57,500 bases of DNA, taken from NCBI GenBank assembly GCA_016871195.1, contig VFZN01000008.1:1-57500 (forward strand), in the 5' to 3' direction. Source of the DNA: Acidobacteriota bacterium. GTDB taxonomy: Bacteria; Acidobacteriota; Vicinamibacteria; Vicinamibacterales; UBA2999. Both the position numbers and the translations under genes were made by a program. Under the pieces are notes generated by a model, which worked only from the letters and a program-made list of their open reading frames with translations, was not told the DNA's origin and searched no databases. Position 1 is the first letter of the stretch, and each line of letters opens with the position of its first letter. Positions 1 to 57,500 of this stretch are shown here, piece after piece.

Positions 1-2
1 GG

Positions 3-812
3 AGGCCCGGGGCCGTGCCGGCCGCCCTCACCGCCCTCACCAGCCCCGACCATCAGCTGGTGCTCGAAGCCACCCAGGCGTTCGTGGCCCCGATGCTCCC
101 CGCCGACACCGCGCCCGTTGCGCAGGCCCTCGTCGAGGCGCTCGCCCGACTGACCCGTGCGGGGGCCGACACCTCGCGCGACCCGCGCCTCGCCATCCTC
201 GCCAGACTCGAAGCCCTCGGCACCCGCGCCGTGGCCCCCCGGCTCGAGACCTATCTCACCGATTACGATCCGGCCGTCGCCGAACGCGCTGCCACGCTGC
301 TGTCGGCCTGGACCGGCACCGCGCGCACCGCCGCCCCGAAGCCGATAGCCGGGCCAGGCGTCACCCGCACACAGGTACAGGCCCTGCGCGGACGCCGTCT
401 GCGCGTGACCATGGCCGCGCTCGGTTCATTCGAGGTCGCCCTCGACGTTGATACCGCTCCGGTGACGGCCGTGCGCATCGCGGCTCTTGCGGCCGGGGGG
501 TACTACAACGGCCTCACCTTCCACCGCGTGGGTCCGAACTTTGTCATTCAGGGCGGCAGCCCCGGGGCGAACGAATATGCCGGGGCACCGCGCTACCTCC
601 GCGACGAAGTCGGCCTCCACAAGCGGGGCACCGTCGGCATTTCCACACGGGGACGCGACACCGGTGACGCCCAGTTCTTCGTCAACCTCGTCGATTCGCC
701 CAGGCTCGATCACCAGTACACCGTCTTCGGCAGTGTCACAAGCGGGATGGAGACCGTCGACGCCATCCTCGAAGGGGATGTCATCGAGCGTATCGAGTTG
801 GTCACACCCTGA
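3..812 (+). CDS. HEAT-repeat / cyclophilin-type peptidylprolyl isomerase, 5' truncated
   Basis: The C-terminal part of a peptidyl-prolyl cis-trans isomerase. The visible 269 residues begin with helical HEAT-like repeats (about the first 110 residues) and end in a cyclophilin domain (about residue 130 onward) with recognisable pieces LTFHRVGPNFVIQGG, DAQFFVNL and YTVFGSV. The frame is open to the window edge, and the GTG at 15 falls in the middle of HEAT-like sequence, so the true start is probably upstream and the gene is cut by the window. HEAT plus cyclophilin fusions in Gram-negative bacteria are usually exported folding factors, but no signal peptide is visible here. The stop TGA (810-812) overlaps the ATG of the next gene, implying translational coupling. 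Confident about the cyclophilin domain, less so about location. Confidence 0.85.
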   Translation, partial: RPGAVPAALTALTSPDHQLVLEATQAFVAPMLPADTAPVAQALVEALARLTRAGADTSRDPRLAILARLEALGTRAVAPRLETYLTDYDPAVAERAATLLSAWTGTARTAAPKPIAGPGVTRTQVQALRGRRLRVTMAALGSFEVALDVDTAPVTAVRIAALAAGGYYNGLTFHRVGPNFVIQGGSPGANEYAGAPRYLRDEVGLHKRGTVGISTRGRDTGDAQFFVNLVDSPRLDHQYTVFGSVTSGMETVDAILEGDVIERIELVTP

Positions 813-1984
813 TGCGGTCTGACCGGCTGCCGCGGCACCTCGGCGTCAATCAGGTGGCACAGACCCTCGAGGCCAGGCAGTCCACAGGCCTGCCGGTCAT
901 CGATCTGACGGAATCGAATCCGACGCTGGTCGGGCTGCACTATCCTCCCGACCTGCTGACGCCGCTGGCCGATGCCGCCGCGCTGCGGTATGACCCGCAA
1001 CCGCTCGGCCTGCCCTCGGCGCGCGAGGCGGTCAGCCGCGAGTTCCACAGGCAGCATCTCACCGTCCCTCCCGAACGCGTGGTACTCACCGCGAGCAGCA
1101 GCGAGGCCTATGGCCTGCTGTTCAAGCTCTTCGCCAACCCGCACGACGAAGTGCTGGTGCCGCAGCCGAGCTATCCGCTCTTCGACTACCTCACCGCTCT
1201 TGAAGGCGTGCGGGCCGTGCCGTATCAGGTGAGCTATCACGGTACTTGGCGCATTGACCTCGACACCGTACAGCAGGGACTCTCGTCGCGCACGCGGGGG
1301 GTGCTGGTGGTGTCGCCCAACAATCCCACCGGGTCGTACCTGCATCGCGATGACCTAGCAGCGCTCGTGGACATCTGTGAGGCGCGGGGGGTACCGCTCA
1401 TCGGCGACGAAGTGTTTTATGACTATGCCGTCGACCGACCAGCCGATGCGGTCTCGGTGCTGACGCAGGACCGTGTGGTGACGGTCGCGCTCGGCGGATT
1501 GTCGAAGTCGGCAGGACTGCCGCAGGTCAAACTGGGCTGGATGGGCTGGTCGGGCCCGGTGGCGCAGGTCGAGCCGCTGCTGCGGGCGTACGAGGTTATC
1601 GCCGACAGCTACCTGTCGGTCTCTACACCTGTGCAGCAGGCGGCATCGGCACTGCTGGTCTCGGGGGCCGGCATCAGGCAGCAGCTGCAGCAGCGCATCC
1701 GCAGAAACCTTGCGCAGCTGCGCGCGCGCTGCGGTGCGTATCCGTCTGTCGGTGTGCTGCCCGTCGAAGGCGGATGGACCGCCGTGCTGCAGGTGCCGTC
1801 CGTGCAGAGTGAAGAGGCGCTGGTGCTCGACCTCCTGCAGCACGACGGCGTGCGGGTGCACCCCGGCTACTTCTTCGACTTCCCGAAAGAGGCCTTTTTG
1901 ATTATCAGCCTGATCGTGCATCCCGACGTGCTGGCGACGGGCCTCGATGTGATGTTGCGCCGCGTCGGCGGGCCGCCCGCATGA
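812..1984 (+). CDS. PLP-dependent class I/II aminotransferase
   Basis: A fold-type I pyridoxal-phosphate aminotransferase of 390 residues, normal length for the AlaA/AspC-like family. It shows VVSPNNPTGSYL (substrate/PLP phosphate region), GDEVFYDY (Asp that contacts the pyridine nitrogen) and GGLSKSAGLPQVKLGW with the Schiff-base lysine in the SKS segment. The ATG at 812 shares its A with the upstream TGA, and its own stop overlaps the ATG of the glucanotransferase gene (ATGA at 1981-1984), so three genes in a row are probably one transcript. The amino-acid substrate cannot be read from sequence; an alanine/glutamate-pyruvate type enzyme is the best guess. Confidence 0.9.
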   Translation: MRSDRLPRHLGVNQVAQTLEARQSTGLPVIDLTESNPTLVGLHYPPDLLTPLADAAALRYDPQPLGLPSAREAVSREFHRQHLTVPPERVVLTASSSEAYGLLFKLFANPHDEVLVPQPSYPLFDYLTALEGVRAVPYQVSYHGTWRIDLDTVQQGLSSRTRGVLVVSPNNPTGSYLHRDDLAALVDICEARGVPLIGDEVFYDYAVDRPADAVSVLTQDRVVTVALGGLSKSAGLPQVKLGWMGWSGPVAQVEPLLRAYEVIADSYLSVSTPVQQAASALLVSGAGIRQQLQQRIRRNLAQLRARCGAYPSVGVLPVEGGWTAVLQVPSVQSEEALVLDLLQHDGVRVHPGYFFDFPKEAFLIISLIVHPDVLATGLDVMLRRVGGPPA

Positions 1985-3471
1985 TTCGACGCAGTGGGCT
2001 GTCGCTGCCGCTCAGCGCAGCCGTCTCTCGACGGAGCTGGGGCATTGGCGAGTTTCGTGATGCCGTACCCGTGGCCGAGTGGGCACGCGGGGCGCAGCAG
2101 CCGGTGCTGCAGCTGTTGCCGATGATGGAACTGCCGCCGGGTGAGGCGTCGCCCTATGCCGCGCTGTCGTCGTTTGCCCTCGATCCGGTGTTCATTGCGC
2201 TGCCGCAGGTGCCCGACTTCGAGGCCGGTGGCGGAGAACTGGTCTTTGAGGCACACGATCGCCTGGCCATTGACGACCTGCGCCTCGCCCCCCGCGTGCG
2301 GCGCGATGAGGTGCGGCGCCTCAAGCAGCGATGGCTGCGGCGCGCCTGGGATCGGTTCCGGCAGGTCGAACTCGCCCGCGCAATGCCGCGCGCCCGGGCC
2401 TTCGATGCATGGTGCACCCACGAGGCGTGGTGGCTCGACGAATATGCCGCGTTCCGCGCCCTCATGCACGACTTCGGTGATGCCCCGTGGTGGCAATGGC
2501 CCGCGCCCTGGAACGACCCGACGCCGGCACAGGTAATCGAGGTGGCCGCCACGCATCTCGAAGAGGTCGGCTACCGGAAATATCTGCAGTGGATTGCGGC
2601 CGCCCAGTGGCAGCGCGTGCGTGCGCAGGTGTTTCCCGTGCGTCTCTACGGCGATCTGCCGTTCATGGTCGCCGCCAACAGTGCCGAGGTCTGGGCTCGG
2701 CGGTCGCTGTTCCGCCTTGATGTGACGGTGGGCGCGCCGCCCGACGCCTTTGCGCCCGAGGGCCAGGACTGGGGCATGCCTGCGTGGCACTGGCCCGCCC
2801 TGGAAGCCACAGGCTTCGAGTGGATGCGTCAGCGGGCCACCCGGCTGGCATCGCTGTTTGACGGCCTGCGCATCGATCACCTGGTGGGGCTCTACCGCAC
2901 CTGGGTGGCTCCGCGCGATCATTCCCGGCACGCCACCTTTGCCCCGAGTGAGACCCGCGATCAGCGTCGCATCGGCGAGGCCATCGTCACGGCGATTCGC
3001 GAGTGTGGAGCCGAGGTGTATGCCGAAGATCTGGGCACCGTGCCCGACATGGTGCGGGACTCGATGGCGGCGTTGGACGTGGCGGGTCTCAAAGTGATGC
3101 GCTGGGAGCGACGCTGGGACGAAGAAGGACACCCGCCGATTCCTCCCGACGCCTATCCGATCAACTCGGTGGCGACAACCGGGACGCACGACATTCCTCC
3201 ACTCGCGGCGACGATGACGCCGGGTGAGGTGGGTGAGGAACTGGAGCGATTGCAGCAGTCGGCCTCAACCCTGACGCTGGTGCCGCTGCAGGATGCCTTC
3301 GCGTGGCCCGATCGCATCAACGTGCCCGGGGTCGTCGACGAGCAGAACTGGGCCTGGCGTGTGCCGCAGCCCGTCGACACCTGGCCCGACTGGCCCGAGG
3401 CCGTGCAGGCGCAGCAGCGTCTGGCAGACATCACGCGCCGGGCGGGACGCACGGCACCGGGAATCGGGTAG
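1981..3471 (+). CDS. malQ: 4-alpha-glucanotransferase (amylomaltase, GH77)
   Basis: Transfers alpha-1,4-glucan segments between maltodextrins in cytosolic glycogen/maltodextrin metabolism. The 496-residue protein has the GH77 landmarks: GDLPFMVAANSAEVW, APPDAFAPEGQDWG, GLRIDHLVGLYRTW (catalytic nucleophile Asp in RIDH), EVYAEDLGTVP (acid/base Glu) and TTGTHDIPPL. The length matches the short bacterial form. The ATG overlaps the stop of the aminotransferase gene by four bases. It could be annotated as malQ with good confidence although overall divergence from the E. coli enzyme looks high; no other glycogen genes are in the window. Confidence 0.9.
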   Translation: MIRRSGLSLPLSAAVSRRSWGIGEFRDAVPVAEWARGAQQPVLQLLPMMELPPGEASPYAALSSFALDPVFIALPQVPDFEAGGGELVFEAHDRLAIDDLRLAPRVRRDEVRRLKQRWLRRAWDRFRQVELARAMPRARAFDAWCTHEAWWLDEYAAFRALMHDFGDAPWWQWPAPWNDPTPAQVIEVAATHLEEVGYRKYLQWIAAAQWQRVRAQVFPVRLYGDLPFMVAANSAEVWARRSLFRLDVTVGAPPDAFAPEGQDWGMPAWHWPALEATGFEWMRQRATRLASLFDGLRIDHLVGLYRTWVAPRDHSRHATFAPSETRDQRRIGEAIVTAIRECGAEVYAEDLGTVPDMVRDSMAALDVAGLKVMRWERRWDEEGHPPIPPDAYPINSVATTGTHDIPPLAATMTPGEVGEELERLQQSASTLTLVPLQDAFAWPDRINVPGVVDEQNWAWRVPQPVDTWPDWPEAVQAQQRLADITRRAGRTAPGIG

Positions 3472-3474
3472 ACT
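3469..3474 (+). promoter_or_regulatory. -10-like TAGACT close to a GTG start
   Basis: TAGACT lies 7 nt before the GTG at 3482, inside the 3' end of malQ. The same 7-nt geometry recurs at acs, tyrS and others in this window, so it supports a near-leaderless transcript for the small membrane protein. No clear -35 was seen. Confidence 0.4.
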
Positions 3475-3481
3475 CGAAATC

Positions 3482-3979
3482 GTGAACCTCCGCCGCGTAG
3501 TCGCCCTGCTGGGCGGCGTGCTTGTGCTCTTCCATGTCTGGCTGCTCGGGCGCCAGATCTGGGAAGGCCAGCTGGCCGATCCCGGCCTGCTGCTGCGGTG
3601 GATGATTGCGGCCGGGCTCGTGGCGGCGCTGGTGCACCTGGCGCGCCGGGGCCAGCCCCTGCTGTGGGGCCGCCGCGCGACGGCTGTCTGGCTGCTGGCG
3701 GCCGTGCTGCACGGACCGGCCATCGCCGGAGAACTCGCAGACCACACCCTCGCTGGGCTTCCCGAGGCTGTCACGGCGCTGGTGGAGATTGCAGCCGCCT
3801 CGGTCGTGACAGGGCTCGGCCTCGCCGTGCTGCAGCGGCGGCAGTGGCACTGGCAGCGACCCGCGCTGCACCTGGCGGTCGTGACACCGCGCAGCCGGCG
3901 TCTCGATCGACGGCCGTGGCTGTCGCTGCGCGCCGTTCCCCGTCCCCCTCCCTCGATTCCCTCCCTCATCGTCGCCTGA
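3482..3979 (+). CDS. Small multi-pass membrane protein, unknown function
   Basis: A 165-residue protein I do not recognise. It has an N-terminal hydrophobic helix (starting VNLRRVVALLGGVLVLF), then further hydrophobic stretches around residues 40-55, 70-85 and 95-118, so three or four membrane segments, and a basic, proline-rich C-terminal tail. GTG 3482 was chosen because it is the first start after the malQ stop and gives a sensible N-terminal helix with a basic residue in front; a longer form starting inside malQ is open but would have to overlap it. It sits 150 bp upstream of a TonB-dependent receptor and could be linked to it in function, but the sequence gives no proof. Confidence 0.6.
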   Translation: MNLRRVVALLGGVLVLFHVWLLGRQIWEGQLADPGLLLRWMIAAGLVAALVHLARRGQPLLWGRRATAVWLLAAVLHGPAIAGELADHTLAGLPEAVTALVEIAAASVVTGLGLAVLQRRQWHWQRPALHLAVVTPRSRRLDRRPWLSLRAVPRPPPSIPSLIVA

Positions 3980-4130
3980 CGGTCTGTGCCGTGCATCCCG
4001 GTGCCTCGATGGCGCCTGCGGTGTGGCGGACCACGTCCGTCGTGTGTGTTCCGAATGGGTCGATCGCTGATCGCGGCATGTGCAACCTGAGGGCAGGTGC
4101 GCGCAGCGCGTCGGCGCGGGAGTGTGAATC
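3980..4130. other. Intergenic leader before TonB receptor gene
   Basis: About 150 bp without a gene. I looked for a cobalamin riboswitch or other metabolite-binding leader, because TonB receptors are often controlled this way, and saw no B12-box-like sequence or long conserved pairing. A GGGAG ribosome-binding-like run lies just before the ATG at 4131. Confidence 0.4.
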
Positions 4131-6782
4131 ATGCGTGCATGGATACAGATGTGTGTGCTGGTGCTGGGGTTGGGCATGGGCACGGCGGCGACGGCAGGGG
4201 CCGAGTCGCTCAAAGGGGTGGTGGCCGACTCCACCGGAGCGCCCCTGGCCGATGTGAAAGTGACGGTGCGCGACGTGGCCACCGGCCAGGTGATCGAAGT
4301 CACCACCGGGGCCGACGGGCGCTATGACGTGAGCGTGCCCGCGGCGGGCGAGTATCTGGTGTCGGCGGTACACCCGGGATTTTCCGAGGCCACGCGGACG
4401 GTGGTGATCGAGGCGCCGGCCAGCGATGTCGAGGTGCCGCTGACGCTCGATGTGGCCGGACTGTCGACGGCTGTGGTCGTCACCGCGTCGCGTGCCGAGC
4501 GTGACGCGCGCCAGATTCCACTGCACATCGAGACGATTGGTGCCGAGCGCATCGCGCAGACCAACCAGACCTCGACGGGTGACGCCCTGACGATGGCCGC
4601 CAATGTGACGCCGGTCGGCAACGGTCCCTTCGGCGTGCGGCCGAGGCTGCGTGGCCTCGACTCGACGCGGCTGCTGGTGCTGGTCGATGGCGAGCGGCTC
4701 AATACGGCCCGCCAGGCAACGGATCGCACCGGCGCCGAAGTCGGGCTGATTGCACCGGACGCCATTGCACGGATGGAAGTGGTCAACGGCGCGGGCACGC
4801 TGATGTATGGATCGGACGCGCTTGCCGGCACCATCAACATCATCACGAACGAAGCCGCATTCACGCCGAGCGTGCGGTGGCTCTATGGCCTGAACGGCTT
4901 CTACAGTAGCAACGAAGACGGGCGCCGGGGCACCGCGACGCTCGGCTTTACGGTGCCGCGCATGACACTGCGGGTGCAGGCCGGGGCAGAAGAGTTCGGG
5001 AGCTACCGCGCTGGTGCGCTGACCACCGAAGATACACGCACGTTCTTCACCAGCGGCCAGCTCACGCGGCGCGACACGATCGACAACAACTTCGGGTTCC
5101 GACTGGGGGCGTTTCCCGATCCGTTCAACGCGCCGTACGTGCGCACCGACAACGCCGTCATCAATTCGCAGGCCTCGGGTAACTTTGTGACTGCGACCAG
5201 CCTCATCAAGCTGGCGGAACGGCACACCCTGCGCTTCAAATATCAGCGTCGCCGGATGAACGACATCGGCTTCCCCGATTTCGACGCGCCGTATTTCTTC
5301 AACACGACCAGCCTGCCGTTCAGCAATCTCGACCGGGCCTCGGTGCGCTACGAAGCGCAGGCGGTGACGCCCTGGCTGGCCAACCTGTCGGCCACGGCCT
5401 ACTACCAGCGCACCGAGCGGCAGTTGCGAAACACACTGCCCGTGCAGTTCCCGGCACCGACGCCCGTCACCCTCTTTCCGATTGCCGTGATGCGTCTGAA
5501 TGTGGTGTCGGAAACCGAACAGCGCGTCTGGACGCCCGGCGTCGATCTGCAGGCGGTGATTGTGCCCGCCGCGCATCACCGCATCACGACCGGGCTGACC
5601 TTCTATCGTGACCGTAGCAGTGACCGTCGGCTCACGACAACCACCACGTCGATGGTGGGACAGGTGATTGCGGGTGCGCGCGGCCCGGCGCCGGTGGTCT
5701 TCCCTGCGCCGGTGGTGCTGGGCCCGGCGTCGGTGGCACGGCCCGTGCGCGTGCCGAATGCGAGCTTCCAGGACATTGCGCTGTTTGCCCAGGAGGAATG
5801 GCGCATCGCCCCGCGCGTGCTCTTCACCGCCGGCGTGCGTGGCGACTTCTTTACCGTCACCACCGAGGCCACACCTGGCTACGAGGTCGCCTCGCTCATC
5901 GTCGGGGCGCGGCCGGCCATTGATGCTGCGACGCTGCCCGATGTGAACGGCGCCACATATCAGCGGAACTCGCTGACGGGCGATGCCGGCCTGGTCTTCA
6001 ATCAGGGCGGGCGCGTCAGTCCCTTCCTGAGAGTGGGGCGCAGCTATCGGCACCCCAACCTCGAAGAAATGCTGTTTGCCGGGCCGGCCACCGTGGGCAG
6101 CATTGTCCCGAACATCGCCGTCAAGCCTGAGACCGGCGTCAACATCGACACAGGCGCCAAGTTCACGCTCGGCCGCATGTCGGGCGGGGCCTATGTCTTC
6201 GTGAACCAGTACCAGAACTTCATCGCGCAGGATCTGGTGGTGGCGACCACCGCATCCGGTCCGCTGGCGCAGGCCACCAACTACGCGGATGTGCGCATCG
6301 GTGGTGTCGAGTATTCGGCCGATGCCCCGTTTGTCGTCGGGCGCGGCGTGCTGATGGTGTCGACGTCGGGCGCGTTCATGCGCGGCACGATTACCGACGG
6401 CGTCAATCCGCTCGACGGCGCCTCGCTGGCCAATACCCCGGCCGACAACATCACGCCGTCGCGTGTGCTGGCATCGGCACGTTACACGGGCAGTGCCGGC
6501 CGCTGGTGGCTCGAGTACGGCGTGCGTGCACAGGGGCGCGTCGACCGCGTCGCCGAAACCGTGCTCGACTCGCCGTTCCTGATCCCGCAGGATCTGCTGT
6601 CGCTGGATAGCTTCGTGGTGCAGCGCGTCGGCGCCGGCATCACGCTGACCCGCGGGGTCCATCGTGTGGGCCTGACACTGGCGGTGGAAAATCTGGGAAA
6701 CGTGTACTACCGCGAGCACTTCCAGTTTGCACCGGCGCGCGGCCGCACATTCACAGTGGGACTCAACCTGGGAGCGTTCTAG
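4131..6782 (+). CDS. TonB-dependent outer-membrane receptor
   Basis: An 883-residue outer-membrane active-transport receptor. Residues 1-24 form a signal peptide; about 27-105 form a carboxypeptidase-regulatory-like beta-sandwich (LKGVVADSTGAPLADVKVTV, TGADGRYDVSVP), typical of Bacteroidetes and Acidobacteria receptors. A plug domain follows (about 118-240, with PRLRGLDSTRLLVLVDGERL and IARMEVVNGAGTLMYGSDALAGTINIIT), and a beta-barrel ends in the terminal phenylalanine of NLGAF, the BAM recognition signature. The plug resembles haem, vitamin B12 or colicin-type siderophore receptors, but the ligand cannot be decided. A small membrane protein lies upstream; a hairpin terminator follows directly. 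Confidence 0.9.
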   Translation: MRAWIQMCVLVLGLGMGTAATAGAESLKGVVADSTGAPLADVKVTVRDVATGQVIEVTTGADGRYDVSVPAAGEYLVSAVHPGFSEATRTVVIEAPASDVEVPLTLDVAGLSTAVVVTASRAERDARQIPLHIETIGAERIAQTNQTSTGDALTMAANVTPVGNGPFGVRPRLRGLDSTRLLVLVDGERLNTARQATDRTGAEVGLIAPDAIARMEVVNGAGTLMYGSDALAGTINIITNEAAFTPSVRWLYGLNGFYSSNEDGRRGTATLGFTVPRMTLRVQAGAEEFGSYRAGALTTEDTRTFFTSGQLTRRDTIDNNFGFRLGAFPDPFNAPYVRTDNAVINSQASGNFVTATSLIKLAERHTLRFKYQRRRMNDIGFPDFDAPYFFNTTSLPFSNLDRASVRYEAQAVTPWLANLSATAYYQRTERQLRNTLPVQFPAPTPVTLFPIAVMRLNVVSETEQRVWTPGVDLQAVIVPAAHHRITTGLTFYRDRSSDRRLTTTTTSMVGQVIAGARGPAPVVFPAPVVLGPASVARPVRVPNASFQDIALFAQEEWRIAPRVLFTAGVRGDFFTVTTEATPGYEVASLIVGARPAIDAATLPDVNGATYQRNSLTGDAGLVFNQGGRVSPFLRVGRSYRHPNLEEMLFAGPATVGSIVPNIAVKPETGVNIDTGAKFTLGRMSGGAYVFVNQYQNFIAQDLVVATTASGPLAQATNYADVRIGGVEYSADAPFVVGRGVLMVSTSGAFMRGTITDGVNPLDGASLANTPADNITPSRVLASARYTGSAGRWWLEYGVRAQGRVDRVAETVLDSPFLIPQDLLSLDSFVVQRVGAGITLTRGVHRVGLTLAVENLGNVYYREHFQFAPARGRTFTVGLNLGAF

Positions 6783-6805
6783 GCGGGGCCCGAGGCCCGG
6801 GCCGA

Positions 6806-6840
6806 TCGCTGGTGGTCCCTCCGCGAGGGACCACCAGTGG
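6806..6840. terminator. Bidirectional hairpin between convergent genes
   Basis: A perfect 12-bp inverted repeat, CTGGTGGTCCCT (6809-6820) with AGGGACCACCAG (6826-6837), extended by one further C-G pair in the loop. It lies between the converging TonB-receptor and TPR-lipoprotein genes. There is no U-tract on either side, so termination efficiency is uncertain, but the position and symmetry fit a shared terminator. Confidence 0.7.
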
Positions 6841-6843
6841 CGG

Positions 6844-7797
6844 CTACTTCATGCGAGCCAGGTCTGCCTCAGCGGCGATGTAGCCGAACGCATTCCAGCC
6901 GCTGCCTGACACGACGCGCGTCAGCACCTCGCGCGCCTTGTCGGGCTGCCCGGTGACCAGGTAGTAGTTGCCGACACCGTAGCCCTGCGTGGCGATGGTG
7001 GTCGCATCGGCCGTGGCCGTGTCGAGCAGCGATTCCGGGGTCGACAGGCCCTTGTACATGAGCAGTCGCTTGTGGTACGACTGGTTCTCGAGAATGTCCA
7101 TCACCGGAGTGATGCGCTCGAGGACACGCGCTGCGTCGGCCTTGCGGTCGAGGCGCATCAGTGTCATCCACATCCAGTCGCTCGTGGCCGTCACCGAGTC
7201 GTCATTCGTCGACACCTTCATACATTCCGCAAACGCGTCGTAGGCCTGCGCGAAGTGTCCCTGCAGGTAGTGCGCCAGCCCGAGGTGATACCAGATGTTG
7301 AACTGCAGCGTGCTGCGCGGCACGCCCGCGGCATTCGGAGCACCGTCGGGCTCGATTTCATCGGGCTTTCCGGCAATGAGTGAGGCGGCCTTGGTGAAGT
7401 CGGCCTCGGCCCTGGCAAACTCACGCACCGACAGATAGCGATGCCCGCGATGCCGATAGAACCGCGCATCGGTGGGGAAGCGCTCGATGCCGCGGGTGAA
7501 GGTGTCGATCGCCGCGCGATACTTCCACAGATAGCCTTGCCGGCGTCCCACCCAGATGAGCGCATCGGCGCTGTCGGGCTGCGCAGCCAGCACGGCGTTC
7601 GCCGCCTCGAGATCACCCTCGAGCTTTGCCTGATTCGGAATCGGCACTGGGGGCAGCAGGTCCTGGCCCGACAGTGACCGGGCTTCGGCCACTGGCGGCG
7701 GGGCCGGCGTCCCGGGCGGCGGGGCCGAGGGCGCAGGGGACGAACACGCCGCCAGGGTGGCGACACCAAGTGCAGTCAGCAGCAGTCGGAATGTCAT
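6844..7797 (-). CDS. TPR-repeat lipoprotein
   Basis: A 317-residue lipoprotein of unknown exact role. The start at 7797 gives MTFRLLLTALGVATLAAC, a clean type II signal peptide with lipobox LAAC and Cys18; a Pro-rich linker follows. Residues from about 60 on are alpha-helical tetratricopeptide-like repeats (for example ALIWVGRRQGYLWKY, ARFYRHRGHRYLSV, WYHLGLAHYLQGHFAQAYDAF). TPR lipoproteins usually act as scaffolds at the outer or inner membrane. GGGAG lies 6-10 nt before this ATG and TATGAT about 19 nt before it, supporting the chosen start over a longer upstream frame. It converges on the TonB receptor gene. Confidence 0.8.
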   Translation of the reverse strand: MTFRLLLTALGVATLAACSSPAPSAPPPGTPAPPPVAEARSLSGQDLLPPVPIPNQAKLEGDLEAANAVLAAQPDSADALIWVGRRQGYLWKYRAAIDTFTRGIERFPTDARFYRHRGHRYLSVREFARAEADFTKAASLIAGKPDEIEPDGAPNAAGVPRSTLQFNIWYHLGLAHYLQGHFAQAYDAFAECMKVSTNDDSVTATSDWMWMTLMRLDRKADAARVLERITPVMDILENQSYHKRLLMYKGLSTPESLLDTATADATTIATQGYGVGNYYLVTGQPDKAREVLTRVVSGSGWNAFGYIAAEADLARMK

Positions 7798-7816
7798 CGG
7801 GGCTCCCTCGCCGCGC

Positions 7817-7822
7817 ATCATA
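7817..7822 (-). promoter_or_regulatory. -10-like TATGAT for the TPR lipoprotein gene
   Basis: On the minus strand TATGAT ends 19 nt before the ATG at 7797, leaving a leader of roughly 12 nt that contains GGGAG. This gene therefore differs from the near-leaderless genes in the window: it has a conventional ribosome-binding site. Confidence 0.4.
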
Positions 7823-7929
7823 CGCCGGGTGAAGCGCGCCCTGGGCCTGCCACCGCCTGCGACCGCAGCAGATTTCGGGAAAATGTGCGCACGCACCCCG
7901 CTGGCGGAGGCTCTGCGCAAGCTGGTAGC

Positions 7930-9192
7930 ATGAGCAGGTTTCTGTCCATGCCCCGCAAGCTCACGGTCATCGCCGCGTGTGTCTGTGCAGTGCTGCTCGG
8001 TGCCGCGGCCCTGCATCTGGCGCAGGCCGACGGGCCGGCGCCCGGGCATGGCGCCGTGCGGACCACAGACGTGACGCTGCCGCGCGAGGCCGACCGCATC
8101 GAAGGGCTCATCAAACCGGGGCAGACCGTCGCCGGTCTGCTGCGTGCCGCCGGCATTGCCGCCGGTGAGCAGCAGGCCATGCTGGCAGCCATGATGCCCG
8201 TGTTTCCCGCGCGGCAGTTCCGCCTCGGCAATCCCTTCGCCATCGACCGGCTGTTCAGCGGCTCGCTGCGGGGCTTTCACTATCACGTGGATGTCGATCG
8301 CATGCTGCACGTCGAGCGTCGCGCGGAAGGCACCTACGCCGCCCGCATCGAAACGCTGCCACGGCAGACGTCGGTCGATGTGGTGACCGGCGGCATTTCG
8401 GCACAGACGCCGTCGCTGACGCAGGCGCTCGATGCCGAAGGTGAAGGACTCGATCTGGCCCTGCAGATGGCCGACATCTTTTCCGGCGAAATCGACTTCT
8501 CATCGGAACTGCAGCCCGGCGATTCGTTCCGGCTGCTGGTCGAGCGGCGCACGCGCGACGGTGCGCCGGCTGCCTACGGCGCCATCCTCGCCGCTGAGTT
8601 CGTCGCTAGCGGGCGCGCGATCCGTGCAGTGCGTTTCGAGACTGCAGGCGGCAAGCCCGCCTACTATGACGAGCAGGGCCGATCGCTGCGGCGCTTCTTC
8701 CTGAAATCACCCCTCAAGTTCGAGCCGCGCATCACCTCGCGCTTCTCATCGGGGCGGCGTCATCCAATTCTCAACTTCACCCGGGCCCACAACGGCGTCG
8801 ACTATGCCGCGCCCACCGGGGCCCCCGTCGCCGCCGTCGCGCCAGGCACCGTGAGCTTTGCCGGATGGACAAACGGGGGCGGCAGAACTGTCCGTGTCCG
8901 CCACCAGAACGGATACGAGAGCGAGTATCTGCATCTGTCCGCCATCAGCGTCCGTGCCGGCGAGCGCGTGACGCAGGGGGATGTCGTCGGCAAGGTCGGT
9001 GCAACCGGTCTGGCCACTGGCCCGCACCTGCATTACGGACTCCGGCGTGACGGACGGTATGTGAATCCGGTGGTCGAACACCGCAATATGCCGCCCGGCG
9101 AACCGATTGCCCCCCACGAGATGGAGGGCTTCAGGCGCGTGCATGCTGACGTGTTCGGCCGCCTGGCCGGCACGGCGCGCGCGGCCAACTGA
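7930..9192 (+). CDS. M23-family peptidoglycan endopeptidase
   Basis: A 420-residue cell-wall hydrolase. An N-terminal membrane anchor or uncleaved signal (about 10-30) is followed by an OapA/LysM-like region (IKPGQTVAGLLRAAGI), an intermediate domain, and a C-terminal lysostaphin-type M23 domain (about 265-375). The zinc ligands are visible: H287 and D291 in HNGVDYAAP and H368 in PHLHYG, with H335 (YLHLS) and H366 as catalytic histidines, so it should be active. The architecture matches the MepM/YebA family, which cleaves D-Ala-mDAP cross-links. ATG 7930 was chosen because it begins the basic-hydrophobic anchor; the frame is open for 45 nt upstream without a better start. Confidence 0.88.
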   Translation: MSRFLSMPRKLTVIAACVCAVLLGAAALHLAQADGPAPGHGAVRTTDVTLPREADRIEGLIKPGQTVAGLLRAAGIAAGEQQAMLAAMMPVFPARQFRLGNPFAIDRLFSGSLRGFHYHVDVDRMLHVERRAEGTYAARIETLPRQTSVDVVTGGISAQTPSLTQALDAEGEGLDLALQMADIFSGEIDFSSELQPGDSFRLLVERRTRDGAPAAYGAILAAEFVASGRAIRAVRFETAGGKPAYYDEQGRSLRRFFLKSPLKFEPRITSRFSSGRRHPILNFTRAHNGVDYAAPTGAPVAAVAPGTVSFAGWTNGGGRTVRVRHQNGYESEYLHLSAISVRAGERVTQGDVVGKVGATGLATGPHLHYGLRRDGRYVNPVVEHRNMPPGEPIAPHEMEGFRRVHADVFGRLAGTARAAN

Positions 9193-9241
9193 CCGGCCGC
9201 AGCGTTCGAGACACCTGACCCACCCTGACCTGAGGAACGGC

Positions 9242-10438
9242 ATGGCTGCCATCTATCCCTTTGCGGCTCTGCGACCGACGCCTGACGTCGCGGCACTCGT
9301 CTCATCCGTCCCCTACGATGTCGTCAATACGGATGAGGCCCGTGCGCTGGCGGCCGGCAACCCGCTCAGCTTCCTGCATGTGTCGCGTCCCGAGATCGAT
9401 CTGCCGCCGGGCAGCGATCCGCACGCGCCCGAGGTCTACCGCCGGGCCGCAGAGGCGTTCGCCGGGCTGACGCAGGCCGCGCCACTGGTACGCGAGGCGG
9501 CGCCGCATTTCTATGTCTACCAGCTGCACATGGGGACGCATGTGCAGACGGGCGTGGCCGCCTGTTTTTCCATCGACGAGTACGACGCCCATCTCATCCG
9601 GAAGCACGAGAAGACCCGGCCCGACAAGGAAGACGACCGCACCCGGCATCTCCTGGCGCTTGAGGCCCAGACCGGTCCGGTGTTCCTGACCTACCGCGCG
9701 TCGTCGGAGATCGACGTCGAGGTGCGACGCATCACAGCAACGGCACCGCTCTTTGACTTCATCGCGCCCGATCAGGTGCGGCACGTCACCTGGCGCGTCG
9801 ACCACGCGCACGATGCGGCCATCATTCACGGCTTCGCGGCGCTACCTCGGCTCTACATCGCGGACGGGCATCACCGTGCGGCCAGTGCGTCCCGGGCGCG
9901 GGCAGCGCTCGCCGCGCAGGGGCCGGGCGAGTGGGACCGCGTGCTCGCCGTGGCTTTCCCCAATGATCAGATGCAGGTGCTGCCGTATCACCGGGTGGCG
10001 TACGACCTGCACAGGCAGACCCCCGACGCCTTCCTGCACGCGCTCGGCCGGCGCGTCGCCGTCACAGCGAACGGGCCGGCAGCACCCGCCAGGCGCGGAC
10101 AGGTCAGCATGAGGCTCGGGCAACGCTGGTACACCCTCGACCTGCCCGGCGGCGAGACTCTCGATGTCGACTGGCTTGACCGCGAGGTGTTGACGCCGCT
10201 GCTCGGTATCACCGACGTGCGTACCGACCCGCGAATCGGGTTTGTGGGTGGCATCCGCGGTACCGCCGAGCTCGAACGACTCGTCGACGGGGGGCACGCC
10301 GCCGTGGCCTTTTCGATGTATCCCGTCTCGATGGACGACCTGATGCGGGTCGCCGATGCCGGTGGCATCATGCCGCCCAAGTCGACCTGGTTTGAGCCCA
10401 AGCTGCGCGACGGACTGCTCTCGCACCTGCTGCGGTAG
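9242..10438 (+). CDS. DUF1015 family protein
   Basis: A 398-residue protein of the DUF1015 family, matching the usual length of about 400. Signatures seen are the N-terminal YPFAALRPTPD, SSVPYDVVNTDEARALAAGNPLSFLHVSRPEID, KHEKTRPDKEDDRTRHLLALEAQTGP and the central LYIADGHHRAASA. The family's activity is not established; it is often found next to serine-biosynthesis genes (serA/serC), and here serC lies 46 bp downstream on the same strand. GAGG-like bases just precede the ATG (ACCTGAGGAACGGC). It is probably cytosolic; no signal peptide is present. Confidence 0.88.
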   Translation: MAAIYPFAALRPTPDVAALVSSVPYDVVNTDEARALAAGNPLSFLHVSRPEIDLPPGSDPHAPEVYRRAAEAFAGLTQAAPLVREAAPHFYVYQLHMGTHVQTGVAACFSIDEYDAHLIRKHEKTRPDKEDDRTRHLLALEAQTGPVFLTYRASSEIDVEVRRITATAPLFDFIAPDQVRHVTWRVDHAHDAAIIHGFAALPRLYIADGHHRAASASRARAALAAQGPGEWDRVLAVAFPNDQMQVLPYHRVAYDLHRQTPDAFLHALGRRVAVTANGPAAPARRGQVSMRLGQRWYTLDLPGGETLDVDWLDREVLTPLLGITDVRTDPRIGFVGGIRGTAELERLVDGGHAAVAFSMYPVSMDDLMRVADAGGIMPPKSTWFEPKLRDGLLSHLLR

Positions 10439-10469
10439 GCACTGCGTCGGTCGGCGAGCACGGCCGCGC

Positions 10470-10475
10470 TAAAAT
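10470..10475 (+). promoter_or_regulatory. -10-like TAAAAT of serC
   Basis: TAAAAT ends 9 nt before the serC ATG at 10485. If used as a -10 box, transcription would begin about 2-3 nt before the start codon. An AGGG lies in the same short gap, which could instead act as a ribosome-binding site for a transcript begun further upstream. Confidence 0.45.
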
Positions 10476-10484
10476 GAGGGCACC

Positions 10485-11579
10485 ATGTCTACGACTCCTG
10501 CCCGTCCCTATAACTTCTCGGCCGGTCCCGCCGTGCTGCCCCTGCCCGTGCTCGATGAAGCCCAGCGCGATCTCATCAGCCTGCCCGGCGTCGGCATGTC
10601 GGTGCTCGAGATCAGCCACCGCTCAAAGGCGTTCGAAGACATTCTGGCCCGTGCCGAAGCCGATGTCCGCACGCTGGGGCGCGTGCCCGACAACTACAAG
10701 GTGCTCTTCCTTCAGGGCGGAGCCTCGATTCAGTTCTCGATGGTGCCGCTGAACCTGCTCACCGACGGGCGTGCCGCCGACTACATCGTCACCGGGGGCT
10801 GGTCGCAGAAGGCGGTTAAGGAAGCCAAGCGCGTCGGTATCGTCAACATCGCCGGCTCGACCGAGGCTGAGAACTTCAACCGCATTCCCCGTCAGGACGA
10901 GCTGACGCTCGACCCGAATGCGGCGTATGTGCACATCACCACGAATAACACGCTCTTCGGCACCGAATGGAAGGCCGAGCCGCAGGTCGGAGATGTGCCG
11001 CTCGTGGCGGACGCCTCCTCGGACATCTTCAGCCGGCCCATCGACGTGGCCCGCTACGGCCTGATTTACGCCGGGGCGCAGAAGAATCTCGGACCGTCGG
11101 GCGTGACAATGGTTATTGTGCGTGAGGACCTGCTGGCGCGATCGTCCAAGTCGCTGCACACGATGATGAACTACGCCGTGCACGCCGAAAACGGTTCGAT
11201 GTACAACACGCCGCCGTGCTTCGGCATCTATCTGATGGGCCTGGTCATGCGCTGGGCCATCGGCGAGGGTGGGCTCGAGACGATCGGTACCCGGAATGCG
11301 GAGAAGGCGCGCACGCTGTACGGGGAAGTGGACCGCACGGGCTTCTACCGTGGCACCGCGCAGGCCGACAGCCGGTCGCAGATGAATGTGACGTTCCGGC
11401 TGCCGAGTGAAGACCTCGAGAAGCTATTCGTGAAGGAATCAACGGCAGCCGGACTCGATGGGCTGAAGGGCCATCGGTCGGTGGGCGGTATGCGCGCTTC
11501 GATCTACAACGCGTTCCCGCAGGCCGGCGTCGACGCCCTCGTCGACTTCATGCGCCACTTCGAACAGCGCCACGGCTGA
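10485..11579 (+). CDS. serC: Phosphoserine aminotransferase
   Basis: Converts 3-phosphohydroxypyruvate and glutamate to phosphoserine in serine biosynthesis (and is often also used in the PLP pathway). The 364-residue sequence carries the standard N-terminus YNFSAGPAVLP, FLQGGASIQFSMVPLNLL, VTGGWSQKAVKEAKR, ADASSDIFSRPIDV and the PLP lysine in IYAGAQKNLGPSG, plus the C-terminal GLKGHRSVGGMRASIYNA. All match the SerC family closely. A phosphoglycerate dehydrogenase gene is not in the window. The DUF1015 gene is its upstream neighbour; the converging pcnB-like gene lies 33 bp downstream with a possible hairpin between. Confidence 0.95.
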   Translation: MSTTPARPYNFSAGPAVLPLPVLDEAQRDLISLPGVGMSVLEISHRSKAFEDILARAEADVRTLGRVPDNYKVLFLQGGASIQFSMVPLNLLTDGRAADYIVTGGWSQKAVKEAKRVGIVNIAGSTEAENFNRIPRQDELTLDPNAAYVHITTNNTLFGTEWKAEPQVGDVPLVADASSDIFSRPIDVARYGLIYAGAQKNLGPSGVTMVIVREDLLARSSKSLHTMMNYAVHAENGSMYNTPPCFGIYLMGLVMRWAIGEGGLETIGTRNAEKARTLYGEVDRTGFYRGTAQADSRSQMNVTFRLPSEDLEKLFVKESTAAGLDGLKGHRSVGGMRASIYNAFPQAGVDALVDFMRHFEQRHG

Positions 11580-11584
11580 CCTGC

Positions 11585-11610
11585 GGCGGACAGCGCGTCG
11601 GTCGTCCGCC
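11585..11610. terminator. Possible hairpin between serC and pcnB-like gene
   Basis: GGCGGAC (11585-11591) pairs with GTCCGCC (11604-11610), a 7-bp stem with a 12-nt loop in the 33-bp convergent gap. There is no clear U-run, so this is a tentative call. Confidence 0.35.
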
Positions 11611-11612
11611 CC

Positions 11613-13031
11613 TTACGATGGTTCGGGGCGGCGTCCGGCGCCTCCGCGTCGGCGTCCTCCGCGTCGGCGCCGCCTGCGCCGGGGCTCACCCGGCTGCGCT
11701 GCCCCCTCGCCCTCCCCGTGTGACGCCTGGGCCGCATCAGGCGCATCCGCGCGCACGGCCTCGATAAAGCCCTTCCAGTGTTCAATCACTTCGGGGCTCG
11801 CTCCATGGACGGTGAGCCAGGTGAGGGCGTCTTCAAACGGTCCCCGCGACATCAGCGTGCGCCGCGCGCGCGGACTGGCTTCGAGGTCGCGCAGCCGTCC
11901 TTGCATCGACAGCAGCTGTCGCAGGCGTTCCGAGTCGCGGCGAGCCACAGGCAGTGTGCCGAACTTGAGCACGGGAGGCTTTGGGCGCCGCTCGCGACGC
12001 CCCTGCACCCACGGGCGACCCCGTGACGGCGTCCGGGGAGCATCGTCAGCCCCATCGTCGGTCGACGAGCCGGCCCCGGTGTTGGTCTCGACGGCCGAGT
12101 CGACGTCGTGATCCGGGACGGCCGGCGCCGCCTTCGGCATCAGCCCCAGCGGCAGCAGCAGCGACCCGAGCAGCACGGGGTTCGTCAGCTGCGGCGGTAG
12201 GTCGACATACCGCTTGCGGTACTGGTCGAGCGCCTCGAGCGAGGTCCACAACGGCTGATGCGCCGCACGGCGCTGCAACTCTGGAGTCACCGCGTCGAGC
12301 AGTCCATGCTGCGCCATCAGCCGGAAGGTGGCCGCAGCCGAGCCTGACCGCAGAATCTTGTAATACTCCTCGATGAGCCGGGCCGGTGAGGCCTGTCCCA
12401 TCAGCTGCCGCTGATCGGCCATCGCCTCCACAATCGGCGGATCGAGCGTGAAGCCCAGACGCGCAGCGAAGGCGACGGCCCGCAGCATGCGTACCGGATC
12501 TTCCTGAAAGCGTTCGTAGGGATCGCCAATGCAGCGGATGATGCCGCGCTGCAAATCGTCGAGGCCCCCGACATAGTCGATCACCGAGAAGGTGGCGATG
12601 TCGTAGAACAGCGCGTTGATCGTGAAGTCGCGGCGGAAGGCATCTTCCTCTGGTGTGCCGAAGGTGTTCTCGTTCGAGACGCCGCCGCCCGGCCCGACCA
12701 CCTCTTCCACCGGTTCGTCATTCGGCAGGTTGCGGCGGAAAGTGGCCACCTCAATGGTCTTCAGACCAAACCGCACGTGTGCCAGTCGGAAGCGCCGGCC
12801 GATAATCCAGCAGTTCCGGAAGAGCTTCTTGATCTGATAGGGATGGGCGTCGGTGCCGACGTCGAAGTCCTTGGGGGTCCGTCCCAGCAGCAGATCACGC
12901 ACGCCGCCGCCGACGAGATAGGCCGTGTAATTGAAGTCACGGAGCCGGTACAGCACCTTCAGGGCGTCCGGATCTATCAGGCTCCGGGAAATCACGTGCG
13001 CCTCGCGGGGCACGATCACGGGCTCAACCAT
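11613..13031 (-). CDS. PcnB-type poly(A) polymerase / tRNA nucleotidyltransferase-family protein
   Basis: A class II nucleotidyltransferase of 472 residues. The catalytic head is clear: YLVGGGVRDLLLGRTPKDFDV with the DxD pair D55/D57, RRDFTINALFYD, and RFQEDPVRMLRAVAFAARLGF. The sequence after that resembles PcnB (poly(A) polymerase I) more than CCA-adding enzymes, including the RSGSAAATFRLM region. Activity (polyadenylation versus CCA repair) cannot be decided by eye. The C-terminal tail is unusual: a basic run with GRPWVQGRRERRPK and, at the very end, RRRRRRRGGRRRGGAGRR. I chose the ATG at 13031 because the conserved fold starts soon after and a TACAAT lies 8 nt upstream; a longer frame exists to 13103 with weak start codons. 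Confidence 0.85.
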   Translation of the reverse strand: MVEPVIVPREAHVISRSLIDPDALKVLYRLRDFNYTAYLVGGGVRDLLLGRTPKDFDVGTDAHPYQIKKLFRNCWIIGRRFRLAHVRFGLKTIEVATFRRNLPNDEPVEEVVGPGGGVSNENTFGTPEEDAFRRDFTINALFYDIATFSVIDYVGGLDDLQRGIIRCIGDPYERFQEDPVRMLRAVAFAARLGFTLDPPIVEAMADQRQLMGQASPARLIEEYYKILRSGSAAATFRLMAQHGLLDAVTPELQRRAAHQPLWTSLEALDQYRKRYVDLPPQLTNPVLLGSLLLPLGLMPKAAPAVPDHDVDSAVETNTGAGSSTDDGADDAPRTPSRGRPWVQGRRERRPKPPVLKFGTLPVARRDSERLRQLLSMQGRLRDLEASPRARRTLMSRGPFEDALTWLTVHGASPEVIEHWKGFIEAVRADAPDAAQASHGEGEGAAQPGEPRRRRRRRGGRRRGGAGRRPEPS

Positions 13032-13039
13032 GGACCTGC

Positions 13040-13045
13040 ATTGTA
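13040..13045 (-). promoter_or_regulatory. -10-like TACAAT of the pcnB-like gene
   Basis: On the minus strand TACAAT ends 8 nt before the ATG at 13031, in the near-leaderless arrangement common in this window. A second possible -10, TAAAAT (13093-13088), would instead give a leader of about 50 nt. Confidence 0.4.
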
Positions 13046-13082
13046 GCGCGGGGCGGAAGGCACCCCGGCCGGGCTTCCCGTG

Positions 13083-13142
13083 GTTCCATTTTAGTTCAAA
13101 CAACAGAAAATCATTGTTTTGACGTATTTACATGGGTACTTA
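13083..13142. promoter_or_regulatory. AT-rich divergent intergenic patch with operator-like inverted repeat
   Basis: A strikingly AT-rich stretch within very GC-rich surroundings, between the minus-strand pcnB-like gene and the plus-strand TPR gene. AAACAA (13098-13103) and TTGTTT (13114-13119) form a perfect 6-bp inverted repeat with a 10-nt centre, the size of a dimeric repressor site. A TTGACG (13119-13124) overlaps its right arm. Whether it is an operator is inference. Confidence 0.4.
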
Positions 13143-13163
13143 CCCGGAAAGTCCCGGTGGTCG

Positions 13164-13169
13164 TAAGAT
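13164..13169 (+). promoter_or_regulatory. -10-like TAAGAT of the TPR gene
   Basis: TAAGAT ends 9 nt before the ATG at 13179, again predicting a near-leaderless transcript. No good -35 is visible at 16-18 nt. Confidence 0.35.
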
Positions 13170-13178
13170 ACAGCGGTC

Positions 13179-13988
13179 ATGGGCGGTCGACACGTTCTCT
13201 GGGGGATGGTGGTGGCAGGGGTGCTGTTGCTGTGGGGCACGGCGGCTCAGGCGCAGGACTTGACCCGGGCCCACCAGCTCTACAACGACGGCCGCTATGC
13301 CGAGGCCATCGAGGCGGCGACGCAGGCGCAGGCCGTGCCCGCCGTCAGACATGCGGCCGGGGTCGTGCTGGCCCGTGCCCACCTCGAGCGCTTCCGCGAT
13401 GCCGGAGACCCGACCGACCTGGTGGCGGCCCGCGCCGCGCTGTCGGCCGTGCAGGTCGCGGCGCTGCCTGCGCGCGTGCGCGTCGATTATCTGTTTGGTC
13501 TGGGACAGGCCCTCTTCTTCGACAACAGCACGGGGGCCGCGGCCGAGCTGTTTGCCAGTGCAACGGCCGACGCCTGGGCGGTGGATGCCGCACTTGGTGA
13601 GGCGATGACCGACTGGTGGGGCAGCGCCGTTGAACGTGAGCTCGATGGGCAGCCATCCGAGGTGCGGCGCGAGCGTTTCAGGCTACTGGCCGACCGCATG
13701 CGGCACGAGCTGGCGCAGCATGCCACCGCCGCGGCTCCGGCCTACTGGGTGGCGGCAGCCCTCAGGGGCGCCGGGGAACCCGAGCCGGCCTGGGATGCGG
13801 CCGTGGCCGGGTGGGTACGCGCTCCGATGACGGGCCTGACGGCGGCGTCACTGCGGGCCGACCTCGACCGCCTGGTGCTCGACGCCATCATTCCCGACCT
13901 GGCCGCCACGCGGCCCGCCGCCGAGGTGGCCGCGGCCACGTCGCAGTGGCGCGCCGAGTGGACGCTGGTTCGGCAGCGCTGGCGCTAG
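13179..13988 (+). CDS. Exported TPR-like protein, unknown function
   Basis: A 269-residue protein with a signal peptide (VLWGMVVAGVLLLWGTAAQAQ, cleavage near AQA-QD at residue 26). The mature part is all-helical and alanine-rich, beginning with a TPR-like unit (LTRAHQLYNDGRYAEAIEAATQAQ) and continuing with degenerate repeats. It is probably periplasmic, acting as a binding scaffold, but I do not recognise a named family. It is transcribed away from the pcnB-like gene, and its TAG stop overlaps the stop of polA on the other strand in the palindrome CTAG (13985-13988). Confidence 0.7.
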   Translation: MGGRHVLWGMVVAGVLLLWGTAAQAQDLTRAHQLYNDGRYAEAIEAATQAQAVPAVRHAAGVVLARAHLERFRDAGDPTDLVAARAALSAVQVAALPARVRVDYLFGLGQALFFDNSTGAAAELFASATADAWAVDAALGEAMTDWWGSAVERELDGQPSEVRRERFRLLADRMRHELAQHATAAAPAYWVAAALRGAGEPEPAWDAAVAGWVRAPMTGLTAASLRADLDRLVLDAIIPDLAATRPAAEVAAATSQWRAEWTLVRQRWR

Positions 13989-16666
13989 GGCTTCGCATCC
14001 TTCCAGTTGGTGCCAATACCCACGTCGACGTCGAGCGGCACCGACAGGTGGGCCGCCCCTGACATGTGCTCGCGCATCAGGGCCTGTACGTCATCGGCCT
14101 CCTCGGCCGGGCACTCGCAGACTAGTTCATCGTGCACGGTCAGAATCATCCGCGCCTGGCCGCGCCGCGCCGACAGCGCCCGATCAATCGCCACCATCGC
14201 GTATTTGAGAATATCGGCGGCGGTGCCCTGGATGGGCATGTTCACCGCCATGCGCTCGGCGGCCGCACGTACCTGCCCATTGCGGCTGTTCACGTCGGGC
14301 ACGGCCCGTCGCCGGCCGAACAAGGTGCTGACCACGCCCGTTCGGCGGGCCTCCTCGATGGTGGCATCGATGAATGTCCGCACCCCCGGCAGCCCTGCGA
14401 AATAGGCATCGATGAACTGCTGCGCCAGCGGCTGGCTGACGCCGATGTCGCGCGCCAGCGTGAACGCCGTTTTGCCGTAGAGCAGACCATAGTTGATGAT
14501 CTTCGCGCGGCGACGCAGTTCGTGGGCATCGAGCCCGTGCGCCTCGCCAAACACCTGTCGCGCCGTGCGGTCGTGAATGTCGTCGCCCCGTACAAACGCC
14601 GCGGTCAGTGTCTCGTCACCCGAGAGGTGGGCCAGCACACGCAGCTCGATCTGCGAATAGTCCGCCGACACCAGTCGCCACCCCGGGTCGGTGATGAACG
14701 CCTGTCGAATCTCGCGACCCAACGCCGTACGAATCGGAATGTTCTGCAGGTTCGGGTCACTGCTGCTCAGCCGACCCGTGGCTGCCACCGCCTGGTTGAA
14801 CTGCGTGTGTACGCGGCCGGTGTCGGGGTGCACCAGCTGCGGCAGCGCATCGATGTAAGTGCCCTTCAGTTTCGCCAGGCTGCGCCACTCGAGAATCAGG
14901 CGCGGCAGCTCGTGCATCTCCGAGAGGGTCTCGAGCACCTCGACCGCCGTCGAGGGCGTGCGCGTCGTGCCGGTGCGCTTGATCACCGGCAGCTGCAGGG
15001 TGTCGAACAGAATCTCGGCCAGTTGCTTCGGCGAGTTGATGTTGAACATCGACCCGGCCAGAGCGTATATCTCCGCCGCCTGCTGTTCCATCACCAGTTC
15101 GAGCCGGCTGCTCAGCTGCGCGAGGGCTGCAGTGTCGACCCGCACGCCGGCCTGCTCGAGACGGGCCAGGATGGGAATCAGCGGCTGCTCGAGGGTGTCG
15201 TAGACGGCTGCCAGTCCTTCGCGGTCGAGCGCGTCACGGAAGCGACCCGACAGTTGCAGGGCGAGGTCGGCACGCTCACCCGAAAACACCAGCACATCGT
15301 CAGCACCGAGGTCGCTGAAGGCCCGGGCGCGCGCCCCGCGTCCGCACACGTCCTCGTCGGTCTGGGCCCGGTACCCCAGATGCTCGAGGGCCAGCGGCTC
15401 GAGATCCTGACTCGATCGCGTCGCATCGAGCACATACGCGGCCACCATCGTGTCGAGGCCCAGGCCCCGCAGCGCAACGCCGTAGCGCGCCAGCACCACG
15501 ATCATCGACTTGAGGTCGTGGCCCACCTTCCGGCACCCCGCATGCTCGAGCACCGGGGCCAGCACCGGCAGCGCCTCGGCCGGGTCGAGCGAGCCGTCGC
15601 CCATGAACCCGATGTGCCCGAGCGGCACATACCAGGCCTGACGCGCCCTCGTCGACAGCGAAATGCCGATGAGGCGTGCCCGCATGGGAGCCTGTCCATC
15701 GGTGATCAGGTGCAGTGCCACTCGCTCCGCAGCACTGAGATCGGCGGCCACTCGGCCCAGGTGCGCGAGGTCGCCCACGACTTCGTACGACCGGGCGACC
15801 GTTGCGGCCGTCGGCGCAAACTCCGTGATCAGCGTGCGGAAGCCCAGTGACGAAAACAGCGTGTAGCAGCGGTCGGCCTGCGGCCCGGCATAGCGCAGAT
15901 GCGCCTCGTCAAAGGGCACATCCACGGCCGCGTGAATCGTCACCAGCTCGCGGCTGTGCCGGGCCTCGTCGGCATGTGCCTTCAGCGCCTCCCGATACTT
16001 CTTCTGCGGCACCTCGTCGGCACGCGCGAGCAGCGCATCGAGTGATCCGAAGGTGGTGATGAGATCGCGCGCTCCCTTTTCCCCAATGCCCGGCACGCCT
16101 TTGACGTTGTCGACCGCATCGCCCATCAGCGACAGCACGTCGATTACCTGCGACGGGGGCACCCCGAACTTCGCCTGTACACCGGCTTCGTCGTACCAGG
16201 TGCCCTCGTCTTTCGGGTTGAAGACCCGGATGGGGCCGCCCACCAGCTGGAAAAAATCCTTGTCGCCTGTGACGAGCGCCACCTCGAAGCCGGCGGCGGC
16301 CGCCTTCCGCGCCAGCGTGCCCAGGACGTCATCTGCTTCGAAGCCGTCGACATTCAGAATGGGCACTCCGAGTGCCTCGCACGCCTCATGAATCCACGGC
16401 TGCTGCTCGACGAGGTCATCGGGCATCGGTGCCCGGTGCGCCTTGTAGTCGGCCGACAGCTGCGACCGGAACGTGGCCTCGGGTCCATCGAACGAGGCGG
16501 CGATGTGTGTCGGGTGATGGTCGGCAATCAGCTTGCGCAGCATCTGCACGAAACCGTAGACGGCATTGGTCGAACGGCCGTCAGGACCGGTCAGGCCACG
16601 GATGGCGTGATACGCCCGATACATCTGGTTGCTGCCGTCGATCAGGAAGAGGGTGGGAGCGGACAT
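13985..16666 (-). CDS. polA: DNA polymerase I
   Basis: The repair and Okazaki-fragment-processing polymerase, 893 residues. Domains in order: 5'-3' exonuclease (1-290; DGSNQMYRAYHAI, GFEADDVLGTLA, TGDKDFFQL, VPGIGEKGA), a 3'-5' exonuclease fold (about 310-500) and the family A polymerase (SSDPNLQNIPIRT, motif A DYSQIELRVLAHLSGDE, motif B RRAKIINYGLLYGKT, motif C LTVHDELVCE). The proofreading site looks dead: the Exo I Asp and Glu correspond to H319 and I321 in VALHLITD, and the Exo II Asp to M388 in HDLKSM. Loss of proofreading also occurs in other PolA lineages. The gene is convergent with the upstream TPR gene and divergent from a lipoprotein gene. Confidence 0.95.
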   Translation of the reverse strand: MSAPTLFLIDGSNQMYRAYHAIRGLTGPDGRSTNAVYGFVQMLRKLIADHHPTHIAASFDGPEATFRSQLSADYKAHRAPMPDDLVEQQPWIHEACEALGVPILNVDGFEADDVLGTLARKAAAAGFEVALVTGDKDFFQLVGGPIRVFNPKDEGTWYDEAGVQAKFGVPPSQVIDVLSLMGDAVDNVKGVPGIGEKGARDLITTFGSLDALLARADEVPQKKYREALKAHADEARHSRELVTIHAAVDVPFDEAHLRYAGPQADRCYTLFSSLGFRTLITEFAPTAATVARSYEVVGDLAHLGRVAADLSAAERVALHLITDGQAPMRARLIGISLSTRARQAWYVPLGHIGFMGDGSLDPAEALPVLAPVLEHAGCRKVGHDLKSMIVVLARYGVALRGLGLDTMVAAYVLDATRSSQDLEPLALEHLGYRAQTDEDVCGRGARARAFSDLGADDVLVFSGERADLALQLSGRFRDALDREGLAAVYDTLEQPLIPILARLEQAGVRVDTAALAQLSSRLELVMEQQAAEIYALAGSMFNINSPKQLAEILFDTLQLPVIKRTGTTRTPSTAVEVLETLSEMHELPRLILEWRSLAKLKGTYIDALPQLVHPDTGRVHTQFNQAVAATGRLSSSDPNLQNIPIRTALGREIRQAFITDPGWRLVSADYSQIELRVLAHLSGDETLTAAFVRGDDIHDRTARQVFGEAHGLDAHELRRRAKIINYGLLYGKTAFTLARDIGVSQPLAQQFIDAYFAGLPGVRTFIDATIEEARRTGVVSTLFGRRRAVPDVNSRNGQVRAAAERMAVNMPIQGTAADILKYAMVAIDRALSARRGQARMILTVHDELVCECPAEEADDVQALMREHMSGAAHLSVPLDVDVGIGTNWKDAKP

Positions 16667-16706
16667 GCGGCGCCTTCAAGGTATCACTCGGCCTGCGGCA
16701 TCACGT

Positions 16707-16712
16707 TACAAT
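16707..16712 (+). promoter_or_regulatory. -10-like TACAAT before lipoprotein gene
   Basis: TACAAT ends exactly 7 nt before the GTG at 16720. The same 7-nt spacing to the start codon is found at acs, mcm and tyrS, supporting both the promoter and the choice of GTG. Confidence 0.5.
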
Positions 16713-16719
16713 CGGGGCC

Positions 16720-17481
16720 GTGACGTCTCTCCGTCGTGTTACCAGCGGCCGGGTCCGCTGGCACCTTGCGCTGTGCTGCAGCCTGTCGCTGCTGGCCGCC
16801 TGCAGCGCGAATCCGCTGTCGCGCAAGTACGAATACGAAGAAGAACTGGTACTCGACACCGATGGCTCGGCCACCCTCTTTGTCAACGCTGCAGTACCCG
16901 CCCTGGTCGCGCTGCGCGGTGTCGACCTTCCGCTCGACCCGTCGGCCCGGCTCGACCGCCAGGATGTGCGCGCCGTCTTCGAATCGCCGGTGGCCAATGT
17001 GGTCAACGTCAGCCTGTCGCGGCGCGACGGCCGCCGCTACGTGCATGTGCGTCTCGATGTGCCCGATGTTCGCCGGCTGTCCGAGGCACGGGTCTTCGGA
17101 TGGTCCACCTATGCCCTCACCCCGGATGAGGACCAGCGCGTCAGATTCCGTCAGCAGGTCGGGGCATCGGCGGCCCGCGCAGTGGGTGAGGTCGGCTGGA
17201 CCGGCAGCGAACTGGTGGCCTTCCGTCTGCGGCTACCCAGTCGCGTGACGTTCCACAACGCGCCCTCACGCGAAATTCTCCGCGGCAACATCATCGTCTG
17301 GGAGCAGGGCCTGACCCAGCGGCTGAGCGGTACGCCCCTCGACGTCGAGGTCGTGATGGATGAAGGATCCATCCTGAAGAACACGCTGACGCTGTTCGGG
17401 CTCGTGATGATGCTCGTGGCCATCACGTTCGCGGCCTTCGTGGCGTTTGTCCGCAGCCGAGGCCGCAAGACAGCCACCTAG
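16720..17481 (+). CDS. Lipoprotein with C-terminal membrane helix, unknown function
   Basis: A 253-residue protein I do not recognise. The N-terminus is a lipoprotein signal (VRWHLALCCSLSLLAAC, lipobox LAAC, Cys28). The middle is predicted beta-rich (ELVLDTDGSATLFVNAAVPAL, RYVHVRLDVPDVRRL, LVAFRLRLPSRVTFHN). It ends with one long hydrophobic helix (LFGLVMMLVAITFAAFVAFV) and a short basic tail. Being tethered both by lipid and by a C-terminal transmembrane helix suggests an inner-membrane protein with its body in the periplasm. GTG 16720 was chosen for the TACAAT box 7 nt upstream; the frame is open further upstream but overlaps the divergent polA gene. Confidence 0.65.
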   Translation: MTSLRRVTSGRVRWHLALCCSLSLLAACSANPLSRKYEYEEELVLDTDGSATLFVNAAVPALVALRGVDLPLDPSARLDRQDVRAVFESPVANVVNVSLSRRDGRRYVHVRLDVPDVRRLSEARVFGWSTYALTPDEDQRVRFRQQVGASAARAVGEVGWTGSELVAFRLRLPSRVTFHNAPSREILRGNIIVWEQGLTQRLSGTPLDVEVVMDEGSILKNTLTLFGLVMMLVAITFAAFVAFVRSRGRKTAT

Positions 17482-17554
17482 CCTTCCGCTCCGTCAGGCC
17501 AGGCCCGCGACCCTGCCTCGCGCGCGGCACTCGCAGCGTCGGGGATGTGGAAAC

Positions 17555-18118
17555 TCAGACCGACCGCAGGCCTTCGACGAACCGCACGCCGTCGGTTTCA
17601 CCCAGCACACGCACGGGCCGAAATCCTGCCGCTGCGAGAGACGACTCGCTCTGGTATCCCTCGGGTCGGGTAATGGCCCCACCCAGCAGCCCGGTCACCA
17701 TCAGGCGTTCCACCAGTTCGATACGACCCCCGACACGCAGCCGCTGATGCGCCTGCGCCAGCAGTATGCGGCGGTCTGACTCTGGCAACCGTGCAAACGT
17801 CCCACGCGTGTCGTCGACCACCACCAGGTCGAGGTCGCGCGCATCGGCACCCCATTCATCGGCGTCCACCTCGCGCACGTCGATGAGGGCGCCAGCGGTG
17901 CGACCCACCTCCCGCGCGCGTGTGGCGTCGTCCTCAGTCAGCGCAATGACCAGCGACGTGCCGCTCAGACCCACCTTGCCGGCCAGGCCGCTCAGCAGTG
18001 CCGTGTCGTCGCACCCCACCTGCACGAAACGCTCGCCCATGCGGACGCCCGTCATCGTCACGTGCAGCGGGTCCATCGTGCGCTGGCGCTTCAGGGAGCG
18101 GAAAAACTGGCTGAACAT
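17555..18118 (-). CDS. SAM-dependent methyltransferase-like protein
   Basis: A 187-residue protein with the outline of a class I methyltransferase fold. GERFVQVGCDDTALLSGL is in the position of the SAM-binding glycine loop, ADARDLDLVVVDD looks like the post-beta4 acidic motif, and QAHQRLRVGGRIELVE like the post-beta5 region. The glycine motif is weak (GCDD rather than GxGxG), so SAM binding is likely but not certain, and the substrate is unknown. It is divergent from the inositol-phosphate synthase gene with only 24 bp between the two starts. Its 3' end converges with the lipoprotein gene. Confidence 0.65.
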   Translation of the reverse strand: MFSQFFRSLKRQRTMDPLHVTMTGVRMGERFVQVGCDDTALLSGLAGKVGLSGTSLVIALTEDDATRAREVGRTAGALIDVREVDADEWGADARDLDLVVVDDTRGTFARLPESDRRILLAQAHQRLRVGGRIELVERLMVTGLLGGAITRPEGYQSESSLAAAGFRPVRVLGETDGVRFVEGLRSV

Positions 18119-18124
18119 GCCCCC

Positions 18125-18134
18125 ATGATAGGAT
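18125..18134. promoter_or_regulatory. Overlapping divergent -10 elements (18.12 kb)
   Basis: In the 24-bp gap between two divergent genes, ATGATAGGAT contains TATCAT on the minus strand (18130-18125; 6 nt before the methyltransferase-like ATG) and TAGGAT on the plus strand (18129-18134; 8 nt before the GTG of the synthase). The two hexamers overlap by two bases, so initiation in each direction would melt the same DNA. Confidence 0.45.
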
Positions 18135-18142
18135 TTTCCACT

Positions 18143-19456
18143 GTGAAGACACCCAGAAACATTGCGCCCGCACAGGGCAAACTTGGCGTTCTCTTGGTCG
18201 GGCTCGGTGCCGTCAGCACCACCACCATCGCGGGCGTGTTTGCCATCCGCAAGGGGCTCGCTCCCGCCATCGGATCGCTGACCCAGATGGGCACCATCCG
18301 TCTTGGCAAGCGCACCGAGGGGCGCTCACCGAAGATCAAGGACTTTGTCGATCTGGCCACGCTCGATGACATCGTCTTCGGGGGCTGGGACATCTTCGAG
18401 GAAGACTGCTGCGCCGCTGCCCGCACAGCGGGTGTGCTCGAGCCGGCGCTGCTCGAGAAGATTCGCCCCGAGATGGAGGCCATCAAGCCCATGCCAGCGG
18501 TCTTCGACCAGCGGTATGTCAAGCGCCTCAGCGGTCCCAACGTCAAGAAGGGACGCAACAAGAAAGATTTGGCCGACCAGCTCGTCGCCGACATTCGGCG
18601 GTTCAAGGCCACCCACAACTGCACCCGGCTGGTCATGGTGTGGTGCGGCAGCACCGAGGTCTTCATGAAGGAAGGGCCGGTACATCAGTCACTCGCCGCC
18701 TTCGAGCAGGGCCTCGAGCAGAGCGACGATGCCATTCCGTCGAGCATGATTTACGCGTATGCCGCGCTCAGCGAGGGTATTCCGTTCGCCAATGCCGCCC
18801 CGAATCTGACGGCTGACGTGCCCGCCATGCTCGAGCTGGCGGCCCGCACACAGGCGCCGGTGGCCGGCAATGACATGAAGACGGGGCAGACCCTGATCAA
18901 GACCGTGATTGCCCCGGGCCTCAAGGCCCGGCTGCTGGGCGTGAGGGGCTGGTACTCGACCAACATTCTCGGGAACCGTGATGGTGAAGTACTGGACGAC
19001 CCCGAATCGTTCAAGACCAAGGAAGAAAGCAAGAAGTCGGCGCTCGACTACATCTTCCAGCCGCACCTCTACCCCGAACTCTACAAGGACCTCTCGCACG
19101 TGGTCCGCATCAACTACTATCCGCCGCGCGGCGACAACAAGGAAGGGTGGGACAACATCGACCTGGTCGGCTGGCTCGGCTACCCGATGCAGCTGAAGAT
19201 CAACTTCCTGTGCCGCGATTCCATTCTCGCCGCGCCCATCGTGCTCGACTCGGCTCTGTTCCTCGACCTGGCCAAGCGGGCCGGCATGTCGGGCATTCAG
19301 GAGTGGCTGTCGTTCTACTTCAAGGCGCCGATGCACGCCAAAGAGGTCTACCCCGAGCACGACCTGTTCATTCAGCTGATGAAGCTCAAGAACACCCTGC
19401 GCTATCTCAAGGGTGAAGAGCTCATCACGCACCTCGGGCTTGAGTACTACGACTGA
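18143..19456 (+). CDS. Inositol-3-phosphate synthase
   Basis: Makes 1D-myo-inositol 3-phosphate from glucose 6-phosphate with NAD, the first step to inositol lipids or inositol solutes. The 437-residue protein has the Rossmann motif LLVGLGAVSTTTIAGVFA near its N-terminus, then LVMVWCGSTEVF, GIPFANAAPNLTADVPAM, PVAGNDMKTGQTLIKT, RGWYSTNILGNRDG and KINFLCRDSILAAPIVLD, all typical of the family. The length fits the bacterial enzyme. The GTG at 18143 leaves MKTPRNIAP-like residues before the Rossmann fold; an ATG at 18125 is an alternative but overlaps the predicted -10 box. A membrane protein gene follows after 3 bp. No phosphatidylinositol synthase is in the window. Confidence 0.93.
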   Translation: MKTPRNIAPAQGKLGVLLVGLGAVSTTTIAGVFAIRKGLAPAIGSLTQMGTIRLGKRTEGRSPKIKDFVDLATLDDIVFGGWDIFEEDCCAAARTAGVLEPALLEKIRPEMEAIKPMPAVFDQRYVKRLSGPNVKKGRNKKDLADQLVADIRRFKATHNCTRLVMVWCGSTEVFMKEGPVHQSLAAFEQGLEQSDDAIPSSMIYAYAALSEGIPFANAAPNLTADVPAMLELAARTQAPVAGNDMKTGQTLIKTVIAPGLKARLLGVRGWYSTNILGNRDGEVLDDPESFKTKEESKKSALDYIFQPHLYPELYKDLSHVVRINYYPPRGDNKEGWDNIDLVGWLGYPMQLKINFLCRDSILAAPIVLDSALFLDLAKRAGMSGIQEWLSFYFKAPMHAKEVYPEHDLFIQLMKLKNTLRYLKGEELITHLGLEYYD

Positions 19457-19459
19457 GCC

Positions 19460-20008
19460 ATGCGCCTGCTGAAGCGTCCCGAGGTGCTGGGCGGACTCAC
19501 CCTCGGGGTGCTGTCTGCGCTGCCCGTGGTCGGGGCGCTCAACTGCTGTTGTGCGTGGCTGCTGCTCGGTGGCGCTGTCGCCGCACAGCAGCAGCAGGAG
19601 CTGCAACCGCTTCCTATCTCGAATAGTCAGGGTGCGGGCGTCGGTTTCCGGGCTGGCGTGCTGGGTGCGCTGATCTGGGTCGTCCTGTCCTGGCCCATCG
19701 GCCTGCTGCTGCGGCCGGTGATGCAGCGCTACATCGAGCGTGCGCTCGAAAACCGCGACCTGCCGCCCGAAGTCCAGAACCTGTTGGCCTCGATGGGCAC
19801 CGGCAGTGACACGCCCTGGGCCATGGTCTTCCTCGGCAATGTCCTGCTGCTGATGGTCTGCTCGGTGATGGCCTCGGTCGGGGGGCTGTTCGGGGCCATG
19901 TATTTCCGGAAGCCCGAGCCGCCTCCGCCGCCGCCGATGCCCACGAACGACTGGGCGCCGCCACCCCTGCCGCCGCTCGACCCGCCGCCGGCCGCGCCCG
20001 AACGCTAA
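19460..20008 (+). CDS. Membrane protein with proline-rich C-terminus
   Basis: A 182-residue protein with hydrophobic segments at about 10-40 (VLGGLTLGVLSALPVVGAL then NCCCAWLLLGGAV), 62-82 and 118-145, and a Pro-rich C-terminal tail (PEPPPPPPMP and PPPLPPLDPPP). The NCCC triplet at the end of the first helix resembles small DUF-type membrane proteins, but I cannot name the family. It starts 3 bp after the inositol-phosphate synthase stop, so the two are likely co-transcribed and may be linked in function, perhaps in lipid handling; that is inference only. Confidence 0.65.
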   Translation: MRLLKRPEVLGGLTLGVLSALPVVGALNCCCAWLLLGGAVAAQQQQELQPLPISNSQGAGVGFRAGVLGALIWVVLSWPIGLLLRPVMQRYIERALENRDLPPEVQNLLASMGTGSDTPWAMVFLGNVLLLMVCSVMASVGGLFGAMYFRKPEPPPPPPMPTNDWAPPPLPPLDPPPAAPER

Positions 20009-20037
20009 GTCGGCGTACAGCACGGTAGAGACCCGCC

Positions 20038-20043
20038 TACAAT
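20038..20043 (+). promoter_or_regulatory. -10-like TACAAT of acs
   Basis: TACAAT ends 7 nt before the ATG at 20051; its last two bases are also part of an earlier ATG (20042). The predicted start of transcription coincides with the downstream ATG, so 20051 is the better translation start. Confidence 0.5.
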
Positions 20044-20050
20044 GGGCGGC

Positions 20051-21994
<1,944 letters not shown>

Positions 21995-22001
21995 CGACGG
22001 G

Positions 22002-22020
22002 AACCGATCACCCGGTTTTG
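22002..22020 (+). terminator. Weak hairpin after acs
   Basis: AACCG (22002-22006) pairs with CGGTT (22013-22017) around a 6-nt loop and is followed by TTTG. Short stem, so only a possible terminator in the 46-bp gap before the ABC-ATPase gene. Confidence 0.3.
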
Positions 22021-22040
22021 TCGTCCTTTAGTGAGACCGT

Positions 22041-22775
22041 ATGGCACTCATCGAAACCCGCAATCTGTGGAAGACCTACGTCATGGGCGATGAAGAGATT
22101 CATGCCCTCAAGGGGGTCTCCCTCTCCATCGAGCGCGGCGAATATGTCGCCATCATGGGGCCCTCGGGGTCGGGCAAGTCGACGCTCATGAACCTCATCG
22201 GGTGCCTCGACACGCCGTCGCAGGGCACCTACCTCCTGAACAACAAGGAGGTCAGCACGATGAAAGACGACGAGCTCGCGCGTATCCGTAACGAAGAGAT
22301 CGGGTTCGTCTTCCAGACCTTCAACCTGCTGCCACGGGCCACAGCCCTGCACAACGTCGAGCTGCCGCTGGTCTACGCAGGCATGTCGAAGAAGGCGCGG
22401 CTCGAGCAGGCCGAAAGCGCCCTCAAGCGTGTCGAACTGTCGCACCGCATGGGCCACCGGCCCAACGAACTGTCAGGCGGGCAGCGGCAGCGAGTCGCCA
22501 TCGCGCGGGCGCTGGTCAACAATCCGTCCATCCTGCTCGCCGACGAGCCCACCGGAAATCTCGATTCGAAGACCGGTGTCGAAATCATGGCGCTCTTCGC
22601 GCGCCTGCATGCCGGTGGAAACACCATCATCGTGGTAACGCACGAAGCCGACATTGCGGCCTATGCGCACCGCGTCATCTCCATCCGTGACGGCCAGGTC
22701 GAGAAAGACTACACGCAGACGCCGCACCAGCCGAAGGCGGCGGTCGTCGCCCAGGCCGCCCCGGCGATGGCCTGA
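22041..22775 (+). CDS. ABC transporter ATP-binding protein, LolD/MacB type
   Basis: A 244-residue ATPase subunit of the MacB/LolD/FtsE group. Walker A is GPSGSGKST, the Q-loop is in [27 protein letters not shown] (a hallmark of this group), the signature is [15 protein letters not shown], Walker B is [13 protein letters not shown], and the switch histidine is in VVTHEADIA. It should drive a FtsX-like permease in lipoprotein extraction or macrolide/peptide export, but no permease gene is adjacent: acs is upstream and a convergent mutase gene downstream. The C-terminal 20 residues are Ala/Pro/Gln-rich and dispensable-looking. Confidence 0.92.
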
Positions 22776-22823
22776 CGCCATCCCGCAGCCTGAGGAGCCA
22801 GGCACCCGGCAGGCCTCGCGCCA

Positions 22824-24395
22824 CTACAGGTCGAGTCCGCTCTCGCGATACTCGCCGAACACCCGCCGCAGCGTATCGGAGATTTCCCCGACAGTGGCCA
22901 TGGCCTCCACCGCCGCAATGATCGGAGGCACTAGGTTGTCGCGACCGCGTGCGGCCCGCTCGACGGCGGCCAGCGCGCCCGACCAGCGCGCCGCGTCGCG
23001 GCGCCGCCGCACGGCCTGCACCCGCGCCACCTGCTGGCGTTCGATTTCCGCATTCAGGGCAAACACCTCGACACGCGTCGGATCGCTGGTCTGGAACCGG
23101 TTGACGCCCACCACCACCGACGCACCCTGGTCGACGGCGACCTGTGCGGTGTACGCCGAGTCCTGAATCTGCCGCTGAATAAAGCCGGCCTCGATGGCCG
23201 CCAGCGTGCCGCCCATCCGGTCGATGCGGTCGAGTAGTTCCCGCGCACCGGCGTCAATGGCGTCCGTGCGGCGCTCGATCTCCCAGGACCCTGCGCACGG
23301 GTCGATGGTGTTGGCGACACCCGTTTCGTGCGCGATGATCTGCTGCGTGCGCAGGGCGATGCGAGCCGAGTCTTCCGTCGGCAGCGCCAGCGCCTCGTCG
23401 CGCCCGTTGGTGTGCAGCGACTGGGTGCCCCCTAGCACCGCCGCCATGGCCTGCAGGGCCACGCGGATGATGTTGTTGTCGGGCTGCTGGGCGGTCAGGG
23501 TCGACCCCGCCGTCTGCGTGTGAAAGCGCAACTGCTGGGCCCGGGGATGCGTGGCCCCGAAGCGGTCGCGCATGATGTGGGCCCACAGGCGCCGAGCGGC
23601 CCGGAACTTGGCCACTTCCTCAAGAAAATCGTTGTGGGCATTAAAGAAGAACGACAGCCGCTGCCCCAGTGCATTCACATCGAGCCCGGCCTCGACGGCT
23701 GCCTGCACGTAGGCCATCGCGTTGGCGAAGGTGAACGCCACTTCCTGCACCGCCGTCGAACCCGCCTCGCGGATGTGATAGCCGCTGATGGAGATGGTGT
23801 TCCACTGCGGCACATCTGCGGCGCAGTAGGCGAAGATGTCGGTCACGATCCGCAGTGAATGCGCGGGCGGAAAGATGTAGGTGCCCCGGGCCACATACTC
23901 CTTAAGGATGTCGTTCTGGATGGTGCCCGAGAGCAGGTGTGGTGCCACCCCCTGGCGGCGACCCACCGCCACGTAGAGGGCGAGCAGGATGACCGACGTG
24001 GCGTTGATGGTCATCGACGTCGACACCCGATCGAGGGGAATGTCCTCGAAGAGCGTCGCCATATCGTCCAGGGAATCAATCGCGACGCCGACGCGCCCGA
24101 CCTCGCCCGAGGCCAGCGGCGCATCCGAGTCATAGCCGATCTGCGTGGGCAGGTCGAAGGCTACGCTGAGCCCGCTCACCCCCTGTGAGAGCAGGTAGCG
24201 GTAGCGCTGATTCGACTCGGCAGCCGTGCCGAAGCCGGCATACTGTCGCATCGTCCACAGTCGCCCACGATACATGGTGGGCTGGATGCCCCGCGTAAAG
24301 GGAAACTCACCCGGCAACCCGGGGTCGCGGGCTGCCTCCTGCCCGCTCAGGTCATCGGCAGTCGCATAGAAGCGAGAGTCGGGCACACGAGCCAT
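22824..24395 (-). CDS. Methylmalonyl-CoA mutase family, large (catalytic) subunit
   Basis: The TIM-barrel catalytic chain of a coenzyme-B12-dependent acyl-CoA mutase, 523 residues, lacking the C-terminal B12-binding domain, which must come from a separate small subunit not seen here. Family motifs include [82 protein letters not shown] and [18 protein letters not shown]. The tyrosine of RQYAGF and the arginine of [11 protein letters not shown] agree with methylmalonyl-CoA rather than isobutyryl-CoA specificity, an inference from known active sites. ATG 24395 was chosen over 24404 because TACAAT overlaps the latter and lies 7 nt before the former, the spacing seen at acs. Confidence 0.9.
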
Positions 24396-24402
24396 GCCGG
24401 GC

Positions 24403-24408
24403 ATTGTA
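24403..24408 (-). promoter_or_regulatory. -10-like TACAAT of the mutase gene
   Basis: On the minus strand TACAAT ends 7 nt before the ATG at 24395 and merges with an earlier ATG, exactly as at acs (TACAATG followed by six bases and ATG). Confidence 0.5.
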
Positions 24409-24461
24409 CGCCCGGCCCTTCGCGAGGCTGCGGTGGGGTGCCCGTGGCGGCGCGTGACGGA

Positions 24462-25211
24462 TCAGCGAGGTGTCGTTCCCTGACCGGCCACGGCGGCAGC
24501 GGCCTTCCGGGCCGCGTCGGGGTCGCCGAGGTAATAGTGGCGCAGCGGGCGCAGCGAGCGGTCAAGCTCGTAGACCAGCGGAATGCCCGTGGGAATGTTC
24601 AGCTCGACGATCTCGGTGTCAGACACCGCGTCGAGATACTTGACTAGGGCGCGCAGTGAATTGCCGTGGGCCGCGATCAGCACGCGTTCGCCGCCAGAAA
24701 TGGCCGGGGCAATCGTCCCATGCCAGTAGGGCAGAAACCGCGCGACCGTGTCTTTCAGCGACTCGGTCAAGGGAAGGTCTGATGCGGCCAGCTGCGAGTA
24801 GCGACGGTCGTGCAGCGGATGCCGGACATCGTCGGCTGTGAGTGGGGAAGGGGCGATGTCGTACGCACGCCGCCAGATCTTCACCTGGGCCTCGCCGTGC
24901 TCGGCAGCCGTCTCGGCCTTGTTCAGACCCTGGAGTGCCCCGTAGTGCCGCTCGTTGAGCCGCCACGAGCGCTCGACCGGAATCCACAGCTCGCCCAGTT
25001 CGTCGAGGGCCATCCAGCAGGTGCGGATGGCGCGCGTCAGCACACTTGTGTATGCGCGATCGAACGAATAGCCCCCGGCTTTCAGTAACTGACCGGCCGT
25101 GGCGGCCTCGTGCCGACCCTTCTCGCTCAGGTCGACGTCGGTCCAGCCCGTGAAACGGTTCTCCTTGTTCCAGACCGATTCGCCGTGGCGCAGCAGCACG
25201 AGGGTGTACAT
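24462..25211 (-). CDS. gpmA: 2,3-bisphosphoglycerate-dependent phosphoglycerate mutase
   Basis: Interconverts 3- and 2-phosphoglycerate in glycolysis/gluconeogenesis. The 249-residue protein has the catalytic histidine in [12 protein letters not shown], the [16 protein letters not shown] segment, [33 protein letters not shown], the second catalytic histidine in [16 protein letters not shown], and [13 protein letters not shown]. All diagnostic for the cofactor-dependent (dPGM) type. It begins 15 bp after the eno stop on the same strand, so enolase and mutase, consecutive glycolytic enzymes, form an operon. The ATG has GGAG-like bases (GGAGTTCACC) in front, unlike the leaderless eno. Confidence 0.95.
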
Positions 25212-25226
25212 GGTGAACTCCGTGCC

Positions 25227-27641
<2,415 letters not shown>

Positions 27642-27660
27642 CAGGCGTTCACGTTCAGCG

Positions 27661-27690
27661 AGCCGCTCCCGACAGCGCCCGGGAGCGGCT
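27661..27690 (+). terminator. Strong hairpin after the secreted-protein gene
   Basis: AGCCGCTCCC (27661-27670) pairs perfectly with GGGAGCGGCT (27681-27690), with a 10-nt loop. No U-tract follows (TGCAAGG), and the next gene starts at 27703, so it could terminate partly, protect the upstream mRNA 3' end, or modulate translation of the next gene. Confidence 0.55.
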
Positions 27691-27702
27691 TGCAAGGTGC
27701 CT

Positions 27703-29580
27703 ATGAGCGTGCGAGCTCACTCCTCCCTGCTGGCGTCTGTTCTCCTCATTGCGCTCATTCTGTGTCCGTCGCCGGCCCTCGCGCAGGCGCACGGAGACGC
27801 CCTGCCGTCGGCGGGCCTCTCCGGTGTGGTGGTGGCTGACGATGGCACACCGGTCGGCACAGCGGTGGTCACGGTGGTGGGCGTGCGCACCACACTGGCT
27901 GTCACGGACGCCGACGGCACCTTCACCGTGGCCAGCCTGATGCCGGGTCCCTATCTGGTCCGTGCGCATCGCCAGGGCTTTTACACCGGGCAGGGCCAGT
28001 GGCTCACGGTGACTCCGGAAGCGTCGGTCACCGTCCGACTCGCGCTCGTGCGCGACGCCTCGGCCACCGAGTCAGTGACCGCGCTCGCCACTGCATCGGT
28101 GATCGGTGAGGCGGATGCCGCTGCGATTGGTACGGTGATGACCGGAGCAGAGCGTAGTGAGTCGTGGCTGGCGTGGCACCTTCGGCGTCTCAAGCGCACC
28201 ATCCTCAAGGACGAAGGTGTGGGTGCGGTGACCCGTGGGGTGCGTGATGACGGGTTCTCTCCCGCGGATCCGTTCGAATATCTGGCGCGGGTGCTCGGCA
28301 CCTCGGCCCGTGCGGCGACCGCATTGCTGGGGGACATGTCCCTCGATGGTCAGGTCGACCTGCTGACTACAGGCCCGTTCGATGCGCCAGTCGATCTGCT
28401 GCAAAGCAATCAGTCACGCGGCGTGACGTTCTTCTCTGTCGGGGCAGACGCAGGCCCAGGGACATGGAACGTGAGGGCAGCCGTCAATCAGGGTGAACTC
28501 GACTCGTGGACCCTGGCCGCCAGCTACGCCGGTCGCATTGGCGACGCCCATCGCTACCAGTCAGGCATGGTGTACAGCCTCCAGCGGTATCAGGGGGCCT
28601 CCCTCGCGGCCCTTGCGGCGATTCCCGAAAACGACCGCCACGTCGGCGCGGTCTTTCTCCAGGATGACTGGGCGCTGACCCCCACCCTCACGCTCAGCTA
28701 CGGCGGAGCGGTGGCCCGGTACGACTATCTCGATCAGCAGGCGCTGGTGAGCGGCCGGGTGATGGCCTCGTATGCGCCGGCGGCCACATGGAGGGCCTAC
28801 GCGTCCGTGTCGCGCGAAGCCGTGGCTCCCGGCGGTCAGGAATTCGTGGCACCGGCCCGTGCCCAGTGGCTTCCACCGCAGCGGACGTTTTCCCCCTTCA
28901 ATGGCGACAGGTTATCCGTCGGACAGGTCGACCAGTACGCCGGCGGTGTGGAACGGCAGGTCAGCGAGTCTCGCGTCGGGCTACGCGCGTTCCAGCAACG
29001 CGTCCAGAACCAGCTGGTCACGCTGTTCGAGGGAGCCGGCACCATGACGCCGGTGGGCACCGGGCACTACCTGATCGGCAGCGCTGGCGATGTCGATCTG
29101 TCGGGCGTGACCGTGTCGATGTCGCACCTCCTGTGGGATGGCGTGCGTGCCTCTGTCGATTACACCGTGGCCACGACCGAGTGGCAGCGGTTGGTGCCGA
29201 TGCGGCCGGTGTTGGCGGGGGCCGGAGCACCACATGCCACCCGGAGCGCGACATCGGTGCCCACGCAGATCCACGACGTGGTCTCAACGGTCGAGGCTGC
29301 GGTGCCCGTGACGGCGACCCGGGTGTTCGCCGTGTATCGGCTCAGCAACGCCTTTGTCACCGCTGGAGGAGGCGGTGCCTCCCGACTGTCGGACGGCCGG
29401 TTCGAACTACAGGTCAATCAGTCCCTGCCCTTCATGAACTTCACGAAGGCGCAGTGGGAAATGCTCGTGGCCGTCAGGAACATGTTCTACGAGCAGGCGG
29501 CGACCGTGTCGCTGCTCGACGAAGCCCTGGTCGTCGGTGCGCCCAAGCGGGTGGTCGGCGGACTCACCGTCCGGTTTTAG
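27703..29580 (+). CDS. Plug-less TonB-receptor-like outer-membrane beta-barrel protein
   Basis: A 625-residue exported protein. Residues 1-29 form a signal peptide (LLIALILCPSPALAQ); 38-115 form a carboxypeptidase-regulatory-like domain (LSGVVVADDGTPVGTAVVTV, VTDADGTFTVASLMPGPYLV). A linker with a helical, basic piece (WLAWHLRRLKRTILKDEG) takes the place where a TonB plug would be; I see no plug motifs. The remainder is alternating beta-strand sequence (LSYGGAVARYDYL, VDQYAGGVERQV, WEMLVAVRNMFY) and ends in Phe (GGLTVRF), as barrels inserted by BAM do. It was given the ATG at 27703, with AAGG 5 nt upstream. The kinase gene follows after 21 bp. Confidence 0.72.
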   Translation: MSVRAHSSLLASVLLIALILCPSPALAQAHGDALPSAGLSGVVVADDGTPVGTAVVTVVGVRTTLAVTDADGTFTVASLMPGPYLVRAHRQGFYTGQGQWLTVTPEASVTVRLALVRDASATESVTALATASVIGEADAAAIGTVMTGAERSESWLAWHLRRLKRTILKDEGVGAVTRGVRDDGFSPADPFEYLARVLGTSARAATALLGDMSLDGQVDLLTTGPFDAPVDLLQSNQSRGVTFFSVGADAGPGTWNVRAAVNQGELDSWTLAASYAGRIGDAHRYQSGMVYSLQRYQGASLAALAAIPENDRHVGAVFLQDDWALTPTLTLSYGGAVARYDYLDQQALVSGRVMASYAPAATWRAYASVSREAVAPGGQEFVAPARAQWLPPQRTFSPFNGDRLSVGQVDQYAGGVERQVSESRVGLRAFQQRVQNQLVTLFEGAGTMTPVGTGHYLIGSAGDVDLSGVTVSMSHLLWDGVRASVDYTVATTEWQRLVPMRPVLAGAGAPHATRSATSVPTQIHDVVSTVEAAVPVTATRVFAVYRLSNAFVTAGGGGASRLSDGRFELQVNQSLPFMNFTKAQWEMLVAVRNMFYEQAATVSLLDEALVVGAPKRVVGGLTVRF

Positions 29581-29601
29581 TCTCTGCAGCGCTCTCGCAC
29601 C

Positions 29602-32496
29602 ATGCCGCAGTATTCCCCGTCCCGAGCGGCCTCGACACTGGCGTGGTACGCCAGGCCGGCAACCTTGGTGGGCATGGCCGTCCTGCTGGCCGTCCTGGGA
29701 ATGGCGAATGTGCTGACGCGTGCCTGGGTGCATGACGTCGAAGATGGCGTGTTCTGGGACGACCGCCCGGCAGGGGTCACCGTCATCGATGTCGATCCGG
29801 CCGGCCCGGCGGCCCGTGCTGGTTTACGGCCGGGCGATGTGCTGCTGGCGGTCGACCAGCAGCCCGTGACGTCGAAGGCCGGTGTGCTGACGCGGATGCA
29901 GCAGTCGCAACCCGGCGAGCGACACCACTACACCGTGGCGCGGCTGGGGACCCACGTCGTCACCGACGTGCAGTGGGCGACGCTGCCCAATACCGCCGGT
30001 CCGATGTACTTCCTGCTGGCCAGTGTCGGCCTGCTCGCGCTGCTCATCGGTACCACCGTGCAGGGCCGCCGTCCGCGTGACCCGGCCACGCGGCACTTTT
30101 TCTGGCTGTGCGTGGCGTGCTTCGGGGTCCTCACATTTTCGTTCAGCGGCCGGCTCGATCTTCTTGACGGGTTCTTCTACGGCGCCGATGCGCTGGCCTG
30201 GCTGCTGCTGCCGCCGGCATTGCTCCACTTCGTCTGGGTCTTCCCGGAGCGTGCATCAGCACGTCAGGCACCGGCGACCACGGCACTGACGCTGGCGTGC
30301 TACGCGCCGGCCGTGGTCCTCGGCCTGCTACGCCTCGGGTTGCTGGTAGCGGGCACCTGGCAGGCTCCCATCGTGCTCGAGGGCCTGCGCTGGCTCGATC
30401 GGTGCGATATGGCGATGGCGGTGGTCTATCTGGCGGTTGCGGCCGTCGTGCTGTGGCGCGCAGAGCATCACATGGCCAGTCCCGTGGCCCGACGCCAGCG
30501 ACAGTGGATGTTGATCGGCACGCTGCTGGCCGCCGTGCCCTTCGGCCTGGGTTACGGCCTGCCGCTGGTCCTCGGCATCGAGCCGCCACGGGTGATGGCA
30601 CTAACGGCCCTGCTGCTCGGCATGCTTCCCGTGGCCACGGCGGCGGCGCTGGTGCATTACCGGCTCGCAGACATCGAGGTGCTGCTCAAGCGGGCGCTGG
30701 TGCTGCTGGCCGTGGCGGCCGCAGGCCTCGGCATCTTCCTTGCGCTGCTGCGTGCCGCAGGGCCCTCCGGGTTTGACAGCGAATTCGATCAGCGTTGGAC
30801 CATCGCCTTTCTGGCCACGCTGGTGCTCCTGCTGCTGGCCCGACCGGTCACCGAGGGTCTGCAGCAGGCCGTCGATCGTGCGTTCTACCGGGGCCGGTAC
30901 GATCACCGCCGTGCACTCGTCTCGTTCGCGCGCGACCTGGCAGCTGATCTGGATGTCGAGCGCCTGGCCACGCGGCTGACCGATCGCGTCATCCGCACGC
31001 TTGAGGTCGACAGCATGGCCGTTCTGCTGGTCGATCCCGAAGCGGGTGTGCGCCGCGTGCCTGGTCAGGGCCACATGGCAGACCTGCCGGCACTCGCCCC
31101 TGGCGACGCGCTGCTCCAGCGGCTCGAGTCCGGGCAGGTGGTGCGACCCGACGACCAGGCCCTCTCCAGCAGCATCGACGCGCACATCCTCGACGCCTGG
31201 CGGCAGGCCGGCGTCTCGGTCATCGTCCCGTGCCGTGCCGGCCGCGTGCTCGTCGGACTGCTCGTGCTGGGCTGGCGTCCCGCCCACGAGGCCGTCACCA
31301 GCGAGGATGTCCGCCTGCTCATGGCCGTGGCCAGCCAGATCGCCGTCGCCATGCAGAACGGGCGGCTGTTCGGGCAACTGCAGCGCAAGGCGCTCGAACT
31401 CGACCGGCTGCATGCCTTCAACGAAGACATTCTCGAATCGCTGGAACACGGACTGATCGTGACCGATGGCGACGGGCGCGTCACCCGATGGAACCGGGCC
31501 ATGGTGGCGCTCTACGGCGTTACGGCCGTCGAGGCCGTCGGACAGCCGCTCAGCGTCACGGCCGAACCGTCGCTGCTGGCACTGGTCGAACAACTGCGCG
31601 CCAGGCCGGAACCAACGGCCGTCACGCTGCGCGCCACGATTCAGCGACGAACGTCAGACACGACGTCCAGCACCCGGCGTGTGAACATTACCCGCCTGCC
31701 CGTGCAGCGCCCGGACGGGGGCACGGCCGACGGCGACATGTTCATCGTCGAAGACCTCACGCACCGGACGCAACTCGAAGAGCAATTGCGGCTGTCCGAG
31801 AAGATGGCATCGCTCGGCGTGCTGGCCGCCGGCGTGGCACATGAGGTCAATACGCCGCTCACAGGCATCTCGAGTTACACGCAGCTGCTGATGGAACACG
31901 TACCGGATGGCAGCCCCGAGCGGCGCATGCTCGAGAAGATTGAAACACAGGCCTTTCGCGCCGCCCGCATTGTGAATGGCCTGCTGCACCTGTCCCGGTC
32001 TGCACCCGTCGACGAAGCCGAGCGCCGCACGGTCGACCTCAACGCTGTTGTCGGTGACGTGACAGCCCTGCTCGAACCGCAGCTTGAGAAGGCCCGTATT
32101 CGCGTCAGGAGCGACCTGCAGCCGGGTACTCTGCCCGTCCTGGGCTTCGAATCGAAACTGCAGCAGGTCTTCCTCAACCTCTTCATCAATGCGCGCGATG
32201 CCATGCCTCGCGGCGGCTGGCTGTCGGTGACCACTCGCGGCGAAGGCGCCGACGCGGTAGTCGAGGTCGCCGATACCGGCACCGGTATTTCACCCGATGT
32301 GCTCGAGCGCATCTACGATCCGTTCTTCACCACCAAGCCGATGGGGCAGGGGACGGGACTCGGGTTGGCCATCACCTACGGCATCGTGCGTGAACACGAC
32401 GCCGCCATCCAGTGCCAGAGCGCACCGGGGCAGGGCACGCGGTTCACCGTGCGCTTTAGCCAGGCCGGGCGCCGCGACCACCCGGCGGCCGTCTGA
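29602..32496 (+). CDS. PDZ / multi-TM / GAF / PAS sensor histidine kinase
   Basis: A 964-residue membrane kinase. TM1 at about 20-40; a PDZ domain at about 55-128 (VIDVDPAGPAARAGLRPGDVLLAVDQQPV), which by topology should face the periplasm; about eight further TM helices from 135 to 415; GAF-like domain about 440-590; PAS about 603-720; HisKA with phospho-acceptor H747 in GVAHEVNTPLTGISSYTQ; HATPase with N box FLNLFINARDAM (N863), DTGTGIS (891) and GTGLGLAITYGI (917). All catalytic motifs are intact. Its gene is followed 2 bp later by an NtrC-type regulator, so they are almost surely cognate. The upstream barrel gene suggests the stimulus is at the envelope (inference). Confidence 0.9.
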   Translation: MPQYSPSRAASTLAWYARPATLVGMAVLLAVLGMANVLTRAWVHDVEDGVFWDDRPAGVTVIDVDPAGPAARAGLRPGDVLLAVDQQPVTSKAGVLTRMQQSQPGERHHYTVARLGTHVVTDVQWATLPNTAGPMYFLLASVGLLALLIGTTVQGRRPRDPATRHFFWLCVACFGVLTFSFSGRLDLLDGFFYGADALAWLLLPPALLHFVWVFPERASARQAPATTALTLACYAPAVVLGLLRLGLLVAGTWQAPIVLEGLRWLDRCDMAMAVVYLAVAAVVLWRAEHHMASPVARRQRQWMLIGTLLAAVPFGLGYGLPLVLGIEPPRVMALTALLLGMLPVATAAALVHYRLADIEVLLKRALVLLAVAAAGLGIFLALLRAAGPSGFDSEFDQRWTIAFLATLVLLLLARPVTEGLQQAVDRAFYRGRYDHRRALVSFARDLAADLDVERLATRLTDRVIRTLEVDSMAVLLVDPEAGVRRVPGQGHMADLPALAPGDALLQRLESGQVVRPDDQALSSSIDAHILDAWRQAGVSVIVPCRAGRVLVGLLVLGWRPAHEAVTSEDVRLLMAVASQIAVAMQNGRLFGQLQRKALELDRLHAFNEDILESLEHGLIVTDGDGRVTRWNRAMVALYGVTAVEAVGQPLSVTAEPSLLALVEQLRARPEPTAVTLRATIQRRTSDTTSSTRRVNITRLPVQRPDGGTADGDMFIVEDLTHRTQLEEQLRLSEKMASLGVLAAGVAHEVNTPLTGISSYTQLLMEHVPDGSPERRMLEKIETQAFRAARIVNGLLHLSRSAPVDEAERRTVDLNAVVGDVTALLEPQLEKARIRVRSDLQPGTLPVLGFESKLQQVFLNLFINARDAMPRGGWLSVTTRGEGADAVVEVADTGTGISPDVLERIYDPFFTTKPMGQGTGLGLAITYGIVREHDAAIQCQSAPGQGTRFTVRFSQAGRRDHPAAV

Positions 32497-32498
32497 GC

Positions 32499-33947
32499 GT
32501 GACCGGGGTGCTGCCTTCCCCTGCCACCGGGCGCGCGGTCCTCGTCATCGACGATGAAGAGGTGATGCGTGATGTGCTGCAGACCCTGCTGCAGCGGGCC
32601 GGCTACGCGGTGCAGGTCGCTGCCGGAGGGGCGGAGGGCCTCGCGCTGGCGCGCAGACGTCCGTTCGACGCTGTCATCGTCGACGTGATGATGTCGGACA
32701 TGGACGGCGTGCAGGTGCTCGAAGCCCTTCGGGATGACGATGAGAGCCTGCCGGTCTTGGTCATCACGGCCTATGCCTCGATGGATACGGCCGTGCGTGC
32801 CATGCAGCGTGGTGCCTTCGACTACATCACCAAGCCGTTCAAGCATGAAGACGTCCTGACAATTCTCGGCCATGCCATCGAGCAGCGGCGCCTACGCGAG
32901 GAGAACCGGCACCTCCGTGCTGAGGGAGCCCGCGGCCTCGATACGCTGTCGGCCATCGTGGGCCGCAGCCCACGGATGCTGCAGGTGTTCAAGCTCATTG
33001 CGCAGGCCGCAGCCAGCCGTGCGACCGTGTTGATTACGGGCGAGAGCGGCACAGGCAAGGAACTGGTCGCGCGGGCCCTGCACGTCAACTCGCCCCGGGC
33101 CGACCGGGCGTTTGTGCCGGTCAACTCCGGCAACCTGCCGCCCGACCTTCTCGAGTCGACGCTCTTCGGCCACGTGAAGGGCGCCTTTACCGGCGCGATC
33201 GCGCCCAAGAAGGGGCTCTTCGATCTGGCAGACCAGGGCACGATCTTTTTCGACGAGATTGGCAACATACCCGTCGAGACACAGGCCAAGCTGCTGCGCG
33301 TGATGCAGGAGCGCGAATTCATGCGCCTCGGGGGCATCGACACCATCCGCGTCGACGTGCGCATCATCGCCGCCACCAATGTGCACCTGAAGGGCGAGAT
33401 GGAGGCCGGACGATTCAGGGAAGACCTCTACTATCGCCTGCAGGTCATCACCATCGAGCTGCCTCCTCTGCGCAGCCGCACGGAAGACATCCCTCTGCTC
33501 GTCCATCACTTTCTCGACAAGTACGGCCATGAGAACGGACGCACCGGCATGTCGATCACCTCTGAGGCGATCGAACTGCTGGTGACCTATGCGTGGCCGG
33601 GCAACGTGCGCGAGCTTGAGAATGTGATCGAGCGCGCCGTGGTGCTCAGTGCCGGCCCGGTGGTGACCGCTGACCGGCTGCCAGAGTCGGTGAAAGGCGT
33701 CTCGGCCAGTCCGGCGGGACAACGGGTGGCGCTGCCGCCCGACGGCATCTCCCTTCGGGCAGAAGTGGATGCCTACGAGCGGCAGTGGATCGAAGCGGCC
33801 CTCGCGGCAGCCGATGGCGTGCAGAAGCGCGCGGCCGAACTGCTGCGCGTCAGGCCGACCACGCTCAATGAAATGCTCAAGCGTCACGGTATGCGTGACG
33901 CAGCGAGGCGTGCCGACGCGGCAGACGATCCGTCGGCTACCGGGTGA
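32499..33947 (+). CDS. Sigma-54-dependent response regulator (NtrC family)
   Basis: A 482-residue enhancer-binding protein. Receiver domain 13-128 with acidic pocket D18/D19, phospho-acceptor D62 (VIVDVMMSDMDG) and K112 (YITKPF); AAA+ domain about 150-375 with Walker A GESGTGKE (181), the sigma54-contacting GAFTGA loop (228-233) and Walker B TIFFDEI; Fis-type helix-turn-helix at the C-terminus (VQKRAAELLRVRPTTLNEMLKRHGM). It should activate sigma54 promoters when phosphorylated by the adjacent kinase. The start is GTG 32499, two bases past the kinase stop. The gene's end overlaps the converging glycosyltransferase gene by 11 bp. No clear -24/-12 promoter was found nearby, so its targets are unknown. 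Confidence 0.93.
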   Translation: MTGVLPSPATGRAVLVIDDEEVMRDVLQTLLQRAGYAVQVAAGGAEGLALARRRPFDAVIVDVMMSDMDGVQVLEALRDDDESLPVLVITAYASMDTAVRAMQRGAFDYITKPFKHEDVLTILGHAIEQRRLREENRHLRAEGARGLDTLSAIVGRSPRMLQVFKLIAQAAASRATVLITGESGTGKELVARALHVNSPRADRAFVPVNSGNLPPDLLESTLFGHVKGAFTGAIAPKKGLFDLADQGTIFFDEIGNIPVETQAKLLRVMQEREFMRLGGIDTIRVDVRIIAATNVHLKGEMEAGRFREDLYYRLQVITIELPPLRSRTEDIPLLVHHFLDKYGHENGRTGMSITSEAIELLVTYAWPGNVRELENVIERAVVLSAGPVVTADRLPESVKGVSASPAGQRVALPPDGISLRAEVDAYERQWIEAALAAADGVQKRAAELLRVRPTTLNEMLKRHGMRDAARRADAADDPSATG

Positions 33948-35175
33948 CGGCGGTCAGCAGGCGATCGTACTTCTGCATGATGACGTCCCACCGATAGTGG
34001 CGGCGGACATATTCCTTGCCGTTCCGTCCCATGCGTTCCCTCAGACGGTCGTCGCCCAGCAGCAGCCGTGTGCACTCGATGAATTCGTCGCGATCCTGAT
34101 AGAAGAGTCCCGCATTGCCCTTGAGGCAGTGGTCGACCAGGACCTCGGCCCGTGCGTTGCACAGCACCGGGGTACCGACGGCCATCGCTTCGAGGGCCAA
34201 CAGCGAAAGACTTTCGAACGGCGAGGGCACAACGACGACAGTCGCGGCTTCGAGGGCCTGCAGCCGTTCCCGCTCAGACAGCAAGCCGGCAAACCGCACC
34301 CAGGGCACCTCGGGCAGCTGCATCAGCTTGACGCCCATCAGCGCCAGCTCGGCCTCGCCGCCCTGCTCCTTGTATGACGTGAAGTACTCGATCAACTCCT
34401 CGCAGCCCTTGCCGGCGTCGATGCGGCCGCCATACAGCAGGAACTGGCCATCGAGGCGGTGACGGCGCCGGAACATGGCGCCGCGCACGCGCAGGTGCGG
34501 CGGCAGCGCCTTGTGAGCTTCCTCCTCGTCTTCGGGCTCTTCCTGCGGCAGCAGCGGTTCATCCTGCAGCAGGTCCACGCCGCAGCCCACCGTCTCCTCG
34601 GCGACCAGCCGCATCGGGAAGGTTGTCTTCAGGAAGTTCCGCTCGGAATCGGTGTTGAAGGCCACGGCACGCGCGTGACCGAACACTTCGCGGAAAATAC
34701 CCAGATGAATAGCCGGTTCGTCGTGTGCCGTAGGCACGAGGATGCTGCGTGAGGGATCGATGCCGAGGCCATGCACCGTCGGGGCATAAAGGTAGGTGAA
34801 GAAGATCACCGCGTCGTAGTCGCGATGCCGCTTCTGCAGGAACTCGAGCAGTGCCGGCGACCATGGGCCCTGCTCCTCGATCCAGCGCAGCTCGTCTGCC
34901 CGCGAATGGTCATGGTTGAAAATCCAGTCGGAGTAGCGGTTGAAGCTGTCAATGTCGCGCGTGCGCGCATTGGCAAACCGGCGGACCGTGACACCACGGA
35001 TGCGGTCGGTGCCCTCGGGATACTCGTTCTGCCATGTGATGTAGTCGCGCGCACAGGTGGTCAGTACTTCGACATCGTGGCGGACGGCAAGCCGCTCGGC
35101 AATGAGCCGGCAGTGATACTCGGACCCGCCCAGAATCTCTGCGCCGTAGCGCTGAACAACGAATGCAATTTTCAC
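33937..35175 (-). CDS. Glycosyltransferase, GT4-like (type A, second copy)
   Basis: A 412-residue retaining glycosyltransferase of GT-B fold. N-terminus MKIAFVVQRYGAEILGGSEYH contains the acceptor-side glycine loop; the C-terminal half has LLYGGRIDAGKGCEELIEYF and the donor-binding EX7E-like PSPFESLSLLALEAMAVGTPVL. It is clearly paralogous to the N-terminal 390 residues of the gene at 37476-39281 (both share ITTCASDYITW-like and VPTA-like segments). It contains an acidic insertion (EEPEDEEEAHK, about residue 215-225) not in the paralogue. Its GTG overlaps the preceding gene's stop (GTGA). Sugar donor and acceptor are unknown; last gene of the surface-glycan operon. Confidence 0.88.
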   Translation of the reverse strand: MKIAFVVQRYGAEILGGSEYHCRLIAERLAVRHDVEVLTTCARDYITWQNEYPEGTDRIRGVTVRRFANARTRDIDSFNRYSDWIFNHDHSRADELRWIEEQGPWSPALLEFLQKRHRDYDAVIFFTYLYAPTVHGLGIDPSRSILVPTAHDEPAIHLGIFREVFGHARAVAFNTDSERNFLKTTFPMRLVAEETVGCGVDLLQDEPLLPQEEPEDEEEAHKALPPHLRVRGAMFRRRHRLDGQFLLYGGRIDAGKGCEELIEYFTSYKEQGGEAELALMGVKLMQLPEVPWVRFAGLLSERERLQALEAATVVVVPSPFESLSLLALEAMAVGTPVLCNARAEVLVDHCLKGNAGLFYQDRDEFIECTRLLLGDDRLRERMGRNGKEYVRRHYRWDVIMQKYDRLLTAVTR

Positions 35176-36263
35176 AGAGTTGACTCCGTGGCCCGTTGCG
35201 GACCCATCGTGGCCAGCAACTGCTGCAGCTCGCGCCTGATCCGCGCGTCGCCGAAATCGAGCAGCCGTTGCCGTTGCCGTGCAATCACGCGCCGCCGCAG
35301 GTCGCCGTTGTAGACCAGCTCACCCAGCAGTTCGGCGGCATATTCCATGTCCTTGGGTTCGAACAGCACGCCCGCGCCTCCGAGGGTATCGGGCACGGCT
35401 GTCGATGCGTAGGCCATCACCGGTACGTCGGCGGCCATGGCCTCGAGCAGTGGCACGCAAAAGCCTTCGTGCTCCGACAGCGACAGGTAGACATCCGCTG
35501 CCCGATAGTACGCCGCGAGGTCGTCATCGTCGACCGGGCCGGTGAACAGGAACCGTTCCGGCGGCATGTCGAACTCCTTGATGAGGGCGCGCACCATGTT
35601 GTAGTAGCGCGGCATGCCATCCGTGCGGCCGACGAAGATGAAGCGATAGTGCAGGTCGACATACCGCTTGTAGGTCTCGGCCAGTCGAATGTGGTCTTCA
35701 ATCTTCTTATTCGGCGCGATGCGTCCCACAAACAGAAAATTGTGCAGCCCGTCATTCAGGAGCACATCGAGTGCTGGCCGCGGCGATGCGTGCGTGATGC
35801 GGGTGGTGTTGATGGCGATGGGGAAGATCCCGGTGTCCCGGAAGCCCATATCCTCGAGTTCGCAGCGGTTGAATTCGGAATCGCCCAGAGCCAGTTCGAC
35901 ATGTCCGGCCAGCGAGCGCACGTCATCCCGGCTGAGCAGCGAGAGGCGGAAGACCTCGGCATCGAACGGTGCAAAAAAATGGGCGGGCGTGACATTGTGA
36001 TACTGCAGCACGCGACCACCGGGCAGCGCGGCAAACGCCCGCGTCATGGGCGAGACCAGGGCAAAGTGAAAGATCGTCACGTCGCCTGCGTGTGCCGCAG
36101 GTTCGCTGAACGGGCGAACGTCGCCACGCAGGTCATCGTCAATCGTCAGGGCGAACAGGTCGGCTTGGTGCCCCATGGTACGCAGCAGGTCACGTACGCG
36201 CCTGGCCGAGTCGCCGATGGCATCGCCCCGATGCGCCGCCGGCACCCACTGATTGACGATCAT
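35172..36263 (-). CDS. Glycosyltransferase, GT4-like (type B, second copy)
   Basis: A 363-residue GT-B glycosyltransferase. Visible are the N-terminal acceptor domain with LQYHNVTPAHFFAPFD, LALGDSEFNRCELEDMGF, and the donor domain with FLFVGRIAPNKKIEDHIRLAETY and LSEHEGFCVPLLEAMAADVPVMAY (catalytic EGFCVPLLE). It is a close relative of the adjacent gene at 36277. ATG 36263 (MIVNQW) was chosen because family-like sequence starts there; the frame runs 55 codons further upstream into the neighbouring gene but that part is arginine-rich shadow sequence. A 13-bp gap separates it from the upstream gene and a four-base overlap from the downstream one. Confidence 0.87.
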   Translation of the reverse strand: MIVNQWVPAAHRGDAIGDSARRVRDLLRTMGHQADLFALTIDDDLRGDVRPFSEPAAHAGDVTIFHFALVSPMTRAFAALPGGRVLQYHNVTPAHFFAPFDAEVFRLSLLSRDDVRSLAGHVELALGDSEFNRCELEDMGFRDTGIFPIAINTTRITHASPRPALDVLLNDGLHNFLFVGRIAPNKKIEDHIRLAETYKRYVDLHYRFIFVGRTDGMPRYYNMVRALIKEFDMPPERFLFTGPVDDDDLAAYYRAADVYLSLSEHEGFCVPLLEAMAADVPVMAYASTAVPDTLGGAGVLFEPKDMEYAAELLGELVYNGDLRRRVIARQRQRLLDFGDARIRRELQQLLATMGPQRATESTL

Positions 36264-36276
36264 GCGGCCCTGCCTG

Positions 36277-37479
36277 TCACCGGGGTGCCTTCTTCGGCAG
36301 CGCGAGATAGGCGGCCGGTCGATAGGGACGCAGTTCCTGGAGATGCACGGCCTCGTCGACCTGTTCCCAGAAATCAAACGCCACCGGGGGATGCGGACGC
36401 CGTGGGGCGTGGCGGATCTCGTCGACAAACCGCAGCAGCAGGCCGCCGAAGTCGCGCGCCATCAGCCGGGCCAGCGCGGCGTCCTGCGCGTCCACGATGC
36501 GTGAGGCCAGCGCATCGTTGGAGGCGATCTGGTCAATCAGGGCGGCCACCCGCATGGGATCCTTGTCGGTGTACAGCACACCCGCGCCGTCCATGGTGGA
36601 GGGAATCGCGGTCGCGGCATAGGCCAGCACGGGCACGCCCATGTGAAAGGACTCGACCAGCGGCACGCAGAATCCCTCGTGCTCACTGGCGCACAGAAAG
36701 ACGTCGGCCAGTTCGTAGTACGCCACCAGTTCGGCGTTGCTGACATGCCCGAGAAAGTGCACGTCGCAGACGCCGAGGGACGCCGTCATCGACAGCAGCA
36801 TCGACAGATAGCGCTCGAATCCTGAATGCGCGCCCACCAGCAGCAGGCGTGACCGCGGGTTGAAGTACGTCTTGTAGGCGTGAAAAAAGCGGATGACGTC
36901 CTCGATCTTCTTGTTGGGAATCACCCGGCCCACGAACATCACGTTCACCCAGCCATCGTCGAAGCTGCTGGCCTGCATGACGTCGGGGGCACTGTCGAGA
37001 TGCGAGAAGTCGGGCACCACCGGCAGCACATCCGTACGGGGAAACCCCAGCGCCTCGAGTTCCTGCCGGTTGTAGTCGGAATCGCCGAGTCCGAGGTCGC
37101 ACCGCCGGGCATACAGCCCGAGCTCGCGTCGACCCAGGTAGCAGAGTTCGACCAGCGGGGGATGCACGTCGATGAAGTACTCGGGCGGCGTGATGTTGTG
37201 GTAAATCAGCGCCATCCGATCAGGCAGGGCATACGCGATGCGCGATGCCTTGGACCCCAGCGAGAAATGGTGCAGCAGGATGTGGTCCGGATGGCTGGCA
37301 TCGGGCAGGTCGCGATAGTCGACGGTCAGCGATTCAAGCCTGGAGTCGGCGGTCTCGCAGAAAATTTCCGACTCGTAGCCCGCGGCCTGCAGCACGCGCC
37401 GGATGCCCAGCACCTCATTGCCGATCGCATCGCCATAGCCCAGCGTCGCCAGTACCTGATGCACTGCCGGTCGGCTCAT
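36277..37479 (-). CDS. Glycosyltransferase, GT4-like (type B, first copy)
   Basis: A 400-residue GT-B glycosyltransferase paralogous to the gene at 35172 (shared YHNITPPEYF, LGDSDYNRQELEALGFPRTDVLPVV, NVMFVGRVIPNKKIEDVIRFFHAYK and ASEHEGFCVPLVESFHMGVPVLAYAATAIP). The C-terminal 45 residues (DFGGLLLRFVDEIRHAPRRPHP onward) are absent from its paralogue. The ATG overlaps the stop of the upstream gene (ATGA), so it is translationally coupled. Likely adds a sugar to a lipid-linked or surface glycan; specificity cannot be read. Confidence 0.87.
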   Translation of the reverse strand: MSRPAVHQVLATLGYGDAIGNEVLGIRRVLQAAGYESEIFCETADSRLESLTVDYRDLPDASHPDHILLHHFSLGSKASRIAYALPDRMALIYHNITPPEYFIDVHPPLVELCYLGRRELGLYARRCDLGLGDSDYNRQELEALGFPRTDVLPVVPDFSHLDSAPDVMQASSFDDGWVNVMFVGRVIPNKKIEDVIRFFHAYKTYFNPRSRLLLVGAHSGFERYLSMLLSMTASLGVCDVHFLGHVSNAELVAYYELADVFLCASEHEGFCVPLVESFHMGVPVLAYAATAIPSTMDGAGVLYTDKDPMRVAALIDQIASNDALASRIVDAQDAALARLMARDFGGLLLRFVDEIRHAPRRPHPPVAFDFWEQVDEAVHLQELRPYRPAAYLALPKKAPR

Positions 37480-39281
37480 GCGGGCGAACCCTCCGTGCGG
37501 CCCGGTCGCCCCTTTGGCCTGCGTCGGCGTCTCGCCGTCGGACGTCGCTCTGGGCTGGCCTGGTCTCCGCCGTCACCGCGCGGCTGGGGCGCTGGTGCTG
37601 ATGTCGGGGAACCCGATGGAGTCGAGGTCTCTTCGAGGTTCGGCTCTGGCGTGCTGGAGCTGCCGGTGCCGGTGCGTGCGTCACGAGGCGGGCGCGAACC
37701 ACGCGCGCCCTGACCCGCTGGCCTGGCCTGCCGGTCATGTCGGCGAGACCGATCGTGCCCGCGTCCTCGATGCTCCTGACGCGGGTCACGCTCGCGTGAC
37801 CGGCGGTCCTGGGACTGTTCGGTGCGACCCTCGGTGGTGGCGCGCGCGTCACCCTCGGCGCGTCCCGTGGGCGCGGCGACGGGTGATGCTGCCGCCGCAG
37901 GCGGCGTCGGTGAGGTGCGTGCCGGTGCCTCGGCAGGCGGTGCGGGTGCCTGCGTGCGGCCTGCCGACGGACGCACGCGCTCCGTCGCAGGCTCGCTGAT
38001 ATCCGTGGCAGCGCCGCGGGGCTGTGCATCGACGATGCGATCGGCCGGTGGCAGCGTGCGACGTCGACGGCTGAACCAGCCGGGCAGCGGTTCCATGCCG
38101 CGACCTGCGGGTGCCTGCGACAGTCGCTCGAGCATATCGAGATACTTCCGCTCGATCACCGGCCAGCTGTAGTGCGCCTGGAAATAGCGCTGGCCATTGG
38201 CGCCGAGGGATGCGGCCAGTGCCGGGTTCATGTCGAGAGCGCGCAGGGTTTCGAGGAACTCGCCGTAGCCCTGGTAGTAGAGGCCGGCATTGCTCCGCCG
38301 GCACTGCCCCTGCAGCACATCGCAGGCCGCGTTGGCCAGCACGGGGCGACCGAGGGCCCAGGCTTCGAGGGCCACCATCGACAGGCTCTCGAAGTACGAC
38401 GGCATCACCAGCAGGTCTGCGGCAGCCATGGCATCGAACTTGTCCTGGTCAGACACAAAGCCCAGATGATGAATCCGCGGATGGGACGGAACGGGAATGA
38501 CGGGCGTCCCGATCAGTACAAGGTGCAGGCCGTCGAGCATGGCCGTCGAGTAGCGAACAAAGAAATCGAACAGTTCGCGGCAGCCCTTGTTTTCGTCAAT
38601 GCGGCCCACATAGATGGCGAACCGATCGTGCATTCCGAACTTCTGGCGAAAGCGGGGGGGGCGAGGACGCTCGGGAATCTCTGAGCCGATGCCGACCACG
38701 ACCCCGGGGACCGCGTGGTTGCCGGTGATGCCCTGAATCAGTGCCCGTTCCTCGTACGAGTTGTACATCAGGGCCCGCACACCCCTGAACAGCGGACCGA
38801 AGATGCTGAGGCCCAGAGCACCGTCGCGCTCGGCGGTCGGCACCAGAATCGCCTTGTGTGCCACGGCACGCGCGCCGTGATAGGCGTGGTAGTACCGTGC
38901 ACTGAAGAAAATGAAGAAGTCGTACCCGGCGTCGTGCGCCCGCAGATAATCGACCAGCGCAGGGCTGGTCGGGCCTTCGGCCTCCAGCCACGCCAGTTCG
39001 TCATTCACCGAGTGTGGACGCGTGAACACCCGGGCCGACCAGTCGCCGAACTCATCGGGCGTCCGCTCCCGCGACACCGGAAACCGACGCACCGTGATGC
39101 CGTGGATCGACTCGGTGCCGGACGCGCGCTCATTCCGCCACGTGATGTAGTCGGAGGCGCACGTCGTGATCACCTCGACACTGACGTGGCGCGCGAGATG
39201 CTCGGCCACATACCGGGCATGCAGTTCGGCGCCGCCGTTGATGTCGGCGCCGTATCGCTGAACAACAACCGCGATCTTCAC
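37476..39281 (-). CDS. Glycosyltransferase (type A, first copy) with long disordered basic tail
   Basis: A 601-residue protein. Residues 1-390 are a GT4-like glycosyltransferase (MKIAVVVQRYGADINGGAELH; AIYVGRIDENKGCRELFDFF; donor-site PSYFESLSMVALEAWALGRPVL) paralogous to the gene at 33937. From about residue 393 to the end there is no fold: more than 200 residues rich in Pro, Ala, Arg, Gly, Glu and Ser, including RRSRERDPRQEHRGRGHDRSRRHDRQ-like low-complexity sequence and RRRRRPKGRPGR near the C-terminus. Such tails are normal in RNA-binding proteins such as RNase E but odd on a glycosyltransferase. Starts by a GTGA overlap with the coiled-coil gene. Confidence 0.88.
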   Translation of the reverse strand: MKIAVVVQRYGADINGGAELHARYVAEHLARHVSVEVITTCASDYITWRNERASGTESIHGITVRRFPVSRERTPDEFGDWSARVFTRPHSVNDELAWLEAEGPTSPALVDYLRAHDAGYDFFIFFSARYYHAYHGARAVAHKAILVPTAERDGALGLSIFGPLFRGVRALMYNSYEERALIQGITGNHAVPGVVVGIGSEIPERPRPPRFRQKFGMHDRFAIYVGRIDENKGCRELFDFFVRYSTAMLDGLHLVLIGTPVIPVPSHPRIHHLGFVSDQDKFDAMAAADLLVMPSYFESLSMVALEAWALGRPVLANAACDVLQGQCRRSNAGLYYQGYGEFLETLRALDMNPALAASLGANGQRYFQAHYSWPVIERKYLDMLERLSQAPAGRGMEPLPGWFSRRRRTLPPADRIVDAQPRGAATDISEPATERVRPSAGRTQAPAPPAEAPARTSPTPPAAAASPVAAPTGRAEGDARATTEGRTEQSQDRRSRERDPRQEHRGRGHDRSRRHDRQARPAGQGARGSRPPRDARTGTGSSSTPEPNLEETSTPSGSPTSAPAPQPRGDGGDQASPERRPTARRRRRPKGRPGRTEGSPA

Positions 39282-40183
39282 TGCGCGTCTGGTGTGGACG
39301 AATTGTCGTCCGTGTCTGGCCCCTCGTCGTCATACGAGTCGCCGTCGGCATCAGGCAGGGCCTCGGTGCCGGTCACGTCGCCGTCCTGTCCGGGCACGCC
39401 GCCAACGCCCTCACGATTCCCGCGCCGCCCGCGGCGGCGACGGCGGCGACGGCGGCCGTCGCCCTCCCCACGACCCGCCGCGTCAGCACCGTCACCCGTC
39501 GTGCCATTCCCGGCCTCATGGGCAGGCAGCTCGGCAGGGCCGCCGGCCGCCTCGGGACGCGTCTCGCGGCGCTCGCGGGTCCGCTGCACCTCGGGCCGGT
39601 ACTGGACGACGCCCTCGAGGGCTCGCACGCGACGTTCACTGAAGTCAAGACGGCTCGACAGCGACTCGACGCGCATCCGCAGGTTCTTCACCTCGATGCC
39701 GGTGCGCGTAGTCTCGAGCACGAGGTTGTGCAGCACTTCGTAATACAGCACATTCCACTCGCTGCGCTCGAGCCGGCGCGTCGCATCGCGCTTCAGCATG
39801 TCGACGTTGAACTGCGCCTGGGCGTGCAGCACCTGGTTGAGGGTGTTGGGATTGAAGAACAGCTTGAGCACAGGTAGCAGTAGCCGGCGGATCAGGCGCA
39901 GCAGGCCGCGGTGTGACGAAAACAGCGTTTTGTCGTCGAAGGTGTACGGAGGCTCGAACGCCGCCGGATCAACGGCCACGGCCGGGCGGCTTCGGCGAAA
40001 CTGCTCGAGCAGGTCCGAGCGCAGGTGCTTCGGATCGAGAAATTTTTCGAGCCGCACACTAGCCAGCTCGCGCACTTGTTCTTCGGTGTAGTCGACGCCA
40101 CGCTTCTCGGCCAGGCGGCCGCGAATCTGCGTCATGATTTGCTCGACGTCGACCGATTCGGATCGGATGTTGAACTCAGACAT
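39278..40183 (-). CDS. Coiled-coil protein with Arg-rich disordered C-terminus, glycan locus
   Basis: A 301-residue protein I cannot assign to a named family. Residues 1-60 are helical (VDVEQIMTQIRGRLAEKRG); 93-112 is a short amphipathic/hydrophobic stretch (GLLRLIRRLLLPVLKLFF) that may lie on the membrane; 120-195 is a likely coiled coil (heptad-like LRMRVESLSSRLDFSERRVRALE). The last 110 residues are low complexity: an Arg run at 244-254 followed by an acidic end (DADGDSYDDEGPDTDDNSS). Similar short helical proteins occur in polysaccharide clusters, where they may organise glycosyltransferases. It is the first gene of a five-gene minus-strand operon; AAGGAG lies 4-5 nt before its ATG. Confidence 0.7.
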   Translation of the reverse strand: MSEFNIRSESVDVEQIMTQIRGRLAEKRGVDYTEEQVRELASVRLEKFLDPKHLRSDLLEQFRRSRPAVAVDPAAFEPPYTFDDKTLFSSHRGLLRLIRRLLLPVLKLFFNPNTLNQVLHAQAQFNVDMLKRDATRRLERSEWNVLYYEVLHNLVLETTRTGIEVKNLRMRVESLSSRLDFSERRVRALEGVVQYRPEVQRTRERRETRPEAAGGPAELPAHEAGNGTTGDGADAAGRGEGDGRRRRRRRRGRRGNREGVGGVPGQDGDVTGTEALPDADGDSYDDEGPDTDDNSSTPDAQ

Positions 40184-40187
40184 GAAA

Positions 40188-40217
40188 CTCCTTTGGCAAC
40201 ACGGCCGACGCCCAAAG
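40188..40217 (-). promoter_or_regulatory. Hairpin that would hide the ribosome-binding site of the glycan operon
   Basis: On the minus strand CTTTGG (40217-40212) can pair with CCAAAG (40196-40191), whose 3' end overlaps the AAGGAG ribosome-binding site of the gene starting at 40183. A 6-bp stem with a 15-nt loop is weak but is placed where it could reduce translation initiation. Confidence 0.3.
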
Positions 40218-40372
40218 GCCCGGTCGTGTCGTGGCGGACGCAGGCACCGCAGCGGGGCGCCAGGTATCCGGAATCAGGCAGCGGGGAACCTCGTGCCGCC
40301 GGAGGGCGACAGCAGGCGAGGTGAAGAGCCGGGACGAGGAGTACGGATGCAGGGCTCGAGGCATTGTGTCAG

Positions 40373-41248
40373 CTACCACCCGAACGGGCGATAGATGACC
40401 GCGACTACTGTGAGGCCCCACAGACCGACGCATGACAGCAGCGGCCGATCGGTCACCAGCATCTCCGAGGGGTTCCCACCGCCGTCCTTCCGATGGACGA
40501 TGTAGAGGTACCTGAAGAGGCCGTAGATGGGAAACGGGACCGTCAGCACCAGCCAGTGGGTGCCGAAACGAGCCGTGGTTTCCGGGCTCAGGCAGTAGAT
40601 GATGTAGGCCACCAGCGTTGCTGCGGCGACTACCGCGATCATCTGATCGAGCAGATACGGGTCGTACTCCTCCAAAATCCGTCGATGGCCGGCTGCCCCC
40701 GCCGCCAGCAGCGTCAGTTCGTGGCGACGCTTGCTGAGACCGAGGAACAGGGCCAGAAGAATGGTGCAGATCACCAGCCAGTCACTGATGGGCACCCCGA
40801 TGACCAGACCGCCGGCAATCGCGCGCAGCACAAAGCCGAACGCAATGGCCATGACGTCGAGTATCACCAGGTGCTTGAGCACACGGGTGTAGGCCGCCTG
40901 TAGCACCAGGTAGGCGGCCGCGACCAGGCCGAAGCCGGTCTGCAGCCAGAAGGCCAGTGAGAGGCCCAGGGCCGTCAGCGCCAGGGCCCAGGCCACTGCC
41001 GTCGGCGCAGACACATGCCCGGCCGCAATCGGGCGATACCGCTTGACCGGATGCTGACGATCCGACTCGCGGTCGGAGACGTCGTTGAGCAGATAGACGG
41101 CGCCGGACAGTCCGCAGAAAATGGCAAAGGCCGCCAGTGCCTGCAGCACGGCGGCCGTATCGAACAGGCGACGGGCAAACAGCAGCGCCGCAAAGACCAG
41201 CAGGTTCTTGGTCCACTGCTCCGGCCTGAGCGAATGCAGCACGCTCAC
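40373..41248 (-). CDS. Decaprenyl-phosphate phosphoribosyltransferase-like UbiA prenyltransferase
   Basis: A 291-residue polytopic membrane enzyme of the UbiA superfamily, closest by eye to 5-phosphoribosyl-1-pyrophosphate:decaprenyl-phosphate phosphoribosyltransferase (mycobacterial Rv3806c). Marks are SLRPEQWTKNLLVFAALLF at the N-terminus, the metal/diphosphate motif YLLNDVSDRESDRQHPVKRYRP with NDxxDxxxD, LVILDVMAIAFGFVLRAIAGG, and LFLGLSKRRHELTLL. That enzyme makes the lipid-linked pentose precursor for arabinan or ribofuranose-containing glycans. It sits next to, and on the same strand as, five glycan-locus genes, which fits. The 2'-epimerase genes needed for arabinose are not in the window. 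Start is GTG 41248 with GGGAG upstream. Confidence 0.85.
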   Translation of the reverse strand: MSVLHSLRPEQWTKNLLVFAALLFARRLFDTAAVLQALAAFAIFCGLSGAVYLLNDVSDRESDRQHPVKRYRPIAAGHVSAPTAVAWALALTALGLSLAFWLQTGFGLVAAAYLVLQAAYTRVLKHLVILDVMAIAFGFVLRAIAGGLVIGVPISDWLVICTILLALFLGLSKRRHELTLLAAGAAGHRRILEEYDPYLLDQMIAVVAAATLVAYIIYCLSPETTARFGTHWLVLTVPFPIYGLFRYLYIVHRKDGGGNPSEMLVTDRPLLSCVGLWGLTVVAVIYRPFGW

Positions 41249-41269
41249 TCCCGAAGACCCGATCCGGTG

Positions 41270-41611
41270 CTAGGCCCCAAAGCTCGCCACGGCATCTGCT
41301 TCCGTGTCGAAAGTCTCGAACACCGTCAGCAGCTTCGTGATCGACAGCAGGTCTTCAATCCGCTTTGTCAGGTTCACCAGCTTGAGGCTGCCCCCCTGAC
41401 GCTTAACCGTGGTGTAGGTGCGGACGATTTCGCCCAAGCCGGCACTGTCGAGATACTCGACGCCCGCCAGGTTGAGCAGCAGGTGCGTGTGGCCGGAGGC
41501 CAGCACGCGGGCAATCGTGTCGCGCAGGTGCTCGTCGCCGTCGCCAAGGGTGATCTTCCCCTTGAGGTCGAGAATCGCGACGCCGTTCACCGTGCGTTCG
41601 GTGATCTCCAT
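41270..41611 (-). CDS. STAS-domain anti-sigma-factor antagonist
   Basis: A 113-residue single STAS domain of the SpoIIAA/RsbV type (MEITERTVNGVAILDLKGKITL; LLLNLAGVEYLDSAGLGEIV). The conserved phosphorylatable serine is S56 in YLDSAG, so it could be switched by a partner anti-sigma kinase and phosphatase, none of which is encoded nearby. The ATG at 41611 was preferred over one three codons upstream (41620), because AAGGA is 9 nt from the former and directly abuts the latter. It lies between the UbiA gene (21 bp downstream) and rpsU (upstream), after a hairpin. Confidence 0.85.
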   Translation of the reverse strand: MEITERTVNGVAILDLKGKITLGDGDEHLRDTIARVLASGHTHLLLNLAGVEYLDSAGLGEIVRTYTTVKRQGGSLKLVNLTKRIEDLLSITKLLTVFETFDTEADAVASFGA

Positions 41612-41642
41612 GGCAGACATTCCTTACAGTCAGAAAGTAACA

Positions 41643-41689
41643 GCGACCGCGCCCGGGGCTCACAGAAAGGAGCCGCAGGCAGCGGTCGC
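41643..41689 (-). terminator. Nested hairpin downstream of rpsU
   Basis: GCGACCGC (41643-41650) pairs with GCGGTCGC (41682-41689), and inside it GGCTC (41657-41661) pairs with GAGCC (41670-41674). In the minus-strand reading the structure is followed by TGTTACTTTCTG, moderately T-rich. It stands between rpsU and the STAS gene and may stop or attenuate rpsU transcription. Confidence 0.55.
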
Positions 41690-41702
41690 ATGATATCACG
41701 GG

Positions 41703-41900
41703 CTAATCGGTGTCCCGGCGCATCTTCTTCCGGCTGCGCTTGCGGGCCAGCGCCTGCTTGGCGCGGCGCTTGTCGCCCGGCTTCAGGTAGAAGGAGTGCT
41801 TCTTGATGTCCTTGATGATGTCTTCCTGCTGCACCTTGCGCTTGAAGCGGCGCAACGCACTTTCGATCGACTCACCTTCCTGAATCTTGACTTCGGCCAT
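41703..41900 (-). CDS. rpsU: 30S ribosomal protein S21
   Basis: A 65-residue ribosomal protein of the small subunit. MAEVKIQEGESIESALRRFKRKVQQEDIIKDIKK is typical S21, and the rest (KPGDKRRAKQALARKRSRKKMRR) is the basic RNA-binding tail. The ATG at 41900 is supported by AAAGGGGG 7 nt upstream; a longer open frame to 41993 is not family-like. It is divergent from purD across 121 bp and is followed by a nested hairpin. Confidence 0.95.
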   Translation of the reverse strand: MAEVKIQEGESIESALRRFKRKVQQEDIIKDIKKHSFYLKPGDKRRAKQALARKRSRKKMRRDTD

Positions 41901-42021
41901 AGGAACACCCCCTTTCCTGTCGGGATCGCGGCGGAACTGGCCGCTCGCGTCAGTCTCAGGCGCCGGCTCCCTCCGGAACCACACACCGAGCATGCTAGGC
42001 TACCACAGTCTTCCAGCCGCC

Positions 42022-43317
42022 ATGCGCATCCTTATCCTTGGAAACGGCGGGCGCGAACATGCCCTGACCTGGCGCCTCCAGCGTGACCCCGATGTGTCTG
42101 CCGTGTTCTGCGCACCCGGAAACCCGGGAATGGCCCGCCATGTGCCCGTCACCCTTGCCAATCCCGTCAGGCCTGACGAGGTCCTGGCCCTGATCGAGGC
42201 CCACGGCATCGACCTCACCATTGTGGGTCCAGAGGCGCCCCTCGCCGCAGGGCTGGTCGACCGCTGTCTCGAGGCCGGACACCCGGTCTTCGGCCCCACG
42301 GCCGCAGCCGCCCGACTCGAAACCAGCAAGGCCTTTGCCAAGGCCTTCATGGAACGGCACCACGTCCCCACCGCGCGCCACGTGACCTGCCACGCCGTCG
42401 ACGAAGCGATCGACGCCATCCGGAGCGGCCGACTGGGCACATCGGTGGTCGTCAAGGCCGACGGACTGGCGGCCGGCAAGGGCGTCGTGGTCGCGCCCGA
42501 CCATGCCACGGCCGAGGCCGCAGTGCACGCCGCCATGGTCGATGCCACATTCGGTGACGCTGGGCGCTGTGTCGTCCTTGAGGAGTGTCTCTCGGGTCCC
42601 GAGGTGTCGTGTTTCGTCGTGGCTGATGGCGGCACGTTCCGATGGCTGATGACCGCCCAGGACCACAAGCGCATCTTCGACCACGATGAAGGGCCCAACA
42701 CCGGAGGCATGGGCGCATTCGCCCCCAGCCCGCTCGTCGATGCCGCGCTCCAGACCCGCATCGAGCACGACATCATCCTACCGGTGCTGCAGGGCATGGT
42801 GGCCGAGGGCCACCCCTTCCGGGGGTTCCTCTACGCCGGCCTGATGCTGACTGCCCTCGGCCCCAGGGTCATCGAGTTCAACGTGCGGTTTGGCGATCCT
42901 GAAGCCCAGGTCGTGCTGCCCCTGATCGACGCCCCCCTGGCTCCGCTGCTGATGGCGGCCGCCACTGGTCGGCTGCAGGATACGCCCATCGATGTGCGAT
43001 TGACCGACGACCGGGCTGTCGGCGTCGTACTGGCGGCGCGAGGATATCCCGGTCCGGTTGAGACTGGCCAGGTGATCCATGGCCTCGACCGGCTGGCCCG
43101 TGAACATCCCGAGGTACTGGCGTTCTTCGCCGGCGTCGGTGCGTCGGACGGGCAACTGGTGACGGCTGGGGGCCGCGTCCTGACGCTCGTGGCACGGGCC
43201 CCGTCGTTCGCTGATGCCATCAGCCGGGCCTACGATGCCGTCGAGGTCGTGCACTTCGACGGCATGCAGCTGCGCCGGGACATTGGCCGCAAGGCCATCG
43301 GCGCCGGCGCCGAGTGA
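42022..43317 (+). CDS. purD: Phosphoribosylamine-glycine ligase
   Basis: Second step of de novo purine synthesis: phosphoribosylamine + glycine + ATP to GAR. The 431-residue ATP-grasp enzyme has MRILILGNGGREHALTWRL, CAPGNPGMARHV, VKADGLAAGKGVVV, ECLSGPEVSCFVVADGG, TAQDHKRIFDHDEGPNTGGMGAF and EFNVRFGDPEAQVVLPLI, all standard. It lies 2.4 kb before the main pur operon, separated by two minus-strand genes, so it is probably regulated on its own. A possible -10 (TACCAC or TAGGCT) is 15-21 nt upstream, and no strong ribosome-binding site is visible. Confidence 0.96.
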   Translation: MRILILGNGGREHALTWRLQRDPDVSAVFCAPGNPGMARHVPVTLANPVRPDEVLALIEAHGIDLTIVGPEAPLAAGLVDRCLEAGHPVFGPTAAAARLETSKAFAKAFMERHHVPTARHVTCHAVDEAIDAIRSGRLGTSVVVKADGLAAGKGVVVAPDHATAEAAVHAAMVDATFGDAGRCVVLEECLSGPEVSCFVVADGGTFRWLMTAQDHKRIFDHDEGPNTGGMGAFAPSPLVDAALQTRIEHDIILPVLQGMVAEGHPFRGFLYAGLMLTALGPRVIEFNVRFGDPEAQVVLPLIDAPLAPLLMAAATGRLQDTPIDVRLTDDRAVGVVLAARGYPGPVETGQVIHGLDRLAREHPEVLAFFAGVGASDGQLVTAGGRVLTLVARAPSFADAISRAYDAVEVVHFDGMQLRRDIGRKAIGAGAE

Positions 43318-43336
43318 CGCTCGGCCACCACAGGCA

Positions 43337-44524
43337 CTACGACGCCGGTGGCGTCACCAGCGTCGAAATCGCATCGTCGAGGTGTCCGCGGAAACCGTCG
43401 GGATTCCTGCCTTCAGGCACCTCGAGATACGTCACGGCGCCGGTGCCCAGGTCGAGGGCAGTCCGCAGCCGCCGGCCGCCAAGGGCATCGCCGTCATAGG
43501 TGCCGGACAGCACGAAAAATGTTACGGCCCGCACGGCCGTGGCGCCCTTCGACTGGTTGGTGATGACGGTGCGGGTCTGCACCGGCGGGGCCAGCGCGGC
43601 GCACAGGGCAAACACCGACGGATACTCAACGGCCAGGTCGACGGCACCGTAGCCTGGAAGGCCGGCCCCCATGATCAGGCGCTGTTCGGGGGCGGGCAGG
43701 GTGCGAAACCGGCCGTCGACGACCGGCACCAGTTCGGTGGCCATGAAGGCCCGCCAGCTCGCATTCCGTGAATACTCCTCGCCACGGGCGCCGGGCTCGA
43801 CAAACACCGCGATGATCGGCGGAATGGCCCCCCGCGCGATGAGCCGGTCGAGCACCTGGGTGACCTGCATCTTCTCGACCCAGTTCGACCCGTCCAGCAT
43901 GTAGACCACGGGATACCAGACCTGTGACTGCTCGTACCCGGGAGGGGTGTAGAACCAGACGCGGCGTGTGCCGCCCAGGTATCGCGACCGCACTTCGTCT
44001 GACGCGACTGTTCCCGCGGGGACAGGCGCGGTATCGTCCAGCTCGGGCTGTGCGATCCACTGGGGCATGCGAATCTCGGACCGCGGCGCCCCCAGTGACA
44101 GCGCCTGGCGCGGGTTCCTGGGGTCGGCGAGTAGGGTGCCGCCATAGTCGAACACATACTCAGCACGAGCGTTCGTGTACACCGACGCCTCGTGATACGC
44201 CCAGTCGGTGCCGGCGATGGGAATGGGCACCCCGAGCGTCGCATCGGGTCCCGTCGGTCCCATGCCGAACCCGTTGAAGTCGCCGAGGATGCGGGGAATC
44301 ACCCCCTCGCGCTGCTGCACCATGAAAATGGCACGCGACTGTCGCTCGATGAAGGGTGTGCCCCCCTGTCGAGCGATGTAATCCTCGATGATCGGCCCGC
44401 GCTGATCCGCCGGCGCGTCCGACACCTGCGCCAGCATCTGCCGGAATGTGGTGGGTGGCTCGGCAGGGCCGCACCCCGCCAGCACCGCCGTCAACAGCCA
44501 GATAAGTCCCCGAAGACGTGTCAC
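43337..44524 (-). CDS. Esterase-D-like lipoprotein lacking the nucleophilic serine
   Basis: A 395-residue lipoprotein (LLTAVLAGC lipobox, Cys18). Residues about 65-150 look like the N-terminal early-set domain of Fes/enterochelin esterases (IPRILGDFNGFG). From about 185 there is an alpha/beta hydrolase of the esterase-D family (RRVWFYTPPGYEQS, YPVVYMLDGSNW, PPIIAVFVEPGARGEEYS). At the nucleophile elbow, where relatives have G-x-S-M-G-G-Y-G, this protein reads GAGLPGYG, so Ser is replaced by G288. A C-terminal GHLDDAI may keep the histidine. Probably a binding or structural protein rather than an esterase. Starts GTG, with a four-base overlap with the rlmN stop. Confidence 0.78.
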   Translation of the reverse strand: MTRLRGLIWLLTAVLAGCGPAEPPTTFRQMLAQVSDAPADQRGPIIEDYIARQGGTPFIERQSRAIFMVQQREGVIPRILGDFNGFGMGPTGPDATLGVPIPIAGTDWAYHEASVYTNARAEYVFDYGGTLLADPRNPRQALSLGAPRSEIRMPQWIAQPELDDTAPVPAGTVASDEVRSRYLGGTRRVWFYTPPGYEQSQVWYPVVYMLDGSNWVEKMQVTQVLDRLIARGAIPPIIAVFVEPGARGEEYSRNASWRAFMATELVPVVDGRFRTLPAPEQRLIMGAGLPGYGAVDLAVEYPSVFALCAALAPPVQTRTVITNQSKGATAVRAVTFFVLSGTYDGDALGGRRLRTALDLGTGAVTYLEVPEGRNPDGFRGHLDDAISTLVTPPAS

Positions 44525-45606
44525 GATGGCATGGCCTCCGACAGTCGCTGCGCCGGTGACCGGCGCTCGTGCCCCTCGACGATGAGCTGCCCGCAGGCGG
44601 CGCGGATGTCACGGCCGCGGCTCTTGCGGACCGACACCACCACGCCCCGGTCAGCGAGAATGCCGGCAAAGGTGCTGACGCGGGCGTCTGACGGACGGTC
44701 GAATGGAATGCCCGCCGCTTCGTTCAGAGGGATCAGGTTTACCTTGCCCCGGATGCCGTCCATCAACCGCGCCAGCCGACGGGCGTCCTCAGGGCTGTCG
44801 TTGACGCCGTCCAGCATCACATATTCAAAGGTAATCCGGTTGCGGCGACCCACCGGAAACCGCCGGCAGGCGTCGAGGATGTCGGCCAGCGAATACTTCT
44901 TGGTGGGGGGCACAATCGCCGCACGCTGCGCCTCGGTGGTGGCATGCAGTGAAATCGCCAGGTTCGGCATGAACGGTTCGGCCGCCAGCCGATCGAGCAT
45001 GGGCACCAGGCCCACGGTGGACAGCGTCACCCGGCGGGCGGTCATGCCGAACCCCTGCGGTGCCGCCAGCAGTCGCAGCGCGCGCATCGTGGCGTCGTAG
45101 TTGTGCAGTGGCTCGCCCATTCCCATCAGGACAATATTGAAGGGGGCCTCGCGTAGGCCCGTGGCCCCGGCCAGCACGCGCACCTGCCCGGCGATTTCGC
45201 CCGCAGACAGGTGCCGCACGAGCCCCATTTTCCCCGTCAGGCAGAAGGCGCACCCCATGGCGCACCCGACCTGGGTCGAGATGCAGAACGTCTGCGCCGG
45301 GGTGTCGGGGATGTAGACCGACTCGATCTGGCGCCCGTCCGCCAGGCCGAGCATGAACTTCCGGGTGCCATCGTCCGACTGCCATTCCCGCAGGAGCACG
45401 GGTGTCGCCACGACTGCCTGGGTGCCGAGGGACTCGCGGAGCGTCTGGGGAAGGTCTGACATCGCGAACGGGTCTGTGACGCCCCGTTTCCAGACCCACT
45501 GGACGATCTGCCGGGCATGAAACCGGCGATGGCCCAGCGACTCGACCAACGTCTCGAGTTCGTCAAGGGTCTGGTCAGCGAGGTCAACGCGGGTGGAGGC
45601 CGTCAC
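44521..45606 (-). CDS. rlmN: 23S rRNA (adenine2503-C2)-methyltransferase, radical SAM
   Basis: Methylates A2503 of 23S rRNA (and often A37 of some tRNAs). The 361-residue radical SAM protein has the Cx3Cx2C cluster motif in GCAMGCAFC, VLMGMGEPLHNYD, TLSTVGLVPML, LAISLHATTEAQR and the methyl-carrying cysteine in RGRDIRAACGQL. The GTG at 45606 has AAGGA 4 nt upstream and a TACACT box 11 nt upstream; the longer frame adds 29 unrelated residues. Co-transcribed with the Ser-less esterase-like lipoprotein through a GTGA overlap, a partnership with no obvious functional logic. Confidence 0.95.
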   Translation of the reverse strand: MTASTRVDLADQTLDELETLVESLGHRRFHARQIVQWVWKRGVTDPFAMSDLPQTLRESLGTQAVVATPVLLREWQSDDGTRKFMLGLADGRQIESVYIPDTPAQTFCISTQVGCAMGCAFCLTGKMGLVRHLSAGEIAGQVRVLAGATGLREAPFNIVLMGMGEPLHNYDATMRALRLLAAPQGFGMTARRVTLSTVGLVPMLDRLAAEPFMPNLAISLHATTEAQRAAIVPPTKKYSLADILDACRRFPVGRRNRITFEYVMLDGVNDSPEDARRLARLMDGIRGKVNLIPLNEAAGIPFDRPSDARVSTFAGILADRGVVVSVRKSRGRDIRAACGQLIVEGHERRSPAQRLSEAMPS

Positions 45607-45643
45607 GGTGTCCTTCCAGTGTAGCAAGGCCCGTGTCCGGCGA

Positions 45644-45672
45644 TTGCGTGACCCGTCGAAAGCTGGTACCAT
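45644..45672 (+). promoter_or_regulatory. Promoter of the M16-pur operon, TTGCGT-17-TACCAT
   Basis: TTGCGT (45644-45649) and TACCAT (45667-45672) are 17 bp apart and would start transcription near 45679, giving a 39-nt leader. The leader can fold a CGCTGC/GCAGCG hairpin (45686-45691 with 45701-45706). This is the only clear promoter before the run of purine genes. Confidence 0.45.
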
Positions 45673-45717
45673 CAGAAATTCCTTTCGCTGCAATCACTTA
45701 GCAGCGAACTCACTGCC

Positions 45718-46971
45718 GTGCCCGACACCAGCCTCCGACGAGACGTTCTCAGCAGCGGCATCCGTCTTGTGACCGAAACCATGGCGCACGTGCGCTCGGT
45801 CTCGGTCGGCATCTGGCTGTCGCGGGGATCACGTCACGAAACAGCCGAGCAGGCCGGCATCGCGCACTTCGTCGAGCACATGCTCTTTAAGGGCACCGCC
45901 ACGCGCACGGCGGAAGGCATCGCCCAGGAAGTCGATTCCATCGGCGGACATCTCGATGCCTTCACCTCGAAGGAATACGCCGGCTACTACATGAAGGTGC
46001 TCGACGAGCACCTGCCGTTCGCCGTCGACCTGCTGGCCGATCTGGTCTCGCATCCCACGTTCGCGGCGGGCGACATCGCCAAGGAACAGAAGGTGGTGCT
46101 CGAGGAAATCAAGATGGTCGAGGACACCCCCGACGATCTGGTGCACGAGCTGTTCTCCGAGTCATTCTGGCCCGACCACCCGCTGGGGCGTCCGATTCTG
46201 GGCGTGCCCGCCACGGTCTCGGCACTCGACAGTGCCGCCCTGCATACATACTTCGCGCAGACCTATGCGGCACCCTATCTGTCGGTGGTTGCGGTTGGCC
46301 ACCTCGACCACGACGACCTCAAGGCCCGCTTCGAAGAGGCGCTGCGCGATGTGCCGCGCACCGGCGCCGGTGTCGACATCGCCCCTCCTGTCCCGTCCAT
46401 AGGCCGGCGTCACCGCCGCAAGGACCTCGAGCAGAGCCATGTGTGCCTTGGCTCGATGGCCCTGCCGCAGTCACATCCCGATCAGTACGCGGCGTATGCG
46501 CTCAACACCGTGCTCGGTGGGTCGATGAGCTCGCGACTCTTCCAGCGCGTGCGCGAGCAGCGCGGGCTGGCCTACGCGGTGTCGTCCGGTGTGACCTCGT
46601 ACCGCGACGCCGGGGCCATCAGTATCTACGCAGGCTGCGCCCACGAGGCCGTGCCTGAACTGGTCAACGTGGTCCTGGGTGAACTGCGTGACCTGCGCGA
46701 GGTGCCCGTGCCTGCCGATGAACTGCGGCGCGCCAAGGATCATCTCAAGGGCTCCCTGATGCTGGGGCTCGAAGGCACGTCGAGCCGGATGTCACACCTC
46801 GCCCGTCAGGAAATCTACCGCGACACCACCGAATCGCTCGACGACATGCTGGCGGCGATCGAGCGGGTGCAGGCCGATGATGTGCAGCGGCTGGCCCATG
46901 CGTTCTTTGCCGACGGCGCGGTGGCCAGCACCGTGCTGGGGGCAGGTGCTGAAGAGGAGTCTCACGGATGA
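45718..46971 (+). CDS. M16-family zinc metallopeptidase
   Basis: A 417-residue single-unit pitrilysin/processing-peptidase-like protein (bacterial YmxG/PqqL-like). The inverted zinc motif HFVEH (50-54) and the downstream glutamate in LEEIKMVEDTPDD (about 129-130) are present, so it should be catalytically competent; the second half has the substrate-binding signature SSRLFQRVREQRGLAYAVSS. Start GTG 45718. Its last codons overlap purB (ATGA at 46968-46971), so it is translationally coupled to purine synthesis genes, an arrangement without known reason. No signal peptide, so cytosolic. Confidence 0.9.
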   Translation: MPDTSLRRDVLSSGIRLVTETMAHVRSVSVGIWLSRGSRHETAEQAGIAHFVEHMLFKGTATRTAEGIAQEVDSIGGHLDAFTSKEYAGYYMKVLDEHLPFAVDLLADLVSHPTFAAGDIAKEQKVVLEEIKMVEDTPDDLVHELFSESFWPDHPLGRPILGVPATVSALDSAALHTYFAQTYAAPYLSVVAVGHLDHDDLKARFEEALRDVPRTGAGVDIAPPVPSIGRRHRRKDLEQSHVCLGSMALPQSHPDQYAAYALNTVLGGSMSSRLFQRVREQRGLAYAVSSGVTSYRDAGAISIYAGCAHEAVPELVNVVLGELRDLREVPVPADELRRAKDHLKGSLMLGLEGTSSRMSHLARQEIYRDTTESLDDMLAAIERVQADDVQRLAHAFFADGAVASTVLGAGAEEESHG

Positions 46972-48269
46972 TTCCGCGCTACACCCATCCCGAGATGGGG
47001 CGCATCTGGACGGAACAGCGGCGCTACGAGTCGTGGCTGCGTGTCGAAGTGGCGGCAGCCGAGGCCATGGCCGAGGTCGGCATGGTGCCGGTCGAGGCCG
47101 CGCGTGACCTGCGCGAACGCGGCGCGTTCGACATGGCCCGCATCGAGGAAATCGAGCAGACCACGCAGCACGACGTCATTGCGTTCACCACGGCCGTGGC
47201 CGAGAAGGTGGGGCCATCCGCACGCTGGCTGCATTTCGGACTCACCTCGTCCGATGTGGTCGATACGGCGCAGGCGCTGCAGATGGTCGAGGCCTGTGAC
47301 CTCATCCTGGTCAATCTGCGCGCACTGGCCGCAGCGATCGACGTGCGCGCGCAGGAACACCGCCACACGCCGATGATCGGCCGCACCCACGGCGTGCACG
47401 CCGAGCCGATGACCTTCGGTCTCAAGATGGCGATCTGGTACGCCGAGGTGCAGCGCGACATCGTCCGCGTCGAGCGTGCGCGCGAGACCGTGCGTGTCGG
47501 AAAAATTTCGGGCGCCGTCGGCACGTTCGCCCACCTCGACCCCTCGATCGAAGCGGCCGTGTGTGCGCGGCTGCAGCTCGAGCCCGCGCCGATTTCCTCC
47601 CAGGTGATTCAGCGCGATCGCCATGCCGAACTGCTGTCGGCCCTGGCCATCACTGCCGCCTCGCTCGAAAAATTTGCCCTCGAAATCCGCGGTCTGCAGA
47701 AGACGGAAATCGGCGAAGTGGAAGAACCGTTCCGGAAGGGTCAGAAGGGCTCGTCGGCCATGCCCCACAAGCGCAATCCCATCGGATGCGAGCAGGTCGT
47801 GGGACTGGCGAGGCTCATCCGCGCCAATGCCATGGCGGCGCTCGAGAACGTGGCCCTCTGGCACGAGCGCGATATCTCGCACTCGTCCGTCGAGCGTGTC
47901 ATCCTGCCCGACAGTTTCATTGCACTTGACCACATGCTCCGCCGTTTCACGCGCATCGTGGCCGGCATGGTGGTCTATCCCGATCGGATGCTCGAGAATC
48001 TCAACCGGTCGCGCGGCGTCGTGTTCTCGGGGCAGGTGCTGCTCGAACTGGCACGCCTCGGGGTGTCGCGCGAACAGGCGTACGAGTGGGTGCAGCGCAA
48101 CGCCATGCGGGCGTTCCACGAGCAGCGCGACTTCAAGACGCTGCTGCTGGCCGACGCCGACATCATGGCGCGACTGACACCTGCCGATGTCGACAGCGCC
48201 TTCGACCTGACAGTGCAGCTGCGGAATGTCGACGCCATCTTCAACCGCGTCTTTACGGGGAGCCATTGA
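46968..48269 (+). CDS. purB: Adenylosuccinate lyase
   Basis: Cleaves SAICAR to AICAR and adenylosuccinate to AMP. The 433-residue fumarase-superfamily protein has MIPRYTHPEMGRIWTEQRRY, FGLTSSDVVDTAQALQM, IGRTHGVHAEPMTFG and the signature loop KGSSAMPHKRNPIGCEQ with the catalytic serine. The length fits the short bacterial type. It overlaps the M16 gene upstream by four bases and is 4 bp from purS. Confidence 0.96.
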   Translation: MIPRYTHPEMGRIWTEQRRYESWLRVEVAAAEAMAEVGMVPVEAARDLRERGAFDMARIEEIEQTTQHDVIAFTTAVAEKVGPSARWLHFGLTSSDVVDTAQALQMVEACDLILVNLRALAAAIDVRAQEHRHTPMIGRTHGVHAEPMTFGLKMAIWYAEVQRDIVRVERARETVRVGKISGAVGTFAHLDPSIEAAVCARLQLEPAPISSQVIQRDRHAELLSALAITAASLEKFALEIRGLQKTEIGEVEEPFRKGQKGSSAMPHKRNPIGCEQVVGLARLIRANAMAALENVALWHERDISHSSVERVILPDSFIALDHMLRRFTRIVAGMVVYPDRMLENLNRSRGVVFSGQVLLELARLGVSREQAYEWVQRNAMRAFHEQRDFKTLLLADADIMARLTPADVDSAFDLTVQLRNVDAIFNRVFTGSH

Positions 48270-48273
48270 AATC

Positions 48274-48516
48274 ATGCGAGCGCGTGTCTACGTCACCCTG
48301 AAACCGTCGGTGTTCGATCCCCAGGGCCGGGTCGTCACCGATGCCCTCACCACGCTGGGCTATGACGATGTCCGGGATGTGCGTCAGGGCAAGTACTTTG
48401 ACCTCGAGGTGGCCGGCACCGATGCCGAGCAGGTGCGGGCACGGGTCACCGACATGGCCAGCCGCCTGCTCGCCAATCCGGTGATCGAGAGCTACCGCGT
48501 CGAGGTGCTTGCGTGA
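48274..48516 (+). CDS. purS: Phosphoribosylformylglycinamidine synthase, PurS subunit
   Basis: The 80-residue small structural subunit that bridges PurQ and PurL in the Gram-positive/archaeal-type FGAM synthase. [40 protein letters not shown] and the C-terminal [10 protein letters not shown] are family landmarks. A GGGGAG (48257-48262) is 11 nt before the ATG. Ends in a GTGA overlap with purQ. Confidence 0.94.
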
Positions 48517-49214
48517 CAGTCGCGGTCGTGGTCTTCCCGGGTTCCAACTCGGATGTCGATGCCCAGCACGCCGTGCGCGTCGCCGGGGCGAACGCCACGC
48601 TGGTCTGGCATAAAGATACCGATCTCGGAGACGCGCAGGCTGTCATCCTGCCCGGGGGATTCGCGCATGGTGACTACCTACGCACGGGCGCCATCGCACG
48701 GTTTTCTCCCATCATGAATGCGGTGCGTGACTTTGCTGACCGTGGGGGACCGGTGCTGGGCATCTGCAACGGCTTCCAGATACTGCTCGAGGCGGGGCTG
48801 CTGCCCGGAGCGATGGTGCGTAACCGCGACATCAAGTTCGTGTCGCGTCTGGTGCCCGTGCGCGTCGACCAGGTCGACACGCCCTTCACGTCCGCGTGTC
48901 GGCAGGGACAGGTGCTGCATCTGCCCATCGCGCACGGCGAGGGCAACTACACGGCCGACGCCGACACCATGGCCGCGCTCGAAGCCAACCGGCAGGTCAT
49001 CTTTCGCTATGTCGACGCCGATGGCCAGCCCTGCGAGGCCGGCAATCCCAACGGGTCGGCCCGCAACATCGCCGGCATCTGCAATGCCACCCGCAATGTC
49101 GTCGGGCTGATGCCTCATCCCGAGCGTGCCTGCGAAGCCGCACTGGGTAGCGCCGACGGCCTCGCCGTGCTGTCGTCGCTGGTGCACGGCCTCGGGGTCT
49201 CTTCTTCACGGTAA
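48513..49214 (+). CDS. purQ: Phosphoribosylformylglycinamidine synthase, glutaminase subunit
   Basis: Class I glutamine amidotransferase that supplies ammonia to PurL. The 233-residue protein has [36 protein letters not shown], the nucleophilic cysteine in [20 protein letters not shown], and the histidine-glutamate pair in [11 protein letters not shown] start overlapping the purS stop. The first three enzymes of this step (purS, purQ, purL) are consecutive. Confidence 0.96.
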
Positions 49215-49224
49215 GCCGACTCGT

Positions 49225-51480
49225 ATGTCTGTCATCGACGCCGCCGTCCTCGAACGTCACGGGCTCAAACTCGACGAATACGCGCGCATTCTTGAGCTGA
49301 TGGGCCGCGAGCCCAACCTCCTCGAACTGGGTTTGTTCTCGGTCATGTGGTCCGAGCACTGTAGCTACAAGAGTTCACGGGTGCACCTCAAGACCCTGCC
49401 CACCACCGGTCCCCGCGTGGTGCAGGGCCCCGGCGAGAATGCCGGAGCGGTCGACATCGGCGACGGGCTCTGCGCGGTGTTCAAGATCGAGTCACACAAT
49501 CACCCGTCGTTCATCGAACCCTACCAGGGGGCGGCGACTGGCGTGGGCGGCATCATCCGCGACATCTTCACCATGGGGGCCCGTCCGATCGGGCTGCTCA
49601 ATGCCCTGCGGTTCGGATCGCTCGATACATCGCTGGCGAGGCGCATTTTCGAAGGCGTGGTCGCCGGGGTCGGTGGCTACGGCAACAGCATCGGCATTCC
49701 CACCATCGGCGGCGAAATTGTGTTCGATGCCGCCTACGCGGGCAATCCCCTCGTGAACGTGCTCTGCCTCGGCACGGCACACCGTCACGACATCATCAAG
49801 GGCGCGGCGCGCGGCGTCGGCAACCCCGTGTTCTACGTCGGGGCACGCACCGGCCGCGACGGCATTCACGGGGCTACCATGGCCTCGGCCGAGTTCGACG
49901 AGTCGTCGGCCGAGAAGCGTCCAGCTGTGCAGGTGGGCGACCCGTTCATGGAAAAGCTCCTCATGGAAGCCTGCCTCGAGGTGATGCAGACCGGGGCGCT
50001 GGTGGGCATTCAGGACATGGGAGCCGCAGGCCTCAGTTGCGCCACGTCGGAAATGGGATCACGCGGCGGGCACGGCATGGACGTGGACGTGGTGCATGTG
50101 CCGCAGCGTGAAACCGACATGACGCCCTACGACATCATGCTCTCCGAGTCGCAGGAACGCATGCTGATGGTGGTGCACCGCGGCCGCGAGGCCGAGGTCG
50201 AGGCCGTCTTCCGGAAATGGGATCTGCATGCCGTGCGGGTCGGCGTGGTCACCGAAGGTGACCGCCTGCGCATTTTCGATCACGGCACGCTGGTGGCCGA
50301 CGTACCTAACCGGGCGCTGACGGATGAGGCTCCGGTGTATCACCGGCCCATGCAGCGGCCCGCGTGGCAGAACGACGTGCAGCAGCTCGATCTGTCGACG
50401 CTGATCCCGATCACGGCAGCGGCGGCGTTCGACGCGCTGCTGACCACGCCCACAATCGCCAGCAAGCGCTGGGCCTATCAGCAGTACGACCACAGCGTGG
50501 GCACCAACACCATCGCGCAGCCCGGACTGACCGCCGCCGTCGCGCGCGTCAAGGGCACGCCCGTGGGTCTGGCCGTCTCGGTTGACGGCAATGGGCGCTA
50601 TGCATATCTCAATCCCCACCGGGGTGGCATGCTGGCGGTGGCCGAGGCGGCCCGCAATGTGGCATGCACCGGTGCGACGCCGATCGGGGCGACCAACAAC
50701 CTCAACTTTGGCAATCCCGAGCGCCCCGAGATCATGTGGCAGTTTGGGGAAGCCGTCCGGGGTATCGGCGACGCCTGCCGCGCCCTTGCGGTGCCCATCA
50801 CGGGGGGCAATGTCAGCCTCTACAACGAGACCGAAGGCCAGGCCATTTACCCGACGCCCGTGCTGGGGGTGCTGGGACTGCTCGATGAGGCAGACCGAGT
50901 CTGCACGCGGACGTTCAAGCAGGTGGGCGATGTGGTGATGGTGCTCGGTGACAATCTGGCCGAGCTGGGCGGCAGCGAATACCTCGCCCAGCTGCATGGC
51001 ATGGTCCGGGGCGACGCTCCGGCGCTCGAACTGGCGCGCGAGCGGGCCCTGCAGCAGCTGGTGATTGCGCTCATTGGCGAAGGACGGCTGCAGTCAGCGC
51101 ACGACTGCGCCGATGGTGGCATCGCGGTGACACTGGCCGAATGCACCTTCGACTCGGGTGGCATCGGCGTGACGGCCGACGTGCCGGCCGCCGGAGCGCC
51201 GGGACCTTTTCAGGTCGCAGCGACCCTTTTCGGCGAATCAGCCTCCCGAATTGTCGTGTCGGTGACGCCCGAGCAGGTGGACGCCGTGCGGGAGGCCGCC
51301 CTGGCGTCTGGTGTGCCGCTGACGACAGTGGGCACGACCGGCGGCCACGCGATTACGATCGCCGTGGCCGGACAGCCGCACATCCACCGCGACGTGGCGG
51401 CGGCCGAATCGGCCTGGGCCACGGCCATCGGCGATCGCATGCGAAGACGCACACCCACTGACGCGGGTGCCACGGAGTAG
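49225..51480 (+). CDS. purL: Phosphoribosylformylglycinamidine synthase, PurL subunit (small type)
   Basis: Converts FGAR to FGAM with ATP and ammonia from PurQ. The 751-residue protein is the small PurL that needs PurS and PurQ. Clear motifs are [19 protein letters not shown] near the N-terminus, [65 protein letters not shown] and [17 protein letters not shown]. The ATG at 49225 is 10 bp after the purQ stop; an in-frame extension into purQ is not family-like. Downstream, purF begins 2 bp after the stop. Confidence 0.96.
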
Positions 51481-51482
51481 CC

Positions 51483-52934
51483 ATGCTCGACAAGCTGAAC
51501 GACGAATGCGGAGTGTTCGGCATCCACGGCCATGCCGAGGCGGCCAAGCTCACCTATCTCGGGCTCTATGCCCTTCAGCATCGTGGACAGGAAAGTGCCG
51601 GCATCGCTGCGGCCGACGGCGCTCGCGTCCAGGTCACGCGGCAGATGGGCTACGTGGCCGATATTTTCGATGAAGCCACGCTGCAGGACCTGCCTGGACA
51701 CATTGCGATCGGACACACCCGCTATTCGACGGCCGGCGAAAGCCGCCTCGTGAACGCGCAGCCCCTGAGTATCGACTGCATCCACGGTCCCATCGCCATC
51801 GCGCACAACGGCAACATCGTCAATGCCAACGAGATCCGTGACCGGTTGGTGCGCGCCGGGTCGATCTTCCAGAGCAGTAGCGACACCGAGGTCGTCCTGC
51901 ATCTGTATGCGAGGTCACAGGCAGGCAGTCCGGTGGATGCCCTGGTCGAGGCCGTCACGCAGCTGACCGGGGCCTTCTCGTTCGTGCTGGCGACGACCAC
52001 GCAGATGATTGCAGTGCGTGATCCCCACGGCTTCCGGCCACTGGCACTCGGGCAGCTCGACGGTGCCTGGGTGGTGGCGTCGGAAACGTGTGCGCTCGAC
52101 CTTATCGGAGCCACGTATGTGCGTGATGTGGAACCCGGCGAGGTGCTGGTGGTCGAGGCGTCGAGTCTGCGCTCGATCAGGCCCTTCCCGCAGGCGCCGC
52201 TGGCGCACTGCGTGTTCGAGCACGTGTACTTTGCGCGACCGGACAGCGACGTCTTTGGTCGCAGCGTGAACGAATCGCGTATGGCATTCGGGCGTCAGCT
52301 TGCGCGCGAGAGCGGCGTGCCGGCCGATGTCGTAGTGCCCATTCCTGATTCGGGGGTGTGTGCGGCGACGGGTTACGCGGAAGAAGCCGGACTCCCGATG
52401 CGTCTCGGGCTCATCCGCAACCACTATGTGGGGCGTACGTTTATCGAGCCGGCGCAGTCGATTCGGCACTTCGGCGTCAAGATCAAGCTCAATCCCGTCC
52501 GCAGTGTGCTCGAGGGGCGGCGCGTGGTGCTCATCGACGATTCCATTGTGCGCGGCACGACCAGCCGGAAGATCGTGAAGATGGTGCGAGCCGCAGGGGC
52601 CGCCGAAGTGCACATGCGCATCAGCTGCCCACCGACGGTGTCTCCCTGCTTCTACGGAGTCGACACGCCGCAGCGCAGCGAACTGATTGCGGCAACGCAT
52701 TCCCTCGAGGAAATTCGCCGCTACATCGGGGCCGACTCGCTGGCCTACCTCAGCCTCGACGGGCTGCTGGCCTCGGTCGGACACCGCGGCGGGTCGTATT
52801 GCACCTCCTGCTACACGGGGAAGTATCCGGTGGCCTTTCCCAATGACCAGGTGTCGTACCTGCAGCTCACCCTCAAGCCCGCGAATGCGGCGACGGAAGA
52901 AGCCCGTGAGGCGTCTCCCAAGACTGTGGCCTGA
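51483..52934 (+). CDS. purF: Amidophosphoribosyltransferase
   Basis: First committed step of purine synthesis: PRPP + glutamine to phosphoribosylamine. The 483-residue protein has the Ntn nucleophile C9 in NDECGVFGI, which implies an 8-residue propeptide that must be removed, RGQESAGI, the PRPP-binding [17 protein letters not shown], and cysteines in [13 protein letters not shown] and [11 protein letters not shown] that match the iron-sulphur ligands of the Bacillus-type enzyme. The 3' end overlaps the next gene by 29 bp. Confidence 0.96.
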
Positions 52935-54117
52935 CGGGCGGCACCCCAGGGTGCTGGTCGTGATCGCGCTGGCATCGCTGCTGGTGATGCACACGGCGGC
53001 TCAGGAGCGGGGACCGCAGTCCACGCCGGCGGCAGACGTCGCATCGTCGATTGGACGGCTGGGAGCCCTCGACTTTCCGGTGCGCATGCAGGCCGCCCGC
53101 GTGGTGCGGCGCACGGATGCAGCGGTCGTGGTGCCAGCCCTGTTGCAGGCCGCGCGCGAGCATGCCGACGGATACGTGCGATTTCGTGCCCTGGTACTGC
53201 TGACCGGGTTCAATGACCCGCGAATCCCCGATGTGATGCGAGAGGCGACAGCCTCACCGAATGATCGGCTGCGCGAGGTGGCCTTCGGCTACTTCGAGCA
53301 GCATCCCGATGCAGCGCTAGCGTCCCGCTGGCTCACGGCGCTGGACGAGGAAACAGGCGAGTTCGTGCGCCCGGCCCTCGTGCGCGCGCTGGCCGCGCTG
53401 GCGGCGACCCAGCCGCCGGTGCGTGCCGCCCTTGTGCGAGATGCCCGTCGGGGCGTCGATTACTTCCGCAGCACCGTCATCGAAGCGCTGGGCGACTACC
53501 GTATCGGCGATGCCGTGCCTGCGTTGCTTGACATCGCGACCAGTGACGGCCCGTTGCAGGACGATGCCATTCTGGCGCTCGGGCGGATTGGTGACCGCGG
53601 TGCACTGCGGACGATGGCGGCTCTTCAGCGCACGGGACCTGAGACACTGCAGCCCACGCTGGCCGCCGCATTCTGCCTGCTCGAGCAGAATTGCGATCGG
53701 CACATCGCGTATCTGCGCGAGGTCCTCGGCTTCGCCGAAGGCCGCACGGGGTATCAGGAATTGTTGCGCGCGGCTGCCGCCGGACTTGGCGTGCTCGGCG
53801 CTGCTGGGCGGGCCGATGCGCTGGCAGCACTGCTGGCCGCGGGCATTCCCAGTCGGCAGGAGGTGCTGCGGGCGCCCGCCGCGCTTTCCCTCGGACTCGT
53901 GGCCCTGCGGAATACGCCGCTGCTCATCAGCGCGCTCGAGTCCCACGCCGATCGCAGCGAGGCCATCCGCCTGCTGGCCGAGGGCTTTGACATGCTCGAA
54001 GAAGATCTCGAGGAAGAACGCTTCTACGTGGCGGTGCGCCGGACCTACTGGTCGGCACCGGAGGGTTCGGCGCGGCGTGCGGTGTGCGATGCACTCATCC
54101 GCGCGCTCGAGTTCTAG
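52906..54117 (+). CDS. Exported HEAT-repeat protein inside the purine operon
   Basis: A 403-residue protein of HEAT/armadillo-type helical repeats. The GTG at 52906, 5 nt after GGAAGA, was chosen because it gives a basic N-region and a full signal peptide ([33 protein letters not shown] region), overlapping purF by 29 bp; later GTGs at 52951 and 52960 would lose the basic residues. The mature part has repeats such as [62 protein letters not shown] and [22 protein letters not shown]. It is probably periplasmic, so it is not a purine enzyme. It is 12 bp from purM and shares the transcript. No function can be proposed. Confidence 0.75.
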
Positions 54118-54129
54118 GACAGAGGCTGC

Positions 54130-55151
<1,022 letters not shown>

Positions 55152-55152
<1 letters not shown>

Positions 55153-55793
55153 TGGTGACGCTTGGTGTGCTGATTTCGGGCCGCGGCTCGAACCTGCAGG
55201 CGATTCTCCGGGCGATTGCGGATGGGCGTCTCTCCGCGCGCGTGGCTGTGGTTGTTTCCAACATTGAAGGCGCCCCGGGTCTCGCACACGCCAGTGCCGC
55301 AGGCGTGCCGACCGTGGTCATCAGCCATCGTGGCTGGCCGTCACGAGAGGAGTACGACGCACATCTGGTTGGCGTCCTCCGCGCACATCACGTCGAGCTG
55401 GTGTGCCTGGCAGGATTCATGCGGCGGCTGACCCCGGTGCTGATCGATGCGTTTCCGCATCGTGTGCTCAATGTGCACCCGTCGCTGCTGCCCGCATTTC
55501 CCGGTGTCGACGCCCAGCGTCAGGCACTCGAACACGGCGTGCGTGTTGCCGGATGCACCGTGCACCTGGTGACCCCGACGATCGACGCCGGACCGATCGT
55601 GCTGCAGGCCTGTGTGCCGGTTACAGACGACGATACGGTCGACACCCTCGCCGCGCGGATTCTTGAGGAAGAACACCGGGTGTATCCCGAGGCGATTCGT
55701 CTGGTGAGCGAAGGCCTGGGACGCGTCGAGGGTCGGCGCTGGATCAGCACGGGACGGACCGCGCCGCTCTCAGACGCCGACGGCCGCGGCTGA
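55152..55793 (+). CDS. purN: Phosphoribosylglycinamide formyltransferase (PurN)
   Basis: Formylates GAR with 10-formyl-THF. The 213-residue enzyme has LGVLISGRGSNLQAIL, LAGFMRRLTPVLIDAF, the catalytic Asn-His in NVHPSLLPAFPG and the Asp of HLVTPTIDAGPIV. It is the last gene of the pur operon, and its final 24 bp overlap the end of the converging metallophosphoesterase gene. Confidence 0.95.
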
Positions 55794-56603
55794 GCGCAGT
55801 GTCACGAGGCTGACATCGGGTGGACAGTTGATGCGGACGGGCAGATAGACCGTGCCGACGCCTCGACTGACGCACACCTGTGCGCGTCCGTGCGTCGCCA
55901 TGCCGGACAGCACCGGAAACTTCCGTCCCACTACGGCTCTCGCGCCCGGCAGGAGAATCTGACCGCCGTGCGTGTGGCCTGAGAGCACAAGGGGAATACC
56001 GAAGCGGTCAGCTTCGAGCACACGCCGCGGGTCGTGCGCGAGCATGATCGACAGCGCGCCCGCCCCCCGGACGACCGGGCTGAGTTCCTGTGCGCGCCGG
56101 GTCCAGAACCTGAGGCCAACAAGGTCGATGGATTCACCGCGGATGGTCAGCCTGGTGCGTTCGTCACGCAGCAGGGTGAGTCCGGCGCGCTTCATCGCGG
56201 TAGCGGTCTCGCGCTCATCATCATGGTTACCGAGGACGGCGAAGGCGCCGTGTGGCGCGCGCGCGAGCGGCGCAAGACGCTCAAGGGCTGGCTCGAGGAA
56301 GCGCCGATCACCGAAGCTGACGTAGTCACCGCCGAGCATGACGATGTCGGGCGCCTGCTCCTGCAGCAGCTGCACTGCGGCATCGATGGCCGACGCGGAG
56401 AGCGTGGCGCTGTGGTGGACATCGGTGATGAGGCCAAACGTGAGCCCGTCAAGCGCGGACGGGCAGGCCTGCAGCGTGACGGTGTGACGGGCCAGGGTCA
56501 GCTGATGCCGTTCGTAGAGGGCGCCGTAGGCCAGGGTGCCTGTGCCGAGGCCGATGCCGGTCGCTGCGATCGAGTGCAGCAGTCGTCGCCGCGAGATGCG
56601 CAT
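55770..56603 (-). CDS. Metallophosphoesterase with Tat-like signal
   Basis: A 277-residue calcineurin-like phosphoesterase of the YaeI/UDP-type group. [19 protein letters not shown] is a twin-arginine-like signal, so the enzyme is probably exported folded with its metals. Metal-binding motifs are complete: [24 protein letters not shown] and [10 protein letters not shown]. YaeI relatives are phosphodiesterases of uncertain substrate. ATG 56603 has the -10 box TATACT exactly 7 nt upstream; the longer frame (to 56660) would overlap the tyrS start. Confidence 0.88.
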
Positions 56604-56610
56604 CGAGGGC

Positions 56611-56618
56611 AGTATAGT
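56611..56618. promoter_or_regulatory. Symmetric bidirectional -10 element between metallophosphoesterase and tyrS
   Basis: AGTATAGT reads TATAGT on the plus strand (56613-56618) and TATACT on the minus strand (56616-56611). Each hexamer ends exactly 7 nt before its gene's ATG (56626 and 56603), in a 22-bp intergenic gap. The two -10 boxes overlap by four bases, and both transcripts would be leaderless. Confidence 0.55.
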
Positions 56619-56625
56619 TAATCGG

Positions 56626-57500
56626 ATGACGATAGCCGATGAGTTCACGTGGCGGGGCATGCTCTACGACGCCACCGACGGTGCACTGGCCCTGTGCGCA
56701 CAGGAGCCGGTGACGGTCTATGTGGGGTTTGATCCCACGGCGTCGAGCCTGCATGTCGGATCGCTGCTGCCGATTATGGCGCTGGCGCGCCTGCAACGGG
56801 CGGGTCATCGTCCGATTGCGCTGGTCGGCGGCGGAACGGGACTCATCGGCGACCCCAGCGGCAAGAGCACCGAGCGCACGCTGCTGTCGGTCGACGATGT
56901 CGATGCCAATGTGCGCGGCATGCGGGCGCAGCTTGAGCGGTTTCTTGACTTTGACCGGCAGCCGAACGGCGCCGTGATGGTGAACAATGCTGACTGGCTG
57001 CGGTCGGTCGGCCTGCTCGAGTTTCTGCGGGACACGGGCAAGCACTTCACCGTGAACTACATGCTGGCCAAGGAATCTGTGAAGCGTCGCCTCGGCGGCG
57101 ACGAGGGCATCAGCGTCACGGAGTTCAGCTATCTGCTGCTGCAGGCGTATGACTATCTGGTGCTGCATCAGCGCTACGGCTGTCGCCTGCAGATGGGCGG
57201 GTCGGATCAGTGGGGCAACATCACGGCGGGGTGTGATCTGATTCGGAAAGTCGCCGGTGGACGGGCCCATGGCCTGGTGCTGCCGCTCGTGACGACGGCG
57301 GCGGGCACGAAGTTCGGCAAGACCGAGGCGGGGACGGTGTGGCTCGACCCTGCGCGCACGTCGCCGTTCCGGTTCTATCAGTTCTGGTTCACTGTCGACG
57401 ACCGTGATGTGGTTCGGTACCTCAAATTCTTTACGTGGCTTCCGCCCGAGGCGATCGACGCGTTGGCTGAGGCGACCGAGCGACAGCCCGGTGCGCGCGA
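56626..57500 (+). CDS. tyrS: Tyrosyl-tRNA synthetase, 3' truncated by window
   Basis: Charges tRNA-Tyr. The 291 visible residues are the Rossmann catalytic domain: [20 protein letters not shown] (HIGH-like HVG), [68 protein letters not shown] and [15 protein letters not shown] (the KMSKS-equivalent KFGKT). The frame is open to the last base, so the C-terminal anticodon-binding and S4 domains lie beyond the window. ATG chosen by the TATAGT box 7 nt upstream and by homology. Confidence 0.95.

Follow-up and report, generated by a model that had tools for sequence, protein, structure and literature searches.

A conserved C-terminal latch of a GT4-type glycosyltransferase and an arginine run in its neighbouring protein in one order of Acidobacteriota

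Why would a glycosyltransferase end in some two hundred residues rich in arginine, proline and glycine, and what could such an end be for? The question is raised by a locus in the window, as we call the whole stretch of 57,500 nucleotides analysed here (contig VFZN01000008.1, order Vicinamibacterales), in which a first-pass annotation had noted a glycosyltransferase with a disordered tail and a paralogue without one. Both observations stand. The tail is real and in frame, with RRSRERD, RGRG and RRRRRPKGRPGR all lying within the last 211 residues of a GT4-type enzyme, and the paralogue stops with its fold (Table 1). The tail comprises three things, namely a conserved segment which we call the latch, a fast-evolving arm (178 residues in the window's enzyme) and a dense arginine window near the C-terminus. 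The main interest of the locus is the latch together with an arginine run in the protein encoded next door, here called CC, and not the 200-residue length of the tail.

Table 1. Features of the locus, in positions of the window
Feature	Position	Strand	Basis or remark
UbiA-family protein, decaprenyl-phosphate phosphoribosyltransferase-like	40373..41248	-	NF008977, 304.8 bits against a cut-off of 234
CC, partner protein, 301 aa	39278..40183	-	upstream of the tailed enzyme, 4-nt overlap; no Pfam/NCBIfam family
CC amphipathic stretch, residues 92-109, RGLLRLIRRLLLPVLKLF	39857..39910	-	hydrophobic moment and alignment
CC long helix, possible coiled coil, residues 140-192	39608..39766	-	low-confidence model; conserved
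CC Arg block, residues 244-255, RRRRRRRRGRRG	39419..39454	-	R246-R250 and R253 invariant in 28 aligned rows, partly aided by the aligner, which lined up the runs
CC acidic C-terminal end, residues 256-301	39281..39418	-	net negative in 41/41
Tailed enzyme, GT4-type glycosyltransferase	37476..39281	-	ORF, 601 aa
GT-B (GT4) catalytic part, residues 1-390	38112..39281	-	Pfam Glyco_trans_1_4 and Glycos_transf_1 above cut-off; model matches
Latch, conserved C-terminal segment, residues 391-423	38013..38111	-	conservation in 48 orthologues; model pLDDT
Disordered R/P/A/G-rich arm, residues 424-601 and stop codon	37476..38012	-	long in 15/48 orthologues; hydrophobics depleted; closest-pair substitutions
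Dense Arg block, residues 579-595, RRPTARRRRRPKGRPGR	37497..37547	-	within the tail's densest 20-residue Arg window
GT2 glycosyltransferase	36277..37479	-	4-nt overlap with the tailed enzyme; in many, not all, order loci
GT3 glycosyltransferase	35172..36428	-	true start probably downstream of the ORF start
Tailless paralogous glycosyltransferase (called GT4 here)	33937..35175	-	412 aa, ends with its fold

The tailed enzyme scored 49.4 bits against PF00534, a nucleotide-sugar domain of the Glycos_transf_1 type (cut-off 26.4), and 53.3 bits against PF13692 (cut-off 27), and the Pfam glycosyltransferase group 1 domain covers residues 212-349. In an alignment of 34 sequences E298 and E306 are invariant and form the E-x7-E motif of retaining GT4 enzymes. 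An AlphaFold2 model of residues 1-430 was built from six sequences, one tailed enzyme and one tailless paralogue each from the window, L031 and L032, so that three of the six lack the latch; its mean pLDDT is 87.4. A fold search with this model matched BshA, MshA and PimA across residues ~1-391, the top match being the GT-B fold of BshA (3mbo; Z 33.8, rmsd 2.8 across 334 residues).

Does the fold end there, near residue 390, as the first-pass annotation had stated? We think that the structured part of the enzyme probably reaches further, because every orthologue examined from the order conserves residues 391-423 and the model has a pLDDT of 86 at residues 411-420 (71 at 391-400, 67 at 401-410 and 51 at 421-430), with a predicted helix at 413-418. 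The consensus of the latch, MEPLPGWxARRRRTLPPAxxVVAxLPxGP or near it, was found in all 48 orthologues examined from the window's order, in 47 by a regular expression and in G021, an LGW variant, by eye. These 48 remained from 52 rows: G001, G025 and G028 lack a tailed-enzyme orthologue, and the bases of G279 are masked at this place. P400, G401, W402, R405, R406, A413, P421 and G423 are conserved at 90% or more among 34 sequences. The regular expression found the latch in none of 26 homologues from outside the order, and it is absent from the enzymes of 17 paralogue loci; a single paralogue match, in G020p, was taken as spurious by eye. With a latch profile, 25 of 99 genomes of the phylum matched at E ≤0.01, and all six with E ≤8e-12 come from the order. 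The other 19 genomes gave E values of 4e-5 to 0.01 over part of the profile and were assumed, unread, to be chance matches. No solved chain matched the profile by sequence (best E 0.72).

The protein encoded upstream of the enzyme, CC, had no match in Pfam or NCBIfam. Among 28 of its members there were only weak and unrelated domain matches (E 0.0038 or worse), and a comparison with solved structures gave nothing usable (best E 0.06). The N-terminal 200 residues are conserved, and the remainder is mostly unalignable except for the Arg block. The hydrophobic moment reaches 0.79 at residues 92-109, its maximum within residues 1-217, and this stretch is conserved in most alignment rows. A model made from the window and L031 sequences only, with a pLDDT of 42 overall and about 50 across helix 140-192, allows the helix and the coil to be assigned tentatively; CC is a probable amphipathic, coiled-coil protein. 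A basic run of 6-11 residues, a count of run length that is independent of the aligner, is present in all 42 members from the order, 40 to 156 residues from the C-terminus. One of the 42 comes from G028, which has a CC with the Arg run and no tailed enzyme, and the enzyme-CC pairs accordingly number 41; the CC of G035, whose frame continues beyond the usual end, was left uncounted. None of 15 CC relatives from outside the order has such a run, the longest basic run there being 4, and most of them stop shortly after the helical part. A CC profile matched 38 of 149 genomes of the phylum, 12 in the order and 26 outside it. All 12 of the former extend to profile position 280-301, and most of the latter end by position 222, short of the Arg block; G169, read through three stops, reaches 270, and in G079 and G116 only the Arg-block region matches. 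A pattern search for other Arg runs in the genome gave 17 matches (9 in the control), which, CC aside, were judged by eye from their length and composition to be non-gene frames.

Do the latch and the Arg run belong together? They co-occur in 41 of 41 pairs from the order, and neither was found in any of 15 pairs from outside it. Paralogous CC-enzyme pairs of the same genomes have neither element in all 15 readable cases, from 17 paralogue loci in which the partner was unreadable in G037 and G006. The stop codon of the partner is identically placed in these 15 pairs, which implies the same gene overlap. The paralogous enzyme of G021 has a different, Arg-containing tail of 43 residues. Enzymes from outside the order extend 3-23 residues past the core, with a short stretch of aromatic and basic residues at the very end of the G059 and G044 enzymes. 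Because of these two enzymes, and of the CC proteins of G060, G050 and G064, which have basic ends and no run, basic ends on the CC-enzyme pair are not exclusive to the order. The co-occurrence is also weaker than the counts suggest, because both parts may share one branch of origin: each may date from the same stem branch, which would bring the joint pattern near to a single event. The partner protein appears to matter through its own conserved Arg run, which tracks the latch of the enzyme.

The long arm, defined as a tail of at least 85 residues, was found in 15 of the 48 orthologues from the order. Eleven of its carriers group in a single clade about the window's genus, and the other four fall within another clade of five. 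On the tree this label needs three changes, at least two of them forced by well-supported branches, and its history may have been one of separate gains or of a gain followed by losses. The long form is missing from 33 orthologues, four of which (G026, G038, G035 and G233) have an intermediate arm; that of G233 ends in RRKRRRRRPEG. The glycosyltransferase does carry a basic, disordered arm, as described, and the absence of the long form from so many orthologues goes part of the way towards the finding that the first-pass annotation had named as evidence against its reading. The densest 20-residue Arg window lies at most 16 residues from the C-terminus in 11 of the 15 long arms, the exceptions being G003, G005, G024 and G148.

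Is the arm a coding sequence at all? Codon-position GC, which had been suggested as a frame check, is not decisive: GC3 falls from 0.805 in the core to 0.689 in the arm, with GC1 and GC2 at about 0.78. The pattern of substitutions was studied in eight pairs and is clear in one only, the closest pair, G003/G004. Here 300 nt of the arm align without gaps at a nucleotide identity of 0.72, and the differences at the three codon positions are 0.26/0.18/0.40 in the arm and 0.04/0.03/0.21 in the core, with the peak at position 3. In the other seven pairs the arm is too diverged; the same phase is kept in 0.40-0.80, gaps are not multiples of three and the third-position excess is small or absent. Even within one genus (G005, G197, G240 and G310) the nucleotide identity is 0.54-0.56 in the arm and 0.82-0.85 in the core. 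Because the G003/G004 alignment is gap-free with differences most frequent at position 3, and because the frame is open in relatives, the arm is on this evidence coding and only weakly constrained.

The neighbouring genes are mostly glycan genes, and those directly downstream of the tailed enzyme are glycosyltransferases. CC adjoins the tailed enzyme in the order loci where both are visible, and also in other classes. The gene order CC-enzyme-GT2-GT3-GT was found in 13 of 26 loci from outside the window's order, and the UbiA gene was seen in three of these 13 (G045, G064 and G248). A gene for S21 lies upstream. In G248, a member of the same class that falls outside the order, the locus is complete, with S21 and STAS, and both latch and Arg run are missing. 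Several genomes of the order are without GT2 and GT3, and in a sister clade of 15 genomes neither gene was seen next to the enzyme in the loci that were read.

Because CC partly resembles the coiled-coil, amphipathic scaffolds of O-polysaccharide synthesis, we propose, tentatively and with a little more doubt than conviction, a membrane-peripheral complex of the enzyme and CC with a latch and lineage-specific electrostatic arms, in which we infer the complex itself, its membrane location and the ligand of the Arg blocks. The tailed enzyme would be a GT4-type glycosyltransferase in a conserved locus for glycan assembly in the cytoplasm, made up of a UbiA/DPPR-synthase-like protein, CC, the tailed enzyme and then at least two further glycosyltransferases. 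It would most likely work in complex with CC, as gene overlap and co-occurrence suggest. The amphipathic helix would seat CC on the inner membrane and the helical part of CC would hold the enzyme, while the latch would pack on the enzyme fold and probably form a CC- or membrane-facing surface for docking. In the window's order CC has an extra part of its own, a C-terminal region that is disordered and bears about eight arginines in a row as well as an acidic end. The enzyme's long arm of Arg, Pro and Gly would be a lineage-specific addition of positive charge with low specificity, and a tethering role is our best guess for it. General polycation chemistry suggests that the targets of the arm and of the Arg block would most simply be anionic lipid head groups or a polyprenyl-phosphate-linked substrate. 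Such a complex need not serve one fixed pathway, because several genomes of the order lack GT2 and GT3.

Enzymes of the 15-genome sister clade are without a long arm, and there CC begins with an Arg/Gly-rich extension of RGRRG type, found by pattern in 10 of the 11 members with CC seen and by eye, as a variant, in G011. A basic N-terminus of CC in place of an arm on the enzyme is as expected if the positive charge belongs to the complex and not to one chain. A bolder version, which we consider unlikely, is that a matched pair was gained in one order, the latch of the enzyme and a near-invariant poly-Arg run in the otherwise free-running disordered tail of the scaffold. Acting together, the two would gather the pathway at the inner membrane or in a condensate. 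Different lineages would then add more Arg arms to one partner or the other, and selection would keep the overall charge of the complex rather than its sequence.

Could the arm instead be nearly neutral? A stop codon might have been lost after the latch in a GC-rich genome and a disordered extension might have grown, with selection only for solubility and few hydrophobic residues, an account that we find somewhat unlikely. The arm DNA has a GC content of 0.75 (core 0.64), and the Arg fraction of the window's arm, 0.190, is close to the 0.173 of shuffles of its own DNA, 262 of 1000 being at least as high. Arginine was not far beyond the shuffles in 11 of 14 long arms (at least 60 of 1000 as high), in a test that preserves the arm's own GC, itself higher than the core's, and omits G189 from the 15 since its latch was not located by the script. 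Arg enrichment was rejected as a mark of selection on the arm, for base composition explains most of it. The fast divergence with indels that are not multiples of three, the alignment that is unreliable even within a genus and the lack of the long form in 33 of 48 orthologues also fit a neutral arm. However, the hydrophobic residues do not: their fraction is 0.023 in the window's arm and 0.104 after shuffling, with none of 1000 shuffles as low, and at most 21 of 1000 are as low in 11 of the 14 arms (the exceptions are G294, G148 and G264). In the window's arm this depletion of hydrophobic residues is beyond chance, whereas the arginine content lies within the range of the shuffles. The gap-free third-position excess in the closest pair and the recurrence, in 11 of 15 arms, of a dense Arg window close to the C-terminus likewise speak against neutrality, which would moreover leave the latch and the CC Arg run unexplained.

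The other alternatives concern what the charged segments bind. The Arg blocks might bind RNA or ribosomes, for example so that CC and the enzyme assemble where they are translated, which we regard as quite unlikely. The CC sequence R8-GRRG resembles Arg/Gly RNA-binding motifs, the CC and enzyme genes overlap and an S21 gene lies upstream; moreover, one report describes an enrichment of arginine in the low-complexity segments of prokaryotic proteins that bind RNA (PMC6821194). But S21 heads the locus in G248 as well, which has neither Arg run nor latch, and the adjacent downstream genes encode glycosyltransferases. The suggested link to the RNA degradosome was not borne out, as the only RNase E/G match of the genome has no Arg tail and the neighbours of the enzyme are mostly glycan genes. 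It is very unlikely, in our view, that the arms bind an acidic glycan or the nucleotide-sugar pool, raising the local substrate concentration or holding the growing chain, although the gene context and inferred polycation chemistry would suit this. Pairing of the basic arm with the acidic end of CC, as the first-pass annotation had proposed, seems highly improbable. The acidic end exists and is negative in every one of the 41 pairs, so that adjacent and overlapping genes do encode opposite charges, but these charges do not covary (Spearman -0.008, p 0.96, 41 pairs), and the median charge of the acidic end is -11 beside enzymes without the long arm (n=27) and -12 beside those with it (n=14; Mann-Whitney p 0.18).

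With the membrane-peripheral complex of the enzyme and CC as the preferred reading, what appeared to be an oddity of one protein becomes a two-protein module. The presence of the basic run in 42 of 42 genomes, amid sequence that cannot be aligned, suggests that selection acts on a short charged element within a disordered tail of a bacterial protein. Paralogous pairs without the run in the same genomes are a ready-made control for the role of such a tail in glycan assembly. Among the open-licence literature matches listed we found no published account of a latch/Arg-run module.

How does this pair compare with known systems? The tailed enzyme shares its fold across residues ~1-391, as well as its Pfam models, with GT4 enzymes of the GT-B fold such as BshA, MshA, PimA, PimB' and HepE; it differs from them in that the fold-search matches listed stop by residue 395 of the model. 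That these matches end there does not make the latch a new fold. The tails of RNase E-type degradosome proteins are disordered, rich in Arg, Pro and Gly and fast-evolving. The arm is like them in all these respects, but it sits on a GT4-type glycosyltransferase, and the frame of the genome's one RNase E/G match ends in ...FDVMSIGG after the catalytic part, with no Arg tail. In O-polysaccharide scaffolds a coiled coil and a membrane-associated amphipathic helix are combined and the polymerising glycosyltransferase is recruited, the protein serving as a scaffold at the membrane, according to the available parts of PMC11231755 and PMC3482155. CC resembles WbdA-WbdD and related ABC-transporter-dependent systems, so far as these parts describe them, in its possible coil, its amphipathic stretch and the position of its gene beside that of its enzyme. 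The differences are that CC lacks any kinase, methyltransferase or other recognised domain, that its helix is short, and that the available parts of the published descriptions hold no counterpart of its Arg block or acidic end. Although CC is not classed as a WbdD, because it has no known catalytic domain, the analogy suggests that it may work like one.

CC, the partner protein encoded directly upstream of the tailed glycosyltransferase, has no Pfam or NCBIfam family. It contains a basic Arg run that shows stronger conservation than the arginine-rich tail of the glycosyltransferase in the window.

Coordinates of CC and of the genes ahead of the glycan-assembly cluster
Feature	Position	Strand	Remarks
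Partner protein CC	39278-40183	(-)	R8-GRRG block and acidic end
DPPR-synthase-like UbiA, STAS protein, ribosomal protein S21	40373-41897		Ahead of cluster

Two matches to the CC profile were confined to the Arg-block region (G079:C47:9828-9971 and G116:C187:11530-11844), and both sit in the frames of other proteins, of 529 and 690 residues. At L055, the locus of genome G035, the CC frame extends far past its usual end and into the next gene, presumably through a frameshift or assembly error.

Relatives also carry a second CC-glycosyltransferase pair (loci L070-L073, L087-L092, L094, L095 and L097-L099), which is unlinked to the first, has overlapping genes and is devoid of both the Arg run and the latch, the conserved C-terminal segment of the tailed glycosyltransferase. 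In one clade, whose glycosyltransferase is without the long disordered arm, CC bears an Arg/Gly-rich extension at its N-terminus (L044, L052, L054, L057, L059, L060, L062-L064 and L066). The UbiA, STAS and S21 genes keep the same order ahead of the cluster in most relatives in which that stretch was seen.
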